From positions 186,001 to 250,000 of the forward strand of contig NZ_JAQNDK010000002.1 in assembly GCF_028368935.1 (NCBI RefSeq): 64,000 bases of DNA, given 5' to 3'. Both the position numbers and the translations under genes were made by a program. Each line of letters opens with the position of its first letter. Position 1 is the stretch's first letter. The notes beneath the pieces are model-generated. The model was given only the letters and a program-made list of their open reading frames with translations, did no database searches and was not told where the DNA came from. The DNA comes from Sorangium aterium (GTDB taxonomy: Bacteria; Myxococcota_A; Polyangia; Polyangiales; Polyangiaceae). This document shows positions 1 through 64,000 of this stretch, piece after piece.

Positions 1-344
1 GCTTCGACGCGGCCGCGGAGCTCTACCGCCAGACGGCCACGTTCCAGGGGCTCACCGTGGCGCGCTTCTTCCCGCAGCTCGAGGCGAGGGTACGCACCTC
101 CGGCGAGCTCGTCGTCGTCGCGGCGGAGCGCTCGCAGCGCGGCGCGGATCCAGGGGTCGTCGCGGGGGACATCGTACTGTCGGTCAACGATCGCCCCGTC
201 CAGTCCGTCGAGATCTTCGGGAAGGCCGCGGCGGACGCGTGGGCGCGCACGCCGGCCGGTGGTACGATGACGCTCCAGATCGAGTCGCGCGGTGAGCGCC
301 GCAGCGTGAGCTTCGCGAAATCCCAGGCCGAAGGCCCTCGATGA
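1..344 (+). CDS. C-terminal end of a PDZ-domain protein (partial; probably a Ser/Thr kinase paralogue)
   Basis: The frame is open from base 3 and ends at TGA 342-344; the start lies outside the window. About 113 residues are visible. They align by eye with the last part of the next gene (412-3753): an FDAA-x5-YR stretch, then a PDZ-like fold with GVVAGDIVLSVNDRPV, matching GVRVGDAVVAINGRPV next door. PDZ domains bind peptide C-termini or substrates. Because the neighbour ends the same way after a kinase domain and a membrane segment, this is probably the end of a paralogous kinase. That is inference, since the kinase part is not visible. It lies 67 bases upstream of the next gene, same strand. 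Confidence 0.8.
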   Translation, partial: FDAAAELYRQTATFQGLTVARFFPQLEARVRTSGELVVVAAERSQRGADPGVVAGDIVLSVNDRPVQSVEIFGKAAADAWARTPAGGTMTLQIESRGERRSVSFAKSQAEGPR

Positions 345-411
345 GCACCATGTCCGCCCGCCGCGCTCCTGGAGAAGTGACGCCGCCGGCCCGCGCGATG
401 GAGGCGGTCGA

Positions 412-3400
412 ATGACCGAGCGCTACGCCGCCGGCCCCATGAGCGTCGGCTCGCGCCACCCCTCCACGCTCGGCAGGTACCGGCTGATCAAGAAGATCGG
501 CATGGGCGGCATGGCCGAGATCTGGGTGGCCTCGGTCGCGGGCATGTCGGGCGTGCGGAAGATCTGCGTGGTCAAGCGCATCCTCCCGCACCTCGTCGAC
601 AGCCCCGAGTTCGTGCGGATGTTCCTCGACGAGGCGCGCATCGCCGCCACCCTGGACCACCCCAACCTCGTCCAGATGTACGACGTCGAGGACGTCGACG
701 GCGTGCCGGTCATCGCGATGGAGTACCTCCACGGCGAGGATCTCAGGACCGTCAGGAAGTCGCTCCGGTCGGCGAACCGGCGGATGCCGATCGAGCACGC
801 GATCACCATCGCGGCGGGCGTCGCGGCCGGGCTCCACTACGCGCACGAGAAGGTCGGCTTCGACGGCAAGCCGCTCGACATCGTCCACCGCGACGTGTCC
901 CCGCACAACGTGATCGTCACCTACGACGGGGCCGTGAAGATCCTCGACTTCGGGATCGCGAAGGCGGCGAACCGCGTCAACGAGACGCGCGACGGCGCGC
1001 TCAAGGGCAAGGTCCCGTACATGTCGCCCGAGCAGTGCACGAGCGAGCACCTCGATCGCCGGAGCGACATCTACTCGGTCGGCCTGCTGCTCTACGAGAT
1101 GTCGACGGGGAGCCGGATGTTCCGGCGCGGCGCAACCGAGTTCGAGCTGATGCGGGCGATCGTGGAGGACCCCGTGCTGCCGCCGAGCGAGGTCTGCGCC
1201 GACTACCCGCCGGGGCTGGAGCGCATCCTGCTCAAGTGCCTGGAGCGGGATCGGGAGAAGCGGTACGCGACCGCGAGGGATCTCCAGATCGACCTCGAGG
1301 CGTTCGCCCGGGAGGAGCGGCTCGCCACCTCGGCGCTCGCCCTGTCGTCGTTCATGTCGGAGCTGTTCGGCCAGCGCGTGGAGGTGTGGCGGGGCGCGCT
1401 CGCCTCGGGGGAGGACCTCGAATCGCACATCGTCGAGAAGCAGGAGCCGATACAGAACGAGGACTCCTTCGCGGGCGCGCTCGACGCCGTGGCCGAGGCG
1501 CCGCAGGCCGTCGAGACCGGCCGCCCCGGCGGGGTCGCCACGAAGCTCTCCGCGCCGCTCTTCGCGGCGTCGCGGCCCGACGCAGCGGGGGATCCGGACA
1601 CGCCACCGCGCTCCAGGAGGCTCCCCGCGCTGTCGCTCGCGGACGCCGGCGCCGGCGTGGAGGGCGCGGAGCCCGAGGGGGCGCACGGGCACGGCCCGCG
1701 GGCCCTCACGGTGACCAAGCGGAGGCTGGGCAGCCTGCTCATCGTCTCGCTGTCGGGGCGGATGACCGAGGAGCTCCAGGGCCTCGCGGTCGCGCGCGGC
1801 ATCTCCGGCCGCGTGCTCTTCGATCTGGGCGGGGTGCAGCGGGTCACGTCGTTCGGCGTGCGCGAGTGGATGGCGATGCTGGCCGAGGTGTCGCGGAGCG
1901 CGTCCGAGATCTACATCGGCCGCTGCACCGAGCCGATCGTGAACCAGATCAGCATGATCCGCCGCTTCTTCGGGGACGGGCGCGTCGTGTCGTTCTACGG
2001 CCCGTACCGGTGCGAGCGCTGCGGCGCCGCCTTCGACCGGCTGTTCGACTGCGACAGGGACGCGCACCTCGTCAGGACGCACGAGCCGCCCGCGAGCCCC
2101 TGCCCGCGCTGCGGCGCGGCGGCGGTGTTCGACGACGACGCCGAGAGCTACTTCGCGTTCGCGGCGAGCCAGGCGGGGATCGATCTGCCGGCGGACGTGC
2201 GGGCCGCGCTCGACGAGCTCGCGCGGCTCGACGCGGGGACCCACGAGGCGATCGAGAAGACGGTCGACGAGCGCGGGACCCGCATCCGCGTGCGCTGCAA
2301 GCTCGACGCGCACGTCCGGTGGAAGCGCGCGCTCGACGGGATCGAGGGGCCGCTGGTCCTCGATCTCGCGGGCGCGGCGGGGGTGACGTCCGAGGGCGCG
2401 AGGGCGCTCGCGCTGTCGCTCCGCGCGCTGGGCGGCGAGGTGACGTCGATCCAGATCGAGGGCTGTCCGGTGGTGCTGCTCGAGCACCTCGCCGCGGAGA
2501 GCCCCCCGCTGCGCGCGGAGGTGGTCTCGGCGATCGTCGACGGCACCTGCGAGCGGTGCAACGCGCCCCGGCAGACGCTGCTCGACGTGAAGGAGGCCGC
2601 GCAGGCCGCCCGCGACGATCGGGAGCCGTACGTGCCGTGCAAGCGGTGCAACGCGCCGCTCGCGTTCCCGTGGCTCCGGCCGGCGCTGAAGCGCCTCGGC
2701 GCCGCGCCGGAGCCGGCGCCCACGCTCGCCGGGGCGCATGAGCCGGCGACGAAGCGGTCTGCCGCCGGGGGGCATGTGACGGGGGCGGGGGCCGGGGCGC
2801 CCGTTGGCGCAGCAGCGTCGGCAGGCGCAGCGGCATCGGCGGGCGCCGCGGCGCCGGCAGCGGCGCCGGCGGGGGCGTCTCCGTCGGCCGCGGCCGTCTC
2901 GGCGGCCGGAGGCTCCAAATCGCGCGGGGTGCTCGCGGCGTTCGCGGCGGGAGCGCTGCTCGTCCTCGCCGTGGCCTTCGCCTACCAGGCCCGGGGACGC
3001 TCGCGCCCCGCCGCCGGGGCGGCCCCGCCGCCCGCGCCGAGCTCGGGGTGGCGCGCGGCGCCGCCGGTCGAGGAGGGCCCTCCGTGGATGGACAGGCCGT
3101 TCACCGCCGAGGGCGACGCGATCTTCGTTGTCGGCGAGGGCTCGGGCGCCAGCCGAGAGGCGGCGCTCGCGGTCGCGCGCGCCGACGCGATCTCCCGGCT
3201 CGCGAGCAACGTCGTGCCGGCGCTCGCGGGGTCGCAGGCGTACGGCTTCATCCAGGCGCACGGCGGCGGCGCGCGGCGCGCCGGCATGGCGGAGGCCGAG
3301 GCGAGCCGCTACCTGAAGCAGGTCGGCGCGTTCGCCACGCCCGAGCGCGTCGACGCGCGCTTCCAGGAGCGCGACGGCGCGGTGGCGGCCGTCGCGCGCT

Positions 3401-3753
3401 ACCGCATGCGCAAGGAGAGCTTCGACGCGGCCGTGCAGAGCTACCGGAGGACGGTCAGCGCGCTCGGGCTGACCGCGGCGCCCCTCTTCCCCCTGCTCGA
3501 AGGCGAGCTGAAGACGAGCGGAGACGCCGTCGTTGTCGCCGTGGAAGACCGCGGCCCCGCCGCGGCCGCGGGCGTCCGCGTCGGCGACGCGGTGGTCGCG
3601 ATCAACGGCCGGCCGGTCGTCAGCTTTGAAGCGATGCGTCATGCGCTGCCGAGCGCGCAGGAGGGGGCCACCCTCGAGCTCACGCTCGAGTCGGGCGGCG
3701 CGCGGCGGACGGTCGCGATCAAGAGGCCGAGCGCGGCGCGGGAAGGGGGCTGA
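412..3753 (+). CDS. Ser/Thr protein kinase with two STAS-like/zinc-ribbon modules, a membrane segment and a PDZ domain
   Basis: 1113 residues. The kinase domain spans about residues 22-290: Gly loop GMGGMAE, Lys55, HRDVSPHN (Asp161, with Ser where Lys is usual), DFG at 179-181 and MSPEQ. After a linker, residues about 430-525 look like a STAS fold (VLFDLGGVQRVTSFGVREW). A CxxC...CxxC zinc ribbon follows (Cys534/537 and 564/567). A second STAS-like stretch (LVLDLAGAAGVTSEGARAL) and a second ribbon (Cys713/716, 743/746) come next. Then an Ala-rich linker, one membrane helix near 840-860, an LPP20-like repeat (FVVGEGSGASREAALAVARA) and a PDZ domain at about 1030-1105. So a cytoplasmic kinase is tethered to an extracytoplasmic PDZ module. 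Phosphotransfer is family knowledge; substrates are unknown. A second ATG at 439 is a possible start. Confidence 0.92.
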   Translation: MTERYAAGPMSVGSRHPSTLGRYRLIKKIGMGGMAEIWVASVAGMSGVRKICVVKRILPHLVDSPEFVRMFLDEARIAATLDHPNLVQMYDVEDVDGVPVIAMEYLHGEDLRTVRKSLRSANRRMPIEHAITIAAGVAAGLHYAHEKVGFDGKPLDIVHRDVSPHNVIVTYDGAVKILDFGIAKAANRVNETRDGALKGKVPYMSPEQCTSEHLDRRSDIYSVGLLLYEMSTGSRMFRRGATEFELMRAIVEDPVLPPSEVCADYPPGLERILLKCLERDREKRYATARDLQIDLEAFAREERLATSALALSSFMSELFGQRVEVWRGALASGEDLESHIVEKQEPIQNEDSFAGALDAVAEAPQAVETGRPGGVATKLSAPLFAASRPDAAGDPDTPPRSRRLPALSLADAGAGVEGAEPEGAHGHGPRALTVTKRRLGSLLIVSLSGRMTEELQGLAVARGISGRVLFDLGGVQRVTSFGVREWMAMLAEVSRSASEIYIGRCTEPIVNQISMIRRFFGDGRVVSFYGPYRCERCGAAFDRLFDCDRDAHLVRTHEPPASPCPRCGAAAVFDDDAESYFAFAASQAGIDLPADVRAALDELARLDAGTHEAIEKTVDERGTRIRVRCKLDAHVRWKRALDGIEGPLVLDLAGAAGVTSEGARALALSLRALGGEVTSIQIEGCPVVLLEHLAAESPPLRAEVVSAIVDGTCERCNAPRQTLLDVKEAAQAARDDREPYVPCKRCNAPLAFPWLRPALKRLGAAPEPAPTLAGAHEPATKRSAAGGHVTGAGAGAPVGAAASAGAAASAGAAAPAAAPAGASPSAAAVSAAGGSKSRGVLAAFAAGALLVLAVAFAYQARGRSRPAAGAAPPPAPSSGWRAAPPVEEGPPWMDRPFTAEGDAIFVVGEGSGASREAALAVARADAISRLASNVVPALAGSQAYGFIQAHGGGARRAGMAEAEASRYLKQVGAFATPERVDARFQERDGAVAAVARYRMRKESFDAAVQSYRRTVSALGLTAAPLFPLLEGELKTSGDAVVVAVEDRGPAAAAGVRVGDAVVAINGRPVVSFEAMRHALPSAQEGATLELTLESGGARRTVAIKRPSAAREGG

Positions 3754-3992
3754 GCCGGGGCGGGCCGCGCCGGCGGGCCGCGCCGGGTAGTGCGCTCCTT
3801 GGAGCGCGGCGGCGCTCGGCGTCGGTGAGAGTGTCCGCGACATCGCGCCGCGCCGATGCGCGAACGTCGCACCGGCCAGCAGAGGGCGCAGAGGGCCAGA
3901 TGCGCGGCGCCTCGGCATCGGCTGTCCGGCCGACGATCGGCTGCGCTATGCTGGCTGCCGCGGCGCGGCGCTCTCGGTCGGAGGTTTCGAAC

Positions 3993-5735
3993 ATGCGCGG
4001 CCTGGAAGAGATCGAAGGGCTGGAGGTCGGAACCCTGATCGCCGGCAAGTACCGCGTGGACCGGCTGCTCGACAAGGGCGCGATGGGCGCCGTCGTCGCC
4101 GCGACCCACGTCGATCTCGACGAGCTCCGGGCGATCAAGGTGCTCCTGCCGGCGACCGCGGCCGATCCGGAGATGTGCGGGCGCTTCCTGCAGGAGGCGC
4201 GGATCGCGTCGCGGCTCAGGAGCGAGCACGCGGTCAAGGTGCACGACGTCGGGCGGCTCGAGAACGGGCTGCCGTACATGGTGATGGAGTTCCTCGATGG
4301 CCGCGATCTCCGGGTCATCCGCAAGCAGCGGGGCCCGCTGCCGGTGGAGGAGGCGACGCTCTACGTCATCCAGGCGTGCGACGCGCTCGCGGAGGCGCAC
4401 GCGCTCGGGCTCGTGCACCGCGACGTGAAGCCGGCCAACCTCTTCTTGACGCACACCCGCGAGGGGACGCCGTGCATCAAGGTGCTCGACTTCGGCGTCT
4501 CCAAGGTGTCGCAGGCGGCGCTCCTCGGCGTCGCCGAGATGCGGACCAGCACGGGCCAGATGCTGGGCACGCCCCACTACATGCCGCCCGAGCAGATGCG
4601 CGGGCAGCGCGACGTCGACGCGCGCGCGGACATCTGGGCGGTCGGGTCGCTCCTCTACGTGCTGCTCACCGGCCGGTATCCCATGCACGCGCGCTCCGTC
4701 CAGACGGTCTCGCTCGTGCTCGGGGGCAAGTTCGTGCCGCAGCTGCCGTCGAAGGTCTGCCGCGGGCTCTCGCCGGAGATCGATCCGATCATCATGCGGT
4801 GCCTCGAGCGGGACCGCGACAAGCGCTGGCCCGACCTGGCGGAGCTCACGCTGGCGCTCCGCCCGTTCGCGCCGCCCGCTGCCCAGCCGCTCGTCGACCG
4901 CATCCAGCGCATCCTCCGCGGGGGCCTGCGCGACTCGCTGGCCGGGGCGCGCCCCGGCGTGGACGGCAGCGACGCGGGGGAGCGCGGCTCGATCCCCACC
5001 ACCATGGGCTCCGGCCCATCCACCGGCGGCATGGCGACCGAGCTGCGCCCGGAGCTGCCGCCTCCCGTGTTCTCTGCGACTCCTGCGGACGACGATCCCG
5101 CCGAGCGGAGCGAGGTGGCCACGGTCCCGGACCGCTCGCGCGCCCGTGCGGCGGAGGCCGACGTGGTGGAGCGGAGCGAGGCGGCGACGGTCTCGGACCG
5201 CCCTCGCGCCCAGGCGGAGGCGGATACGGCGGAGCCGAGCGAGGCCGTCACGGTCTCGGAGCGCCCTCGCGCCCGGGCCGAGGCCGGTCCTGCGGAGCGG
5301 AGCGAGGCGGCGACCGGCTCGGGCCGCCCTCGCGCCCACGCGGAGGTGGATCCGGCGGAGCGGAGCAAGGCGGCGACGATCCCGGACCACGCGCGCGCCC
5401 GGGCGGAGGCCGGTCCTGCGGAGCGGAGCGAGGCGGGGACCGGCTCGGGCCGGCCGCAGACCCGGGCCGAGGCCGGCCGCGCCGCGCTGGGCGCGGCCGG
5501 CCCAGCTCCGGCGAGGGCGCGCGTCGAGGAGGACTCCGACGAGACGACGATCGCCGACACGCTCCGGCGGCTGCGCTCGCCCTTCAGGGCGGGCTTCGTC
5601 CTGGCGGCGGTGGCGGCGGCGATCGTCGTCGCGCTGCTGGCCAGCGGAACGCGGCCCGAGGAGCGGCCGTCGGGCTCCAGCGCTTCCGGGCCGTCGGGGG
5701 TAAAGGGCGATCCGGTCAGCGTTCCGCCCCGGTGA
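3993..5735 (+). CDS. Ser/Thr protein kinase with a repetitive linker and C-terminal membrane segment
   Basis: 580 residues. The start at 3993 is chosen because GGAGG lies 8 bases upstream and the protein then begins just before the kinase fold; the frame is open further upstream (ATG 3825). Kinase domain about residues 17-285: GAMGAVV loop, AIKVLL lysine, HRDVKPAN, DFGVSK, MPPEQ, all intact, so it should be active. Residues about 370-495 are six degenerate units of about 21 residues (pattern ERSEAATVSDRPRARAEA). A hydrophobic helix near 535-555 (GFVLAAVAAAIVVALLASG) is followed by a short tail, giving a cytoplasmic kinase with a single membrane anchor. It follows the preceding kinase on the same strand after 239 bases and may have its own promoter. 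Confidence 0.92.
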   Translation: MRGLEEIEGLEVGTLIAGKYRVDRLLDKGAMGAVVAATHVDLDELRAIKVLLPATAADPEMCGRFLQEARIASRLRSEHAVKVHDVGRLENGLPYMVMEFLDGRDLRVIRKQRGPLPVEEATLYVIQACDALAEAHALGLVHRDVKPANLFLTHTREGTPCIKVLDFGVSKVSQAALLGVAEMRTSTGQMLGTPHYMPPEQMRGQRDVDARADIWAVGSLLYVLLTGRYPMHARSVQTVSLVLGGKFVPQLPSKVCRGLSPEIDPIIMRCLERDRDKRWPDLAELTLALRPFAPPAAQPLVDRIQRILRGGLRDSLAGARPGVDGSDAGERGSIPTTMGSGPSTGGMATELRPELPPPVFSATPADDDPAERSEVATVPDRSRARAAEADVVERSEAATVSDRPRAQAEADTAEPSEAVTVSERPRARAEAGPAERSEAATGSGRPRAHAEVDPAERSKAATIPDHARARAEAGPAERSEAGTGSGRPQTRAEAGRAALGAAGPAPARARVEEDSDETTIADTLRRLRSPFRAGFVLAAVAAAIVVALLASGTRPEERPSGSSASGPSGVKGDPVSVPPR

Positions 5736-5854
5736 CAACGGAGAGCGAGACTCCCGCCCTGCGGGCGCTCGGGGAGAGGCCCCCTCAGGACGGGCGGCGA
5801 GGTGGAGTCAACGTGTCCTGAGCGTGGAGCGGCGGACCGCGCCGCGCGCGGCTC

Positions 5855-6511
5855 TCACTTGCCCTGCGAGATGACGCCGCAACCGATGCGGCCACCGGCG
5901 TTTCCGGCGGGCTGGCTGCCGTCATCCGCCTTCTCGTGGACGATGATGGCGCGGCCGAGGAAGGTGTTCGGGGCGCCCTCCTTGAGATTCGCGCCCTTGG
6001 CGATGATCTCATGGGCGCCGGTCCCATCGGCCTTGACCTCGATGTTGCCGAGATCGCCGAGGTGGTGAGGCGCGCCGTCGGGGATGCCGTGCGGGTGGTT
6101 CTCGGGGTTGTAATGCGCGCCCGCGCTCTTCGCGTCCGGCGCGCTGCAATCGCCGGTCTCGTGCACGTGGACGGCGACCTTGCCCTTGGGAGCGCCCGAG
6201 ATCTGGACGGCGACCTTCACGCCGCCCTCGACCTCGGTGAAGGTCGCGGTGCCCTTGAGCTTCGACTTGGTCCGCGCCTCGATGGGCACCGAGATGCTCA
6301 CCGGCGGCGCAGGCGGCGCGGCCTCCGGCGCCGCGGCCGGCGGGGCGGCCTCGGGCGCCGCGGCCGTGGGCGCCGCGGGCGCCTCCGGCGCAGGCTGCGC
6401 GGGCTGGGCGGGGACGTCGGGGACCGCGGGGGCCGGCTCGGGCGCGCCGCCACAAGCGGTGGCGCCCAGGACGAACGAGGCGAGCAGCGAGAGACGATAG
6501 GCCGGTTTCAT
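5855..6511 (-). CDS. sodC: Cu/Zn superoxide dismutase, probable lipoprotein
   Basis: 218 residues from ATG 6511, preceded by GGAGGT with 10 bases spacing; an in-frame ATG at 6601 lacks this and spoils the signal peptide. Signal peptide with lipobox LGATAC, then about 55 residues of Pro/Ala-rich stalk, then the enzyme domain. Metal ligands are visible in order: VHVHETGDCS (Cu histidines and disulfide Cys), AHYNPENHPHG (bridging and Zn His), HHLGDLGN (Zn His and Asp), IIVHEK (Cu His), and the conserved NAGGRIGCGVI end. The enzyme dismutates superoxide to oxygen and peroxide in the periplasm or at the membrane. It faces the kinase gene convergently across 119 bases and stands alone. Confidence 0.95.
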   Translation of the reverse strand: MKPAYRLSLLASFVLGATACGGAPEPAPAVPDVPAQPAQPAPEAPAAPTAAAPEAAPPAAAPEAAPPAPPVSISVPIEARTKSKLKGTATFTEVEGGVKVAVQISGAPKGKVAVHVHETGDCSAPDAKSAGAHYNPENHPHGIPDGAPHHLGDLGNIEVKADGTGAHEIIAKGANLKEGAPNTFLGRAIIVHEKADDGSQPAGNAGGRIGCGVISQGK

Positions 6512-6772
6512 CACAGCGGAGACCTCCAGGTTCGTGAGGCGTTGGACCTCCGCCGTCTCGTAGAGCGGTCCTGGCGAGCGATCAATCGGCGAACCCGACA
6601 TTCGTCAGGCGCGCCGGCTCCAGGCGCGCGCTGCCGCGTCGCCGCGGCCTGCGCCGCGCGCGCCGGCGCGCCTGAAGGCGGGGCCGCGGGCAGCGCGCGC
6701 CCGACCCCGGGGACAGAGACGAGCGAGGCGCGGAGTTCTCCTCGGCGCCTCGCCGAGCTCAGCGACGCGCGC

Positions 6773-7804
6773 TCACTGCGCGGGCGGGCAGCCGATGGGC
6801 CCGGTGCCGATCACGACGTCATCGATCCACATCGAGCGGGCGGAATCCGCCTGATAGGACTCCCAGCCGAGGCCGATGCTGTCGAACGCCGGCGCTTTCC
6901 ACGTGTAGTTCTCCACGTTGTTGGCGCAGCCCTGGCCGGTCCCGGACACCTTGAGATCGGAGAGCTCCTCGCCATTGAGCCAGAAGCGCATCTCGTTCTT
7001 CGGCCCGTCGAAGCTGAACTCGACGCAGGTCCATGCGCCGGTCGGGACCACCGTCGTCTCCTCCGCGTGGTGCCAGCAGTCCGACTGCGGTCCGGTCTTC
7101 GGGTCGCTCCAGTATCCGGGCGTATCGTAGTTCGCCATGAGCTGGCTGCCGCCCGCGACCGGGTGCTGCCCGCCGTAGCGATACTGTGCCGCGTAGGGCA
7201 TCCCCTCGAAATCGCTGCCAGGAATCGTCCCTGAACCGTCGATGATGGTCCAGTGCACATCCCCCGTCGGCGCAGCCTCGAGGAAGAACATCATGCGTCC
7301 ATGGATGACGTTCTCGTCGGTGGGCAGGGCGTCGGTGCCCGTGAACTTGATCATGGCCGACTTGTAGTTGTTGTCTCCCGAGCTCGCGGGCGTGGTCACC
7401 TTGATGGACTTGGTGCCGCTGTAATGCTTCGACGTGTCGACCGACACGGTGGAGCCCGTCATGGCCGTGTAGACCGTCCACTTGCCCAGCTTCTCGCCGT
7501 TCTCGCCCTGGCCCTCGTACGACTCGAAGTCGTCGCAGAGCAGCGCCTCACAGGCCGAGCCGCCGCCGGTCCCGCCGCCCTCGCCGGCGCCGCCGCCGCC
7601 GGTGGCGCCGCCGCTGGTCGTGGCGCCGCCGCCCTCACCGGCGCCGCCGCCGCCGGTGGCGCCACCGCTGGTGGCGCCGCCGCCCGTGCCGCTGGTCGAG
7701 GACGACGTCGACGTCGTGCCACCATCGTCATCCGAGCACGCAGTCGCGCCCGCCGCGAAGGTCGCGAGCAGGCCAAGCAAAGTAACGCTAATTCGAAGCT
7801 TCAT
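6773..7804 (-). CDS. Secreted lipoprotein with Gly/Ser-rich stalk and LamG/concanavalin-like domain
   Basis: 343 residues from ATG 7804 (MKLRIS); a second ATG at 7816 directly abuts GGAGG, so the exact start is open. Signal peptide with lipobox AAGATAC. Residues about 25-80 are Gly/Ser/Thr/Ala repeats (SGGATGGGGAGEGGG twice). The remaining domain contains LLCDDFESYEG, FWLNGEEL and WIDDVVIG, typical of jelly-roll, concanavalin-like glucan-binding or lyase-like domains. These suggest cell-surface carbohydrate binding. No catalytic residues could be assigned. The 261-base gap before sodC contains no obvious gene. Confidence 0.75.
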   Translation of the reverse strand: MKLRISVTLLGLLATFAAGATACSDDDGGTTSTSSSTSGTGGGATSGGATGGGGAGEGGGATTSGGATGGGGAGEGGGTGGGSACEALLCDDFESYEGQGENGEKLGKWTVYTAMTGSTVSVDTSKHYSGTKSIKVTTPASSGDNNYKSAMIKFTGTDALPTDENVIHGRMMFFLEAAPTGDVHWTIIDGSGTIPGSDFEGMPYAAQYRYGGQHPVAGGSQLMANYDTPGYWSDPKTGPQSDCWHHAEETTVVPTGAWTCVEFSFDGPKNEMRFWLNGEELSDLKVSGTGQGCANNVENYTWKAPAFDSIGLGWESYQADSARSMWIDDVVIGTGPIGCPPAQ

Positions 7805-7991
7805 GTTCGTTTCCATCCTCCGCGGCGACTATTGCACGAGGCCATCGCGTCGTTCAAGAACGAACGTTTTCGGCAGATCGCACGATCCAGGCGCTCGAAC
7901 TCGAATGGCGCCGGCGGTGTGGGGCGACACGATCAGGCGCGGGAGCAGCCTTGAACAGCGAGCCTCTCGGGCCGGGTGCGAGTGTGAACGT

Positions 7992-9161
7992 TCAACCGCC
8001 CTCCGCCCCGCCGCGCCCGCCGCCTTCCACCATTGCCTCCGGCGAGATCGCATAGAGCCTCTCCTCTCCCTGCTTTCCCCGGATCCGCACCAGCGCGGGC
8101 ATCGCTTCTCCCGGGCTCCCGGCCGCGGTGAACGTCGCCTCATCCATCAGAAGGCCACCGGCCCTCGCCTGTGCCTGAATCCGAAACGCGGTGTTCACAC
8201 GATCGCCGATGATGGTGAACTCCCGCCTGCCGCTCGACCCGATGCTCGCCAGGAGGACCGGCCCTGTCGAGAGCCCGAGCCGCGTCGGGAAGGCGGGCCG
8301 GCCCTGCGAGCGCTGGTGTTCGTTGAAGGCCGCGATGCTCCGCTGGATGCGCAGCGCCGCCTCGAGCGCGTCACTCGCGCTCCGGAAGAACGCGAGCATG
8401 CCGTCGCCAACGTACTTGTCGACCTCGCCCGCGTGGTCGTAGACGATCTGCGCCACCGTGGCCATGTAGAGGCTGAGATCCGCGATCAGCGGCCCGGGCT
8501 CCTCGCTCTCCGAGAGCCGCACGAACTCCTCGATGTCGCTGACCAGCACCGTCAGCACCTCGCGCGCCGGCGGGCTCGGCCTGTTCGACGAAACGCTCTC
8601 CTCGATGCTCTCCCACGCCCGGTCGGAGAGATAGCCGCGCAGCGCCGCCTGCATCTGGCGCATCTGCGCGTAGCGCTCCTCGAGCTCCCTCCGCTGCCGC
8701 TCGAGCTCCCGGCGCTGCCGGTGCAAGAGCAGCTGCGTCCCCACCCGGGCGAGCACCTCGCGCAGCTCGAACGGCTTCGTGACGTAATCGACGCCGCCCG
8801 CGTCGAACGCCATCACCTTGTCGCCGATGCCCGTCATCGCGCTCAGGAAGATGACCGGGATGTCCGCCGTCCCGGGATCGCCCTTGAGCCGGCGGCACAC
8901 CTCGTAGCCGTCCATGTGGGGCATGCTCACGTCGAGCAGGATGAGGTCCGGAGGCGCCGCCGCCGCCGACATCAGCGCCATCGCGCCGCTGATCGCCGCC
9001 CGCACCTCGTAGCCCTGCGCCGTCAGCATCGAGGTCAGGAGCGAAAGGTTCGCCGGCATGTCGTCGACGATCAGGATGCTCGGGGGCTCTTCCCTTGGGC
9101 GCTCCGGCCGCGCGCCCGGGGCCGCCCCGCGGGGGGCTGGCTTTGCGTCGGTGTCCGTCAT
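7992..9161 (-). CDS. Response regulator fused to a class III adenylate cyclase domain
   Basis: 389 residues. Receiver domain about residues 27-145 with acidic pair Asp33/34, phospho-acceptor Asp77 (LILLDVSMPHMDG) and Lys129. A charged coiled coil lies at about 148-175. The class III cyclase domain has metal Asp209 and Asp253 (KYVGDG), purine-selecting Lys249 and Asp320, and transition-state Asn323 and Arg327 (DRVNTAFR). All key residues are present and favour ATP, so it should make cAMP under phosphorelay control. The start ATG overlaps the stop of the upstream histidine kinase gene as ATGA (9158-9161), which implies translational coupling and a dedicated kinase-regulator pair. Confidence 0.93.
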   Translation of the reverse strand: MTDTDAKPAPRGAAPGARPERPREEPPSILIVDDMPANLSLLTSMLTAQGYEVRAAISGAMALMSAAAAPPDLILLDVSMPHMDGYEVCRRLKGDPGTADIPVIFLSAMTGIGDKVMAFDAGGVDYVTKPFELREVLARVGTQLLLHRQRRELERQRRELEERYAQMRQMQAALRGYLSDRAWESIEESVSSNRPSPPAREVLTVLVSDIEEFVRLSESEEPGPLIADLSLYMATVAQIVYDHAGEVDKYVGDGMLAFFRSASDALEAALRIQRSIAAFNEHQRSQGRPAFPTRLGLSTGPVLLASIGSSGRREFTIIGDRVNTAFRIQAQARAGGLLMDEATFTAAGSPGEAMPALVRIRGKQGEERLYAISPEAMVEGGGRGGAEGG

Positions 9162-10846
9162 GACGGCTCCTCCTCGTCGGCGCTCGATAGCGCCAAGATG
9201 CTGTCGAAGCGATACCCCCGTGCGAGCTCGGCCACCGCCCCCGCGAGCTCCGCGTCCTCCGGCCGGAACCGATCGATCGTCGCCTGGACGGCCTTCGCGT
9301 CGAGCCGCGTCGCCGCCCGCCGGAGGTCCTTGCGGAGCGCGGCGGGCAGCCCGGCCGCCGCCCGGGCGAGGTCGACGGCCGGCGCCCCCTGGGCCGCGCC
9401 GGGCTCGGCGGCGCGCTCCTCGTACTCGAAGCGGGCCCCGAGGTGCTTCGTCAGGAGGCCGAGGATGTCCGCGTCGCGGAACGGCTTGCTCACGAAGTCG
9501 TCGCACCCCGCCTCCGCCGCGAGCGCCCGGTTCTGCTCGAACGCGCTCGCGGTCATCGCCACGACGACCGTCTCGTGCCCCCGCGGGCTCGACTTGATGC
9601 GGCTCGCCGTCTCGTAGCCGTCGAGCAGCGGCATGCGGAGATCGAGCAGGACGAGGTGCGGCGCCCACGTCTCCCACTGCGCCACAGCGCCGAGCCCGTT
9701 GGTCGCGCTGCGCGCCTCGATGCCCACCGCGTCGAGCAGCTTGAGCAGGCAGTGGCGCACGTCCCACCGGTCGTCGACGACGAGCACGCGGTACCTCGGC
9801 TGGCCCGGCGACAGCCCCACGGCCCGGAGCGCCGCCGGATGGCGCGCGGCGCCGCCGGCGCGCGCGTCGGGCGCGTCGACCAGCGACAGGCGCACGTCGA
9901 AGCGGAGCGTCGTCCCGCGGCCTGCCTGGCTCTCCACCCGGATGTCGCCCCCCATCATCCGCACGATGCGCCGGCTGATGTGCAGGCCGAGGCCCGTGCC
10001 CTCGCGCGACTGCCGCCCGGTCGCGGTCTGCGCGAACGCCTCGAAGAGCTCCGCGAGCTCCGCCTTGGCCATGCCCCGGCCGGTGTCCGCCACCTCGAAC
10101 GACACCCGCACCCGCCCCGCCGCGCCGTCGTGCGCGCCGCCCTCACGTACGCCGGTAGAGCGCCGCGCCGAGGCGCGCAGCGTGACCGACCCGCGGGGCG
10201 TGAACTTCAGCGCGTTGCCGAGCAGGTTGATCAGCACTTGCCGCAGCTTCCCCTCGTCGCCGTGGACGTGCCGCGGCACGTCCTGCGCCCGCTCCACCGT
10301 GAGCGTGAGGCCCCGCTTCTGGGCCTCGACAGCGAACATCTCCGAGAGCCCCGAGAGCGTGTCGTGGAGGTCGAACTCGGCGTCGACGAGCGTCATGCGG
10401 CCGGCCTCGATCTTCGCCATCTCGAGGATGTCGTTGACGAGGCCGAGCAGGTGCTCGCCGCTCTTGCAGATGACCGCGAGGTTCTCGCGGTGCCGGTCGG
10501 CGAGCGAGGGGTCGCGCTCCACGAGCTGCGCGAAGCCGAGGATCGAGTTGAGCGGGGTCCTGAGCTCGTGGCTCATGTTGGCGAGGAACGCGCTCTTCGA
10601 CCGGCTCGCGTTCATGGCCTCCTCCCTCGCCCTGCGCGCCTCCTCCTCGGCCCGCCGCGCCTCGGCGAGCTCCTCCACAAGCCGCTGCTCGGCGGCGCGG
10701 CTCACCGCGAGCTCCTGCGCCTTCCGCTCGAGCTCGCGCTCGCGGGCGTGGAGCCGCCGGCGGAGCGCCCAGAGGGCGACCAGAAAAAGGGTCCCGACGA
10801 CCACGAAGGCGGAGATCCCGACGACCTGCATGCGATGTGCCCCCAC
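9158..10846 (-). CDS. Hybrid sensor histidine kinase with C-terminal receiver domain
   Basis: 562 residues (557 if ATG 10831 is used). One membrane helix (residues about 8-28), then a coiled coil rich in Glu and Arg, then the HisKA domain with NMSHELRTPLN (His93). HATPase: N box LINLLGNALKF, G1 DTGRGMA, G2 GTGLGLHISRR. A receiver domain follows (RVLVVDD ... LVLLDLRMPLLDG ... SKPF), and a short helical tail that could be a degenerate Hpt-like segment. There is no extracytoplasmic sensor domain, so the signal is probably membrane-borne or cytoplasmic. It is the first gene of the pair with the response regulator-cyclase at 7992-9161, overlapping by four bases. Confidence 0.94.
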   Translation of the reverse strand: MGAHRMQVVGISAFVVVGTLFLVALWALRRRLHARERELERKAQELAVSRAAEQRLVEELAEARRAEEEARRAREEAMNASRSKSAFLANMSHELRTPLNSILGFAQLVERDPSLADRHRENLAVICKSGEHLLGLVNDILEMAKIEAGRMTLVDAEFDLHDTLSGLSEMFAVEAQKRGLTLTVERAQDVPRHVHGDEGKLRQVLINLLGNALKFTPRGSVTLRASARRSTGVREGGAHDGAAGRVRVSFEVADTGRGMAKAELAELFEAFAQTATGRQSREGTGLGLHISRRIVRMMGGDIRVESQAGRGTTLRFDVRLSLVDAPDARAGGAARHPAALRAVGLSPGQPRYRVLVVDDRWDVRHCLLKLLDAVGIEARSATNGLGAVAQWETWAPHLVLLDLRMPLLDGYETASRIKSSPRGHETVVVAMTASAFEQNRALAAEAGCDDFVSKPFRDADILGLLTKHLGARFEYEERAAEPGAAQGAPAVDLARAAAGLPAALRKDLRRAATRLDAKAVQATIDRFRPEDAELAGAVAELARGYRFDSILALSSADEEEPS

Positions 10847-11101
10847 CCGCCTCCTGCGCGGCGGGAAGGACCGGAGCGCCGATCCCGTCGGAAGGCAACG
10901 ATCAGGTTACAGGACTTCGGGGCAGCCCGTGGGGGCCCGATCGGCCGTGCCGCGCGGCTTTTGGCGGCGGAGCGGCGCGCTCGTCAGGCGGACCACGGAA
11001 CCATCGAACCAGGGATGGCCAATGCCAGAGGGGAAGGGGCGAACCCATGGAGCCCTCCGCCGCAGCGCGGCGCTCGGTTCTTTGCGGCGCGGGCCCATGC
11101 G

Positions 11102-12229
11102 CTACCGCGCGCCGCCGTCCGGCGTCGCCCGCGGGCGGGGTGTGACGACCGCGTCGGGCGGCGGCGGGCCGGCGTCTGCGTACGGCGGCGCGTCGCTGTC
11201 TCCCTGCGCGGGCGGCGGCCTGGGCGCCGGCGCGGGCTGACGGAGGCCGCGAAGCGAGGCGAGCCGATCGACGAGGACGCCGGCCTCCTCGGCCGACAGC
11301 TTGACGCGGGCGTGGAGCGCCTTGCCCTCGGCCGCGATCGCGATGCGCTCGAGCACGGACCCGAAGCCGACGAGCCGCGTCGCGAAGTCGGCCGCGCGCG
11401 CGTCGCGGGCCGCGCGCAGCTCCGCGCCGAGCGCGGCGCAGGGGGCCTCCGCGTCGCAGAGGACGGCGGCGTGGACGGCGATCTCGGGGCCGAGCGCGAC
11501 GCTGGCGCCGCCGGAGAGCAGGGACGCCGCGGGCGATCGGCTGGAGCCGCTCAGCGCGAGCTCGCGCCCGATCTCGGCGCGCTGCTCGGGCGTGAGCACC
11601 ACCGTGACGCGCGCCGCCCCCTCGCCCACGGCGCGGGCGATGGCGTCGTGCGCGCCGCTCGCGCCGACGTTGCCGGCGCGGCCTTCGGCGGCGTCGATCA
11701 TGGCGCGCAGGTACGCGCCCCCGCCGAGCAGGATCGGCCCCCCGGGGCGCACGGCGATCTCGCCGTGGCCCTCGGCGCTCGAGTCCCGCACCGCGCGGAA
11801 GTTGCCGATCCCGGCGACGACCGGCCGCCCGCCGCGGGCCTCGATGACCTTGGAGGCGCACGCGAGCAGCGCCTCGTCCTGCACCGCGCCGGCCGTGACC
11901 AGCCCGAAGTCGCCGCCCTCGCCCGCCGCCGGGATGGCGATCGCGACCTCGGTCAACGCGGCCACCGGGTCGAAGCCGCACACGTCGCGCACCTTGCCGA
12001 GCCCCGGGATCTCGCGCTCCTCGCGCAGGAACGAGGCGAACGCGGGAGAGGCGCGCAGGGCCGGGAGATCGAGCGTCGCGACGAGCATCGCGCCCGCGGG
12101 CACGGCGTCGAGCGCGCGCGGCGCGGCGGGCGGGCTCTCCCGCCGGCGGCCGAGGAGCCAGGCGACGCCGCCGCCGAGCAGGACCCCGACGAGCAGGAGG
12201 ACGAGGCCGTCTCTGGTCCGCGGCTGCAC
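11102..12229 (-). CDS. Membrane-anchored protein of unknown function
   Basis: 375 residues from GTG 12229. An N-terminal uncleaved anchor (LVLLLVGVLLGGGVAWLLG) is followed by a soluble domain that would lie outside the cytoplasm. Visible features are an opening GAMLVATLDLPALR, a mid-protein pattern of alternating strands and helices, and two cysteines close together (CDAEAPC). The tail is Pro/Asp-rich. I do not recognise a named family; the layout resembles DUF3352-like proteins, with low certainty. Neighbours are the histidine kinase (downstream, 255 bases away) and the hydroxylase-like gene upstream, both also on the minus strand. Confidence 0.7.
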   Translation of the reverse strand: MQPRTRDGLVLLLVGVLLGGGVAWLLGRRRESPPAAPRALDAVPAGAMLVATLDLPALRASPAFASFLREEREIPGLGKVRDVCGFDPVAALTEVAIAIPAAGEGGDFGLVTAGAVQDEALLACASKVIEARGGRPVVAGIGNFRAVRDSSAEGHGEIAVRPGGPILLGGGAYLRAMIDAAEGRAGNVGASGAHDAIARAVGEGAARVTVVLTPEQRAEIGRELALSGSSRSPAASLLSGGASVALGPEIAVHAAVLCDAEAPCAALGAELRAARDARAADFATRLVGFGSVLERIAIAAEGKALHARVKLSAEEAGVLVDRLASLRGLRQPAPAPRPPPAQGDSDAPPYADAGPPPPDAVVTPRPRATPDGGAR

Positions 12230-12387
12230 CCGCGACCCGTTAGCACACGGCCGCGGCGGACGCCCCGGCGCGCGCGCGCACCTCGCGCGCCCCGGCGGGG
12301 CGGAGGGCGCTGCGCAGGGCGCGCCCCTGCGTGGCGCTGCGCGCCCTTGCGTTGCGGCTGCGCGCGCGGTGCAGGCCGGCGCGGCGG

Positions 12388-13077
12388 CTACGCGCGCGGC
12401 GTAGGCCGGCGCGGCGGCGGCGACCAGCGCGTCCCGCGGACGAGATCGAACACGGGCACGGTCACGTTGAAGTTCCAGCGCTTCATGAGCCGGGGGTCAT
12501 GGTGCCGGCGGTGGTGCTCGCGGAGCCGCGCGAGCCCCGGGATCCGGTACACCGGGCTGCCCACTGGCAGGTGATACGCGAGGTGCAGCCACTCGTAGCT
12601 GACGAAGAACGCCATCGCCGTCGCGAGCCCGAGCAGCGCCGCGTCCCGCGAGAACAGGGCGCCCGCCGCCGCGGCGAGCGGCAGCAGCGAGGCGAGGACC
12701 AGGAGCGCCGAGGTGGGCGGCGTCAGCACCAGCCAGAGCTCGCGGGAGCTCCGCAGCGCCATGTCGTCGGCGGTGAAGGCGAGGTGGTGCTCGCGCTCGT
12801 GCCGCTCGCAGAGCGCGCCGAGCAGCGGCGCCCGCCGGTGCAGCACCGACCTGTGCGCCCACCACTCGAAGGCGAAGGCGAGCAGCAGCGTCGCCGGTAC
12901 AGCGAGGAGCTCGACGGCATCGACGGCGTCGAGCAGGCGCACCGCCGCCGCGAGCACGAGCGCGCCGAGCAGCGTGGGCGCCGCGAGGTGGAGCGCCGGG
13001 CGGTACCCGCGCGGGATCCGCGCCGCGATCTCCGCGCGCCGCCGCGACCGCGGCGAGGCCGGCTCGTTCACGACCAT
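12388..13077 (-). CDS. Fatty acid hydroxylase / sterol desaturase superfamily membrane protein
   Basis: 229 residues. Several hydrophobic helices (about residues 28-48, 55-72, 110-150) and the clustered histidines that bind a diiron centre in this superfamily: HRSVLHRR, HEREHH (residues about 87-92), EWLHLAYH and HHRRHH near the end. The family hydroxylates or desaturates lipid or carotenoid chains at the membrane face with oxygen. The substrate here cannot be told. The TAG stop sits at the junction of two 30-base tandem near-repeats (12358-12417), so the last residues are encoded inside a duplication. The length is normal for small members. Confidence 0.85.
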   Translation of the reverse strand: MVVNEPASPRSRRRAEIAARIPRGYRPALHLAAPTLLGALVLAAAVRLLDAVDAVELLAVPATLLLAFAFEWWAHRSVLHRRAPLLGALCERHEREHHLAFTADDMALRSSRELWLVLTPPTSALLVLASLLPLAAAAGALFSRDAALLGLATAMAFFVSYEWLHLAYHLPVGSPVYRIPGLARLREHHRRHHDPRLMKRWNFNVTVPVFDLVRGTRWSPPPRRPTPRA

Positions 13078-13094
13078 CGGAGACTATGAATTCT

Positions 13095-13144
13095 AAAAAA
13101 ACAGAACGCAAGCGCGGGCGAGGCCACGAGCGAGGGGGCGCGCT
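13095..13144 (-). terminator. Possible intrinsic terminator after the TatA-like gene
   Basis: Read on the minus strand, AGCGCG (13144-13139) pairs with CGCGCT (13116-13111) around a GC-rich loop. After a nine-base spacer it is followed by seven T (13101-13095). It begins at the stop codon of 13144-13341. The stem is short and the T run is offset, so this is moderate evidence only. Confidence 0.4.
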
Positions 13145-13341
13145 CAGCTTTCCTGGCGCTCTTCCTTCGGGTCCGCCTGTTCCGCGCCGTCCTCGGGCGC
13201 GCCGCCGTCCGTCGCGGGCGCTCCCCGCTCGAACAGCCCGCCGATGGCCTCACCGATGCGGCCGATCTTCGCGGCGAGCAGCACGACGATGAGCAGGAAG
13301 GCCGTCAGGGCGATCTCGTTGTGGGAAGCGCCGAGCACCAT
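13144..13341 (-). CDS. Small TatA-like membrane protein
   Basis: 65 residues. A single N-terminal helix (IALTAFLLIVVLLAAKIG) is followed at once by an amphipathic segment GRIGEAIGGLF, then an acidic, Ala/Glu-rich tail. This order (short periplasmic start, membrane helix, amphipathic helix, charged tail) is the TatA/TatB plan, where such subunits form the twin-arginine export pore. The usual FG hinge is not evident, so a Tat role is inference. No tatC lies nearby. The start ATG at 13341 has only a weak ribosome site. It could be just an unrelated single-pass peptide. Confidence 0.65.
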   Translation of the reverse strand: MVLGASHNEIALTAFLLIVVLLAAKIGRIGEAIGGLFERGAPATDGGAPEDGAEQADPKEERQES

Positions 13342-13652
13342 GCGTCGACGTCTACCACGCGGCGCCCGCAGCGGGGGGCGCCGCCGCGCGCGTGCGGGCG
13401 TGCGTCGATGCGCGGCGACGTCGACCTCGCGCTCGCGTCGCGGAGGTGATGTCGGCCGGGCGCTCCCAGCGCAGCAGGGGTGGAGACCTCGCCGCGCCGG
13501 CGGGGCCGTTGTGGAGGGAGCTGCGCTGCGCGGCGGGAACACGAGCGGGAACGCGAGCGGGCCGCGATCGCGTTTGACAGCCCGCCGACGACCGTCGAGA
13601 GTCCAGTCGATGCGGGCCCCTGGGCGCTGCTCCGCCGGGCCGCCGCCACGAG

Positions 13653-16472
13653 ATGACCGCCGTGTCCGAGCTCCGCGACGACTACGAAGCAGTGCACGCG
13701 CGCCCGCGCGAAGGCGCCGTCCTGCTGGCCGACGCGTCGGCCGACGGGGAGGCGATCGGCGCGGCGCTGCGCGGCCGGGGCTTCGAGGTGATCGCGGCGT
13801 CCATCGCCGAGCTCGACGCGCGCCTCGCGAGCGACGCGCCGCGGGTCGTGATCGTGGACATCGACGAGCCCGGCGCGATCGAGGCGCTCGAGCGCCTCTA
13901 CCTGCGGCCGGGCGGCGTCGCCGCGTCCGTGCTCCTCGTGGGGGATCCGGTCCGCTCGGCGGAGCTCGATCCCCAGCTGTTCGGGCAGGTCTTCGAGCGC
14001 CCGGTCGACACCGCCGAGCTCGCCGCGCACGTGAGCGCTGTCGCGGAGCCCGGGCGGTTCCGCGGGGAGCACGCCGTCGAGGCGCGCCTCGCGGCGGGCC
14101 TCCCGCTCGACAATGACGTCCCGTCGAACCCCGACTTCTCGAGCGATCTCGACCCGCTCGACGTCGGCTCGGTGCTGCCACCCCCGGAGGAGGACGGCGA
14201 CGAGGTCGGCCCGCGGCTCCTGCCGGCGCGCATCAGCCCGGAGCTCGAGGAGATCCTCGTCGCCGCCGAGCAGCGGGTCACGGCGAAGGCGCACCCGTCG
14301 AGCATCCCGGCGGCCGAGGAGGAGGTCGACCTGATGCTGTCGCCGGAGCTGCTCTCGGCCCTCGACGAGCCGCTGGATCCGGACGAGGACGAGCCGCGGA
14401 CCGGCGCGAGCGCGGCCGTCGCCCCGGTGCCCACCGGGTCGCCCTCGCAGCCGAGGACGAGCGAAGGCCCGTACGGCGTCGCGCCCGCTCCGCAGCCGGC
14501 GGCCACCCGCGCCGAGCACACGGGGCCCGGCGACTCCCTCGTCGAGCTCGCCGAGCCGGGCGACGAGCACGAGGACGACCTCGACGCCGAGCCCGCGCTC
14601 GACGGGGCGCACGCGACGAAGCGCGCCGGCCCCGAGCTCGCGGCGCTCTCGCTCGACAGGGAGGCGCACCTGCTCGGCAGGGAGGAGCGCGATCACGGCG
14701 GTCCCGCGCGCCGGAGCGGCGGCCGCGACGCCGCGCCGCCGACCCCGCGCGACGCGGGCCGGCCCCACGCCTTCGCGTCGCCGCCGCCGCGCCCCGAGCC
14801 CGCGTGGGATCGGTCGCCCTCGCCATCCCCCGCGCCGCGAGAGGAGCCCGCGTGGGACCGCGCCCTGCCTGGCCCCGCGCGCGGCGGCGAGGACGTCGAC
14901 TGGGCGCGCGCTCCGTCGGGTCGCCTCGAGCCGAGCGTGCGCCAGCGCATCACGGAGCCGCCGCCGCCCCGGTCGCGCGAGGGCCGGGAAGCGCGCGCGC
15001 CCGGCTTTCCGCCGCCGCCCCCTCCGGGCGTCGCGTTCGTGTCGCCTCCCTCGGTCGAGGTGCGGACCGCGCTGTTGCCGTCGGTCGGCAGGGCCGAGCC
15101 CGAGCCGCTGCCGTCTGTGCCGTCCCAGGCCCGCTCCGCCCCGGCGGGGCGCGCCCCTGCGCCTCCTGGCGTGCCCGTCCCGGCGAGCGCGGGCGCCGGC
15201 TCGCTCGGGCGCGGCCTCCTGGCGCCCAGCCCGCCTGCCGCTCCGAGCCCGGTCTCGCTCGGCCGCGGGCCCCTGCAAGCTCCGCCGTCCATGGCCATCT
15301 CCGGCGCGGCCCTGCGCGGGCCCGCGCCGCCTCCGCTGCCGCTCGTGCCGCCCGCGCCGGCCACGGTCAGCGCGGCCGTGCTCGGCCGCGCCATGGCGCC
15401 TGAGCCGGTCGACGAGGCGCCGAGCTCCGGCGGGGCCTCCTCGGCCACGGTGCTCGGCCCGGGCGACGCGCCGCGCGCGCTCGCCCGCGCGGTGGGCAGC
15501 CGCTCCTCCGGCGCCCTCGCGATCACGACCGAGGAGGGCGCGCGGCGCATCGTCCTGCACGAGGGCGATCTCGTCACCGCCGGCTCGAGCATCCCCGAGG
15601 AGACGCTGCTCGCCTTCCTTGTCGGGCGGGGCGACCTCGAGCGCGAGGTCGCGGCGCGGCTCGCGGGCAAGCTCCCCGCCTCGGGCCGGCACGCAGGCGC
15701 GGCGCTCATCGCGCACGGCCACCTCGGCCAGGACGACCTCTGGCCGGTGCTGCGCGCGCACGCCGAGTGGGTCATCGGCCACGTCGTGCTCGTCGAGGCG
15801 GGCACGTGCGACCTCGAGCCCGAGCCGCCGGGCCGCCTCAAGGCGGAGCCGAACGTCTTCGGCGGCGCCACCGGCGCCGAGGTCTTCGTCGAGACGATCC
15901 GCCGCGTGATCGCCCCCGAGGTCGCCCTGCGCCGCCTCGGCGGCCCGGGGGCGCGCCTCGACGACGGCGTCCGGCGCAACCTGCTCGGCGAGTGCGCGCT
16001 GCGGCGCGAGGAGGAGGAGCTCGTGCGCACCGCGCGCGGCCGCAGCGTCGGCGAGCTCGTGAGCGTGGCGGAGCCCGAGAACGCGAGCGTGCTCTACGCG
16101 CTCGTCTGCCTGGAGGTGCTCGACGTCCTCATCCCGCCGTCGATCACCGAGGCGCCGCCCCCGCCGGTGGAGGATCCGCTCGACGAGGAGGCGATCCGGC
16201 AGCGCGTCCGGGCGCGGCTCGCGCTGGTGGAGGACGGGGACTATTTCTCGATCCTCGGCATCCCGCGCGACGCGACGAACTACGAGATCCGCCGCGCGTA
16301 CCTCGCGCTGAGGAAGGCCTTCGAGCCCTCCACCCTGCTCACCGCCGCGACCGTGGACCTGCTCGACGACGTGCGGCTCGTCATCGAGGTGCTCGACGAG
16401 GCCTACGAGATCCTGCGCGAGCCGCACCGGCGCGAGCGGTACCGGCGGGCGATCGAGGCGGGGCCGCCGTAA
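13653..16472 (+). CDS. Large regulatory protein: receiver-like N-terminus, Pro-rich linker, DUF4388-like and degenerate DnaJ domains
   Basis: 939 residues. Residues about 20-130 fold like a receiver (GAVLLADASADGEAIGAAL, VVIVDID). A very long Pro/Ala/Arg-rich disordered stretch follows to about 600. Residues about 610-690 (RSSGALAITTEEGARRIVLHEGDLVTA) resemble the DUF4388/PATAN module found with signalling proteins. The C-terminus (YFSILGIPRDATNYEIRRAYLALRKAF ... LDEAYEILREPHRRERYRRA) is a J-domain whose HPD tripeptide, needed to stimulate DnaK, is missing. It is therefore more likely a scaffold than a DnaK co-chaperone. It is the first of three plus-strand genes. The DUF4388 label is tentative. 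Confidence 0.85.
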   Translation: MTAVSELRDDYEAVHARPREGAVLLADASADGEAIGAALRGRGFEVIAASIAELDARLASDAPRVVIVDIDEPGAIEALERLYLRPGGVAASVLLVGDPVRSAELDPQLFGQVFERPVDTAELAAHVSAVAEPGRFRGEHAVEARLAAGLPLDNDVPSNPDFSSDLDPLDVGSVLPPPEEDGDEVGPRLLPARISPELEEILVAAEQRVTAKAHPSSIPAAEEEVDLMLSPELLSALDEPLDPDEDEPRTGASAAVAPVPTGSPSQPRTSEGPYGVAPAPQPAATRAEHTGPGDSLVELAEPGDEHEDDLDAEPALDGAHATKRAGPELAALSLDREAHLLGREERDHGGPARRSGGRDAAPPTPRDAGRPHAFASPPPRPEPAWDRSPSPSPAPREEPAWDRALPGPARGGEDVDWARAPSGRLEPSVRQRITEPPPPRSREGREARAPGFPPPPPPGVAFVSPPSVEVRTALLPSVGRAEPEPLPSVPSQARSAPAGRAPAPPGVPVPASAGAGSLGRGLLAPSPPAAPSPVSLGRGPLQAPPSMAISGAALRGPAPPPLPLVPPAPATVSAAVLGRAMAPEPVDEAPSSGGASSATVLGPGDAPRALARAVGSRSSGALAITTEEGARRIVLHEGDLVTAGSSIPEETLLAFLVGRGDLEREVAARLAGKLPASGRHAGAALIAHGHLGQDDLWPVLRAHAEWVIGHVVLVEAGTCDLEPEPPGRLKAEPNVFGGATGAEVFVETIRRVIAPEVALRRLGGPGARLDDGVRRNLLGECALRREEEELVRTARGRSVGELVSVAEPENASVLYALVCLEVLDVLIPPSITEAPPPPVEDPLDEEAIRQRVRARLALVEDGDYFSILGIPRDATNYEIRRAYLALRKAFEPSTLLTAATVDLLDDVRLVIEVLDEAYEILREPHRRERYRRAIEAGPP

Positions 16473-16534
16473 GCGGCCGCGGGCGCGGGGAGGCGGCTCC
16501 GCGCACGCTGCAGGACGCGCCGCGGGCACGGTTG

Positions 16535-17257
16535 ATGAAGGCCGGCGCGGCTGTGCAATGCTCGCTCTCTCCCGGACCCGGACCGGCGGCGTCGACGGCG
16601 CCGCGCGCGGGCGAGCCGACGCGCTCCGGTCGATCGGCCGCGGCGGCGCTGATCGCCGCCCTCGCGCTCGCCCCGGGGTGCGTCCGCGAGGCGGCGAAGG
16701 AGGCGACCCACGGCACGCTCGAGGCGCTCGAGCGCGGCGCGCAGGACCGGGCCGGGCCCGCAGGAGGATCGGCCAAGAGGCCGGCCGAGGGCGCGCACGA
16801 GCGCGAGCGGCCGCTCGTGGGGGCCATCGTCCACGATGCGGTCCGGGCCGGCGCGGCGGAGATCGGGCGGCAGGCCGAGGGCCTGGAGCCGGTCATCGCG
16901 CAGACGAGCGAGGCTGTGAGCAGCGCCGTGATCGAGGGGGCCCTCCAGCACGACCGGGCGCTCGTCACCCTCGTCGAGCAGGGCACGGGCGCCGCGGCGA
17001 GGGCCGCGGCGCGCGAGGGGACGGAAGAGCTCATGGAGCAGCTCGCCGGGTGTCCCGCCGGCGACCCGGGCTGCTCGAGCGTCGCGATCGAGCGCGCGAG
17101 CCGCGCCGCCGCAACGGGCTTCGCGGACGGCCTGGGGAGGGCGATCCAGCCCTGGATCATCGGCCTCGCGTTCGGCGGGGGGTTCCTGCTGGCCGCGCTG
17201 CTCGCCGTCGCGATCGCGGTCGTCACGCGGCGGCACGAGCGCTCCGTCGCGCACTGA
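16535..17257 (+). CDS. Putative lipoprotein with C-terminal membrane helix
   Basis: 240 residues from ATG 16535. A long signal segment ends in a lipobox-like ALAPGC. The middle is Ala/Glu/Arg-rich helix with many small residues. A strong C-terminal helix (PWIIGLAFGGGFLLAALLAVAIAVV) is followed by a basic tail. Both ends could therefore be attached to membrane. No family is recognised. It follows the DnaJ-like gene by 62 bases and precedes the SnoaL-like gene by 41, so co-transcription is plausible. Confidence 0.65.
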   Translation: MKAGAAVQCSLSPGPGPAASTAPRAGEPTRSGRSAAAALIAALALAPGCVREAAKEATHGTLEALERGAQDRAGPAGGSAKRPAEGAHERERPLVGAIVHDAVRAGAAEIGRQAEGLEPVIAQTSEAVSSAVIEGALQHDRALVTLVEQGTGAAARAAAREGTEELMEQLAGCPAGDPGCSSVAIERASRAAATGFADGLGRAIQPWIIGLAFGGGFLLAALLAVAIAVVTRRHERSVAH

Positions 17258-17298
17258 GAGGTCCGCCCCTTGCAGGCGCCCGCACTGCAGGAGGCACC

Positions 17299-17682
17299 AT
17301 GTCCAAGGCGAGCGAGTTCATCGAAGCCCTGCATCGGATCGAGGAGAGCGGCGACGTCGAGCCCATGGCGCGGCTGTTCGCGCCCGACGCCGAGCTCAGC
17401 AACCCGACGGTCTCGAGGCCGCTCCACGGCCCCGACGGCGCCCGCAACTTCTGGCGCAGCTACCGGCACACCTTCGGCGAGGTGCGGTCGGAGTTCCGGT
17501 GCGTCGTCGAGTCGGACGAGGCCGCGATCCTCGAGTGGACGAGCCGTGGAAAGCTATCTCACGGAGGGGAGTTTTCGTACGACGGCGTGAGCGTCATCGA
17601 GCATCCGGCCGGCGCCATCAGGAGGTTCAAGGCGTACTTCGATCCGAGAGCCCTCGGGCTTCAGCTGGAGCACGCGGCGTAG
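17299..17682 (+). CDS. SnoaL-like / nuclear transport factor 2 family protein
   Basis: 127 residues. The start has a good ribosome site (AGGAGG, 5-6 bases upstream). The pattern of a small cone-shaped barrel is clear: LHRIEESGDVEPMARLFAPDAELSNP, then GPDGARNFWRSY, then EAAILEWTSRGKL and a final FKAYFDPRALG. Members include polyketide cyclases, isomerases and stress proteins, so the fold does not fix a reaction. The last codons and stop lie in the first copy of a 31-base tandem duplication (17658-17719). The Clp-like gene runs convergently and ends in the second copy. Confidence 0.85.
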   Translation: MSKASEFIEALHRIEESGDVEPMARLFAPDAELSNPTVSRPLHGPDGARNFWRSYRHTFGEVRSEFRCVVESDEAAILEWTSRGKLSHGGEFSYDGVSVIEHPAGAIRRFKAYFDPRALGLQLEHAA

Positions 17683-17719
17683 CGCCGCGCTTCAGCTGGA
17701 GCACGCGGCGTAGCGCCGC
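17658..17719. repeat. 31-base exact tandem duplication at a convergent gene junction
   Basis: Bases 17658-17688 are repeated exactly at 17689-17719. The first copy encodes the last residues and stop of the plus-strand gene; the second, read on the minus strand, encodes the last residues of the Clp-like gene, whose stop is at 17692-17694. Confidence 0.95.
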
Positions 17720-20508
17720 GTGCTGGCCCGCGCGATCGCGTCCACCACGACCTCGCCCTGCTCGACGCCCACGAGCGCCGCCGACCCCTCCTCGAGCTGG
17801 CCGCGCAGGATGAGCTCCGCGAGCGGCGCCTCGACGAGGCGCGCGATCGTGCGCTTCATCGGCCGGGCGCCGAGCTCCGGGTCGAACCCTCCGGCGTCGA
17901 GCAGCGCGTCGATCGCCTCGGGCTCGACCTCGAGCTCCACGCCGCGCGCCTCGAGCTCGCGCTCGAGGCCGCCCAGCAGCCGCCGCGTGATCTCGGCGAC
18001 GTCCGCCCGCGTGAGCGGCGCGAAGCAGAGGACCTCGTCGATGCGGTTGTAGAGCTCGGGCGGGAGCGTGGCGCGGGCCGCGGAGAGCATCGCCTCGCCG
18101 AGGCGCTCGGGCGACACGGCCGCGGAGGTGCGGGCGAAGCCGACGGAGCGCTCGGACCGGAGCGCGCCGGCCTCCGCCGCGCCGAGGTTCGAGGTCATCA
18201 CGAGGACCGTGTTCGTGAAGTCCACCCGCCGTCCGCGGCCGTCGGTCAGGCGGCCCTCGTCGAAGACCTGGAGGAACGCCTCGAGCACGTCGCGGTGCGC
18301 CTTCTCGATCTCGTCGAGCAGCACCACCTGGTACGGCCTCCGCCGCACCGCCTCGGTGAGCTGGCCGCCCGCCTCGTGGCCGACGTAGCCGGGCGGCGCG
18401 CCGACGAGGCGCGCGACCGCGTGCGACTCCGCGTACTCGGAGAAGTCCAGCCGCGTCATCGCGTCGGGCGAGTGGAACAGCGCCTCGGCGATGGCCTTCG
18501 CCGTCTCCGTCTTGCCCACGCCGGTCGGCCCCAGCAGAAGGAACGACCCGATCGGGCGGCGCGCGCGCAGGCCGGCCGCGTTCCGGCGGAGCACCCGCGC
18601 GATGCGCGCCAGCGCCTCGCCGTGGCCGACGACGTTCTCGGCGAGGAGCGTCTCCAGCGAGAGCATCCGCTCGCGGTCGGTCTCGAGGAGCCGCTCGACC
18701 GGCAGATCGGCGAGCTCGGCGACCACCTCGGCGACCTCGGCGGGCCCCACCTGCCGCGCCGGCTGCGCAGGTTCGCGGAGCGCCGCGCGCGACGCGCGTG
18801 ACGTCGACGACGCGCGCCGCCGCGTGCGCGCGCCCGCGAGGTCGAGGATCGAGAGCGCCTTGTCGGGCAGCGCGCGCCCGGGCAGGTAGCGCACGGACCA
18901 GGCGACGGCCGAGGCCAGCGCCTCGTCGGTGAACGCGAGCCCGTGGTGCGCGCCGAGCCCGACCGCGACGCTCTGGAGGAGCAGGAACGCCTCGTCCTCC
19001 TCGGGCTCGTCGATCTCGACGATCGTGAAGCGCCGCGCGAGCGCCGGGTCGACCTCGATGCTCTTGCGGTACTCCTCGGGCGTCGCGGTGCCGATCAGCG
19101 TGAGCTCGCCGCGGGCGAGCGCGAGCTTGAGCTCGGCCATCGCCTCGTCGAGCGCGCCGCTGCCGAAGAGCTCCGACAGGCCGTCGATGAACAGGATGAC
19201 CCGCCCGCCCGCCTCGCGGAGCTCGGACCGGAGCGCGGACAGGCGCTCGCTCAGCGCGCCGCGCGCGCCGGTGCCCGCGAGGAGCTCCGACGGCACGAGC
19301 TCGACCACGATGCGCGGCTCCCGCTCGTCGAACGCGAGCCGGTGGGTGATGCCGCGCGCCACCGAGGTCTTGCCGACGCCCGCCGGGCCGAGGAGGCAGG
19401 GGTTGTTCGCGTGGCGCTTGGCCAGGACGTCGAGCGCCTGCTCGATCTCGTGCTCGCGGCCGACGATCGGCTCGAGCTCCCCCTGCACCGCCGCGAGGGA
19501 GAGGTTGTGCCCGAGCGAGGCGAGGGCCGGGAAGCGCGCGCGGTCGAGGGTGAAGCGCGCCGCGAGGGCGGCGCTCGCGGCGGCGCTCGTGGCGGTCGGC
19601 GGCGCGAGCGGCGGGAGCGGCCGCCCCGGCGCGGGCGCGGCGGGGGAAGCGGCGGAAGCGGAGGCGGGGGAGGCCGAGGACGCCGGAGAGGGGGTGGGCG
19701 TGAGGGCGATCGGCTCGGCAGAGCTCAGCGCGTCGGCTCCGATCGGGGCCGCGGCGGGGCGGGGGCGCCCCGGCGGGAACAGCGGCGTCGGCGGGAACAG
19801 CGGCACGGTGACGCCCGGGCCGGCGCCCTTGGCGGGCCGCGATTCCGGCGCGACGGCGCCCTTGGAGGGCCGCAGCTCCGGGATGGCGACGCCGGCGCCC
19901 TTGGCGGGCCGCAGCTCCGGGACGGCGACGCCGGCGCCCTTGGAGGGCCGCAGCTCCTGGGATGTCCGTGGCGAACGCGGCGTGCGCGCCGGATCGGCGG
20001 CCTCGCCGCGGGAGCGTCGCGCCGTGGGCGTCGCGGCCGACGCGGGCGGCGTCTCCGGCGCGCCGCCGTCCTGGAGCAGCCGCGAGGGCGTCCGCCGCGC
20101 CTGCACCACGCCGAGCGCGATCTGGAGCGCCGCGGTCCGCAGCCGCGCCAGGTCGACCCCCGACTGGGTGAGCGCGCGGTGCGCGGCCGAGCTGCGATCG
20201 GACAGGAGCGCGAGCAGCAGGTGGAGCGCCGCGGGCTCCTTCGCGGTCGCCCGCTTCGCGACGTCGCGCGCGCCCCCCATCGCCCGGCCGATCGGGTCGG
20301 GGCCCTCGTCGTCGACGGAGCGGGTCGCCTTGAGCAGGGCCTCGTCGTCGAGCCGCCGATCGCGGAGCAGATCGGCGGCGGGGCCGCCGCTCATGGCGAT
20401 GGCCACGAGGAGGTGCACGCTCGACAGGCGCTCCTTGCGCTGGGCGGCGAGGTCCTGCGCGAGCTTGCGCAGCGTGACGAGCTCGGCGTGGGAGCGAGGG
20501 CTGGTCAT
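17692..20508 (-). CDS. Clp/HSP100-type AAA+ ATPase with altered first Walker B
   Basis: 938 residues from ATG 20508 (a GTG at 20541 is also open). The N-terminus has a Clp N-like double repeat (about 8-145: LAAQRKERLSSVHLLVA, EPAALHLLLALLSD). A Pro/Ala/Gly linker of about 200 residues follows, with four ELRPxKGA repeats. NBD1 has Walker A LLGPAGVGKTSVAR, but Walker B reads VILFIDGLSE: the catalytic Glu after Asp is Gly. NBD2 has Walker A LLLGPTGVGKTETAK, intact VVLLDEIEKAH, and the C-terminal D2-small domain. No ClpB middle-domain coiled coil is seen, so it is ClpA/C-like. It should unfold proteins, with ATP hydrolysis mainly in NBD2 (inference). No clpP is adjacent. Confidence 0.92.
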   Translation of the reverse strand: MTSPRSHAELVTLRKLAQDLAAQRKERLSSVHLLVAIAMSGGPAADLLRDRRLDDEALLKATRSVDDEGPDPIGRAMGGARDVAKRATAKEPAALHLLLALLSDRSSAAHRALTQSGVDLARLRTAALQIALGVVQARRTPSRLLQDGGAPETPPASAATPTARRSRGEAADPARTPRSPRTSQELRPSKGAGVAVPELRPAKGAGVAIPELRPSKGAVAPESRPAKGAGPGVTVPLFPPTPLFPPGRPRPAAAPIGADALSSAEPIALTPTPSPASSASPASASAASPAAPAPGRPLPPLAPPTATSAAASAALAARFTLDRARFPALASLGHNLSLAAVQGELEPIVGREHEIEQALDVLAKRHANNPCLLGPAGVGKTSVARGITHRLAFDEREPRIVVELVPSELLAGTGARGALSERLSALRSELREAGGRVILFIDGLSELFGSGALDEAMAELKLALARGELTLIGTATPEEYRKSIEVDPALARRFTIVEIDEPEEDEAFLLLQSVAVGLGAHHGLAFTDEALASAVAWSVRYLPGRALPDKALSILDLAGARTRRRASSTSRASRAALREPAQPARQVGPAEVAEVVAELADLPVERLLETDRERMLSLETLLAENVVGHGEALARIARVLRRNAAGLRARRPIGSFLLLGPTGVGKTETAKAIAEALFHSPDAMTRLDFSEYAESHAVARLVGAPPGYVGHEAGGQLTEAVRRRPYQVVLLDEIEKAHRDVLEAFLQVFDEGRLTDGRGRRVDFTNTVLVMTSNLGAAEAGALRSERSVGFARTSAAVSPERLGEAMLSAARATLPPELYNRIDEVLCFAPLTRADVAEITRRLLGGLERELEARGVELEVEPEAIDALLDAGGFDPELGARPMKRTIARLVEAPLAELILRGQLEEGSAALVGVEQGEVVVDAIARASTRRYAACSS

Positions 20509-20590
20509 CCTTGCAGAGGTCTCCGGGCTCGGGGTTCGCACGCCGGGCGAGGGCGGGCCAAGTTTCGGAGGCCGGCCGCCGCGCGCCGCG

Positions 20591-22063
20591 TCACTGCGGG
20601 ATCACCTCCTCGGTCTCGCAGACGGGCGTGCCGGCCGCGGAGGACCCCTCGGCGCACCCGAGGCGCACCGCGCGCAGCTGCGAGGCGGACGAGCTCGACG
20701 GCCGCTCCGCCCACGCGATCAAGAGCCCGCGATCGCGCTGTGCGAGCATCGACAGGCTGCCTTCGACCTTCCCTCCCGGGAAAAGGGTGCTCATCCAGGT
20801 CAACCTGCCATCCGCGTCGAGGCGGCGGAGCACGATCCGGTCCTTGCCGCGCGTGTTCGTCTCGACGACCGCGACCACCAGATCTCCGTCCACCTGCTCG
20901 GCGGCCAGCGATTCCGCGACGGGCGTGGAGCACGAGGGGACGGTGATGGGGGGCAGCGCGATCCCGCCCGAAGGCGTCATGCGCGCGACGCGCAGCGCGC
21001 CCGGCGCGCCCTCGAGCGGCGCGAGGGTCCAGGCAAGCCACGCGCCGTCGGGGCGTGGGGCCATGCGGAGGCGCGCGACCGGCGCGGCCTCGTGGATCGC
21101 CTCATTCGAGGACATCGCGCTGCCGCTGGAGGCGATGCTGATGCCGTCCACGGAGTACCGTCCCAGGTAGATGGTCGTCGCCGGTCCGACGCCCGGGTAC
21201 TTGACGTCGCACGGAAACCACCCGGGCTGCCAATCGGTGGGCGCGCCCAGCGCGGCGCCGAAGAGCCAGTAGCGCAGCACCCATCCCGTATCCTCTTCAT
21301 CCACTCGCTTCCACCATGCCGCATCGAAGGCGATGGGCGTTGTTGCGCACCCGCCGTACATCCCGGTCTTCGAGCTGCCCACCCCATTCCACACCGTGCC
21401 GACCATCATCGCGTACCGCGGGCCGGGCTCGTAAACCTCGGTGATCGCGAGCTGTTCCGCCCCTGAGGAACGAAACGACACGATGCGTTCGCCGTAGTGC
21501 TGGCCGATGTGCTGCGACCATGAAGAGAAGGGCTCGCTGCCCTCGCTCCAGGCGCGCGCGGTCCTGAAAAAGCTGCCTGGCGGCAGGGGATCCGGGAAGA
21601 GGGTCGTATAGCGCTCTCGGTAAACGACAACGGACTCGAAGTTGTCGTCATCATCGAGCGGATAGAGCTGTGCCACCGCGAAGGCATCGCCCGGGATGGT
21701 CTTGTGTTTTGCGTCCAGCGCCAGCGCCGGCTCGCTGAAGGCGGGCGGCTGCGCTGACCAGGGATCCAGGGCGACGCGCTGGAGAACCCGACTCCCGGCC
21801 GGGGTCGCGGACGAGGTGTAGAGATAGACCGGAGCGTCCTTGGCCCCGAGGACCCACTGAGGATCGAGCAGGTCCGTGCCCGGCTGCGCGAGGCTCAGCG
21901 CGGGCCCGGCGGGCGCGAGGGCGCCGCAGGCGGCTGCCTCGCCGGCGCCGGACGCCGCGGGCGGTTCCACCACCGAGAGCGCGCGGGGCGGCTCGTCTGG
22001 AGCCGCCGAGCACGCCGCGAGCGCAGGGAGAGCGAAGAGTGCCAGCCATTTCCCAGATCGCAT
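20591..22063 (-). CDS. Lipoprotein of unknown function, probably beta-propeller-like
   Basis: 490 residues. The start ATG 22063 has GGAGGT six bases upstream. Signal peptide with lipobox ALAACS. The rest has many short beta-strand patterns and aromatic residues (YLYTSSATPAGSRVL, GAWLAWTLAPLEG, LVVAVVETNTRGKDRIVLRRLD, GLLIAWAE), suggesting a six- to eight-bladed propeller. Several Cys occur near the end (CETEEV, CSTPV). No family was recognised. It lies 82 bases upstream of the Clp-like gene on the same strand; a functional link is unproven. Confidence 0.75.
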   Translation of the reverse strand: MRSGKWLALFALPALAACSAAPDEPPRALSVVEPPAASGAGEAAACGALAPAGPALSLAQPGTDLLDPQWVLGAKDAPVYLYTSSATPAGSRVLQRVALDPWSAQPPAFSEPALALDAKHKTIPGDAFAVAQLYPLDDDDNFESVVVYRERYTTLFPDPLPPGSFFRTARAWSEGSEPFSSWSQHIGQHYGERIVSFRSSGAEQLAITEVYEPGPRYAMMVGTVWNGVGSSKTGMYGGCATTPIAFDAAWWKRVDEEDTGWVLRYWLFGAALGAPTDWQPGWFPCDVKYPGVGPATTIYLGRYSVDGISIASSGSAMSSNEAIHEAAPVARLRMAPRPDGAWLAWTLAPLEGAPGALRVARMTPSGGIALPPITVPSCSTPVAESLAAEQVDGDLVVAVVETNTRGKDRIVLRRLDADGRLTWMSTLFPGGKVEGSLSMLAQRDRGLLIAWAERPSSSSASQLRAVRLGCAEGSSAAGTPVCETEEVIPQ

Positions 22064-22265
22064 CCGGTACCTCCGAGGTAATGGTCGAGGCTGTGTGGCC
22101 GCGCCTCGTCGCCGCCATCACCCGTTCTTCGGGACCGGGAGGGTGCGCTCTGGCCCCACGGTCGGGCCCGGGGGGCGCTCTGGCTCCGCGGCTGGGCGGT
22201 GTCCGGGGCGCAGGGCCGCTTCACCCCGTACACCGGCCACTCCGCCGCGCGCGGTCGCGCTGTGG

Positions 22266-23687
22266 TTACAGCCCCGCGGCGAGGAACCGGGCGAGGAAGC
22301 CGCGGGTCCCGGCGTTGCCGAGGGAGTTGCACACCGGTGAGGCTGCGCCGATCGGGCAGTCGACGTCGCGGTCGTAGGACCAGTAGTGGACACCGGCGAG
22401 GCCCTGGGACCTGGCGAAAGCGGCGGTCTCGTCGACGTCGGTCAGCGTGTAGAGCTCGCCGCGGACGTCGTTGCCGCCGATCATCGGGGTGAGCTCGATG
22501 TTGGCGTAGGGCACGCCGAAGTGATCGTGCAGGTTGTACGCGGCCTGGATCGCCGACTGGCCCATGTCGCACTGTCCGCCGGACACGACGCACACGCCGG
22601 GACCGGGCGAGCCGTAGTTCATGGTCATCAGGTTGACGGTGACGTAGCTGGGCCAGGTCTCCGCGCTGCCGTCGAAGCCGAAGACGTCGGCCACCGCGGC
22701 CATGGCGGTGTCGCCGAGGACGTTGAGGCTCGAGCCGATGTTGCTGCCGAGGGAGCGCGCCGTCGACGCGCCCTCGTTGTTGGCGAGGGTCGCCACGGTC
22801 AGGCTGAAGCGCAGGTCCGGGTACGCGGCGTGCGCGGCCTCGAGGCGCTGCACCAGCGCCGCGATCACCTGCGGCGACTGGCCGGCCTCGATATCGAGGT
22901 CGACGCCGATCAGGTGCGGGCCGGCCCAGCGATCGAGGAAGGTCGCAAAGCCGGCGTCGGAGCCGCAGGTGAACGAGCCCGCCGCGCCGCCGGTCGACAG
23001 GATGTAGTCGACGCCGGCGGCCTCGAGCACGGGCACGTTGGCGGCGGCCATCGCCGCGCCGGGCACGTCGCCCCAGCGCTCGTTGCCGCACTCGCCGGTG
23101 GCGAAGGCCAGGCTGACGACGTTGCCGCCGGCGGCCTTGAGGTCGTCGGTGAACACGGTCTGGGTCCCCGACACCTTCGTGGAGATCACGTTGGTGTTCC
23201 AGTTCATGTTGACGCCGGTGTCCTTGTAGGGGCCGAACAGGAGCGCGCCGTTCCCGTTGCCGCCGCCGCCATCGCCGCCGCCAGCACCACCGCCGCCGTT
23301 GCCGGTGTCGTCGCCGCCGCCGCTGCTGGTGCCGCCGCTGCCGTTGCCGCCGCCGCCGCTGCCGGTGTCGCCGCCGCCAGGACCACCGCCGCCGTCGCCG
23401 CTGTCGCCGGGATCGGGATCACCGCCCTTGCAGGTGCCGGGGGTCCACAAGGCCGGCACGGCGGGTGGGGTCCAGCCGGGCTCGCTGGTGTGGCCCTGCA
23501 CGCACCGGTAGTAGGCGCCTCCGAACTCGACGACGTCGCCGGCGGAGAAGGCGGCCCGTTCGGTCCACGCCGGCGCGCTCGCGCATTGCTCGGCGGTGAG
23601 GTGCGCTGCGTCGTTGTCGCTGGCGGCGCACGCGGAGGCGAAGCTCGCCGCGGCGAGCAGGAAGCGGAGGAGGGTGCAGCTCTTCAT
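22266..23687 (-). CDS. Secreted GH18-type chitinase with N-terminal chitin-binding module
   Basis: 473 residues from ATG 23687, with GAGGA upstream. Lipoprotein-like signal peptide (FASAC). Residues about 32-90 form a CBM5/12 chitin-binding module (AWTERAAFSAGDVVEFGGAYYRCVQG ... W). A Gly/Ser/Asp linker of about 65 residues follows, then a TIM barrel of the GH18 family. The family catalytic signature DxDxE is present as GVDLDIEAG; YDYILSTGG-type and MTMNYG barrel strands also fit. It should hydrolyse beta-1,4-GlcNAc chains outside the cell, in keeping with a predatory or polymer-degrading bacterium. Endo or exo action cannot be told. Confidence 0.88.
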   Translation of the reverse strand: MKSCTLLRFLLAAASFASACAASDNDAAHLTAEQCASAPAWTERAAFSAGDVVEFGGAYYRCVQGHTSEPGWTPPAVPALWTPGTCKGGDPDPGDSGDGGGGPGGGDTGSGGGGNGSGGTSSGGGDDTGNGGGGAGGGDGGGGNGNGALLFGPYKDTGVNMNWNTNVISTKVSGTQTVFTDDLKAAGGNVVSLAFATGECGNERWGDVPGAAMAAANVPVLEAAGVDYILSTGGAAGSFTCGSDAGFATFLDRWAGPHLIGVDLDIEAGQSPQVIAALVQRLEAAHAAYPDLRFSLTVATLANNEGASTARSLGSNIGSSLNVLGDTAMAAVADVFGFDGSAETWPSYVTVNLMTMNYGSPGPGVCVVSGGQCDMGQSAIQAAYNLHDHFGVPYANIELTPMIGGNDVRGELYTLTDVDETAAFARSQGLAGVHYWSYDRDVDCPIGAASPVCNSLGNAGTRGFLARFLAAGL

Positions 23688-23807
23688 CGGGTCCTCGTGA
23701 AGGGGCTTCGGGTTCGATCCCCGGCCTGCACGAGGATAGAGCGCTGCTCGCGAGCGCGGCACGTCGTGGCCGACCGGTAGGTGGTGGGCTTCAGAGCGGA
23801 GCGTGCC

Positions 23808-23855
23808 GGGAGTCGCCGGGTGAGTTGAAACTCTGCCCCGCGGCTGTCGAGAGGT
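23808..23855. repeat. Dispersed non-coding repeat, copy A
   Basis: It shares with 28875-28922 a GGGAG-YCGCC-GGG start, the string GTGAGTTGAAACTCTGCC, a five-base variable piece and GCTGTCGAGAGG. The core GAGTT-GA-AACTC is itself an inverted repeat. The two copies are direct repeats about 5.07 kb apart. Confidence 0.8.
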
Positions 23856-23856
23856 A

Positions 23857-23885
23857 GTGGTCGCGTTTGCCTGAAACGCGACCAC
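23857..23885. repeat. 12-bp perfect stem hairpin
   Basis: GTGGTCGCGTTT (23857-23868) pairs perfectly with AAACGCGACCAC (23874-23885) around a five-base loop. There is no T run, so it is not a standard terminator. The half-motif AACGCGACCAC recurs close to repeat copy B at about 28814-28824. Confidence 0.75.
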
Positions 23886-24330
23886 CCCGTTCCAATAGCG
23901 ACCACTTCGCCGGAAGCGCGCGGAGCCCGGCGGATCCATGGCCCGCGCGCAATCACCCACCCATGCCCACACCACCGTTGCCCGCGCGTGCAGGCGCCCG
24001 AAGTGCCGGCACGCACATTCGAAGGGCATTTACAGGCATGAGATTGCCGGAGCTCTACGATCGTATATCGTATCTATTCAAAATTGTTTTACTTTTTGTC
24101 GTCTGCGATCTTGACCTTCATCCGCGGCGATCCATGATTCCCCAGAGCCCGGCGCGCCCGGGGTTCCCGCACCGCGGGGCACCCGATCGCGCGCCGTGTT
24201 CGCGACGCGCATGTTGGAGGGCACGGCTGCGCCGTCCACCTAAGGTGGAAGGTGCGCTTCCGCACCTGACTCGCGAGCGCTTGAACCCGCCATGTCCCTG
24301 CGGCGTGGCGCTGCGACGGAGACCTGTGCC

Positions 24331-24729
24331 ATGGAACCCATCGATGCACCTGATCCCGACTTGCTCGACAAAGCTCTCAAGACGGAAGTCTACCGACCGC
24401 CGACGCGAGAAGGCGAGGAGTTTCCCCTCCAACTCAACAGCAGCGTTCGCATCGACCGGACGGCACGCCCTCCCGTGGTGCCGACGATCCAAGCAAAGCT
24501 CGTCGGCCGCTGGCTTCTGGACGAGCACGGGAATAGGTTCCTGGGGTGGGTCTACATCGGCCCGGTCAGCCTCGAACCGTACGACGAGGAGAAACTCGAC
24601 GGCGAAAGTCTCGACGCTTGGCTCGATCGAGCGCTGAACGCGAGCTGCCTCCGCATGCGCATCACGGATCGGGATAGCGACAACGCCATGATCGAGGTGG
24701 ATCTCCGAGCCTCCTCGGGCCAGTGCTGA
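24331..24729 (+). CDS. Hypothetical protein
   Basis: 132 residues from ATG 24331, chosen because GGAG lies about nine bases upstream; ATG 24292 would add 13 residues and lacks a ribosome site. The protein is acidic and hydrophilic, with no signal peptide. A strand-rich centre (VPTIQAKLVGRWLLDEHGNRFLGWVYIGPVSL) is followed by helix and strand. No family is recognised. Its codon choice is slightly less GC-biased than the core genes, in keeping with its place in the accessory segment bounded by the two 48-base repeats. Confidence 0.6.
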   Translation: MEPIDAPDPDLLDKALKTEVYRPPTREGEEFPLQLNSSVRIDRTARPPVVPTIQAKLVGRWLLDEHGNRFLGWVYIGPVSLEPYDEEKLDGESLDAWLDRALNASCLRMRITDRDSDNAMIEVDLRASSGQC

Positions 24730-25013
24730 CGCCGCTACGCGCGTTGCGTAGCCCGTCAGCGCTTGCGCGCCATGACGCGAAAGAGCCGTTAAACAGGCTG
24801 CAATCACGCGCGTCGGCTATGACGGCTGCTGTCCTAGCCTCGCAGAAACGCAGAGAAACATAGGCATTCAGTGCTATCTTGCAGGGTACTTAGCAAAGCG
24901 CCCTGCCCCCGGCTGGACTCCGGAAGCAGGGCTGCGAACACCGGACGGTGGCCCGCCCGATGCACCTCGCACGCGCATCATGGGCCCCCCTTCTGGGGAG
25001 AGGCAAGGGGCCC

Positions 25014-26090
25014 GTGCCGAACGTGCTTCCGATGGAGACCCGCGTGCGCATCGCGTCCGCGTTGGTCGAGGGGACGAGCGTGCGTGCTGTCGAGCGCCAG
25101 ACCGGCGTCGCCAAGAGCACCATCCTGCGCTTCGCCGTGGAGCTCGGTGAGGGCTGCGCGCGCCTGCACAACCGGCTCGTGCAGGGACTGTGCGAGCCCG
25201 ACATCGAGCTCGATGAGCAGCGGAGCTTCATCGCGAAGAAGGACAAGCGCGTGACGGCGGAGGACCCGGCCGAGTACGGCGATGTCTTCACCTTCACCGC
25301 GTTCGCGAGGCGATCGAAGCTGGTGATCTCCTACGCCGTTGGGAAGCGCGACCAGGCGACGACGGACGCGTTCCTGGCCGACTTGCGCGCCCGCGTACTC
25401 GTCGTCCCGCAGATCACGAGCGATGGTCTCGCCGTGTACGTGCCTGCCATCGACGCGTCGTTCCGCGGCTGTGCGGACTACGCCATGGTGATCAAGGAGT
25501 ACGGCTACAACAAGAGCCCGGACCACAAGTACGAGCCCGCGCGCGATGCGCGCTTCATCCGGAAGACGGCCGTCTTCGGCGCGCCCGATCCGAAGCGGAT
25601 GAGCACGTCCGGCGTCGAGCGGTACCGCCTCACGGCGCGGCACATCAACGGGTGCAAGCGCCGGCTGGCTCTCTCGTTCAGCAAGAGCCTGCGGAGCCAC
25701 AGCGCCGCCGTGGCGTTGTCGGTCGCGACGTACAACCTGACGCGGGTTCACGCGTCGCTGCGCGTGTCGCCTGCAATGGCCGCGGGGATCGTCGCCGAGC
25801 TCTGGTCCGTCGAGGATCTGGTCCGCGCCGCGCTGGCGGAGCCAGCCGCCGCGCCGCCGGTCCCGCAGCCGGCGCAGACCGGGCCCGTCCGGCAGTTGCC
25901 CGGGGGCAAGGGGTGGCTCCGGCTCGTCTCGGGCGGTGGTACCCCGTCGACGCCGTCCACACCGCAGCCGCCACCCGCGGCGCGCACGGCGGCCCATCTG
26001 GAGCCGGAGCCACCGCCGCCGTCCGAGCCGCCGCCAGCGCCAGGGCCGCGCAGGATGGTACAGCTGAGGTTGTTCAGCGAATCCGAGTGA
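25014..26090 (+). CDS. IS1-type transposase
   Basis: 358 residues from GTG 25014, chosen because the protein then starts MPNVLPMETR, as related IS1-type transposases do; ATG 25032 is the alternative. An N-terminal helix-turn-helix (VRAVERQTGVAKSTILRFAVELGEGCARLH) is followed by a catalytic core with acidic residues in IELDEQRSFIAKK and QITSDGLAVYVPAID, and the late motif SKSLRSHSAAVAL...YNLTRVHASLRVSPAMAAGI. The usual W after DE is R/Q here. The frame is unbroken, so no frameshift is needed. The last about 90 residues are a Pro-rich tail not typical of the family. I could not define terminal inverted repeats, so the element's ends are unknown. Confidence 0.85.
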   Translation: MPNVLPMETRVRIASALVEGTSVRAVERQTGVAKSTILRFAVELGEGCARLHNRLVQGLCEPDIELDEQRSFIAKKDKRVTAEDPAEYGDVFTFTAFARRSKLVISYAVGKRDQATTDAFLADLRARVLVVPQITSDGLAVYVPAIDASFRGCADYAMVIKEYGYNKSPDHKYEPARDARFIRKTAVFGAPDPKRMSTSGVERYRLTARHINGCKRRLALSFSKSLRSHSAAVALSVATYNLTRVHASLRVSPAMAAGIVAELWSVEDLVRAALAEPAAAPPVPQPAQTGPVRQLPGGKGWLRLVSGGGTPSTPSTPQPPPAARTAAHLEPEPPPPSEPPPAPGPRRMVQLRLFSESE

Positions 26091-26095
26091 TGTTT

Positions 26096-26116
26096 CGGTT
26101 TCTCGGCCGGAAACCG
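26096..26116. terminator. Hairpin between convergent genes (weak terminator candidate)
   Basis: CGGTTTC (26096-26102) pairs with GAAACCG (26110-26116) around a seven-base loop, just after the transposase stop and before the Fic gene stop. There is no T run, so this is only a possible 3' end structure. Confidence 0.3.
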
Positions 26117-26162
26117 CTGCCGGGATGTTCTAGCAGCAGAGCAATGGTCCACTGACGGAGAT

Positions 26163-26600
26163 TCAGGTGGTATCTGCCCATCCAGGGGCGGCTCCAATCC
26201 GGTTCGGCGACGAGAGCCAGTTCAAAACACCATGCGCATCAATGACGCCGCTTGCCACGTCGTTGACCAACGCCGCTGCTTCATCCTGTTTCGCTATAAT
26301 CTGGATGCCGTTTGCATCTAGGACACGTAATAGGGCACTCCAGGCGACGCGCTTGTTCCCGTCCACGAAACAGTGGTTCTTGGCGAGGTACACGAGCAGA
26401 TAGGCGACAGCCACGAGCAGATCGGGCTCTCCGTCCTCCGCCACGTACATCGAAGCGGTGACAGCGCTCCCGATGCTTCCTTCAACGCACCCAGCCTTTG
26501 GTGCAATGGATTGATCCCCGCCATAGTGGCGGATAGCGGCCGCGTGCAAGTGAAGCACGTCTTCGACCTCCACGAAGGCCCAATTCAAATCATCGTTCAT
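26163..26600 (-). CDS. Fic/Doc family protein (toxin-like)
   Basis: 145 residues from ATG 26600. The active-site loop HCFVDGNKR (residues 76-84) matches the Doc form of the Fic motif: catalytic His, acidic residue before G-N-K-R. It follows the typical helix VAVAYLLVYLAKN. Length is right for Doc, which modifies a host protein such as EF-Tu; many Fic proteins transfer AMP. There is no Phd-type antitoxin gene. Instead the start overlaps by four bases (ATGA, 26597-26600) the stop of a 267-residue gene that must be translated first, the usual place of an antitoxin. Confidence 0.88.
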   Translation of the reverse strand: MNDDLNWAFVEVEDVLHLHAAAIRHYGGDQSIAPKAGCVEGSIGSAVTASMYVAEDGEPDLLVAVAYLLVYLAKNHCFVDGNKRVAWSALLRVLDANGIQIIAKQDEAAALVNDVASGVIDAHGVLNWLSSPNRIGAAPGWADTT

Positions 26601-27400
26601 TGGGCAAGGATCCTCATTGTCTCCGCCCAATTCGTGCGCAGGTGCTCTATCGTGCTCTCGATCGGTACGCGGGTTGGTGGGGTTGCCGCATCTAGAATCC
26701 AGACCAGAGATGGCTTCTGCCCGTCGAGTACAGCGGCAGCCACGTCCTTGTGACGCAGCGGAAGTGCGCGCTCTACCTGCTCCGACGACGCCGAGCACCG
26801 CACAGTGCGGCTGCTCGTCTTCAGGGTAATGTAGCTTGCGCCAGGGTCGAACCCTACGCTCAAGATCCGGCCAAGAAGTTTGACCAGACGAGCGCCTTGG
26901 GCTGGAACCTCTAACAACGATAGCTCACCGAATTGTACATCAGCGAGCACCGTTCCATTGGTCCAGGCCGTGTAGCGCTGAGCGCGTACGCCTGCCGGCA
27001 GCGACCGAAGGTATCGACGCACGGAGGCGTTGGCCGGCCTACCCTGGCGCTCGGCGTCTAGATCCTGGACCAGACGCTGGACAGTCTGCTCGCCGAACGT
27101 GTCGAAGCTCTGTAGGTGCAGCTGAGATCCTGGCCTGGCCACGCACACGAAGGTCGGCGCGGCGGATCCTTGCTCGATGGAAGCGAGCTCGAGGTCCAGC
27201 AGCTTGGCCTCGGCGGCTAGCCGGCCCCCTTTGGTGCCGTATTCCGTATCATCCAGCGCGGACGCAAGGATCCCCGATGCCGTCCGCTGAAGCGCGGACA
27301 GCAGGAGCTTGAGGGACTCCCCGAAGGACGAGAGGCTCAGGCGGTGCTGCGCCAGCCCAGGCTCGTCCCCGTCGAAGGTGACCTTCAGCTTGACACCCAT
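26597..27400 (-). CDS. Unrecognised partner gene translationally coupled to the Fic/Doc gene
   Basis: 267 residues from ATG 27400; no clear ribosome site, and GTG 27412 is possible. The N-terminus starts with a short strand and an amphipathic helix (LAQHRLSLSSFGESLKLLLSALQRTASGILASALD); the rest alternates strands and helices. It contains no HTH or ribbon motif of known antitoxins, and is three times the size of Phd. No signal peptide. Its stop overlaps the Fic start, so equal production is likely and an antitoxin or substrate-specificity role is plausible, but this is inference from position only. Confidence 0.7.
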   Translation of the reverse strand: MGVKLKVTFDGDEPGLAQHRLSLSSFGESLKLLLSALQRTASGILASALDDTEYGTKGGRLAAEAKLLDLELASIEQGSAAPTFVCVARPGSQLHLQSFDTFGEQTVQRLVQDLDAERQGRPANASVRRYLRSLPAGVRAQRYTAWTNGTVLADVQFGELSLLEVPAQGARLVKLLGRILSVGFDPGASYITLKTSSRTVRCSASSEQVERALPLRHKDVAAAVLDGQKPSLVWILDAATPPTRVPIESTIEHLRTNWAETMRILAQ

Positions 27401-27575
27401 GGGGTGCACGCTGGCCGAGCAGGCACCCGGCGTCAAGCCGGGGGCCTTTGAGCGCAGCGACGCGCCCGCGGTCCTCTTGCTGAGCCTGCGCGGCGATCTT
27501 ACGCGATGCTTCGCCCGGGGATCTTCGTCGTGGCCTGGATGGTTTCCCGTGGCCGTCGAGGCCCGGGGACGGCAG

Positions 27576-27824
27576 CTACTTGCTGACGAAGTGCCGCTTG
27601 ATGGCGTCGAGGATCTGCAAGGCGCCGCGGGGCTCTGCAACGGCCTCGCGTTCGGCTCGTGTTCTCGCGCTCATCTGGGCGTCGAGCGCGGCGGCCCAAA
27701 GCCGGTCCCGGTTCCACGGGCACACACCGCGGTAGGCATCGAAGATGCGCAGCTTCTCCGAGACGTGGGTCAGATCCCCTTTGGTCAGGGCGGGCTTGTT
27801 CCTCGGCGCCTTCGGAGCTTGCAA
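27576..27824 (-). CDS. Possible small basic protein at the end of the sigma-factor operon
   Basis: Up to 82 residues if the TTG at 27824 is used, overlapping the end of the sigma gene by 40 bases; there is no ATG or GTG in this frame downstream of the sigma stop until an internal ATG. The last 60 residues (SEKLRIFDAYRGVCPWNRDR ... ILDAIKRHF) have the composition of a real soluble protein rather than a shadow frame. Function unknown. The start is uncertain and the gene may not be translated. Confidence 0.4.
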   Translation of the reverse strand: MQAPKAPRNKPALTKGDLTHVSEKLRIFDAYRGVCPWNRDRLWAAALDAQMSARTRAEREAVAEPRGALQILDAIKRHFVSK

Positions 27825-28348
27825 GCGAGGCGGGCCCGTGCGAGCCGCAGGCGACTGCCCGCCGTCCCGAGCGGGATGCCCAGTATGTCCGCGATCTCGG
27901 TGCCGCCGTGGCCGAGCGCGGCCAAGACGAGCACTTCGCGGGCCCAGAGCGGCATCGCGGCGATCGCCATGAGCGCCTCGGCAGCGTCGATGCGTTCGCC
28001 GACGTGTCCAGGGTCGATGTGCTCCTCGTCCGTGGCGGCCCACGGGTCGTCGACCGGCACCTCCCGGCGTCGGAAGGCGCGTTCGTGGTAGTGGGTGCAG
28101 TGGAACCTGCACACTCCGAAGAGCCAGCGCTTGAGCGCGTCCAGGGGCTCGCGCACAGGGTCCGGTCTGTAGCGCCCGGCCTGGGAGCTCGCCCATGCAC
28201 CGAGCATCACGTCCTGGAGCACGTCGCCAACGTCGACGGCAGGCACACCGAGGCCGCGCAGGACGCTCCGGATGAACGGCTCCTGCGCGGCGATCTCGGC
28301 GATGTTCAGGACGCGAGCGGGGCCAACGTGCGGGCCCCGCCAGGTCAT
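27785..28348 (-). CDS. Sigma-70 family (ECF-like) RNA polymerase sigma factor
   Basis: 187 residues. Region 2 is visible as EPFIRSVLRGLGVPAVDVGDVLQDVMLGAWA, followed by PLDALKRWLFGVCRFHCTHYHE. Region 4 has the helix-turn-helix LVLAALGHGGTEIADILGIPLGTAGSRLRLARARL. There is no region 1.1 or 3, so it is of the ECF type and should direct RNA polymerase to a small promoter set. It is coupled by an ATGA overlap (28345-28348) to the upstream HTH gene, so the HTH protein, not a membrane anti-sigma factor, may be its controlling partner (inference). Confidence 0.88.
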   Translation of the reverse strand: MTWRGPHVGPARVLNIAEIAAQEPFIRSVLRGLGVPAVDVGDVLQDVMLGAWASSQAGRYRPDPVREPLDALKRWLFGVCRFHCTHYHERAFRRREVPVDDPWAATDEEHIDPGHVGERIDAAEALMAIAAMPLWAREVLVLAALGHGGTEIADILGIPLGTAGSRLRLARARLACKLRRRRGTSPP

Positions 28349-28683
28349 GGGGCACCTCGGCCGCAGTTCGGGCAGCGATCGGCGGCCACGGGGCGGCCCA
28401 AGAGCCGCTCGATGGTGGTTCCAGCCGCACGTGCGGCGCGCATGGCGGTGCCGGGCGACCCGGCGTACTTGCCCGAGGCGATCGCACGGAGCGTGCGGGG
28501 CTGCATGCCCATGACCTCGGCCAAGCAGGCCCAGGTGCCGTACAGGCCGCGCAGGTTGCGGAGGGCGGCGCGGAGCCGCATGCGCTCGACGTCGGAGAGG
28601 GAACGGGTGACGCAGAGGCGGCGGCGCTTGGGCGCACCTTCGCCTTCTTGCTCGCCCGAAGGCGAACGGACTACGGTCAGCAT
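28345..28683 (-). CDS. XRE-like helix-turn-helix protein with a C-terminal CxxC
   Basis: 112 residues from ATG 28683, with GAGGT five bases upstream. The helix-turn-helix reads GTWACLAEVMGMQPRTLRAIASGKYAGSPGTAMRAARAAGTTIERLL, similar to Cro/C1-type regulators. The end, DRCPNCGRG, is a single CxxC that could be half of a zinc site. It is the first gene of a tight three-gene unit with the sigma factor and a possible small protein. Autoregulation would be typical, but no operator was identified. Confidence 0.75.
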   Translation of the reverse strand: MLTVVRSPSGEQEGEGAPKRRRLCVTRSLSDVERMRLRAALRNLRGLYGTWACLAEVMGMQPRTLRAIASGKYAGSPGTAMRAARAAGTTIERLLGRPVAADRCPNCGRGAP

Positions 28684-29558
28684 GTCGGACCTCGTGGTTC
28701 GGGGTTCGGCCACGCTGCCCGGGGTGTTACCAGCACCCGCGGGTAGCACTACTTCGGCCGGAGCCTACGGCCCGAAATCCAACTGCGACCACCTCAATCA
28801 CTCAGAGGGGTCAAACGCGACCACCACCTGTCGAGAGGCTCCGGGGATAGCTCGAGCTCTGGCCGGAGATTGGCGGGAGCCGCCGGGGTGAGTTGAAACT
28901 CTGCCTGGAAGCTGTCGAGAGGCTGGACCTCCGTACGTGCAGGGCCGCCTGCCGGGTGGAGAGACAAGGAAAACGACGGGCTCGGGTCGATTTTCGTGAC
29001 CCGATCGGGGTCGCGCTCCCGATTGATCTCCTCGACGGGGCGGAAGGGCGCCGGGCGACGGATCCCCTTCGCGCGGCGCGCTCGGTCCCGGCGGCACGGG
29101 GCCATCGTTCACTCGCATTGCTCGCGCGGGGAGGCGACGGCTCGGGTCGAACGCAACCGACAGACTCCCTTTTCGAGGAGACTTCAGGAGGAGAGATAGG
29201 CCTGCTGTGACCAAGTCGAAGAAGCGCTCCGCGGCCGCCATGTCAGCTGGAGAGACGACGTATCCCTCGCCCATCTGCTCTCCTGCAGCCGGCAAGAAGG
29301 CGCTCGAGGCGCTCGCCCCGGAGCTCGACCGCCTCGCCGAGGGCGTGGGGAGAGCGATGGCGGCGCGAGCGGCGGTGGCGCAGGCGGGGAGGAGCCCGAG
29401 CGGACGCTTTCCTCGGAGGGCGTGGACGGAAGCCCTTCGTGAGCCGGGGGTTACCAGCCGCGTGGAGACCCCGGCGGACGGCGCGGAGGGCGCGCGGACA
29501 CATCGCACGTCGACCCGGGCGCGCGCGGTGGTAGACCCTGGCACCCGGGGGTTCCACC
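28684..29558. other. Long stretch without a convincing gene; holds repeat copy B
   Basis: It contains AACGCGACCACC half-motifs at about 28790-28826, the short string TGTCGAGAGG at 28829 and again in repeat copy B, and at 29174-29200 purine-rich, ribosome-site-like sequence before a GTG at 29207. The frame from 29207 runs into the next gene and does not look like a known protein. I see degraded sequence, consistent with an old insertion site. Confidence 0.5.
28875..28922. repeat. Dispersed non-coding repeat, copy B
   Basis: It matches copy A (23808-23855) over the string GTGAGTTGAAACTCTGCC and the flanking GCTGTCGAGAGG, with one extra G in the GGGG run and a different five-base middle. It has the same orientation as copy A, on the far side of the transposase, Fic and sigma genes. 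Confidence 0.8.
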
Positions 29559-30434
29559 ATGATCCATCACCGAACGGTCGCCGTCGCCGGTCATCAAGTC
29601 TTCTACCGAGAGGCCGGCGACCCTGCGCGTCCGACTCTGCTGCTCTTGCACGGCTTCCCGACCTCGTCTCACATGTTCCGCGGCTTGATCCCGCGCCTCG
29701 CGGACCGCTACCACCTCGTCGCCCCCGATCTCCCCGGCTTCGGCTTCTCGGACGCGCCGGATCGCGCCCGGTTCGCCTGTACGTTCGACCACCTCGCCAA
29801 GGTCGTCGAGGGCTTCACCGACGTCCTCGACCTCACCCGCTACGCCCTCTACGTATTCGACTACGGCGCGCCGATCGGCTTTCGCCTCGCGCTGGCGCGG
29901 CCCGAGCGCGTGTCGGCGATCATCACGCAGAACGGCAATGCGTACGAGGAAGGCCTGAGCACCGCCTGGGACCCGATCCAGCGGTACTGGCGGGAGCCGA
30001 CCGCCGCCCACCGGGAAGCGCTCCGCGCAATGCTCACCCCGGAGACCACGAGGTGGCAGTACGTACACGGCGTGCCCGACCCAACGCTGGTCGCCCCGGA
30101 GTCCTACACGCTCGACTCCGCCCTCTTGGCGCGCCCCGGCAACGATGAGCTCCAGCTCGACCTGTTCCGCGATTACGCGAGCAACGTCGCGATGTACCCC
30201 CAGTTTCACGCCTACTTCGCGGCCCGGAGGCCGCCCCTCCTCGCGGTCTGGGGAAAGAACGACCCCTTCTTCTTGCCCGAGGGCGCCAAGGCCTTCCAGC
30301 GCGACAACCCCGACGCCGAGGTCAAGCTCTACGACACCGGCCACTTCGCGCTCGAGACGCACGCCGAGGAGATCGCGAGCGCCATCCGCGACTTCCTCCC
30401 CGCCGCTGCGGACGCGCAGGATGGCGGCGAATAG
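29559..30434 (+). CDS. Alpha/beta hydrolase with Asp nucleophile (epoxide hydrolase / haloalkane dehalogenase type)
   Basis: 291 residues, no signal peptide. The oxyanion motif is LLLHGFPTSSHMF. The nucleophile elbow reads YVFDYGAPIGFRLA, with Asp instead of Ser, as in epoxide hydrolases and haloalkane dehalogenases. The acid is in WGKNDPFF and the catalytic His in DTGHFALETH. A cap domain lies between (DPIQRYWREPTAAHREALR). It should open epoxides or remove halide by an ester intermediate; which one cannot be told. It is 349 bases before the NmrA-like gene; that gap holds nothing recognisable. Confidence 0.88.
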   Translation: MIHHRTVAVAGHQVFYREAGDPARPTLLLLHGFPTSSHMFRGLIPRLADRYHLVAPDLPGFGFSDAPDRARFACTFDHLAKVVEGFTDVLDLTRYALYVFDYGAPIGFRLALARPERVSAIITQNGNAYEEGLSTAWDPIQRYWREPTAAHREALRAMLTPETTRWQYVHGVPDPTLVAPESYTLDSALLARPGNDELQLDLFRDYASNVAMYPQFHAYFAARRPPLLAVWGKNDPFFLPEGAKAFQRDNPDAEVKLYDTGHFALETHAEEIASAIRDFLPAAADAQDGGE

Positions 30435-30783
30435 CGGTGCGCCGCCGGAGTCCTCGATCTGCGCGCGCTCGTTGCGCCGATCGGATTTTCAACACATTCT
30501 CTCCGTACTCGGCGGCGGCAATCCTCTCGAGCCTCTCCACACGGCCGAGCGGAGCCCTGTAGTGATCCGACGATGGACGACGGGAGCATGATCGACGCGC
30601 CGTCGCACAACAGCGGCAGCGCCGTCTGAAAGCTGAAGAGCGCGCACTTGACGTGATGCCGAGTCGACGCGCGGACCCAGCGTCAAGCGGGCTGGCGACC
30701 GGGCTCGCGCTCGGGCAGGACAGCTCGTCGCTGGCCGCCGGCGATGGGCTTGACGCTTCGACATGCACGCCTAAAGGCATCGG

Positions 30784-31716
30784 GTGTCCTCGATCCTCGT
30801 TACCGGGGCCGCGGGTCGCGTCGGTGCCGTGGGCCGCAGGACGGTCGAGCTGCTCCGCCGGCGCGGCCTCCAGGTTCGCGCCCTCGTTCACCGCGAAGAC
30901 GAGCGCGCCGAGGCGCTGCGCGCGACCGGCGCCGAGGTCATCGCGGGCGATCTCACCCGCGCCGAAGACGTCCTCCGTGCCCTCGAAGGGGTCCGGCGCG
31001 TCTACTTCGGCCTGAGCGTCTCCACCGAGTACCTCGAAGCCTCCGTCACGACGGCCGCCCTCGCGCGCGACCGCGGCGATCTCGAAGTATTCCTGAACAT
31101 CTCGCAGATGACCGTGTCGCAGATGAGCGCGACCCGGATGACCGACTCTCCCCAGCAGCGCCAGCACTGGCTCGCCGAGCAGGTGCTCGACTGGTCCGGC
31201 CTCCCTGTCGTTCACCTGCGCCCCACGGTCTTCCTCGAAAATCCCTTCTTCCTGGCCTGGGCGGCGGAGTCCATCGCCGAGGACGCGACCATCCGGCTCC
31301 CCTTCGGCGCCGGTCGCACGTCACCGGTCGCGGCGAGCGACGTGGCCGAGGTCGCCGCGACCATCCTGGCCGACCCCGCGCCCCACATCGGCAGAATCTA
31401 CGGGCTGACCGGTCCGCGGTCCGAGGACATGCGAGCCGTCGCGGCGGAGTACTCGAGCGCCCTGGGCCGACCGATCCGCTACGTCGACGTTCCCTTCGAA
31501 GAGTGGCAGAGCCGCGTGCTGCTCCCGCGACGATTGCCCGAGCACCTCGCGCATCACCTCTCGACGATGGCCCGGCTCCACGCCCAGAACCGTTACGATC
31601 GCCTCACCCACGACGTGGAGACGATCACGGGAAAGCGGGCGACGAGCGTGCGCGATTTCGTGGCCCAGCACGCCGACCTGTTCGCCCAGCCCGCGCTCGC
31701 CACCGAGCGGATCTGA
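30784..31716 (+). CDS. NmrA-like NAD(P)-binding protein
   Basis: 310 residues from GTG 30784. A Rossmann fold begins at once (ILVTGAAGRVGAVGRRTVELLRRRG) and continues with VIAGDLTRAEDVLRALEGVRRVYFG. The SDR Tyr-x3-Lys pair is not present, so it belongs to the atypical NmrA/HSCARG-like group, which senses NAD(P) or acts as quinone reductase. A C-terminal substrate domain follows (RPTVFLENPFF, GRTSPVAASDVAEVAA). Neighbouring reductases and hydrolases suggest detoxification, but this is only context. Confidence 0.85.
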   Translation: MSSILVTGAAGRVGAVGRRTVELLRRRGLQVRALVHREDERAEALRATGAEVIAGDLTRAEDVLRALEGVRRVYFGLSVSTEYLEASVTTAALARDRGDLEVFLNISQMTVSQMSATRMTDSPQQRQHWLAEQVLDWSGLPVVHLRPTVFLENPFFLAWAAESIAEDATIRLPFGAGRTSPVAASDVAEVAATILADPAPHIGRIYGLTGPRSEDMRAVAAEYSSALGRPIRYVDVPFEEWQSRVLLPRRLPEHLAHHLSTMARLHAQNRYDRLTHDVETITGKRATSVRDFVAQHADLFAQPALATERI

Positions 31717-31865
31717 GCGAGGAGGCCGCGTTCACTCCACGGCCTGCGGGCGACGAAGCGCCGGATGACGATCGTGCGATCTACGGCTGCGACACCGCGA
31801 TGACGACGTGCCTCTCACCGCCTCTGGAGCGATGCCGCAGCGCACTTCGCCCTCAAGCACGTTCC

Positions 31866-32642
31866 CTACCCGGCGACGCTCACCCTCGCGTTCCCGTACC
31901 TCGCCGGCGTCACCCCGACGATCCTCCTGAAGTGACGCGTGAGCTGGCTCTGATCATAGAACCCGACGCGCGGGGCGAGCTCGGACGCCCTCACGCCCTG
32001 GGTGAGGAGCTGTTGGGCGCGCTGCACACGGAGGTGGGTGAGGTACATGTGGGGAGGCATGCCGATCTGGGCTCGGAAGGCGCGGCAGAGGTGGAACTTG
32101 TCGAGGGACGCGTGGGCCGCGAGGTCGTCGAGGGTGATGGGGTCGGCGAGGCGCTCGCGGAGGTACTCCATGGCGCGGCGGACGGGCCGTGTGTGGTCGG
32201 TGCGGGCGCTGCTCAGGCGGCCGAAGGTGGCGATGGCCTCGGCGAGGGCGACCTCGAGGGAGAGGCGATCGGCTCCGGCGCAGATGGCGTCGTGGAGGCG
32301 GTGGAAGGGGGCGGCGCGTTCGTCCCCGGCTTCGAGGTGGGGAATGGCGACGATCTTGCCCGCGTCGCGGGCGCGGGCGACGTCGTTCGCGGGGAGGACG
32401 ACGGCGGTGAAGACGGTGGGCCCGTGGAGAGCGAGGTCACGGTGGACGTCGCCGGGCTCCTTGACGAGGATGGAGCCGGGGGGGCTGTGCCACGCGTTGC
32501 CTCGCCCCCACCAGTCGAAGCCGCCGCGCTCGATGCGGGCGACGGCGTAGTACTGCTTGACGCCGGTGCGGACGGTCTGGGCGGTCGTGCGGAGGACGCG
32601 GAGGCCAGGCACCGAAACGGGAAGCTCGACGGAGTCCGTCAT
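31866..32642 (-). CDS. AraC family transcriptional regulator
   Basis: 258 residues from ATG 32642. The N-terminal cupin-like sensor (GGFDWWGRGNAWHSPPGSILVKEPGDVHRD) is followed by two helix-turn-helix units (ITLDDLAAHASLDKFHLCRAFRAQIGMPPHMYL and RASELAPRVGFYDQSQLTRHFRRIVGVTPARY), as in the AraC family. It is divergent to the short-chain dehydrogenase at 32749. The shared 106-base gap holds a ten-base inverted repeat, so it probably controls that gene and itself in response to a small ligand. Confidence 0.93.
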   Translation of the reverse strand: MTDSVELPVSVPGLRVLRTTAQTVRTGVKQYYAVARIERGGFDWWGRGNAWHSPPGSILVKEPGDVHRDLALHGPTVFTAVVLPANDVARARDAGKIVAIPHLEAGDERAAPFHRLHDAICAGADRLSLEVALAEAIATFGRLSSARTDHTRPVRRAMEYLRERLADPITLDDLAAHASLDKFHLCRAFRAQIGMPPHMYLTHLRVQRAQQLLTQGVRASELAPRVGFYDQSQLTRHFRRIVGVTPARYGNARVSVAG

Positions 32643-32681
32643 GTCGGGACGGTAGCGCGGGCGGGGGAGCGGGGCTTGGGC

Positions 32682-32710
32682 ATTCTTGGCGGATAGGTCG
32701 CGCCAAGAAT
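32682..32710. promoter_or_regulatory. Inverted repeat operator between AraC and SDR genes
   Basis: ATTCTTGGCG (32682-32691) and CGCCAAGAAT (32701-32710) are a perfect ten-base inverted repeat with a nine-base spacer, in the intergenic space of the divergent pair. Spacing and place fit a regulator binding site acting on both promoters. Confidence 0.7.
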
Positions 32711-32748
32711 CGCCTAGTGGGCGCTCGGGGCGGCCGCACACTGGGGCC

Positions 32749-33498
32749 ATGCATGACAAGCTGGTCGCCCTGGTCACCGGGGCAAACAAGGGAATCGGTC
32801 TTCAAATCGCAAAGGAGCTCGCCGGGCGCGGCCTCACGGTGCTCGTCGGGTCGCGGAGCCTGGAGCTCGGGGAGGCGGCCGCGAAGAGCCTCGGGTCCGG
32901 GGCGCGCGCGGTGCAGCTGGACGTGACGAGCGACGCCTCGATCGCGGCGGCTGCGGCGTGGATCCGGCGCGAGCTCGGGCGCCTGGACGTGCTCGTGAAC
33001 AACGCCGCGATCTCGCACGCCGGCAAGCCGGGGACGCCGTTCGAGGAGCTGCTGAAGGCGAGCCGACCGAGCGTGGCGCCCGTCGCCGAGGTGCGGGCGG
33101 TGTTCGAGACGAACGTGTTCGGGGTGATCGCGGTGACGCAGGCGATGCTGCCGTTGCTCCGCGAGGCGCCGGCGGGGCGGATCGTCAACGTGTCGAGCGA
33201 GGTGGGGTCGCTGGCGAAGCAGTCCGATCCATCGAACCCGCATCGGCTGCCGAGTGCGGCGTACGTGCCGTCGAAGACGGCGCTGAATGCGATCACGGTG
33301 GCGTTCGCGAACGAGCTGGAGGGGACGCGGATCAAGGTGAACGCGGCGTGCCCGGGGTTCACCGCGACGGATCTGAACAATTTCAGGGGGACGCGCAGCG
33401 TGGAGCAAGGGGCGCGCGAGCCGGTGCGGCTGGCGCTGCTCGACGCGAACGGGCCGACGGGCACCTTCTCGAACGAGGACGGACCGCTGCCCTGGTGA
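32749..33498 (+). CDS. Short-chain dehydrogenase/reductase
   Basis: 249 residues from ATG 32749. The classical SDR plan is complete: cofactor loop TGANKGIG, LDVTSD, NNAAIS, catalytic Ser in NVSSEVGS, and Tyr-x3-Lys in YVPSKTALNA. The Arg after the first strand (VGSRSLELG) favours NADP(H). It resembles the carbonyl-reductase-like group, with about 249 residues. It is divergently transcribed from the AraC regulator across the inverted repeat at 32682-32710. The substrate is unknown. Confidence 0.93.
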   Translation: MHDKLVALVTGANKGIGLQIAKELAGRGLTVLVGSRSLELGEAAAKSLGSGARAVQLDVTSDASIAAAAAWIRRELGRLDVLVNNAAISHAGKPGTPFEELLKASRPSVAPVAEVRAVFETNVFGVIAVTQAMLPLLREAPAGRIVNVSSEVGSLAKQSDPSNPHRLPSAAYVPSKTALNAITVAFANELEGTRIKVNAACPGFTATDLNNFRGTRSVEQGAREPVRLALLDANGPTGTFSNEDGPLPW

Positions 33499-33540
33499 AC
33501 GAGGTGGCCCGGCGCCCGTCGCGGGACCGGGCTCGGCGGG

Positions 33541-34884
33541 TCAGCTCGCGCTGGGGTCGGCGACGCGGCCGACGAACAGGATGCTGCCCGTCGCGTTGTC
33601 GCGGATGAGGAACAGGAAGGGATTCACGAGCGCGAGCGACGCCGGCTGGGGCGCCGACTCGTCGCCGACGATGACCGCGGTCGCGGCCGCCGCCTCGGTG
33701 CCGGCCTCGTTCACGCCGACGAACGCCTTGTGGATGACGTCCTGGATGTAGGGCTGTCCGCCGGAGTTGATGCCGGTGAAGTCCGCGACCCCCGGCGTGA
33801 ACGCGATCTCCATCCCCATCGTCTCCAGCGTCTTCTTCAGGCTCAGCTCGTACTCGAACTTGAACCTGGGCATCGTGGTGTCGACCAGGTGCTCGCTCAT
33901 CGCGCCGGTGATGGAGTCGACCTTCGCCGCGTCGAGCGACGCCTCGAACGCGTCGAGCGTGCCCTTCGCCGGCAGGAGGATCACCATCGACAGCTCGTCC
34001 CCGTCGTAGGGCATCGCGACCGCCTGGTAGCCGTCGCCCTCGGCGTAGGGCATCTCCAGGCTGCCGCGCATCAGGGGCACCGTCACCTCGGTCCCATCGG
34101 CCGTCTCGAACGGGCCGTCCTCCGTCGCGGTGGGCTCGAACGGGGTGCGCCACGCGGCGTTGAAGTAGATGGCGTTCGTGAGGACCAGCACCGTCTCGGC
34201 GGTGATCGCCTCGACGGGCACGAGCTTTTCGATCTTGCCCTCGGTCTGGTCGCTGACCCAGCCGTTGATGAGATCGACCGACTCCTGCCGGTGGCCCACG
34301 AAGTCCACGACGCGCATTCCAGCGCCGTAGTGCAGCCCGAGCGTGTCCAGGAAGGGCGCCTCGAACGAATAGCCGATCTGTCCCCAGAGCGCGTTCACGA
34401 CGTTGAGGCGGAAGCCCTCTCCATCGGCGCCCTGGGCGCCCTGACCGCGGCTCTCGAGCTCCTGGTCGATCCAGTTGAACGCCGGGTGGAGCTTGTCCTG
34501 CCCGAGGTCGAAGCGCAGCGTGTCGGCCATGGCCGTCTCGGTCTCGCCCTTCGCGCCGGCCCACGTCATCGCGAGCGCCGTCGAGATGCTGTAGGGCGAG
34601 TAGAAGACGTTGCCGGGCTCCTGGCGGAGCTGCTGGTAGAGGTCGAGCGCGAACGCGGAGTTGCCCGAGACGAGCGCGGTCTTGTCCTCCGAAGGGACGT
34701 CCGGGCTCGAGATGCGCTGCTTGTCCGAGGCGATCACGCAGATGGCCCTGTCGGAGTCGCTGCACGCCTCGTCCCCGATGTCGGGGTTCGAGCTCGTACC
34801 GGCATCGGTGGACGTCTCGCAACCGAGGATCGCGGCGAGAGACAGGACGAGGAGCGGAGCGCAGGTTCGGATGGTTCGCTGCAT
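33541..34884 (-). CDS. Serpin (serine protease inhibitor), probable lipoprotein
   Basis: 447 residues from ATG 34884. Lipoprotein signal (LSLAAILGCETS), then a short stalk, then a full serpin: FALDLYQQLRQEPGNVFYSPYSISTALAMTWAGAKG at the start, LTNAIYFNAAWRTPF in the middle, FKFEYELSLKKTLETMGM later. The hinge of the reactive loop, VNEAGTEAAAATAVIV, is rich in small residues, as needed for the inhibitory loop to insert. By counting from the hinge, P1 may be Glu in GDES. NPFLFLIRDNATGSILFVGRV closes the fold. It should trap serine or cysteine proteases at the cell surface. Confidence 0.93.
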   Translation of the reverse strand: MQRTIRTCAPLLVLSLAAILGCETSTDAGTSSNPDIGDEACSDSDRAICVIASDKQRISSPDVPSEDKTALVSGNSAFALDLYQQLRQEPGNVFYSPYSISTALAMTWAGAKGETETAMADTLRFDLGQDKLHPAFNWIDQELESRGQGAQGADGEGFRLNVVNALWGQIGYSFEAPFLDTLGLHYGAGMRVVDFVGHRQESVDLINGWVSDQTEGKIEKLVPVEAITAETVLVLTNAIYFNAAWRTPFEPTATEDGPFETADGTEVTVPLMRGSLEMPYAEGDGYQAVAMPYDGDELSMVILLPAKGTLDAFEASLDAAKVDSITGAMSEHLVDTTMPRFKFEYELSLKKTLETMGMEIAFTPGVADFTGINSGGQPYIQDVIHKAFVGVNEAGTEAAAATAVIVGDESAPQPASLALVNPFLFLIRDNATGSILFVGRVADPSAS

Positions 34885-35088
34885 GCCGCCCCGCCCAGCA
34901 TCGGCCGTGCCGCGCCGGCCCCGATCGCGGGCTCGTGTGTTTCCGAGGCGAACCGCGCGGAGCGACCTGGCCGCCGCGCGCGGGCGCCCCCGAACCCTGA
35001 CATCCGGCGAACGGCTGGCCCGTTCTGGCACAAGAGGCCCTGTCAGAGCCCGGAGCTGGCTCGCTCACCAGAAGCCCCGCAAGGCGCC

Positions 35089-36042
35089 TCAGCGCGCCGC
35101 CAGCATCCAGGCCGGCGCCCACCAGTAGCGATGGAGCAGCCGGCGGTCGACGCGCCCGAAGCCGGCCTCGCGCAGCAGCGCCGCCCAGTCGTCGATGGGG
35201 TGCTCGAACGTGGTGCGGGTGGCGCCGCGGTCCACATAGCCGAAGAGCACCGGCATCAGGAAGCCCTGCGCGACCGTGTCGAGATCGGCGCCGGCGTACT
35301 CGGCGAGCCCTTCACGGTAGCGCGCGAGCACGTGCCGCGCGGTGTCCGGCGCGAGCGGCTCGTCCATGCGCGGCGCGTCGAACTCGGCGACGAGCAGCAG
35401 ATCGCAATGCGCGCGCGCCCAGCGGAGAAGCGCCGGCCTCTCGGCCGGAGCGATCGCGTGCAGGCAGAAGGTCGCCTGCGCCACCGCCCAGCGCCGCGGC
35501 GCCATGCCGGGGTCGGCGGCGAGATCCTGGAGTCGCCCGCCGAAGGCCTCGAAGTCGACCCCTCGCGCGGAGAGCGCTGCGGAGCAACGCTCGAGCAGCG
35601 GCGCCGCCGGCTCCGCCACGGTGACCCGCCGCACCGCCGGCGTCAGCGCGGGCAGGAGCGCCAGTCCATCGCCCGCGCCGATATCGAGCAGGTCGAACGG
35701 CGCCTCCGGGTACTGGCCCGCGAGCGCCGCGCTGGTCTCCCGGTAGAGCGGCACATTGCCGCCGCCGCGGATGAAGGCGGCGAACCCCTCCGCGGACACG
35801 TAGACATTGCGCTTCCCCTCCCGGGCGACCCGCGCGAGGTGCGCCGCGGCCGCCTGGAACAGGATGTCTCCCGGCGAGGCCGCCGCGGCGCGGGCGGCGA
35901 ACGCTGCGGCGTCCGCGTAGCGCTCGTCGGAGAACGCCAGCATCGCGAGGTAACAAAGGCCCTCCGGCGACGGCGCGGCGACGGCGGCCGCGGCTGCGTC
36001 GAGCCCGGCGGCGCGGTGGCGATCCCAGATCCTGTCCAGCAT
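35089..36042 (-). CDS. SAM-dependent methyltransferase with helical N-terminal domain
   Basis: 317 residues from ATG 36042, which has AAGGGG seven bases upstream; a GTG at 36063 is also in frame. The first about 85 residues are Ala-rich helices like a TPR-type region. Then comes the SAM-binding strand FDLLDIGAGDGLALLPAL and VTVAEPAAPLLERC. The late part (FEHPIDDWAALLREAGFGRVDRRLLHRYWW) is the typical C-terminal region. The substrate is unknown; none of the neighbours points to a pathway. The upstream 408 bases hold no clear gene. Confidence 0.85.
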   Translation of the reverse strand: MLDRIWDRHRAAGLDAAAAAVAAPSPEGLCYLAMLAFSDERYADAAAFAARAAAASPGDILFQAAAAHLARVAREGKRNVYVSAEGFAAFIRGGGNVPLYRETSAALAGQYPEAPFDLLDIGAGDGLALLPALTPAVRRVTVAEPAAPLLERCSAALSARGVDFEAFGGRLQDLAADPGMAPRRWAVAQATFCLHAIAPAERPALLRWARAHCDLLLVAEFDAPRMDEPLAPDTARHVLARYREGLAEYAGADLDTVAQGFLMPVLFGYVDRGATRTTFEHPIDDWAALLREAGFGRVDRRLLHRYWWAPAWMLAAR

Positions 36043-36450
36043 GGCTCTGCCCCTTTTTCCCACTGGTTCCCGGCGCGGAAGCTCGCCTCCGGCCAGGCTA
36101 CCTCGCGGGCGGGCTGGGCCGGACGATGAACGGCAGCTACGCGGAGTATACCCGCGCCCCCGTGATGAACGTAGCGACCATCGAGTCGAACCTTTCGAAC
36201 CGACACCCTGGGCGAGCGCGACGTGCTCCGCGGCGCGGGCCTCGACCCCGAGCTTCTGGACTCGGGCTGCTCGGGATGGCGGGCGCCTTCGGCTTCGCGG
36301 CAGGCGTGGCTCCCGGCGGCGAGCGCGGCCGCCGCGGCGCTCGCGGTGGCCGGGCTGTTCGGGCGGTTCGGCGCGCGCGCGGCGTGGGATGAACCGCCGC
36401 CAGGTGGCTCGACGCCGCGAGGGTCCGGGCGGCGTGGACGTTCAGGAACG
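36043..36450. other. Gap with fragmentary coding-like sequence
   Basis: Between two minus-strand genes. A plus-strand frame at about 36220-36420 reads VLRGAGLDPELLDSGC and an Ala-rich helix (AASAAAAALAVAGLFGRFG), as if from the end of a small membrane protein, but there is no start in frame. I regard it as a remnant or chance. Confidence 0.35.
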
Positions 36451-38922
36451 CTACCGGGCGTGGGCGCAGAGGATGGCGGCGCCGCCGCGGCCGCACACGT
36501 CGACCGCGCCGTCGCCGTCGAGGTCGGCGAGCTCCAGCGTCATCCCGTAGCGGTCGACGCCCCAGCCCGCGACGTCGGTGTAGTCCTGCGGCAGGATCCG
36601 GCGGACGTGGTCGAGCCCGTTGCCGCTCGACAGGCCGCAGACCAGGCCTGTCGGGCTGCGGCCGCACACGTCGGCGTAACCATCTCCGTTGACGTCGCCG
36701 AGGCGGATGGATCCGTAATCGGCGCGCGACGCGCCCCAGCCGGTCGGCGTCCCGGCGTCGGCGAAATCGTTCCGCAGCGACCACCTGCGCGGGTTCTCGA
36801 AGCCGCCGCCGGCCTTGCCGGTGGCGCAGAAGATCTTGCCGCCGCCGCGGCCGCACACGTCGGCGCGGCCGTCGCCGTTGATGTCGCCGAACGCGATGGT
36901 CATGCCGTACCGCTCCGCGCCCCAGCCGAGCGAATCGAGGTACTCGGTGCCGAGCCACGTGGCGGCGGGCTTGAAGGCGTGTTGCCGGTTGTTGATCGCG
37001 CACTGGATGCCGCCGGCGCCGCGGCCGCAGACGTCGGCGTAGCCGTCGCCGTCCACGTCCACGAGGCGCAGTGAGCCGTAGTACTGCGCGCCGGCCGCGA
37101 ACTCGGTCGCGTTCGAGAACGACGACGTCCAGGCGCGGAAGTCGGGCACGAACGCGGTGCCGGTCGCGTTCGCGGTCGCGCAGAAGATCCCGTTGCCGCC
37201 GTGGCCGCAGGCGTCGGCGCGGCCGTCGCCGTTCACGTCCCCGAGCATGAGCGTCATGCCGTGCATCTCGGTGGCCCAGCCGCGCGCGTCGCTGAACTCT
37301 TCGGTGTAGAGCGCGAGAGCGCCGAAGCTGGCGCCCCCTTGGTTCAGGGCGCAGTAAACGCCGTCGGGGCGGCGGCCACAGACGTCGGCCAGGTGATCGC
37401 CGTTCACATCGCCGAGCCGGACCGAGCCATAGTAGAACGAGTACAGCCCGTAGCGGCCGGACGCGTCGCTATCGCTGAGCAGGCCGCCGCTCGTCCAGGC
37501 GGCCACCGGGCCGAAGCGCGGGGTCCAGCTCTGCTGCGGGACGACCTCCAGGCCACCGCCGCTCGCGGGCTGCGCGACGCAGTCCCAGACCTGGACGACC
37601 GTGCCGTTGGCCGGATCGGCGCCCCTCACGTCGAGGCACTTGCCGTCCAGCCCGCGCAGCATGCCGTCGCTGGTCAGGGTCCACTTCTGGTTGGGCACGT
37701 CGGCGCAGTCCCAGATCTGGACGGGCGTGCCGTTCGTGGTGTCCGCGCCGAGGAGATCGACGCATTTGTTCGCGCCGGCGAGCTGGATCTTACCGCCCGT
37801 GAGGGTCCATTTCTGATGCGGCACGTCGGCGCAGTCGCGGATCTGGAGCGTGGTGCCGTTCGTCGCGTTGCCGCCCGGGAGGTCGAGGCACTTGTCCGAG
37901 AGGCCGGCGAGCCACCCGTGGGCATAGGTGACCTGGGCGCTCGAATACTGGCTGCCCCGCCATGAGCCGTGCGCGCCGTCGCCGTAGGTCGAGCAGTCGC
38001 GGATATTCTCGTCGTGCTCCGCATAGGTGCAGAAGACGTCGGTCTTGTCCGCCTTCTGCCGCGCCGAGAGGTTCTCCTCCTCGTTCGCGATGTTGTAGTC
38101 GCGGTGCACGACGAGCTGATGCGCCCCCGCATAGGCGTGGTGCGCGTTGAACGCGAACTTCCCCGCGTGGATGTGATCGGGGTGGCCGCCGCCGTACAGG
38201 TCGCTCAGGTCCTGGATGTGCATGCGCGTCGGGCCGAAGCTCTGCACGAGCGAGCGTAGGACCGCGCCGAGCTCACCCTTCGTGTAGGTGGTGCCGGCGC
38301 AGCTGCCCCAGGTGCCGAGCACCGGGACCGTATAAGCGCCCGTGGCGTCGTTCCACAGGTTCCTCAGGCTCGTGTTACCCGGGCGGTTACAGTCGGTATC
38401 GCCCGAGGGGGAGGGGAAGCCGTCGCCGCTGCCGCCGTTGGGCAAGCGCAGGAAGACGACGGAGACGCGCTGGTTGCCGTCGAGCGTGAAGCGATAGGTG
38501 GGTTTTCCCTGTACCGTGTCGACGCTTTCGGTCCAGCTGTTGACCACGCCGGCCATGAGCGCATAGGCCTCGCGGATGCCCGCCTCGCGCCCGTCCTTCC
38601 AGTAGGCGCTGGTTTTGCCGGCGTCGCCGGCCGTGAGATAGACGGTGCGTACGGTGTGCCCGGCGCGGATGCTCTCGGGCACGTCCGGGCTCATGAAAAG
38701 CAGGTCGTCGTCCTCGTGGGCGACCATGTAGAGGTCCCTAAACTGGGGCCCTGTGGGGAGCGTGAGCGCCCCGGCGGCCTCCCCCGATTCGTCGTCCGGC
38801 GCGTCGTCCTTGGCGGCGTAGCACCCGATGGCGAGCGGGCTCGATCCGAGCAATCCAACGAGGAGGACGCTGCGCGCTGCGGCGCGCTGCCAGCAAGAGG
38901 GAGACTCGGTCTGTTTCGACAT
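36451..38922 (-). CDS. PIG-L deacetylase fused to a ricin-type lectin domain and VCBS/FG-GAP repeats
   Basis: 823 residues from ATG 38922 with AGGAG five bases upstream. Signal peptide with lipobox LAIGC. Domain 1 (about 55-295) is a PIG-L/LmbE zinc deacetylase: VAHEDDDLLF at the start and GGGHPDHIHAGK later. Domain 2 (about 330-460) is a beta-trefoil lectin with three QxW-type repeats (ending HQKWTL, NQKWTL, QQSWTP). Domain 3 (to the end) has about six VCBS/FG-GAP calcium-binding blades (GDVNGDHLADVCGR, GDVNGDGRADACGH). The enzyme should remove N-acetyl groups from GlcNAc-type sugars while the lectin and propeller hold the polysaccharide. The products are secreted and surface-bound. Family roles are knowledge, the combined role is inference. 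Confidence 0.92.
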   Translation of the reverse strand: MSKQTESPSCWQRAAARSVLLVGLLGSSPLAIGCYAAKDDAPDDESGEAAGALTLPTGPQFRDLYMVAHEDDDLLFMSPDVPESIRAGHTVRTVYLTAGDAGKTSAYWKDGREAGIREAYALMAGVVNSWTESVDTVQGKPTYRFTLDGNQRVSVVFLRLPNGGSGDGFPSPSGDTDCNRPGNTSLRNLWNDATGAYTVPVLGTWGSCAGTTYTKGELGAVLRSLVQSFGPTRMHIQDLSDLYGGGHPDHIHAGKFAFNAHHAYAGAHQLVVHRDYNIANEEENLSARQKADKTDVFCTYAEHDENIRDCSTYGDGAHGSWRGSQYSSAQVTYAHGWLAGLSDKCLDLPGGNATNGTTLQIRDCADVPHQKWTLTGGKIQLAGANKCVDLLGADTTNGTPVQIWDCADVPNQKWTLTSDGMLRGLDGKCLDVRGADPANGTVVQVWDCVAQPASGGGLEVVPQQSWTPRFGPVAAWTSGGLLSDSDASGRYGLYSFYYGSVRLGDVNGDHLADVCGRRPDGVYCALNQGGASFGALALYTEEFSDARGWATEMHGMTLMLGDVNGDGRADACGHGGNGIFCATANATGTAFVPDFRAWTSSFSNATEFAAGAQYYGSLRLVDVDGDGYADVCGRGAGGIQCAINNRQHAFKPAATWLGTEYLDSLGWGAERYGMTIAFGDINGDGRADVCGRGGGKIFCATGKAGGGFENPRRWSLRNDFADAGTPTGWGASRADYGSIRLGDVNGDGYADVCGRSPTGLVCGLSSGNGLDHVRRILPQDYTDVAGWGVDRYGMTLELADLDGDGAVDVCGRGGAAILCAHAR

Positions 38923-39189
38923 GGCTACTCCTGCCTTTGAGCCCGGGGGTCGCGAGGCGAGGAGATGCAAGAGCATGATGCGTGCCGCTGCGATGGACGT
39001 GGAATTGGCGAGGAGCCTGCGGGATTCTGCGGAGAGCGGAGACGAGGAGGCTCGCCCAGCCGGCCAGTGGCCGGCAGGTGGACTGGCCGCGTGACCGAGG
39101 CTGCGCAGCATGGGCAAGAACAGGCCGCGCAGGTGTGGAACGTACGGTGCCATCTGAATCATTCAACCCTACAACTGCGCCAGTGCCCC

Positions 39190-39315
39190 GGTGAGCATTT
39201 TAATTCTCCGGAGGGGGGCTCGACAGGCTCTGGTCTGAATTTTAATTCTCCCGGGAGGCTCTCGGTAGCCTCCGGTCTGAATTTCAATTCTACCGGGGGG
39301 TGCGAGCCCTATTCG
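39190..39315. repeat. Three direct repeats with 42-base period
   Basis: Copies begin at 39190, 39232 and 39274. All share GGTNNGNATTTNAATTCT, followed by a variable G-rich part, with 60-75% identity overall. The core GAATTTTAATTC is an inverted repeat. They lie immediately before the transposase remnant, so they may be end repeats of the element. Confidence 0.7.
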
Positions 39316-39462
39316 GCTTTCTCAGGCTGCACCGGCACGAATTGTTCGATGAGACGTTTCAGGAGCAGCTGGAGAGCATGTACCGGACCACGGGAGCAGG
39401 TGAACCGCCGCATCCGCCGGCGCTGATGTGCATGGTCACGCTGCTCCAGGGTTACTCTTGGT
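39300..39462 (+). pseudogene. N-terminal fragment of an IS1182-like transposase
   Basis: The frame from GTG 39300 reads RHELFDETFQEQLESMYRTTG and PPALMCMVTLLQGYS, which is the start of IS1182-family transposases (ELFDE...MY...G...PP..L...LLLQGY). After about 55 residues the similarity stops and the frame turns into unrelated sequence, so the gene is truncated and cannot be active. The 42-base repeats overlap its beginning. Confidence 0.7.
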
Positions 39463-39703
39463 GGCGTGCGAGATCAGCGCACGGATGGCTTCCGCGGAGG
39501 CACGGAATCCAAGGGCGCGGAGCGACCGATTCCTGAAGGCAAACACGGTGAAGCATCGCACCATGTCGCTCTACAACCAGGGCTGTTACTGGTACATGGC
39601 CATCCCGGAGATGAGGGAGGAGCGACTTGTCGTGCTCATGGACGCATACGCAGAAATCCTCCAAGAGTATGCGTTTATCCGCGAAATCACTGGTGTAATT
39701 TGA
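39463..39703 (+). pseudogene. C-terminal fragment of another transposase
   Basis: A second frame, with stop at 39701-39703, reads VACEISARMASAEARNPRAR, then HRTMSLYNQGCYWYMAIPEM and LMDAYAEILQEYAFIREITG. This resembles the last 80 residues of IS4-like transposases (LSLxxQGxxWY..IP.M...RL..LM..F...L.E...F.E..G). There is no start; the N-terminal and catalytic parts are missing. It is fused end to end with the IS1182-like fragment. Confidence 0.6.
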
Positions 39704-39752
39704 GGGGATGCGTCGGCAGGCCAGCGCCATTCCCCGGATCGACCTCCGCGGG

Positions 39753-40925
39753 CTATGCAAGCATCGAGTAACGCTGCTCGGCCGCGAGGCACGGGGCCGG
39801 GTCGAGCCCGAGCTCGCGGCGGACGAGGTTCGCGCCGCGCACCAGCGACACCATCTTGTGAAAGGCGTGCATCCGGCTCATGCCCTGCCGGCCGAAGCCG
39901 CAATCGCTGCTGAGGATCAGCCGCTCCGGCTCGATGAACCGGAGCGCCTTGCGGATGAGCCCCGCGACCTGCTCGGGGGTCTCCACCTCCAGGCTGCGGT
40001 GGTGCACGACGCCGATGCAGACCTTCTTGTCCTTGCCGACGGCCTGACCGATCGCCGGGAGCGCCGCGCCTCCGTCGCTCGCGGCCTCGAAGGTGATGAC
40101 GTCCACGTCGAGCCGGTCGAGCAGCTCCAGCGCGCCCTCGTAACCGCTCGTCGCCACCTCCACGCGCTGCGCCGCCGGGTTGCCCCAGCACGTGTGCACC
40201 CAGACCTCGGTCTTGTCGCGCAGCCCGGCGACCTCGCGGTTGAACGCGTCGATGTAGAGCTCCGTGCCCAGCTCGGCGCCCTGGTCATGACCGGCGATGT
40301 AATGGAGCAAGGGCTCCTCGAGCTGGACGACGGGGCACCCTGCGTCGGCGACCTCGTGCAGCTCCTGGTTGAGGCTGTCGGCGATCGCGAAGAGCAGCTC
40401 GCGGCGGCTCGCGTAATGCTGGTTGAGGACGACGACCTCCAGGAGCTGGCCGCAGCAGGCGCCGAACTTCATCGGCCTGTGGGTCATGCGCTGCGCCGCC
40501 TTCCAGACGCGCGCGTACTCCAGCCCTCCCCGGCCGACCGGGCCGCGAACGAAGAAGGGGAGGCGAGCCTCCATCACCTCGTGGAGGATGTCGCCTGCGG
40601 CCCTCTCCCTCGGCGACGTCCAGGGCTGGGGCCGGAGGCCAGGATCTTCCAGGCCTTCCATGCGCTCGGCCACGTAGCTGAACCAGGAGCGGCCGCCGAC
40701 ATCCATATCGAAGCGGGCGTCGCCGTCGGTCAGGATATCGAGGCCTGCCCGGATCTGATCGGTGATGTGCGCGGCGAGGGTGTCGGTGTACTGCTCCCTG
40801 AACACGAGATCGGCCATGGCCATCGAGAACCTGCGGCCCGCGAGGTTCGCGACATACCATGACGGCCGCGGCAGAGAGCCGGTGATGGTCGTGGCGAGAG
40901 GCGTGTGCTTCGTTGCCTTGATCAT
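39753..40925 (-). CDS. MetE-like cobalamin-independent methionine synthase family protein
   Basis: 390 residues from ATG 40925 with GAGGT five bases upstream. It corresponds to the C-terminal catalytic barrel of MetE: TTITGSLPRP start, DILTDGDARFDMD, VVQLEEPLLHY, zinc ligands in VWVHTCWGN and SSDCGFGR, and the final GMSRMHAFHKMVSLVRGANLVR. It lacks the N-terminal folate-binding half, so it is one of the short MetE-like proteins that can transfer methyl groups from other donors. The exact methyl donor is not known. A 17-base tandem array lies behind its start (41061-41213). Confidence 0.88.
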   Translation of the reverse strand: MIKATKHTPLATTITGSLPRPSWYVANLAGRRFSMAMADLVFREQYTDTLAAHITDQIRAGLDILTDGDARFDMDVGGRSWFSYVAERMEGLEDPGLRPQPWTSPRERAAGDILHEVMEARLPFFVRGPVGRGGLEYARVWKAAQRMTHRPMKFGACCGQLLEVVVLNQHYASRRELLFAIADSLNQELHEVADAGCPVVQLEEPLLHYIAGHDQGAELGTELYIDAFNREVAGLRDKTEVWVHTCWGNPAAQRVEVATSGYEGALELLDRLDVDVITFEAASDGGAALPAIGQAVGKDKKVCIGVVHHRSLEVETPEQVAGLIRKALRFIEPERLILSSDCGFGRQGMSRMHAFHKMVSLVRGANLVRRELGLDPAPCLAAEQRYSMLA

Positions 40926-41060
40926 GGAAACCTCGTTCGCGTGCGCCTGCAGCGCGCCGCGGATGCTAGCCGACAAGACAAGCGTGAGCGAGCCGACACC
41001 TCGACCATGCCTGCACAGCCTGGTCGCTCAGGAGCCGTGCGCTCTCGAGCAGCGCTCGAT

Positions 41061-41213
41061 CATCAGCGACAGGGAGGCATCAGCGACAGGGAGGCATCAG
41101 CGACAGGGAGGCATCAGCGACAGGGAGGCATCAACGACAGGGAGGCATCAACGACAGGGAGGCATCAGCGACAGGGAGGCATCAGCGACAGGGAGGCATC
41201 AGCGACAGGGAGG
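41061..41213. repeat. Tandem array of nine 17-base units
   Basis: Nine head-to-tail copies of CATCAGCGACAGGGAGG with no spacers; copies 5 and 6 (41129-41162) read CATCAACGACAGGGAGG. The rest are identical. The unit is not a multiple of three. It lies in the gap between the divergent-looking ends of the MetE-like gene (start) and the LysR gene (stop). Confidence 0.97.
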
Positions 41214-41236
41214 ACCACCTGCGCCGACGATGCGGC

Positions 41237-42172
41237 TCATCGCGAGCGCAAGCGCGCCCGCGCGCGTCGCGGCGCGTTCAAGAACTGGAGGTGCTCTTCG
41301 AGGGCGCTCCACACCGCGGCGATGCGCGGCACCTGGCGCAGGCCGCGCGGCGTGACGAGCCAGAGCTCGAGCACTGGACCTGCGGGCAGGCCCAGATCGA
41401 GCTCCACCAGGTCGTCGTCGAGATCGAGCGCGCTGCACGGCAACACCGCGGCGCCGAGCCCCGCGCGCACGGCCTCGATCTGGGCGACGTAGCTGCTCAC
41501 GATGAGCTTCGGGGCCTTTTTTACATGCCGGTTCTGGTAGTCGTCCTCGACGGTGGGGGTGCGGCCCAGATCGACGCCGATCCAGTCGAGCTCGTCGCGG
41601 CCCTTCTTCGAGAGCCGGCGGTGGGCGATAGGCACCGTGGGCAGGGTGACGATGCGCGCGGCCACCAGATCGCCGCTCTTCGGCCGGAAGAAGCGCACGG
41701 CGATCTCGGCCTCACGATGGCCCAGATCGGCCACCTCGTAGCTGGTCAGCAGGTGGAGCGACACGCGCGGGTGCCTCTCGGCGAGCGCCGGGAGCACGCG
41801 TGGAATCACGCCGTGCACGGCGATCGACTCGGTGAGCGCCAGTCGGACCATCCCCTCGGCCTCCCTCTCGTGGCCGCTGGCCTCGCGCACGAACTGGTCG
41901 GCGCCGGCCTCCATCGACTCGACGTGGCGACGCAGCTGCTCGCCGAGCGGGGTGAGCATGGAGCCTCCCGGCAGCCGATCGAAGACCGCCACCCGGAGCG
42001 TTCGTTCGAAGGTCGCCATGCGCCGGCTCACCGTCGATTGCTCGATGCCGACCTTGCGGGCGGCGGACGAGAAGCTGCCGGCGCGCGCCACCTCCAGGAA
42101 GAGGCGCAGATCGGCCCAATCCAGGTCGGCGAGCGGCCTGCCTGCGGGCGGAGACGCGGGAGAGCGTGCCAT
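41237..42172 (-). CDS. LysR family transcriptional regulator
   Basis: 311 residues from ATG 42172 (315 from ATG 42184). N-terminal winged HTH: LRLFLEVARAGSFSSAARKVGIEQSTVSRRMATFERTLRVAVFDRLPGGSMLTPLGEQL. The effector-binding domain follows, with LALTESIAVHGVIPRVLPALAERHPRVSLHL. It is divergent to the NAD(P)H oxidoreductase at 42241. Its start codons lie inside an 11-base inverted repeat, a good place for autoregulation. The C-terminal tail is basic (RRARARLRSR). Confidence 0.94.
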   Translation of the reverse strand: MARSPASPPAGRPLADLDWADLRLFLEVARAGSFSSAARKVGIEQSTVSRRMATFERTLRVAVFDRLPGGSMLTPLGEQLRRHVESMEAGADQFVREASGHEREAEGMVRLALTESIAVHGVIPRVLPALAERHPRVSLHLLTSYEVADLGHREAEIAVRFFRPKSGDLVAARIVTLPTVPIAHRRLSKKGRDELDWIGVDLGRTPTVEDDYQNRHVKKAPKLIVSSYVAQIEAVRAGLGAAVLPCSALDLDDDLVELDLGLPAGPVLELWLVTPRGLRQVPRIAAVWSALEEHLQFLNAPRRARARLRSR

Positions 42173-42191
42173 GCATCCACGCATGGCACGC
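42164..42191. promoter_or_regulatory. 11-base perfect inverted repeat at the LysR start
   Basis: GCGTGCCATGC (42164-42174) and GCATGGCACGC (42181-42191) are separated by six bases. The left arm includes the ATG at 42172 and the right arm the ATG at 42184. This may be the regulator's own operator or a hairpin that hides the start of its mRNA. Confidence 0.65.
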
Positions 42192-42240
42192 CTGCTCAGA
42201 ACCGTCTACCCAGACGCTGCTGCATGGGCAAGATCGACGC

Positions 42241-42855
42241 ATGCACCTCGTCATCCAAGGTCACCCAGCCCCCGACAGCCTGAGCGACGCGCTCGCTCGG
42301 GCCTACGCCAGCGGCCTCGAACGGGGCGGAGCCCGCGTCGAGCTCCTGGCCCTGCGCTCGCTCGCCTTCGATCCGCACTTGCGCGCTGGCTTCAGCGGTC
42401 AGCAGGAGCTCGAGCCCGATCTCCGCCAGGCCCAGACCACCATCGAGCGCGCGAGCCACGTGGCCTGGTTCTTTCCCACCTGGTGGGCAGGGCCGCCCGC
42501 GCTGGTCAAGGGCTTCATCGATCGGACCTTCTTGCCAGGATGGTCGTTCGCCTATCGAAAGCGGAGCGCGCTGCCCGAGGGGCTGCTCGCCGGCCGCAGC
42601 GCGCGCGTCGTGACCACGATGGATAGCCCGGGCTGGTGGTACCGATTCTGGCACTGGCGCTCCGTCCATACCTCGTTCATCAACGCGACATTGCGCTTCG
42701 TCGGCTTTGGGCCCGTCCGCGAGACCACCTTCTTCGATCAGAAGACGCGGACCCCGGAGCAACGAGCGGCATGGCTCCGGGAGATGGAGCGCATCGGCGA
42801 GCGGGATGCGAGGGAATTCCGCGCCAGCTCCTCCCGCACGCTGGCTGTGGCGTGA
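42241..42855 (+). CDS. Flavodoxin-like NAD(P)H oxidoreductase (quinone reductase / KefF type)
   Basis: 204 residues from ATG 42241. The FMN-binding fold begins with VIQGHPAPDSLSDALARAYASGL and continues with HVAWFFPTWWAGPPALVKGFIDRTFLPGWSFAY, the conserved P-T-W-W-G...P..LK..iDR.f..G.aF motif. A final GFGPVRETTFF helix-strand closes the fold. Such enzymes reduce quinones by two electrons with NAD(P)H. It is under likely control of the divergent LysR gene, 68 bases away, whose inverted repeat lies in between. Confidence 0.9.
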   Translation: MHLVIQGHPAPDSLSDALARAYASGLERGGARVELLALRSLAFDPHLRAGFSGQQELEPDLRQAQTTIERASHVAWFFPTWWAGPPALVKGFIDRTFLPGWSFAYRKRSALPEGLLAGRSARVVTTMDSPGWWYRFWHWRSVHTSFINATLRFVGFGPVRETTFFDQKTRTPEQRAAWLREMERIGERDAREFRASSSRTLAVA

Positions 42856-42895
42856 AGGTCGGTGGTGGGGTATTCGGCTGATCGTGGGGGCTTTT

Positions 42896-42973
42896 GAACC
42901 GCCAAGACGCCAAAAGACGCCAAGAAAAATTAAAATTAGAAAATCTTGGCGTCTTATGGCGCCTTGGCGGTTT
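42896..42973. repeat. Long imperfect palindrome (about 29-base arms)
   Basis: The arm 42896-42925 (GAACCGCCAAGACGCC...GACGCCAAGA) is complementary to 42944-42973 (TCTTGGCGTC...GCCTTGGCGGTTT) around an AT-rich loop of about 18 bases (AAAATTAAAATTAGAAAA). It resembles repetitive extragenic palindromes of this CCGCCAAG/CTTGGCGG type that I recall from other genomes. It lies between the oxidoreductase and S58 genes. Confidence 0.8.
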
Positions 42974-43144
42974 CATCATTCCGGCAGGGTGGGGGAATGC
43001 CCACCGCCTGAAAGTGGCACCTTCCATGCGTGGATGATGGGTCGAGATAGTTTCGCTCATCCAGGAGGGGCAGAACGCGTAAGGACTCTTCTGCGGCTCC
43101 TTGAGCGGGGCTCGAGGGCACCGCCGTCAGCTATCCTCCCGCCG

Positions 43145-44398
43145 ATGCGTTGTCTACGCCTCCGCTCCGGCGCCGCGCTCGCCGCGGCGCTCCTGCTGCC
43201 CTCGCTCCTCGCGTGCGCCGGCCCTCGGGCTCGGCCTCTCCCTCCTGCATCGAGCGCTGGTGCGCTGTCCGCGGCGCCCGCCGGCGAGGCGCGCCGGCGC
43301 GCGCGGGATCTCGGCATCGTGATCGGCCGCCTGCCCACCGGGAAGCTGAACGCGATCACCGATGTCCACGGCGTGCGCGTCGGGCACGTGACCCATCGCC
43401 GCGGCGCCGGCCGGCTCGACCCGGGCAAGGGGCCGGTCCGCACGGGCGTGACCGTCATCCTGCCGACGTCCGATGACTTCTGGCACAACAAGGTCCCCGC
43501 CGCGAGCTTCGTCCTGAACGGGAACGGGGAGATGACCGGCCTCCATTATGTGATGGAGTTCGGGGTCCTCGAGACGCCCATCGTCTTCACCAACACCCTC
43601 TCCGTGGGCCGCGCGCTCGATGGGGCGATCCAGTACATGCTCCGGCGCTATCCGGGCATCGGCGTGGACGAGCCCACGGTGACACCGATCGTCGGAGAGT
43701 GCGACGACAGCGCGCTGAACGACATCCGCGGGCTGCACGTGTCGGCCGAGGACGTCCTCGAGGCGGCGGAGCACGCCGCGGATGGCCCTGTCGACGAAGG
43801 GGCGGTCGGCGGCGGGACCGGGATGATCTGCTACGATTTCAAGTGCGGTATCGGGACGGCATCGCGTGTCCTGCCGGAAGCCGCGGGCGGGTTCACGGTG
43901 GGCGCCATCGTCCAGGCGAACTTCGGGGCGCGCGGCGAGCTCCGGGTCGACGGGGTGCCGGTAGGGCAGGAGATCCGCGATCTCCTGCCCGTGCCGGATG
44001 TCCACGGCGAAGGCTCGCTGCTCGCCGTTGTCGCGACCGACGCGCCCCTGTCCGCGCGGCAGCTCGAGCGGGTGGCGCGGCGCATCGCGCTCGCGGTGGG
44101 GCGCACAGGGACGATATCGCGCGACGGCAGCGGCGACCTGTTCCTGGCCTTCGCGACGGGCAACCGGGTGCCGGTCGAGCCCGAGGGGCTGACTCGGGAT
44201 CTCCGTGAGGTGGACGACGCGCGCCTGAACCCGATGTTCCAGGGCGCCGAAGAGGCGGTGGAAGAGGCCATCCTCAACGCGATGACCATGGCGACGACGA
44301 CGTTCGGACAGGACGACCACGTCGCCCACGCCATCCCGCTCGACCGGCTCCGCGAGGCGATGCGACGGTATGGGAGGCTCGGTGAGCCGGGACGCTGA
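43145..44398 (+). CDS. S58 family peptidase (DmpA/BapA-like aminopeptidase), probable lipoprotein
   Basis: 417 residues from ATG 43145. Signal peptide with lipobox LLACAG. The family hallmarks are present: LNAITDVHGVRVGH near the start, the conserved VGGGTGM..YDFKCGIGTASR around the self-cleavage site, where Ser after the GIGTA becomes the nucleophile of the beta chain, and FATGNRVP at the end. S58 enzymes cut themselves into alpha and beta chains and release N-terminal D- or beta-amino acids. The likely location is the periplasmic face. It lies convergent to the Cys-containing protein at 44472. Confidence 0.9.
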   Translation: MRCLRLRSGAALAAALLLPSLLACAGPRARPLPPASSAGALSAAPAGEARRRARDLGIVIGRLPTGKLNAITDVHGVRVGHVTHRRGAGRLDPGKGPVRTGVTVILPTSDDFWHNKVPAASFVLNGNGEMTGLHYVMEFGVLETPIVFTNTLSVGRALDGAIQYMLRRYPGIGVDEPTVTPIVGECDDSALNDIRGLHVSAEDVLEAAEHAADGPVDEGAVGGGTGMICYDFKCGIGTASRVLPEAAGGFTVGAIVQANFGARGELRVDGVPVGQEIRDLLPVPDVHGEGSLLAVVATDAPLSARQLERVARRIALAVGRTGTISRDGSGDLFLAFATGNRVPVEPEGLTRDLREVDDARLNPMFQGAEEAVEEAILNAMTMATTTFGQDDHVAHAIPLDRLREAMRRYGRLGEPGR

Positions 44399-44471
44399 GC
44401 CGGATTTGCGCGCCGCCACGCCGGATCAAGAGCCGACATGCGCGCCCCCCCGGGAAGAGCGAAGTCTCGAC

Positions 44472-45050
44472 TCAGATGATCAGCAGGAGTTCGAGATCGC
44501 TCTCCTTTCCCGTCGCGCCCCCCGCCCCCGCCGCGCCCCCCGCGGGCACGTGAGGCGCGTTGACCGGCGCTAGCCGGAGCGCGCCGAGAGGCCGCGGCCC
44601 CGAGCTCTCCGGCGGAGGCCCGCCGGCGTCGGTCGCGCCGCGATCGCCGTGCGCGCGCTGCGCGCAGCCGGCGATCGCGGCGCGCACCGCGCAGAACACG
44701 CGCTCCGTGTCGAGCCCCCCGGGCTCCTGAGCCGCCCTGGCCAGGCTCTCGTCGACGCAGGCGGCGCACGGGGCGGAGGTCGCCGCGAGCCGCACCACCA
44801 GCGTCGCCTCCAGGCGACCGAGCTCTACCCTGTTGAATGGCACGGTGAGCGCCGAGCCGCGGCCCCGGCCGACATCGACGCTGACGAGGAGGGTATCGCC
44901 ATCACGTATCACCATGGTTTCCCGCGGGGGGCGGCCACTTACGCGCTCTGGCGCAGACTCACGAAGACTTGTGTTGACAAGGATCCACAGGCGATCGGAG
45001 CTCGCCTGTCCGCTCTTCTCCGCAGCGTCGCTGGTGCGGCCTTCTGCCAT
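44472..45050 (-). CDS. Hypothetical Cys-containing soluble protein
   Basis: 192 residues from ATG 45050 with GGAGG about eight bases upstream. Strands ETMVIRDGDTLLVSVDVGRGRG and LTVPFNRVELGRLEATLVVRL precede a helical Cys-bearing segment CAACVDESLARAA...CAVRAAIAGC. A Gly/Pro-rich tail follows. There is no signal peptide and no recognised family. Four cysteines in pairs could form disulfides or bind a metal, which is guesswork. It is divergent to the small membrane protein at 45253. Confidence 0.6.
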   Translation of the reverse strand: MAEGRTSDAAEKSGQASSDRLWILVNTSLRESAPERVSGRPPRETMVIRDGDTLLVSVDVGRGRGSALTVPFNRVELGRLEATLVVRLAATSAPCAACVDESLARAAQEPGGLDTERVFCAVRAAIAGCAQRAHGDRGATDAGGPPPESSGPRPLGALRLAPVNAPHVPAGGAAGAGGATGKESDLELLLII

Positions 45051-45252
45051 TCTCACGCCCTCCGAGGAGGCGAACCTACAGCCGTTGGAGGCGGACGGCG
45101 ATGGTCCTTCCGGACAGACAATGTCCGGACGGGCGCGTCCGCCGGGGACGCCGCCGCGCCCGGTGAACGCGGCGGACACGGAGGTCGTTGCTGCGTCCGT
45201 TGCGCCGTCCGGCGCGAGGCGGTAAGCACAGCCGGCGAGCGGAGGGCGGAGC

Positions 45253-45492
45253 GTGGATGAGCCAGAGCGACGCGACGAGGACCCGGACCAGGGCGCGGGC
45301 GAAGCCGGGAGCGAGCGCGCGTCGCTCGCCATCCTGTTCCTCGCCGCCGCGTTCGCGCTCGCGCTCCTGCTGACCGTCGTGGCGCTCCTCGCGTTCGCGG
45401 CGATGAGCCAGCGATCGCCGTCGCCGGTCCAGGTCGGCGCCCTGGTCGGCGTTCCGGTCGACGCTCCGGCCGCGCTCGGCCGGCGGGGCTAG
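45253..45492 (+). CDS. Small single-pass membrane protein
   Basis: 79 residues from GTG 45253 with GGAGG seven to eight bases upstream. The N-terminus is acidic, then one long helix (ASLAILFLAAAFALALLLTVVALLAFAA), then a short tail, so the end would lie outside the cytoplasm. No family is recognised. Its TAG stop shares the bases CTAG with the TAG stop of the convergent response regulator. Confidence 0.6.
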   Translation: MDEPERRDEDPDQGAGEAGSERASLAILFLAAAFALALLLTVVALLAFAAMSQRSPSPVQVGALVGVPVDAPAALGRRG

Positions 45493-45899
45493 CCGCAGGT
45501 CTTCTGGACCACGCCGAGCAGCGCGCTGAAGTCGACGGGCTTCTTCAGGTAGGCCGTGCCCTCGGGCGGGCCGTCGTGGCCGGAGACGATGGTCACCGGG
45601 ATCGCCGCGAGCGCGTGCACCTGCTTCAGCGCGGCGAGCATCTCCTCGCCGGTCATGATCGGCATCATGAGGTCGAGCAGGATGAGCCCGGGCGGCGGGT
45701 CCGCCTGGTGCAAGAGATCGAGCGCCTCCCTGCCGTTGCTGGCGCAGTAGACATCGTAGCCCGACGACTCGAGCATCTCGCGGAGCATCTCGCGGAGCTC
45801 GGCGTCGTCGTCGACCAGGAGGACGGGGGCGCGCGGGTTCGGGGGAATCGGCGTCACGCGCGGCCCGTTGAGCCCGTCGGTTGGCAAGGGTTCACTCAT
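45489..45899 (-). CDS. Single-domain response regulator
   Basis: 136 residues from ATG 45899 with AGAGGT upstream. A lone receiver: acidic residues VLLVDDDAELREML, acceptor Asp in GLILLDLMMPIMTGEE, switch Ser/Thr in TIVSGHDGPP and Lys in YLKKPVDFSALL. The Lys is followed by K-P as usual, so it should be phosphorylated. There is no output domain, so it acts through protein contact, as CheY-like or phosphorelay proteins do. No histidine kinase is adjacent. Confidence 0.93.
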   Translation of the reverse strand: MSEPLPTDGLNGPRVTPIPPNPRAPVLLVDDDAELREMLREMLESSGYDVYCASNGREALDLLHQADPPPGLILLDLMMPIMTGEEMLAALKQVHALAAIPVTIVSGHDGPPEGTAYLKKPVDFSALLGVVQKTCG

Positions 45900-46127
45900 C
45901 GCTGTTACCTCTTCCAGACTGCGCAAGCATGCAGGAGCGATAGCAGGCGAACACCGCGCACGCATTGCATGCCCTCAGCATCGTCGGATCTTCTCCGGAC
46001 ATGGTTCCGGGCTACGCGGGGGCGGCGCCGCTCCGCGCCGAGCAGCGGGCGAGGGGCGTGGGGGGAGCACGGGCACCGCGAGCGAAGCCATGCGAAGCGC
46101 CGAGGGTTACGGGAGTTGCGCCGCGGG

Positions 46128-47300
46128 TCAAGCCTCTCCGCTCTCGCCCCGCTCGCCCTCCGGCGTTCCGGGCCGGAACCCGAGCGCGCGCGCCTGGGCT
46201 GGGCCGGTGTGGCGACGGCGCCAGACCACCGCGTCGAGCAGGTAATGGGTCGCCTGCGGCAGCGCGAGCAGCGGCACGAGCAGCGCCCGCGCGCGCGGCC
46301 CGAGGAGCGGCTCGTCCCCTGTCCGCGCGCCGCCGAAGAGCTCCGGCCGGTCGTGCCAGACGAGCCGGTCCCAGAGCATCTCCTCGACGAACGCGAGCGC
46401 CAGCGCGATCCCGAGGAAGGCGAGGAGCCCGGAGGCGAGGACCCGCGCGAGCAGCGAGCGCGGCGCCTCGCGGGCCCGCTCCCGGGCGTACGCGAAGACG
46501 AGCGCCATGTACGGGACCCCGTGGACGATCACGTTGGTCACCGTGAACTGGAAGTCGCTGTCGGTCGCGACGATGCCGACGTACCAGGTCGCCGCGGTCG
46601 TCGCGACGACGACGTGCTTGCCGAGGTTGAGCGGCGCGCGGTCGACGCAGGCCCGCTGGATCGCGCGGGCGACGTACGCGACGGCGAGCGCGGCGTACAC
46701 CGCGCCGAGCGGGCCCACCGCGGCCGCGAGCCAGGGCGCGCTCACGAAATCGCCGTCCACGAACCACTGGAACGCGCGCGGGGGGTGGGCGTGCGCGTGC
46801 CAGTAAAGGAGCGGCCACCCCGTCGCCGCGTAGACGAGCGCGTCGTCGAGGAGGCGATCGACGCGCGAGCGCTCGCCCGCGAGCGCGCGGTAGATCGCGA
46901 CCCACCCGACCTGCTGGCGGACGAAGTGGATCACGGCCACGTAGGCGAGCGCGCGCCAGAAGGCGAGCTCGGAGGCGAGGTGGAGCGCGACGCCGGCGGC
47001 GTAACAGGCGAGCGGAACGCCGGCGTAGAGCGCGGGGTGGCGGCGGAGCTCCTCCGGGTCGAGGTACGTGCGGAAGAGCGTCGTGTGCACGTGGGCCACG
47101 TCGACGCCGACCACGAAGAGCAGGAAGCCCCAGGCCGGGAGCGCGCCCCCCGTCGAGAGCGCGGCGAGGGCGAGGGCGACCGCCGCGGAGCCGCCGAACA
47201 CCGCGAGGTCGACGCCGCGGCCCCACAGGAAGCCGCCGCGGGCCGCGCCGCGGGGCCCGGCCGGCAGCGCGCCAAGGAGGTCGGGCCCGGCCGAGGCCAA
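46128..47300 (-). CDS. Multi-pass membrane protein of unknown function
   Basis: 390 residues with about eight to nine predicted helices. Conserved-looking polar positions sit in or near helices: HVHTTLFRTYLDPEE, HFVRQQVGW, NLGKHVVVATTAATWYVGIV, NVIVHGVPYMALVF. Many His (HVHTT, HAHAHPP, NVIVHG) suggest a metal or haem site, but no family was recognised. The gene lies 16 bases behind the DUF350 gene on the same strand, so they are probably co-transcribed. Confidence 0.75.
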   Translation of the reverse strand: MASAGPDLLGALPAGPRGAARGGFLWGRGVDLAVFGGSAAVALALAALSTGGALPAWGFLLFVVGVDVAHVHTTLFRTYLDPEELRRHPALYAGVPLACYAAGVALHLASELAFWRALAYVAVIHFVRQQVGWVAIYRALAGERSRVDRLLDDALVYAATGWPLLYWHAHAHPPRAFQWFVDGDFVSAPWLAAAVGPLGAVYAALAVAYVARAIQRACVDRAPLNLGKHVVVATTAATWYVGIVATDSDFQFTVTNVIVHGVPYMALVFAYARERAREAPRSLLARVLASGLLAFLGIALALAFVEEMLWDRLVWHDRPELFGGARTGDEPLLGPRARALLVPLLALPQATHYLLDAVVWRRRHTGPAQARALGFRPGTPEGERGESGEA

Positions 47301-47316
47301 CGCCGAGACCCGCGCG

Positions 47317-47538
47317 TCAGCCGTGGATGGCCGCGGAGATGATCCAGGCGAGGCCCAGGATCACCGAGCCGATCACGATCGCGAGCGCCGTGTTCTGGTC
47401 CTCCTCGATCTCCTTGCGGATGGAGAAGGGGGTGAGCTTGGTGATCAGCACGAACGCCAGCAGGAAGACGAGCAGCCCGACCGCGACGAAGACGAGCGTT
47501 CCGATGACGGCTTTGATCAAATTTTGAACGTCGGGCAT
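47317..47538 (-). CDS. DUF350-type small membrane protein
   Basis: 73 residues with two helices: VIGTLVFVAVGLLVFLLAFVLI and ALAIVIGSVILGLAWIISAAI. Between them is LTPFSIRKEIEEDQN, the DUF350 signature (KxTPF...EIxE..N.A.A). The family's role is not established. It is the first gene of the pair with the membrane protein at 46128. Confidence 0.85.
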   Translation of the reverse strand: MPDVQNLIKAVIGTLVFVAVGLLVFLLAFVLITKLTPFSIRKEIEEDQNTALAIVIGSVILGLAWIISAAIHG

Positions 47539-47704
47539 CGGCGGTTCTCTCTGGGCGCGGGGCGGCGCGCGGCGCGCGCTCGTGACGTCGTGAGCTCGAG
47601 GGGCGTGAGCCTACGCGAGTCGGCCGGCAGGGTGAAGCGCGGTCGCTGCGCCGCGTCGCGTCCTCGACGCGCGCGCCCGGGCGGCGACGTGCTATCGCCC
47701 TGCG

Positions 47705-49627
47705 GTGTCCACGACCGTGCGCCGAACCCTGCCCCGCCGCGCCCTCACGGCCGCGCTCGCGGCGCTCGGCCTGCTCTGCGCAGGCGCGCCCCACCTCGCC
47801 GCAGCGGCGCCTCCGTCCGGCGAGCCGGCGCCGATCGCCGCCGCGCGGCCGGCTGGCCCGCGCCCGCAGGCGGCAGCGCGCCCGCAGCGCGCCTCGGCGC
47901 AGCGGGCGGGCGCTGCCGGGGCGCATCGCAAGCCGGCCGGTGGGCGCGCGCACGGCGGGGGCGCGCAGTCCGGCAAGGCGGCGGGCGTACCGGCCGGCAA
48001 GGCGGCGCACGCGCAGTCCGGCAAGGCGCTGCGCGGCGGTGGCGCGCCGAACGGCAAGGCGGCGCACGCGGCAGGGACGCCGAGGAGCGCCGCGGCGGCT
48101 CCGGCGGAAGCGCCGCTCGATCTCGCGTTGCCCGTCGAGCGGGTCACGCTGAAGAACGGGCTGCGCGTGGTGCTGAGCCCCGACGAGAGCTCGCCCACCG
48201 TCGCGGTGGCCGTGACGTACGACGTGGGCTCGCGCGACGAGCCGAGCGGCAGGAGCGGCGTGGCGCGCCTCGTGATGGACGTGATGGCCGGGAGCAGCCG
48301 CAGCCTGCCGGCGGGCGAGCCCCAGCGCCTCGTCGCCGAGCGCGGCGGCGAGCTCCACGCCGAGGCGGACGTCGATCGCACCACCTACACGGCGGTGGCG
48401 CCCGCGAACGAGCTCGCGCTGGCGCTGTGGCTCGAGGCCGATCGCATGAAGGCGCCCGCGCCGAGCGCGGAGGGCTTCGAGGCGCAGCGCAGGGACGCGA
48501 TCGAGCGGCGCGGCGCGACCCTCGGCGCCGCCCACGGCCAGGGCGCGATCCGGCTCAGCGAGCTCGTCTTCCAGGGGTACTGGCCCCACGAGCACCCGGC
48601 GCTCGGCGAGGCGAACGATCTCGCGGGCGCGGAGCTCTCGTGGGTCCGCGACTTCCACGTCGCCCATTACGGCCCGAACACGGCGGTGCTCGTGATCGCC
48701 GGCGGCTTCGAGGCGGGCGCGGCGATGGCGCTCGTGCACGAGTACTTCGACGGCATCCCCGCCGTCTCGGCCGCGCCCTTCAAGGACGTGCCGTTCCCCG
48801 AGCAGACGAGCCAGCGCACCGGCGTCGTGAGGGACAGCGCCGCCCGCGCGCCGTCCATCCTCTACGGGTGGGCCGCGCCGCCGCCCGAGCACCCGGATCA
48901 CCACGCGCTCGCGCTCGCGGCCTCCCTGCTCGGGCGCGGGGAGAGCTCGCGGCTCCAGGCGCTCCTGGTCGGGAACAGGGCCGTCGCGCGGTCGGTGCAG
49001 GTCGCGATCGACGGCCACCGCGGGCCCGATCTCTTCTCCATCGACGTGCGGCTCGCCGAGGACGCCCAGGTCGGCGACGTCGAGAAGCTGATCGAGGGCG
49101 AGATCCGGGCGCTCTCGACGGCGGGACCTTCGCAGGCGGAGCTGACGAGGGCGCGCCGGCTGCTCCAGTCGGCGTTCGTGTCGGGCCTCGCGGACGCGAG
49201 CGCGCGGGCGCGGGCGCTCGGCGAGCACGAGCTCCTCTTCGGGGACGCCGCCCACCTGAACGGGGAGCTCGCGCGCTACTTCGCGGTGACCCGGGAGGAC
49301 GTGCAGCGCGTCGCGCGCGAGCACCTCGGCCCGACGCGCCGGACGATCGTCGAGACCTATCCCCCTGCAGTGCCGGGAGCCGCCCCGCCTCCGCGCGCGT
49401 CGACCGGCGCGCCGCGGCAGGACGCCGAGGTGGCGACGCCGGGCAAGGGCGCGGAGAAGGCGGCGTCTGGCAAGGCCGCGTCGGGCAAGGGGGCGAGCAA
49501 GGCCGCGCCGGGCAAGGCGACGCACAAGGCCGCGCCCGGCAAGCGCCCGGCGAAGGCGCGCGGCGCGGCGAGCCGGCCCGCGGCGGATCAGGCGCCGAGG
49601 AAGCCGGCGAAACACACGAAGAAGTGA
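47705..49627 (+). CDS. M16-fold protein lacking the HxxEH zinc motif
   Basis: 640 residues from GTG 47705. Signal peptide, then Ala/Gly/Lys linker (SGKAL, PAGKAAHAQ), the M16 domain (VTLKNGLRVVLSPDESSPTVAVAVTYDVGSRDEPSGRSGVARLVMDVM ... DVDRTTYTAV), and a C-terminal Lys/Ala tail (KAAPGKATHKAAPGK) like histone H1. At the place where active M16 peptidases have HxxEH the sequence is VARLVMDVMAG, so no zinc site. It probably acts as a partner subunit or binding protein, as inactive M16 chains do. It forms an operon with the next M16-fold gene (35-base gap). Confidence 0.9.
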   Translation: MSTTVRRTLPRRALTAALAALGLLCAGAPHLAAAAPPSGEPAPIAAARPAGPRPQAAARPQRASAQRAGAAGAHRKPAGGRAHGGGAQSGKAAGVPAGKAAHAQSGKALRGGGAPNGKAAHAAGTPRSAAAAPAEAPLDLALPVERVTLKNGLRVVLSPDESSPTVAVAVTYDVGSRDEPSGRSGVARLVMDVMAGSSRSLPAGEPQRLVAERGGELHAEADVDRTTYTAVAPANELALALWLEADRMKAPAPSAEGFEAQRRDAIERRGATLGAAHGQGAIRLSELVFQGYWPHEHPALGEANDLAGAELSWVRDFHVAHYGPNTAVLVIAGGFEAGAAMALVHEYFDGIPAVSAAPFKDVPFPEQTSQRTGVVRDSAARAPSILYGWAAPPPEHPDHHALALAASLLGRGESSRLQALLVGNRAVARSVQVAIDGHRGPDLFSIDVRLAEDAQVGDVEKLIEGEIRALSTAGPSQAELTRARRLLQSAFVSGLADASARARALGEHELLFGDAAHLNGELARYFAVTREDVQRVAREHLGPTRRTIVETYPPAVPGAAPPPRASTGAPRQDAEVATPGKGAEKAASGKAASGKGASKAAPGKATHKAAPGKRPAKARGAASRPAADQAPRKPAKHTKK

Positions 49628-49662
49628 CGCGAAGAGGCGGGCGACGGAGAAGGCGTGACCCG

Positions 49663-51327
49663 ATGAACGAGCGAAGCGAGCGACGCGACCTGCGCGGGCG
49701 GCGGACAGCGCGCCCCTGGCTCTCCTGGACCACGGCGCTCGCGGCGGCCGTGGCGTGCGGCTGCGCTGCTGGGCAGGCGCCGCAGCCGCACGCGCAGGCG
49801 GGAGCACCGGCGAGGCCCGCGCCGGCGACGTCTGGGCCGGCGGCGCCGCCGGCCGAGGTCGCTCGCGGGGAGCAGCCGCCGCCGTCCGGCCCCGCGAAGC
49901 CCGCGCGCATGCCCCCGATCGCCTGGGCCGAGCTCCCGAGCGGCCTCCGCGTCGCCACGGCGGTGAGCCGCGCGCTGCCGCTCGTGGAGGTCCGGGTGGT
50001 CATCCGCGGCGGCTCCGCGGCCGACGGCGAGCGCACGGGGCTCGCCGCGCTCACGGGCGAGCTCCTCCTGCGCGGGGGCGCGGGCGGCCTCCCCGGCCGC
50101 GAGGTGCTCGCGCGCGTCGAGTCGCTCGGCGCCTCGCTGCGGGTGGACACCGGCCTCGACGCGACCGTGATCGGCCTGCGCGCCCCCAGCGATCGCCTCG
50201 CGGAGGCGGCCCTGCTGCTCGGGCTCGTCGTGCAGCGGCCGCGCCTCGACGCCGCGGAGCTCGCCAGGCTGAAGGCCCAGGCCGCCGAGGCGGCGAGGGA
50301 GCGCGCGCGCTCGGACGGCCGCTGGGGAGCGCTGATGGTCCTCTTCCGCGACCTCTACGCGCTCCCCACCGAGCTGCACCCGTACGCCTCGTTCGGCGCG
50401 ACCGCGGCGGAGCTCCCGCAGATCACCGCCGCCGACTGCCGCGCGTTCCATGCGGCGTGGTACGTCCCGAAGAACACCGTGGTGGTGGTGGCGGGCGACA
50501 CGACGCCCGAGGCCGCGCGCGCGGCCGTGGAGAAGGCCTTCACCGACCGCCGCGGCGAGGAGCCCCCGTCGCTCTCGTTCACCGATCCGGTGGCCCCGGC
50601 GTCGCTCAAGATCACGATCGTCGATCGCCCGAAGAGCGCGGAGAGCGAGCTCTTCCTCGGCTTGCTCGGCCCCGAGCGCAGCGCCCCGGAGTGGCCCGCG
50701 CTCGCGGTCGCGGGCGAGGTCCTCGGCGGCCCCTCCGGGCGCCTCTCGCAGGAGCTCCTCGAGCCGCGCGGGCCGGCGCGCGAGGTGTCCGCGGCGCCGC
50801 TCGACGTCGCGCACGGGCCCGTCCCGCTCCTGGCCCACGTCCGCGTCCCTGCGGCGCGCACGGGCCTCGCCGCGCAGGCGATGCTGGAGCACGCGGAGCG
50901 GCTCGCGGCCGCGGCGCCCTCGCAGGAGGAGGTCGACGCCGCGGCGCGGCGGCTCACCGCCGGCCTCGGCCTCGGCCTCGGGACGGCCACCGGGCTCGCC
51001 GACGAGATCGCCGGCATGCAGGCGCTCGATCTGCCAGACGACCACCAGGAGAGCTACCGCAAGGAGCTCCGGGACATCACGCCGGCCTTCGCCGGCAAGG
51101 TCGCGCACGACAACGTGCGACCGGCGCACGCAGCGATCGTCGTGGTGGGCGACGCCCAGGCGATCGGCCCGATGCTGAGCCGCCTCGGGGACGTGAAGGT
51201 GGTCGACCCGACCCGCGCCTTCGAGCGGAAGCGCACGATCCCGCGGGACGCGAGCGCGTCGTCCGCCCCGTCGCAGGCGCCGGCGCCCGGCGCTGGCCGC
51301 GCGGCGCCGGCAGAGGAGCCGCAGTGA
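49663..51327 (+). CDS. Second M16-fold protein lacking the HxxEH motif, lipoprotein
   Basis: 554 residues from ATG 49663. Lipoprotein-like signal (LAAAVACGCAAG). Pro/Ala stalk, then the M16 fold: LPSGLRVATAVSRALPLVEVRVVIRGGSAADGERTGLAALTGELLLRGG, later FHAAWYVPKNTVVVVAGDTTPEAARAAVEKAF. Where HxxEH would lie it reads AALTGELLL; so, like its neighbour, it has no zinc site. In many bacteria a two-gene M16 unit has one active and one inactive chain; here both seem inactive. It is coupled to the following hydrolase gene by GTGA (51324-51327). Confidence 0.9.
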   Translation: MNERSERRDLRGRRTARPWLSWTTALAAAVACGCAAGQAPQPHAQAGAPARPAPATSGPAAPPAEVARGEQPPPSGPAKPARMPPIAWAELPSGLRVATAVSRALPLVEVRVVIRGGSAADGERTGLAALTGELLLRGGAGGLPGREVLARVESLGASLRVDTGLDATVIGLRAPSDRLAEAALLLGLVVQRPRLDAAELARLKAQAAEAARERARSDGRWGALMVLFRDLYALPTELHPYASFGATAAELPQITAADCRAFHAAWYVPKNTVVVVAGDTTPEAARAAVEKAFTDRRGEEPPSLSFTDPVAPASLKITIVDRPKSAESELFLGLLGPERSAPEWPALAVAGEVLGGPSGRLSQELLEPRGPAREVSAAPLDVAHGPVPLLAHVRVPAARTGLAAQAMLEHAERLAAAAPSQEEVDAAARRLTAGLGLGLGTATGLADEIAGMQALDLPDDHQESYRKELRDITPAFAGKVAHDNVRPAHAAIVVVGDAQAIGPMLSRLGDVKVVDPTRAFERKRTIPRDASASSAPSQAPAPGAGRAAPAEEPQ

Positions 51328-52379
51328 CGGCCGCCGGGCGCCGGGCGCCGCGCGCGCCGCGTGGTCCAGCGCCGGCGATGCGCGCCTTCGCGCCGGCGAT
51401 GCGCGCCTTCGCGCCCGCGGCGCGCGCCTTCGCGCTCGCGGCAGGGCTCGCGGCCGCGTCCTCCCCGGGCGCCGTGCGGGCGCAGCCGAAGCCTGCGCCG
51501 GCGGCCCCCGCGCCGGCGGCGTCGACGGCGGCGGCCGCGCAGCTCGACGGCGCGACGTACGACTACGAGCACCCGTCTGCGCCGGCGCGCGGCGCTGCCG
51601 AGCAGGGCGCAGCGCAGCCCGACGATGCCGGGCCCGCGGTGCCGCCGGAGCGGCGCTGGCGGGGTCGCGCCTTCGTGCACCGCCTGGCGGCCGCCGATCC
51701 CGCGCGGCCGCTGCCGATCCTCGTGTTCCTGCACGGCACCAACGAGGCGCGGATCGAGCACCGCTGGATGGGCGGCGGCCCGGAGGGCGACGTGCGCCGG
51801 ATCGCGGCGCAGCTCATGGAGGCGGGCCGGATCCCGCCGATGCTCGTCGCGGCGCCGAGCGCCGTGCTCCCGGCGGCCGTGGCCGTCGCGCGGACGAGCT
51901 GGCCCGCCTTCGATCTGGACGCGTTCCTCGACGCCACGGCCGCGCGGCTGCGCGGCGTCGCGACCGTCGACCGCGCGCGCGTCGTCGTCGCGGGCCACTC
52001 CGGCGGCGGCTGCAACAAGGCGGGCGGCATCGCGGCCGCTTTGAGCGCGTCGACCCCCGTGCACGCGGCGCTCGTGATCGACACGTGCATGGACGTCGAC
52101 ATCGCGCTCCCCCTCGCGCGCTCGCGCCCGACCACGCACGTCGTCGTGTCGTGGCAGACGATGACCTGGGTCAAGCGCCCCATCGCCGACTTCCGCCGCG
52201 CCTTCCAGCGCGGCGTCGACGCGCACCCTGCTGCTCCGGGCGTCCTCCGCGAGCTCGAGCCGCTCATCCCGACGGAGCCGATGCCCCACGACGCCATGGT
52301 GCCCCTGGTGCTGCGGCGCTGGCTGCCGCCGCTCCTCTCGCCGGACGCCGCGCCGAGCGTGCCCTGCGTCTCGCCGTGA
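51324..52379 (+). CDS. Secreted alpha/beta hydrolase
   Basis: 351 residues from GTG 51324, which overlaps the preceding stop and has GAGGAG five bases upstream; ATG 51378 is an alternative. Signal sequence near residues 19-52, including two near-copies of a 21-base unit (MRAFAPA). Hydrolase domain: PILVFLHGTNEARIEHRW, nucleophile elbow VVVAGHSGGGCNKAG, and a probable catalytic His in EPMPHDAMV. It should be a serine esterase or peptidase outside the cytoplasm. Co-transcription with the two M16-fold genes suggests a common task at the cell envelope. Confidence 0.8.
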   Translation: MTAAGRRAPRAPRGPAPAMRAFAPAMRAFAPAARAFALAAGLAAASSPGAVRAQPKPAPAAPAPAASTAAAAQLDGATYDYEHPSAPARGAAEQGAAQPDDAGPAVPPERRWRGRAFVHRLAAADPARPLPILVFLHGTNEARIEHRWMGGGPEGDVRRIAAQLMEAGRIPPMLVAAPSAVLPAAVAVARTSWPAFDLDAFLDATAARLRGVATVDRARVVVAGHSGGGCNKAGGIAAALSASTPVHAALVIDTCMDVDIALPLARSRPTTHVVVSWQTMTWVKRPIADFRRAFQRGVDAHPAAPGVLRELEPLIPTEPMPHDAMVPLVLRRWLPPLLSPDAAPSVPCVSP

Positions 52380-52511
52380 CCGCCCCGGGACGCGTCGCCG
52401 CGTCCGTCACTCGGTAGCCGCGCGGCGTCGAGGCTGCGCCGCGCACAAAACAGCTCAAGCGGGTTGGTCGGCATCCCTCGGACGCGCGCCCCATGTTAGG
52501 TCGTGTACAGG

Positions 52512-54404
52512 ATGAAGCTCAACCTGTTGACCGTCGCACTCGCCGCTTCGGCGGCGGTTGTTCTCCTTGACGCACAGGCCAGGGCGGACTGCGGCTGTTC
52601 AGGGACCCCGAGCGCCATCACGTCCGACTCGAGCGGCCCCTGCCTGCGCTACGAGGCTCCATCGGGGTCGAGCAACGACATCACGTTCCGCTTCGACAAG
52701 GCCTATGCCTGCGGTCGGTATGCGACGGGCGAGTACTTCGTGATCAGCGAGAACGGCGTCGCCAGCATCACGACCATCACCCCCGAGGCGGCCGGCGGCC
52801 GCCACGGCGTGGACGTGAACCCTTCCCCCGACGGGCCGCAGCGGTGGGACGACCGGCTCGACGACCATGCACCGCCCATCAGCCTGCCTTACGCTGCGCC
52901 GCCCGGCAGCTCCGTCGTGAAGTACGTGTCCGACAACCCGTCGGGCGATTGCGATGGCGCCGGTGAGAAGTCATGCGGGCGTTTCGCGGCCGTGGTCACG
53001 GTGATCGACGCGCCGCCCGCTGACCCGAGCACGACCTTTCGTCCTCCTTTCGTGGGCACGAACAAGCCCGTGCTCTCGACCTCCACGCTGCAGACGCAGC
53101 TTCTGTCGCGCCTGCAGGCTGCGTGCGCCGACACACCCTCGCTGGAGACGGCCCTGGCCTGGACGCGTCACCTCCGCCTCGATTACACGAGCCATTCGGT
53201 CACGTGCGACCTCATGCCGCCGGAGGACGCGCTCCCGGACGGCAGGCCGTGGTCGACCGACATCTGGGCGCGCGACACCGACGTCTACGCATGGCTGCAT
53301 CTCGCCGATGTGTGCGGCGCGCCGCCCTGCACGCCCGAAGAGGATCTCGCCGCCAAATTCCCCGTGCTCGTCGGCTACGTGCAGCACGGTATCGACATCT
53401 GGGGCGTCGACAAGATGGGCGCCAGCCTGTTCCGAGGCGGCGGCGGCAACGGCGGCGGCAAGCTCTTCGCCTATGCCTTCGCGGCCACGATGCTCGCCGA
53501 CCCGGCGATGCTTGCTGACCTCTCGGCCGTCGACACGGACCGATTCTTCGAGACGGCCAGCTATTACGCCGGCAAGAACGGCGCCGCCCTGTGGGGGCAG
53601 CCCGTCGGTTCGGAGGAGGAGTACTGGGCCGACTTCTCCGATCAATCGACCCGGACGATCCGAGACCCCTATGGGTACATCGACGGCGGCTTCGAGCCTG
53701 GCGGATGGTATCAAGACAACACGGCCAAACCGACGAAATACTCGGCGCTCCTCATGCGGCTCATGCCTGCGCTCGCGGCGGCATGGCCGGTCAACAAGGA
53801 CGTCATCCTCTCGTATGCGGATCGCTGGGTCGACCACGGCGCCTTGACACAGCCGGATCCCTGCGCGCCCGTCGGGGGCCAGTATGGCTCCGACTACGGT
53901 CCTGACGGGAGCGGAGAGTGTATCTCCGGCTCGGGGAGGGTGCCCGAGCTCGATGGGAGCAACAAGGACGGGGGCAATCGTGAACGAGCGATGGGTGAGT
54001 GCATGTGGAGCGCCTTCCGGGGCTGCTCCGAGACCTGCTCCTGCCCGGGTCAGTCGTGTGAGTCCACGAGCCAATGCGGCGATGGCAAGATCGAGGCTCC
54101 CGAGGAATGCGACGGTGACGATCCCGGGAGCTGCCCCGCGGGATGCGTTCCTCCCGACCAGCCGAACGGTTGCAGGTGCGTGGCCGTTGGCGCCGGTAGC
54201 GGCACCGGATCATCCGCATCCAGCGGCGGCTCCAGCACATCGAACAGTGCAGGTGGAGAAGGCGATGAAGGCGGCGGGTGCACCTGCGGAGTGGCAGGCC
54301 GAACCGCCCCGACGGGCGCTCTGGCGGCATGGATGGCCGCCTGGGCAGCGGCCCTTCATCGGATCCTCCGGCGCCGCCGCATGGTTTCCCTCACGGCCGG
54401 GTGA
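52512..54404 (+). CDS. Secreted protein with MYXO-CTERM-like tail
   Basis: 630 residues from ATG 52512 (GTG 52503 is open). Signal peptide (LLTVALAASAAVVLLDAQARA). The long middle (TSLETALAWTRHLRLDYTSH, WGVDKMGASLFRGGGGNGGG, WADFSDQSTRTIRDPYGYIDGG) has no family I can name but looks like an alpha-helical, glycosidase-like domain. A Cys-rich part CGDGKIEAPEECDGDDPGSCPAGC matches the Myxococcus Cys-rich repeat. The end (CTCGVAGRT, hydrophobic ALAAWMAAWAAALHRI, then RRRR) has the plan of the MYXO-CTERM sorting signal, so it is probably processed and left on the cell surface. Confidence 0.75.
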   Translation: MKLNLLTVALAASAAVVLLDAQARADCGCSGTPSAITSDSSGPCLRYEAPSGSSNDITFRFDKAYACGRYATGEYFVISENGVASITTITPEAAGGRHGVDVNPSPDGPQRWDDRLDDHAPPISLPYAAPPGSSVVKYVSDNPSGDCDGAGEKSCGRFAAVVTVIDAPPADPSTTFRPPFVGTNKPVLSTSTLQTQLLSRLQAACADTPSLETALAWTRHLRLDYTSHSVTCDLMPPEDALPDGRPWSTDIWARDTDVYAWLHLADVCGAPPCTPEEDLAAKFPVLVGYVQHGIDIWGVDKMGASLFRGGGGNGGGKLFAYAFAATMLADPAMLADLSAVDTDRFFETASYYAGKNGAALWGQPVGSEEEYWADFSDQSTRTIRDPYGYIDGGFEPGGWYQDNTAKPTKYSALLMRLMPALAAAWPVNKDVILSYADRWVDHGALTQPDPCAPVGGQYGSDYGPDGSGECISGSGRVPELDGSNKDGGNRERAMGECMWSAFRGCSETCSCPGQSCESTSQCGDGKIEAPEECDGDDPGSCPAGCVPPDQPNGCRCVAVGAGSGTGSSASSGGSSTSNSAGGEGDEGGGCTCGVAGRTAPTGALAAWMAAWAAALHRILRRRRMVSLTAG

Positions 54405-54705
54405 ACAGGTTGGCGATCGCTATCAAGATCACGTTCTGACCTGGGCGAGGGCGCCGCCATGGCGCTGATCCACCACCCTTGCGCACCTTATGGTGGATCG
54501 GGAGACTCCCGAGCGAGCCGCTTCCGTCGTTCCTGATTCCAGCTTCGCCCTCTCGGTGGTACCGTGGTCGTCATGCCCCGGTCTCGGTGTCCAGGGGCGT
54601 TGTCGCATCAGCGCGTCAACGAGCTTGGACACGGCGACGGCACGGAGGGTACCGCTCGTGTGGCAAGCATCGGCTTCCAGTGGACGATCTGACGTCAATC
54701 TCCCG
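54405..54705. other. Gap before the third kinase gene
   Basis: The frame of the kinase gene is open back to 54490, but this piece has no domain and no ribosome site at its first ATG. I see no other gene. A promoter for the kinase is likely here, though no clear -35/-10 pair stands out. Confidence 0.4.
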
Positions 54706-56109
54706 ATGGTGGACAGCGCGCGTGCCGTTGCGGCGCGCTCTGACCGCTCCGGCGACGCCGGTCCCGCTTCTTCTGCAGCCGGGCGGGGCGACGTAGCCCA
54801 GGACCCGCGGCGCAACCAGCTCGTCGCCGGGCGGTACAAGCTCTCGCGGCTGGTCGGACGCGGCGCCATGGGCGAGGTGTGGCTCGCGCACGACAGGGCG
54901 CTACGGATCGACGTCGCGCTCAAGCTCCTCACGGTCCAGCGCGAGAGCCAGGCTGGCACCGCGCTGGAGCGCTTCCGGTTCGAGGCCCAGGTCGCGGCGC
55001 AGCTGGCGCAGAAGACGGACCACGTCGTCGCCGTGCACGACGTCGGCAACGATCCTGCCGTGGGTCCGTACCTCGTCATGGGCTACGTTCGAGGTCGGTC
55101 CCTGAGGCAGCTCATGCAGGGGCGGGGGCCGATATCCCCGGCGGAGTTCGCCCCGCTCCTCGGCCAGATGGGAGAGGCCCTCTCCGTCGCGCACGGCCTC
55201 GGCATCGTGCACCGCGACATCAAGCCGACGAACGTGCTGCTCGAGGAGGAGCGCAACGGTGACGTGCGCGCCAAGGTCGCGGATTTCGGCATCGCCAAGT
55301 GGATCCGAAAGGAGCTGCCAGCCGACTTTCCCCGCCGAACCGTCGACGGCGTGGTGCTGGGCACGCCGGCGTACCTTAGCCCGGAGCACGCCTGCGACGG
55401 GGACACCAACCCGCACTCGGACATGTGGGCGCTCGCGGTCGTCTCGTACGAGGCGCTCACGGGCCGGCTGCCCTTCTCGGGCCACACCATGAGCGACGTG
55501 CTCGCCTCGATCCTGGCCACAGCGCAACCGCCAGGGCCGGCGCTGTACCCCGAGGCGCCGCCAGCGCTCTCGGCCTGGTTCGCGCGCGCGTTCGCCTTGA
55601 ACCCGACGGAGCGGTTCCCCTCGATCGAGGCCATGGTCGCCGCCTACAAGGCCGCCGTCGGCCCGTCGGCTGCGCCGGCGCGCGCCGAGCGGGCCGAGCC
55701 CGCGCGCCGGGGCAAGCTGGGCCTCGCGGCCGGCCTCGTCGTGGCGCTCGGCGTCGTGCTGTCGACCGGCGCGCTGTGGGCGCAGGCGCAGGTCCCCGCC
55801 GCGCTGCGGGCGTCGAGCGTCGACGTGCGCGCTGCGTCCGTGGTCCGCGCCGCGCGGGCGCGCATCGCGGCCCAGGCGAGCCCACGCCCAGCAGCGAGAT
55901 CGGGTGACGCCGCGGCCGTGGAGGCCGCTGTGCCCGCGCCCGACGAGGCCGCTGTGCCCGCGGCCGCGCCGCGCCCCCTCGCCGCGCAGGCCGCGCGCCC
56001 GGTCGACCCGCGCCTGGCGCCGCGGAGCGCTCGCATCCCCCGCGGTGACCGCGCGACCGGCGCGCGAAGCGTGCCCACCGAACGCGAGCTGCTCAGGACG
56101 CGTCACTGA
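54706..56109 (+). CDS. Ser/Thr protein kinase with one C-terminal membrane segment
   Basis: 467 residues from ATG 54706; the frame is open further upstream (ATG 54490) but the added part has no domain. Kinase about 40-305: GRGAMGEVW, VALKLL, HRDIKPTN, DFGIAK, SPEHAC. All catalytic residues are present. A membrane helix (LGLAAGLVVALGVVLSTGALWAQ) comes after, with a short Ala/Pro/Arg-rich tail outside. It is 41 bases from the convergent CBS gene. Confidence 0.92.
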   Translation: MVDSARAVAARSDRSGDAGPASSAAGRGDVAQDPRRNQLVAGRYKLSRLVGRGAMGEVWLAHDRALRIDVALKLLTVQRESQAGTALERFRFEAQVAAQLAQKTDHVVAVHDVGNDPAVGPYLVMGYVRGRSLRQLMQGRGPISPAEFAPLLGQMGEALSVAHGLGIVHRDIKPTNVLLEEERNGDVRAKVADFGIAKWIRKELPADFPRRTVDGVVLGTPAYLSPEHACDGDTNPHSDMWALAVVSYEALTGRLPFSGHTMSDVLASILATAQPPGPALYPEAPPALSAWFARAFALNPTERFPSIEAMVAAYKAAVGPSAAPARAERAEPARRGKLGLAAGLVVALGVVLSTGALWAQAQVPAALRASSVDVRAASVVRAARARIAAQASPRPAARSGDAAAVEAAVPAPDEAAVPAAAPRPLAAQAARPVDPRLAPRSARIPRGDRATGARSVPTERELLRTRH

Positions 56110-56150
56110 GCGGTTGTTGCCAACGAGCGCGTACGTAAAACGAGCCCGTG

Positions 56151-56579
56151 CTACGAGCGCGCCTCTCGCTGAGAGATCGAGCTCAGCAGCGCTGACGACC
56201 CTGCCCCGCCGTCCCGGTCGGCGATGTCCGACAGGCTGATGACGCCGACAGGACGCTTCTGACCATCGACACAGATGATCCTCGACTTCTTGTGGCTGCT
56301 CATCAGGCGCGCGGCCACGTTCAGATCCTCGTCCGGCCCGCAGCAGACGACCTCTCGGGTCATGACGTCCTCCGCCCGTGTCGACGAGGCGCGACGGTGC
56401 TCCCCGAGCACCCGGATCGCGAGGTCTCGATCGGTCAGGGTCCCGATGACGGAGCCATCGTCGCCGCAGATCGGAACAAAACCGATGTTCCGCGCCTGCA
56501 TCAGCTCGGCGATGTTCTCGACGGGCTCGCTCGCCTTGCAGCAGGCCACGTCTGTCTTCATGAGCTCGGAGCAATTCAT
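56151..56579 (-). CDS. CBS-pair protein
   Basis: 142 residues from ATG 56579, with GGAGG-type site (CCAGGAGGAGAGACA) before it. Two CBS motifs: VENIAELMQARNIGFVPICGDDGSVIGTLTDRDLAIR and DLNVAARLMSSHKKSRIICVDGQKRPVGVISLSDIADR. Such pairs bind adenosyl compounds (AMP, ATP, SAM) and report energy state. There is no attached enzyme or transporter. Cys-Cys pairs occur (ACCKAS, VVCCGP), which is unusual and may be redox-active (inference). Confidence 0.92.
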   Translation of the reverse strand: MNCSELMKTDVACCKASEPVENIAELMQARNIGFVPICGDDGSVIGTLTDRDLAIRVLGEHRRASSTRAEDVMTREVVCCGPDEDLNVAARLMSSHKKSRIICVDGQKRPVGVISLSDIADRDGGAGSSALLSSISQREARS

Positions 56580-56826
56580 TGTCTCTCCTCCTGGAATCGC
56601 ACTCAGCATCGTGTTCGAGACGCCCATCGTCCCGTCTCGAAGACCAGCAAACGGCGGGCCATCACGCCGGCGAGGCACAGGTGTCGAGCTCGCGGCGCGC
56701 AGAGGATCGCACGTGGCACACGTCTCGCTGCGATCGAGCGGACACGAGGCGCGATCTTCTGCCCTCCGGCGGCCTCGACGCTCCTCCAGATTTCGCCCGG
56801 AGAAGCCTCGGTTCGAGGAGGAGGAT

Positions 56827-57744
56827 TCAGGAGATCGTCACGGCGCGAGGGCTCCCCGGGGCCGCCGCTCTCTTCGCTTCTGCCTTCAGCTTCCTCAGGT
56901 GTCCGTGCAGGGTCTCGGAGTCGAGGCCATGCAGCGTCAACCGGAAGCCGGCCTCGAGCGTCGAGCTGGGCACCATCGGATGATGGTTGTGCACCAGGGC
57001 GACGGGCAGCGGGTCGTTCAGGATCTTGCCGACGTAGAGCGCGATGATCTCGTCCAGCTGCAGCGAATTGCTCGCCCGCCAGAAATGGTGGTCCGACAGG
57101 AACAGCGCATAGAGCGGCGTGTAGATCTCGATGGCGGTCTGCAGGTCGACGATGTTCAGCCAGGTGTTCGGGAGGTCGCCGATGCTCGCGTCGTCATCTG
57201 TGATGGCAGAGAAGTCGATCTCTTTCCGGGGCTCGATCTCACGCCCCTCTGCGCGAAGCTTCTCGTTCAGCTCGATGATGAAGTTGTAGAAGGTCAGATC
57301 GTGGACCGTGAACGTGTTGTCCAGGAGGTCCTCCAGCCTCCTGGTCCTCAGCGGCGTCGTCGTCTCGATATGGATGCCCGGGACGTTGTCCTCGATGAAC
57401 TTCAAGATTTCCGTGCCGATGGTGAAGTGGCGCAGGATGAGGTAATTGGCCTCCGGGGCGACGAAGAGCCTCAGGCCCCAGTAAATGGACCGGTGCAACA
57501 ACCACGGAGATTGCCAGCTCGCCGGGACAAGAATCTTCATGAGCTTGATGCCGGAGATCGACAGGCGGGCGAACGGCCTGATGATCGGCATCACGACCCT
57601 GCGCGTGGTGCTGCGCTGGCTCTTCAGAAAGGCGGCTTTGGCCCTCTCGTCGATCGGCAAGGACCGGTCCAGGTACAAGGCCAGCCACGGATCGGGATCC
57701 CTGGGGTCGTGCTTCATCTTCCTGAAAAGGTCCTGAAAATCCAT
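56827..57744 (-). CDS. Unrecognised 305-residue protein of the ketosynthase operon
   Basis: 305 residues from ATG 57744, one base after the stop of the heme-oxygenase-like gene. No signal peptide; mixed helix and strand, rich in aromatic residues and His: HRSIYWGLRLFVAPEANYLILRHFTIGTEILKFIEDN, FTVHDLTFYNFIIELNEK, FLSDHHFWRAS, VHNHHPMVPSSTLEAG. The paired HH motifs (SDHHFW, HNHHPM) could bind a metal, but I do not recognise the family. Position in the operon implies a role with the two upstream enzymes, perhaps as acyl-processing enzyme or chain carrier. It is a good candidate for a new function. Confidence 0.75.
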   Translation of the reverse strand: MDFQDLFRKMKHDPRDPDPWLALYLDRSLPIDERAKAAFLKSQRSTTRRVVMPIIRPFARLSISGIKLMKILVPASWQSPWLLHRSIYWGLRLFVAPEANYLILRHFTIGTEILKFIEDNVPGIHIETTTPLRTRRLEDLLDNTFTVHDLTFYNFIIELNEKLRAEGREIEPRKEIDFSAITDDDASIGDLPNTWLNIVDLQTAIEIYTPLYALFLSDHHFWRASNSLQLDEIIALYVGKILNDPLPVALVHNHHPMVPSSTLEAGFRLTLHGLDSETLHGHLRKLKAEAKRAAAPGSPRAVTIS

Positions 57745-57745
57745 G

Positions 57746-58444
57746 TCAGTAGCTCCCGATCTCCTCGAGCTGGAGGCGGTAGAGTCGCGCGGTGACCCGG
57801 GCGGTCTTGAGGATTCTCGGCGCCATCCGCGGGAGGTTCAAGATACCACAGCGGAGCGCCTCTTCCAGCTCGCCCAGGTGATCTTCGTCGGCCTTCGCGT
57901 GATAGAGATAGAAGCTGACCGCCTGCGCCTCCAGGCGAAGGGCGGACTGCACATGCTCGGCCCACTGGGCCGCGACCCGCTTGCCTAGGCCTTCGATGAT
58001 GTACATGGCGCCGAGGAGATCGAAGGGGTTCGGCTGATCGGCGCGATGGAAGATCCAGGCGGACAGGGCCTCGCTGCCGATGTTCAGCTCGTGCCGCGCG
58101 AGCCCGGCCGGGTCGCCGCCGCTCTTCAGGTAGTCTTCCTCCAGCATCAGGTAATCGCGATGCTCCGTGGCCGCGTGGCGGATGAAGCGCGAGCGCAGCT
58201 CGGCGAACTCGTGGCCGATGTTGGAGGCGGCGCGCGCGATCCAGAGCGCCCCGTTCATGACCTGCGCCCGGTGGTTCAGCAGGAGCTCGTGGTAATCGGC
58301 CAGGCGAATGCGACGCTCGATCACGCGCCGCACGATCGGGATGTGATGCACCTGGGACTCGAAATCCAGCCAGATGGACGACAGCCCGCGCAGGACGGCC
58401 TGCGGTGAATCTTCGTCTCGAGGCGATGTACGTTCCGGAAGCAT
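57746..58444 (-). CDS. Heme-oxygenase-fold (HDO/UndA/CADD-like) protein
   Basis: 232 residues, all helical. The third core helix carries H-x3-D-x2-H (His182, Asp186, His189, YHAKADEDHLG), the hallmark of heme-oxygenase-like diiron oxidases; Glu151 in YIIEGLG and Glu94/His95 in TEHRDY are probable further ligands, with spacing like CADD or UndA. Such enzymes use iron and oxygen for C-C cleavage, N-oxygenation or, in UndA, decarboxylation of a fatty acid. Placed next to a ketosynthase, an acyl substrate is likely, but this is inference. It is between the ketosynthase (28-base gap) and the 305-residue gene (1-base gap). Confidence 0.82.
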   Translation of the reverse strand: MLPERTSPRDEDSPQAVLRGLSSIWLDFESQVHHIPIVRRVIERRIRLADYHELLLNHRAQVMNGALWIARAASNIGHEFAELRSRFIRHAATEHRDYLMLEEDYLKSGGDPAGLARHELNIGSEALSAWIFHRADQPNPFDLLGAMYIIEGLGKRVAAQWAEHVQSALRLEAQAVSFYLYHAKADEDHLGELEEALRCGILNLPRMAPRILKTARVTARLYRLQLEEIGSY

Positions 58445-58472
58445 CCCGAACCTCCCTGGTGATGACGGCGGG

Positions 58473-59603
58473 TCAGACGACCGTGAGCAGCATGAAGGCG
58501 ATGACGCAGCGGCCGCTCTCCGGGATGAAGCCGAGGACCTGCTGGCCCGGCTGCAGATCCCGCTCCTCGATCAGCTGATGCAGCATGAGGAGAATGGATG
58601 CGGCTCCCGTGTTCCCCTGGGAATAGAGGTTCGTGAACCAGCGAGCCTCGGGCACCATCGCCCCGGTCTTCGCGAGCAGCTTGACCATCTCTCCGCGGAG
58701 AGAGTGGGACGAGTAGTGCGCGAGGAAGTGGTCGATGGCTCCGGGCCTCAGACGTCGCCGATCCACGAGCTCGAGGTAATGCTTCGCCCACACGGGGAAC
58801 ATGCGGTAAAGCAGATCGAAGTCCTGCTTGAGGACGACGGCGCCCTGCTGCGCCGCGAGCGCAGGGCTGTCGTAGTGACTCCAGGGCTTCCTCTCACCCG
58901 CCCGGTTCCTGGAGGTGCCCGCGTACATGCAGGGGTCGAAGCGGTCGGCATAGGAGCAGAGATCGATCCATTCCACCCTCAGAGAGCGGCGCCCCTCGTT
59001 CGGCCTGGTCTCCAGGAGCCAGGCGCCGGCCCCGTCGGAGAGGGTCCAGCGGAGAAACTCGGTCTCCATCAAGGCGGAGGAGTCCTCGCCTTCCTGCTCC
59101 CGACCGGCATAGAAGCCAGGTCGGAAGAAGCGACTGGAGAACTCGGCGGCGCAGGCCACGCCGCAGTCGTGCTCGCCCGCCTTCAGCTGGAGGTAAACGG
59201 ACTTGAACGCCATCATGCTGCTGGCGCAGACGCTCTGAAAGCTCGCGATCTCCATCGGCCGCAGGCCGAGCTCGCCGTGGACCGCGCTGGCAAAACCGGG
59301 GACGAGGAGGTCGCCCTGGGTGGTGGCCGCCGCCAGGAAGGAGAGCCTCTCCGCGGCGATCTCGCTGCGCGAAAGCGCGTCCCGTATCGCACGAGCCGCC
59401 ATGTCTGCGCTGCTGTGAAGGTGCACGCCGTCCGGCGTCAACGCGTAATGACGTGTCTTGATGCCGTTCTGCCGCAGGACGAAGCGCCCGAGCCTGGAGC
59501 GTCTGTCGTTGAGCTCGCCGATGTACTGCTCCATCTCCTCGTTCGGGACCGGCTTGCCAGGCAAGAACGCGCCAGTGCTGGTGATGTAGACGGAACGATC
59601 CAT
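58473..59603 (-). CDS. KAS III-like beta-ketoacyl synthase
   Basis: 376 residues. The thiolase fold starts VYITSTGAFLPGKPVPNEEME. The active-site Cys126 lies in SFQSVCASSMMAFK; His296 in DHFLAHYSSH and Asn331 in YSQGNTGAAS complete the Cys-His-Asn triad. So it should condense an acyl starter with malonyl-ACP or -CoA, or make an ester or head-to-head product as OleA-type relatives do. It is longer than FabH (about 320). It is the first gene of the operon with the heme-oxygenase-fold and 305-residue genes. The 392 bases upstream, to the divergent transketolase, carry no clear gene. Confidence 0.9.
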   Translation of the reverse strand: MDRSVYITSTGAFLPGKPVPNEEMEQYIGELNDRRSRLGRFVLRQNGIKTRHYALTPDGVHLHSSADMAARAIRDALSRSEIAAERLSFLAAATTQGDLLVPGFASAVHGELGLRPMEIASFQSVCASSMMAFKSVYLQLKAGEHDCGVACAAEFSSRFFRPGFYAGREQEGEDSSALMETEFLRWTLSDGAGAWLLETRPNEGRRSLRVEWIDLCSYADRFDPCMYAGTSRNRAGERKPWSHYDSPALAAQQGAVVLKQDFDLLYRMFPVWAKHYLELVDRRRLRPGAIDHFLAHYSSHSLRGEMVKLLAKTGAMVPEARWFTNLYSQGNTGAASILLMLHQLIEERDLQPGQQVLGFIPESGRCVIAFMLLTVV

Positions 59604-59995
59604 GATCCTTCTCCGTGGCAGACATGGGCTTGGAGCTCGTCACGGCGGCATGCGGCATCAACACTACCTCAATCGCCCTCGCCGGGCCGAGGCGTAACCA
59701 TGTCCCGTCCTCGCGCTCTCGCTCGCACCCGTCTTGGTCGGAACCTGCGCGATCGTGCTCCGGGCCGTCGAAGAGGCGAACCGCGCCGAGCTCGAGGGCA
59801 TCCGCGCACAGATTGAGCACGGCGTGTCTGTCGATGAGCTGAAGAGCTCGGCGCCGCCGCCCAGGTTCATCCGCATCCTACGGCCGGTCGGCACCATCCA
59901 TGCGGGTCGACTTGGCTGCCGTCGTCGTGACCGGACACGAGCTTCGTGCGCGGTGGCGCCCTGCTTGCATCAAGACGGCAGCGTCAGGTGCAGCC
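59604..59995. other. Divergent promoter region with an uncertain frame
   Basis: A plus-strand frame from about 59734 reads TCAIVLRAVEEANRAELEGIRAQIEHGVSVDELKSS, which has coding-like composition, but it has no good start and no family. Promoters of both the ketosynthase operon and the transketolase should lie here. Confidence 0.4.
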
Positions 59996-62143
59996 ATGGC
60001 GCAAGAGGCCCCCAAGACACCCGAGAAAAGAAGGCCAAAGCACGTACGCAGCCCCCTGAAAGACGTCGCTCCGAGCCGTCCCAGGGGAGCTCCTGCGCAG
60101 GACGATCGAGGGCAGGCGCCGAGGGCCGAGAAGGACCGCTCGCCCGCGCCGCCCGGCGAGCGGTCGACCCAGGCGCCCCACGGAGCGCCGCGGCGTGAGC
60201 ACGAACCGCGCGGCGGGCGCGAGGGGCAACACCGGGGCAGCGCCGAGCAGGCTCACGGTCATCGTGAGCTTGCTCAGCAGCTTCGCGTCGATAGCCTCCG
60301 CTGCTCGACGATGGCCGGTTCCGGGCACCCGACCTCCAGCCTGTCGGCGGCCGATCTCATCGCGGTGCTCCTCCGCGACTACCTCCGCTGGGATCTGAGC
60401 CATCCGGAGAACGCGAACAACGATCACGTGATCTTCTCGAAGGGCCACGCCTCCCCGCTGCTCTACGCGATGCTCAAGGCGGCGGGCGTCATCTCCGACG
60501 CGGAGCTCCTGTCGTATCGGCGCCTCGGGAGCCCGCTGCAGGGGCACCCGGTGCCGACGCTCCCCTGGATCGACGTGGCGACCGGCTCCCTGGGTCAGGG
60601 GCTCCCCATCGGCGTCGGCATCGCGCTCTCCGGGAAGTACCTCGAGAAGGTTCCCTACCATGTCTGGGTGTTGCTCGGCGACAGCGAGATGTCCGAGGGC
60701 TCCATCTGGGAGGCGTTCGACCACGCGCGCCACGCGAAGCTCGGCAACCTCACTGCCATCCTCGACATGAACCGCCTGGGGCAACGCGGCCAGACGCCCC
60801 TCGGCTGGGACTCCGCGGCCTATGCGGCGCGCGCCCGCGCGTTCGGATGGCGCGCCCTGGAGATCGACGGCCACGATCCGGCCGCCATCTCCGGCGCCTA
60901 TGCCGAAGCCCTCGGCGCCTCGGACGCGCCCGCGCTGATCGTCGCGCGCACGGTGAAGGGAAAGGGCGTGTCCCTCGTCGAGGACAAGGACGGCTGGCAC
61001 GGAAAGGCGCTCGACCGGGCGCAGTGCGCGCAAGCGATCGAAGAGCTGGGAGGCATGCGCGACATCGTCATCGAGCCAGAGGCGCCTGCGCCGGGTGAGC
61101 CTGCGCCGCGGCCTACCGCCGAGCCGCTGAGGCTCCCGAGCTACGAGCGCTCCACGGCCGTCGCGACGCGGAAAGCGTACGGCGACACGCTCGAGGCGCT
61201 CGGCGCTGCGCGCGCGGATATCGTCGCCGTGGACGCCGAGGTCAACAACTCGACCTTTGCCCAGGAGTTCGCGAAGGCCCATCCAGACCGCTATTTCGAG
61301 ATGTTCATCAGCGAACAGCAGATGGTGGCCGCCGCCGTCGGGCTGAGCGTCCGGCGCTGGTCGCCCTTTGCGTCGACGTTCGCGGCCTTTCTCACGCGCG
61401 CCCACGATTTCCTCCGGATGGCCGCGGTGTCGAGGGCCAATATCCGCGTCTGCGGCTCGCACGCGGGCGTATCCATCGGCGAGGACGGTCCGTCGCAGAT
61501 GGGGCTCGAGGATCTGGCCATGATGCGCGCCATCCACGGGAGCACCGTGCTCTATCCGTGCTGCGCCAATCAGACCGCGCGGTTGGTCGCTGCCATGGCC
61601 GACCAGAAGGGCATCGTCTACCTCCGGACGACGCGCGAGAAGACGCCTGTCCTGTACGACGCGACCGAGGCGTTCCCCATCGGCGGGAGCAAGGTGCTGC
61701 GCGAGACACCCCACGATCGCGTGACGATCATCGCCGCCGGCATCACCGTCCACGAAGCGTTGAAGGCGCACGCAGAGCTCGAGGCGAGCGGGCTCTCCGC
61801 TCGAGTCCTCGACGCGTATGGCATCAAGCCGATCGACGCCGCCGGCATCCGCGCGGCGGTGCAGGCCACGGCTGGAAACGCCGTCATCGTGGAGGATCAC
61901 TGGGCCGAGGGCGGCCTGGGCGACGCGGTGCTCGAAGCCCTGGCTGGCGAGGAGCCCGTCGCCGCGCGCGTCGTCCACCTCGCCGTGAGGGAGATGCCTG
62001 GCTCGGGCACCCCGGCCGAGCTCCTGCATGCGGCGGGGCTGGATGCTTCCGCCATCGTTGGCGCAGCGAAGCGGCTTCTCTCCGACCAAGCACGCGCCGC
62101 GGGCGTGGGCCACGGGGGCGAGAGCGGGGGCCACATGTCCTGA
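59996..62143 (+). CDS. tkt: Transketolase
   Basis: 715 residues if ATG 59996 is used; an ATG at 59900 is also open. The enzyme proper starts near residue 90 (LAQQLRVDSLRCSTMAGSGHPTSSLS); before it is an 80-residue basic, Pro/Arg-rich piece not normal for the family. TPP site: VLLGDSEMSEGSIWEAFDHARHAKLGNLTAILDMN. The pyrimidine domain has the catalytic Glu in MFISEQQM; the C-terminal domain closes with VEDHWAEGGLGDAV. It moves two-carbon units between sugar phosphates in the pentose phosphate pathway. The normal length is about 620-670. Confidence 0.92.
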   Translation: MAQEAPKTPEKRRPKHVRSPLKDVAPSRPRGAPAQDDRGQAPRAEKDRSPAPPGERSTQAPHGAPRREHEPRGGREGQHRGSAEQAHGHRELAQQLRVDSLRCSTMAGSGHPTSSLSAADLIAVLLRDYLRWDLSHPENANNDHVIFSKGHASPLLYAMLKAAGVISDAELLSYRRLGSPLQGHPVPTLPWIDVATGSLGQGLPIGVGIALSGKYLEKVPYHVWVLLGDSEMSEGSIWEAFDHARHAKLGNLTAILDMNRLGQRGQTPLGWDSAAYAARARAFGWRALEIDGHDPAAISGAYAEALGASDAPALIVARTVKGKGVSLVEDKDGWHGKALDRAQCAQAIEELGGMRDIVIEPEAPAPGEPAPRPTAEPLRLPSYERSTAVATRKAYGDTLEALGAARADIVAVDAEVNNSTFAQEFAKAHPDRYFEMFISEQQMVAAAVGLSVRRWSPFASTFAAFLTRAHDFLRMAAVSRANIRVCGSHAGVSIGEDGPSQMGLEDLAMMRAIHGSTVLYPCCANQTARLVAAMADQKGIVYLRTTREKTPVLYDATEAFPIGGSKVLRETPHDRVTIIAAGITVHEALKAHAELEASGLSARVLDAYGIKPIDAAGIRAAVQATAGNAVIVEDHWAEGGLGDAVLEALAGEEPVAARVVHLAVREMPGSGTPAELLHAAGLDASAIVGAAKRLLSDQARAAGVGHGGESGGHMS

Positions 62144-62245
62144 TGCGCGCGCGAGCAGGGCGTGCAGGCCGCGAAGGATCGGGCGCAAGCGCGCTGCGGA
62201 TCGGTCGTCGGCCGATCGTGATACAACGCCAGCGACAGGACCGAC

Positions 62246-62992
62246 ATGAGCGCTCTCTATGATCGCATCGGTGCAGGCTACTCCGCGACGCGGAGGACGG
62301 AGCCCCGTATCGAGGCGCTGATCAGAGGCGCCCTTGGTGATGCGCGCTCGGTGGTCAACGTGGGCGCGGGCGCCGGCGCGTATGAGCCGACCGACCGAGA
62401 GGTGCTCGCGGTTGAGCCCTCGGCGGCCATGATCGCGCAAAGGCCGCTCGGTGCGGCGCCGGCCCTCCAGGCCACGGCCGAGCGCCTGCCCCTCCCCGAC
62501 CAGAGCTTCGACGCCGCCTTGGCCGTCAACACGCTACATCACTGGACCGACCTGCGGGCAGGCCTGCGCGAGCTTCGCAGGGTCGCGCGCAAGCGAATCG
62601 TCATCTTCATGCGCGACCCGTCGAGTGGTGAACCTTGCTGGCTGACCGAGGACTACCTTCCCTCGCTCGACCCATCACGAAGGAACTCCGCCATTGTCGG
62701 CGTGATCAGAGAAGAGCTCCCGTCCGTGAAATCGCTGCCGTTCCAGCTGCCTCGCGATTGCGCCGACGGTCTGTTCGCTGCGTACTGGGGGCGGCCGGAG
62801 ATGTACCTGGATGCCGAGGTCCGGCGGAACATCTCCAACTTTGCGCTCGCGGAGGAGGGCGATGTGGCGAAAGGGCTCGCGTGGTTGAGGGCGGACCTTG
62901 CGTCAGGGGAGTGGGATCGCAAGTACGGGGCGCTGCGACGCCTGGAGTCGTTGGACCTGGGCCATCGCGTGCTGCTCGCCGAGCTGGCGTGA
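62246..62992 (+). CDS. Class I SAM-dependent methyltransferase
   Basis: 248 residues. MSALYDRIGAGYSATRRTEPRI is the usual start of UbiE/COQ5-like enzymes, then the SAM loop VVNVGAGAGAYEP, the acidic end of strand 2 (LAVEPSAAM), and the post-I motif FDAALAVNTLHHW. The substrate is unknown. It follows the transketolase on the same strand by 102 bases; a functional tie is not evident. Confidence 0.9.
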   Translation: MSALYDRIGAGYSATRRTEPRIEALIRGALGDARSVVNVGAGAGAYEPTDREVLAVEPSAAMIAQRPLGAAPALQATAERLPLPDQSFDAALAVNTLHHWTDLRAGLRELRRVARKRIVIFMRDPSSGEPCWLTEDYLPSLDPSRRNSAIVGVIREELPSVKSLPFQLPRDCADGLFAAYWGRPEMYLDAEVRRNISNFALAEEGDVAKGLAWLRADLASGEWDRKYGALRRLESLDLGHRVLLAELA

Positions 62993-63061
62993 CGCACCAC
63001 CTGGGCAGAGCGTGCCAGCTCGTCTCCGGTGACAGAAGGGGGCCCTTCGTCTCGCGGTGAG

Positions 63062-63093
63062 CCGCCACGGCACCCGCGCGGGTGCCGTGGCGG
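63062..63093. repeat. 32-base perfect palindrome
   Basis: CCGCCACGGCACCCGC and its exact complement GCGGGTGCCGTGGCGG with no spacer, after the methyltransferase gene. There is no following T run on the plus strand. It may form a strong RNA hairpin at the 3' end of that transcript. Confidence 0.85.
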
Positions 63094-63103
63094 AGGCGCG
63101 CAC

Positions 63104-63163
63104 AAAAGAAAAAAAGAGCGCCCGTCCGACGGTGTGGGGGGGGAAACCGTCCCTCAGGCGCTC
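63104..63163 (-). terminator. Intrinsic terminator for the gene at 63376-63837
   Basis: On the minus strand GAGCGCC (63163-63157) pairs with GGCGCTC (63122-63116), with an inner stem ACGGT/ACCGT around a C-rich loop. At once comes a run of seven T, C and four T (63115-63104). This is a textbook Rho-independent terminator. It lies 212 bases behind the stop codon. Confidence 0.8.
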
Positions 63164-63375
63164 CGGTGTCAGGGCTATGCAGGAGCTGGGCCAGGAGTCT
63201 CCTGATGGAGGTCCGTGAATTTACGTAGGCCTTGTCCGGGTGAGGCTTTCGTTTCTGGTGTGGTGGATTTCATTGCTGAAGCGCAGGGGGGCCGTTTCCC
63301 GCGAGCGGTCGCGCGGTGGCGCCTGCCCGAGCGTCATGCGCGCGCTGCGCCTGGGCAGCCAGGCGAGCGCTGCGC

Positions 63376-63837
63376 CTAGGCGGGGCGGTGGGGCGTGCCG
63401 GCGATGGCTCCGACGCGGCGCGTCTTCGCCACGCGCCTCGCCTGCTGCCGGATGTGCTCCACGGCCTTCTCGAAGAAGGCGTCGGGGGAGGACTTGCTGA
63501 CGGTGATCTGCTCTCCGCCGATGAGGACGACGAGGAGGCCCCTGTCGGTCCTGCCCACCGCGAAGAAGTCGACGGTGAACGGCAGCTCTTCCTCGACGGT
63601 GAGGGACAGCTGGCACTTCAAGACCTCGCCGACGCCGGGCTGATTCTCGACGACGAACCGCTGCAAGAGCCCGTTCGCGTGGGCGTCCCCGGCGATCCGG
63701 TTGAGCGCCCACTTGTCCCTCGGCCAGGCCATGTGGTCGCGGAGCTCATATATCCACTGCAAGAGCTCCTCGGCGACCTGGCCGATCGCCGCCTTGGAGG
63801 CCTCATAGGACAGCTTGATGTGCTCGTATTTCGTCAT
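63376..63837 (-). CDS. Conserved-looking protein of unknown function
   Basis: 153 residues from ATG 63837. No signal peptide. A helical start (YEHIKLSYEASKAAIGQVAEELLQWIYELRDHMAW), then strands (CQLSLTVEEELPFTVDFFAVGRTDRGLLVVLIGGEQITV), then a basic helical tail. No recognised family. It is probably transcribed alone, since a clear terminator lies at 63104-63163 and the upstream end leaves the window without another gene in the last 160 bases. Confidence 0.7.
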   Translation of the reverse strand: MTKYEHIKLSYEASKAAIGQVAEELLQWIYELRDHMAWPRDKWALNRIAGDAHANGLLQRFVVENQPGVGEVLKCQLSLTVEEELPFTVDFFAVGRTDRGLLVVLIGGEQITVSKSSPDAFFEKAVEHIRQQARRVAKTRRVGAIAGTPHRPA

Positions 63838-64000
63838 CGGGGCTCCATCGCTCTCCGGCGCGCGCCCTCGAGGCTACCAGATCGCCGCGCCCCGCCGCAC
63901 GCGGATCGGGCGCCTCGGCCTCGCCGGCGCCGCGGGATTCTTCGGCGCAGCGCGCGGCGTCGCGGGCGACCGCGCGGCGCTCGCGCTGCCTGCTCTCGGC

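Follow-up and report, generated by a model that had tools for sequence, protein, structure and literature searches.

What would a ketosynthase make when it shares a tight operon with a heme-oxygenase-fold oxidase and a protein of obscure kinship, and when no polyketide assembly line is seen among the nearby genes scanned? This question is raised by three genes on the minus strand of the window, the whole 64,000-nucleotide stretch of Sorangium DNA that was analyzed. Their layout is as follows:

58473..59603, minus strand: KS, a StlD/DarB-like ketosynthase of 376 aa
59226-59228 (Cys126), 58716-58718 (His296), and 58611-58613 (Asn331), minus strand: catalytic residues of the KS
57746..58444, minus strand: HDO, a heme-oxygenase-fold dimetal oxidase of 232 aa
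58163-58165 (E94) and 58154-58156 (D97), together with E151, H182, D186, and H189, minus strand: predicted ligands of the HDO
56827..57744, minus strand: DUF6999 protein of 305 aa
56808..59749, minus strand: block common to the window and Sorangium cellulosum So0157-2, about 2.9 kb, 93.9% identity by blastn

With moderate confidence, we propose from sequence comparisons that this trio would form a self-contained, laterally moving lipid pathway, in which the KS joins chains, the HDO oxidizes, and the DUF6999 protein acts as partner. The three tight ORFs, separated by 28 bases and by 1 base, lie where the preliminary description had placed them, and their Pfam and NCBIfam matches indicate that they are genuine coding sequence rather than chance frames. 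The trio has a G+C content of 0.643, which places it at the 1.1 percentile of 613 segments of equal size (window median 0.712), and its GC3 is 0.85-0.89. The nearest genes in the window match a kinase, a CBS protein, a transketolase, and a methyltransferase in Pfam. The expectation that no PKS or ACP would be found nearby holds for the neighboring genes: among the window genes scanned with Pfam (10 plus the methyltransferase), none encodes an ACP, an acyltransferase, or a PKS. No consensus promoter or terminator was found on the operon strand.

Evidence for lateral movement comes from a blastn comparison of the window with two overlapping So0157-2 loci, covering 16-17 kb. Outside the common block, only four aligned rows were obtained, each of 46-64 bases. 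On its left flank, the window locus has matches elsewhere in the So0157-2 genome; on its right flank, it has no long match there among the matches listed. Given this lone alignment and a left flank that matches elsewhere, the surroundings of the trio differ in the two Sorangium genomes. About 146 bp upstream of the trio travels with the block, at an upstream identity of 78%; trio and upstream segment together look like one cassette.

DUF6999 is rare: it was found in 6 of 447 distinct Myxococcota genomes searched (G000, G442, G120, G392, G171, and G348, with G442 and S. cellulosum So0157-2 counted as one genome). By search set, the carriers number 4 of 377 across the phylum, 4 of 108 in the family, 1 of 14, and 2 of 79; the remaining four members of the genus that were searched (G443-G446) gave no DUF6999 match. 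A seventh record is a plasmid of a marine bacterium, Pseudoalteromonas sp. THAF3, and this one plasmid accounts for the named relatives outside the Myxococcota. A search of genome contigs for relatives returned So0157-2 only, a DNA search of plasmids returned no match, and viral contigs gave no match to DUF6999 or the HDO.

The preliminary description had made its case depend on the genes being conserved as neighbors, and they are: all seven DUF6999 records keep the order KS, HDO, DUF6999. The five non-Sorangium records have 42-46% (KS), 44-49% (HDO), and 26-52% (DUF6999) identity to the window proteins. In three of the seven records (G348, G171, and G120), the KS and HDO form a single ORF with no internal stop. 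Since the fusion is present in three genomes from three families, an assembly artefact is unlikely. To our knowledge, these are the first ketosynthase-HDO fusions known. The adjacency and fusions strengthen the earlier suggestion that the KS and HDO act together. With starts as chosen by the analyst, the DUF6999 start overlaps the preceding stop in 5 records, and one base separates DUF6999 from the preceding gene in both Sorangium genomes.

The KS had been labeled KAS III-like; it is indeed a ketosynthase, but one of the StlD/DarB type rather than a generic KAS III. Its best family is NF005293 StlD/DarB (E = 4e-110), where its 368 bits fall below the 450-bit cut-off, and its best PDB relative by far is StlD (5gk0, E = 7e-71). 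It also matches PF08541 in Pfam (E = 1e-9), and it is the sole strong NF005293 match in the window genome, the next having E = 7e-9. The Cys126-His296-Asn331 triad, described from the start as intact, is invariant in 9 of 9 aligned KS sequences. The trio KS resembles StlD and DarB in subfamily (by best match), in length, and in its Cys-His-Asn triad; it differs from them in scoring under the curated cut-off, in having no adjoining DarA, and in its linkage or fusion partners, an HDO and DUF6999. The NF005293 scores of trio relatives are 372 (THAF3), 432 (G120), and 439 bits (G392), and those of DarA-linked KSs are 602 (G218) and 478 bits (G087), with G348, G171, and G096 left out of this scoring.

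Searched with the KS alignment at E ≤ 1e-50, 8 of the 377 phylum genomes gave a match: four that carry the trio, plus G202, G218, G096, and G087. In a 15-row KS tree, the trio KSs, the G202 KS, and a Streptomyces pair group at 99/98, and this group stands apart from the DarA-linked KSs of Myxococcota and Bacteroidota. A clade of trio KSs alone was not resolved, as the Streptomyces and G202 KSs fall inside the same 99/98 group. The G202 KS has neither DarA nor an HDO adjoining it.

In three of the four phylum genomes that have the KS and no trio (G218, G096, and G087), a different gene lies directly upstream of the KS. From its likely family and its position beside DarB, we take this gene to be DarA-like. 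None of the three DarA-like genes has a match in NCBIfam at E ≤ 1e-5, and the one scanned with Pfam has none there. DarA is tabulated as a DAR-aromatase in one published listing (PMC3949708). When the DarA-like alignment was searched against 11 genomes at E ≤ 0.01, it matched in G218, G096, and G087, and no match was found in five of the six trio genomes (G442, G120, G392, G171, and G348), nor in G202 or G026; the absence is less sure in G171, G348, and G392, because these genomes are 82-89% complete. The window genome contains one distant DarA-like match (E = 1e-17), on another contig. The Pseudoalteromonas plasmid has no DarA match. A DarA-like gene is also present in three Streptomyces plasmid records, and in the two Streptomyces neighborhoods examined, NBC_00008 and NBC_01383, it directly follows the KS. 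The trio and the dar (dialkylresorcinol, DarA-DarB) operons, with Myxococcota examples in G218, G087, and G096, share a plan, in which a KS of the DarB kind has a partner enzyme of its own; in the trio, no DarA adjoins the KS and the HDO and DUF6999 genes stand in its place.

The HDO is recognizable by both sequence and predicted structure. It matches PF14518 (Haem_oxygenas_2) with 37.8 bits against a cut-off of 28.9 (E = 2e-9), and its AlphaFold2 model has a pLDDT of 90.3. In VIA-align, the model superimposes on 3dde (Z 25.2, rmsd 2.5, 217 residues) and on CADD, 1rcw (Z 24.8, rmsd 2.0, 209 residues); UndA is among the Foldseek matches, and PqqC is also among the fold matches. The assignment as an HDO-like protein, with the seven-helix heme-oxygenase fold, is thus firm at the level of the model. 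The H-x3-D-x2-H motif, noted earlier, is H182-x3-D186-x2-H189 and is invariant in all seven trio HDOs, as are E94, D97, and E151.

One of these invariant residues departs from the family rule. In MboA, the canonical set consists of three His and three Glu/Asp residues, with Glu86 and His89 forming an E-x2-H (PMC13185094). All seven trio HDOs have Asp at column 97, the place of the canonical helix-2 ligand His. Outside the trio, 46 other HDO loci were considered, of which 14 were dropped because none of their frames matched the trio profile at E ≤ 1; in the 32 that could be aligned, column 97 is His in 29, a gap in two, Phe in one (whose frame looks misaligned), and never Asp. An earlier alignment, which left out L025, L028, L029, and L045, had His at this column in all 11 HDOs from outside the clade, and Asp in two: the window HDO and its G026 sister, which is not among the 32. 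Column 94 is Glu in 11 of the 32 others, because the remaining HDOs seem to supply the carboxylate elsewhere. Taken with the other invariant ligand columns, Asp97 gives the trio HDO a predicted 2-His/4-carboxylate site, a probable metal site in which one ligand His has been swapped for Asp. H90, which is also invariant, could add a further predicted ligand. Among HDOs, 3H/3C sets are reported for the majority and 3H/4C for about a quarter, with a mononuclear variant as well, and 4C/2H is described as one end of the ferritin-like ligand range (PMC13108848). Compared with UndA, CADD, SznF, and MboA, the trio HDO has the same fold and other ligand columns, and like UndA it may work on fatty chains; it differs in its Asp for the helix-2 His and in its fusion to a ketosynthase in three of seven records.

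The clade to which this HDO belongs is sharply set off, with 5 of 377 phylum genomes at E < 1e-90 and the next match at 5e-21. The trio is present in four of these five. The fifth, G026, has the HDO without KS or DUF6999, adjoining an acyl-CoA dehydrogenase, so the HDO is not invariably tied to the KS. HDOs as a whole are common: 188 of the 317 genomes searched in the class have them, and the window genome gives 8 matches.

The 305-residue protein, which the preliminary description could not place, belongs to a family, DUF6999 (PF22523; E = 7e-115, 383 bits against a cut-off of 27), to which Pfam gives no function. The two HH motifs remarked upon earlier are present in the window protein, but they vary among the aligned proteins and carry no weight; they were accordingly rejected as an active site. 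Residues that are invariant in all seven proteins include H106, H148, D149, D231, H272, and E277, and these (H106, H148-D149, D231, and H272-x4-E277) sit on four different predicted helices. Structure prediction, as first advised, gave an all-helical AlphaFold2 model (pLDDT 80) to which no fold could be assigned. The model has no PDB match at E ≤ 0.001, only weak Foldseek matches, UndA and AetD among them (E ≥ 1.6, TM of roughly 0.11-0.17), and only VIA-align matches with Z below 5, mostly GPCRs. A PDB profile search with DUF6999 returned E 1.2 matches to SAM synthase only, and a PHROGs search returned no match. Relationship to the HDO was considered as well, and the idea of a divergent HDO was rejected by a negative profile comparison (0.1% probability). 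A hydrophobic segment near residues 50-70 has a mean hydropathy of 2.36 in G120 and 1.18 in the window protein; its strength in some members suggests that DUF6999 may be membrane-associated.

These features can be assembled into a pathway. Judging by its kinship and its Cys-His-Asn residues, the KS would condense two acyl thioesters from fatty-acid metabolism, most likely yielding a (carboxylated) 2,5-dialkylcyclohexane-1,3-dione. DarB is reported to make 4-carboxy-2,5-dialkylcyclohexane-1,3-diones, and StlD to make a dione related to them (PMC5515871). The alkene, ketone, or nitrogen-bearing lipid suggested at first is not supported, as kinship to StlD and DarB points to a product of the 1,3-cyclohexanedione or resorcinol type, or a related two-chain product. 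The HDO, touching or fused to the KS, would then oxidize the dione with O2 and a dimetal center. In the version judged most likely, this would be an oxidative decarboxylation of the UndA type, in which the C5 hydrogen and the C4 carboxylate are lost. UndA converts fatty acids to 1-alkenes and CO2 with the substrate carboxylate on Fe1, and one route proposed for it involves hydrogen loss from C3 (PMC13108848). The resulting enedione would tautomerize to a 2,5-dialkylresorcinol, so that the HDO would do the work of DarA. Decarboxylation of a 4-carboxy-dione by the HDO would account for an HDO in the place of an absent DarA and for a possible benefit of its fusion to the KS. A β-keto acid product could decarboxylate unaided, which would count against such a role, and the G202 and G026 loci, where KS and HDO each occur without the trio, also speak against the pathway. 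DUF6999 may act as a membrane-associated partner, either modifying the lipid or accepting it. The fullest form of the proposal is a DarA-free route to aromatic or oxidized two-chain lipids, in which the KS is paired with, and in several genomes fused to, an HDO whose dimetal site has shifted to the 2-His/4-carboxylate ligands known from some ferritin-like diiron oxygenases. Oxidative decarboxylation by this HDO would aromatize the ring, and DUF6999 would found a new family of metal enzymes, as the third and membrane-associated member of the pathway. In all these particulars together, the proposal is speculative and rather unlikely to be right.

Other readings assign the chemistry differently. 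The KS could make a linear β-diketone or β-keto acid, or an α-pyrone, which the HDO would cleave, hydroxylate, or decarboxylate to a ketone, an alkene, or a hydroxy-lipid. This comes near the preliminary proposal, and we consider it possible, if on the unlikely side. It gains from the reported C-C bond cleavage by the HDOs UndA and BesC (PMC13108848), from the position of the KS under the StlD/DarB cut-off, and from its branch apart from the DarA-linked Myxococcota KSs, yet the nearest characterized KSs, StlD and DarB, are described as cyclizing enzymes (PMC5515871), and StlD is by far the nearest PDB relative. Doubt may also fall on the metal site, since the Asp97 change could alter or weaken metal binding. 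If it marks the loss of the dimetal site, the HDO would be metal-independent or hold a single metal and would aid cyclization or release, with oxidation occurring elsewhere or not at all. The replacement of the canonical ligand His by Asp in all seven trio HDOs would fit, as would the Arg in the H182 column of the G026 sister HDO and the presence of PqqC among the fold matches, given that the PQQ- and thiazole-making members of the fold are reported to need no metal (PMC13108848). Against this stand the invariance of E94, E151, H182, D186, and H189 in 7 of 7 trio HDOs and the fact that the substitute, Asp, is itself a metal-binding residue; loss of the site is judged improbable.

The weight of the pathway might instead lie with DUF6999. 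The product of the trio would then be a signal or a membrane lipid and not a resorcinol. DUF6999, possibly a second metal enzyme, would be the new enzyme that matters most, and the KS and HDO would only prepare its substrate. No fold or sequence match links DUF6999 to any enzyme, and this reading seems very unlikely, even though the invariant H106, H148-D149, D231, and H272-x4-E277 on four predicted helices, and the matches to both DUF6999 and PF14518 in a Caulobacter vibrioides control, could be taken in its favor. The pathway proposed above, in which the KS joins two chains and the HDO oxidizes the product, remains the one that we prefer.

No mention of DUF6999 was found in a full-text literature search, and among the literature entries and passages on HDOs together with ketosynthases, StlD, DarB, resorcinols, or UndA, none describes the trio. 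The trio protein is a clear member of PF22523, and no paper was found that ties the family to a KS-HDO pair. What appears to be new is the presence of an HDO and DUF6999 with a StlD/DarB-like two-chain KS where other such KSs have DarA. The trio thereby links a Pfam family without a function to two recognizable enzymes, and its HDO breaks the family's ligand rule in a conserved way, a case that bears on whether replacing one His by Asp shifts an HDO toward diiron chemistry of the ferritin type. As there are only three genes to express, the product is open to direct search. The Sorangium, G348, and G171 loci showed no other lipid gene with a clear link to the trio, which counts against the preferred pathway. 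In its favor are lipid-related neighbors in two genomes: in G120, a FA_hydroxylase-PAP2 gene lies 9 bp upstream, and in G392, a gene for an MMPL exporter overlaps DUF6999.

Two of the trio loci read in other Myxococcota genomes carry lipid-related genes packed tightly against the ketosynthase (KS), heme-oxygenase-fold dimetal oxidase (HDO) or DUF6999 genes:

L008 (G120:C76) 3565-4911, FA_hydroxylase-PAP2 domain fusion, 9 bp upstream of a KS-HDO fusion
L018 (G392:C676) 5294-7669, MMPL/RND-type exporter gene, overlapping the DUF6999 end by 4 bases

Homologs of single trio members also occur in other settings:

L055 (G026:C59) 10296-10949, orphan HDO of the trio-HDO clade, 47.6% identity
L056 (G202:C159) 35-1965, DarB-like KS locus
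L011 8703-18279 and L012 8712-18273, DarB-like KS cluster on Streptomyces linear plasmids
L013 6679-10213 (Citrobacter) and L014 6693-10296 (Vibrio), HDO gene cluster on plasmids

The orphan HDO has Asp at column 97, as in the trio HDOs, and Arg at the column of the predicted ligand H182. It adjoins an acyl-CoA dehydrogenase gene, and both KS and DUF6999 are absent from the 20 kb read around it. The DarB-like KS of G202 has neither DarA nor HDO beside it, and is followed by a 237-residue membrane-like protein, His-rich by eye, with no Pfam match at E<=0.01.

The Streptomyces cluster comprises an ACP, the DarB-like KS, a DarA-like gene, an FAD monooxygenase or oxidoreductase, SCP2, FabF, a P450, a further ACP, FabG, and an F420 oxidoreductase, and looks like an elaborated and mobile resorcinol-type pathway. 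The Citrobacter and Vibrio plasmids share the annotated order thermostable hemolysin, AMP-binding, iron-containing redox enzyme (the HDO), and SDR; this pathway is distinct from that of the trio.

Just outside the trio block in S. cellulosum So0157-2, a 46-bp stretch (L002 8993-9037) resembles window 23347-23392 (85% identity), far from the trio, and is possibly a dispersed short repeat. Separately, window 24948-26090 gives a weak match to an IS1-type transposase (PF03400), below the cut-off.
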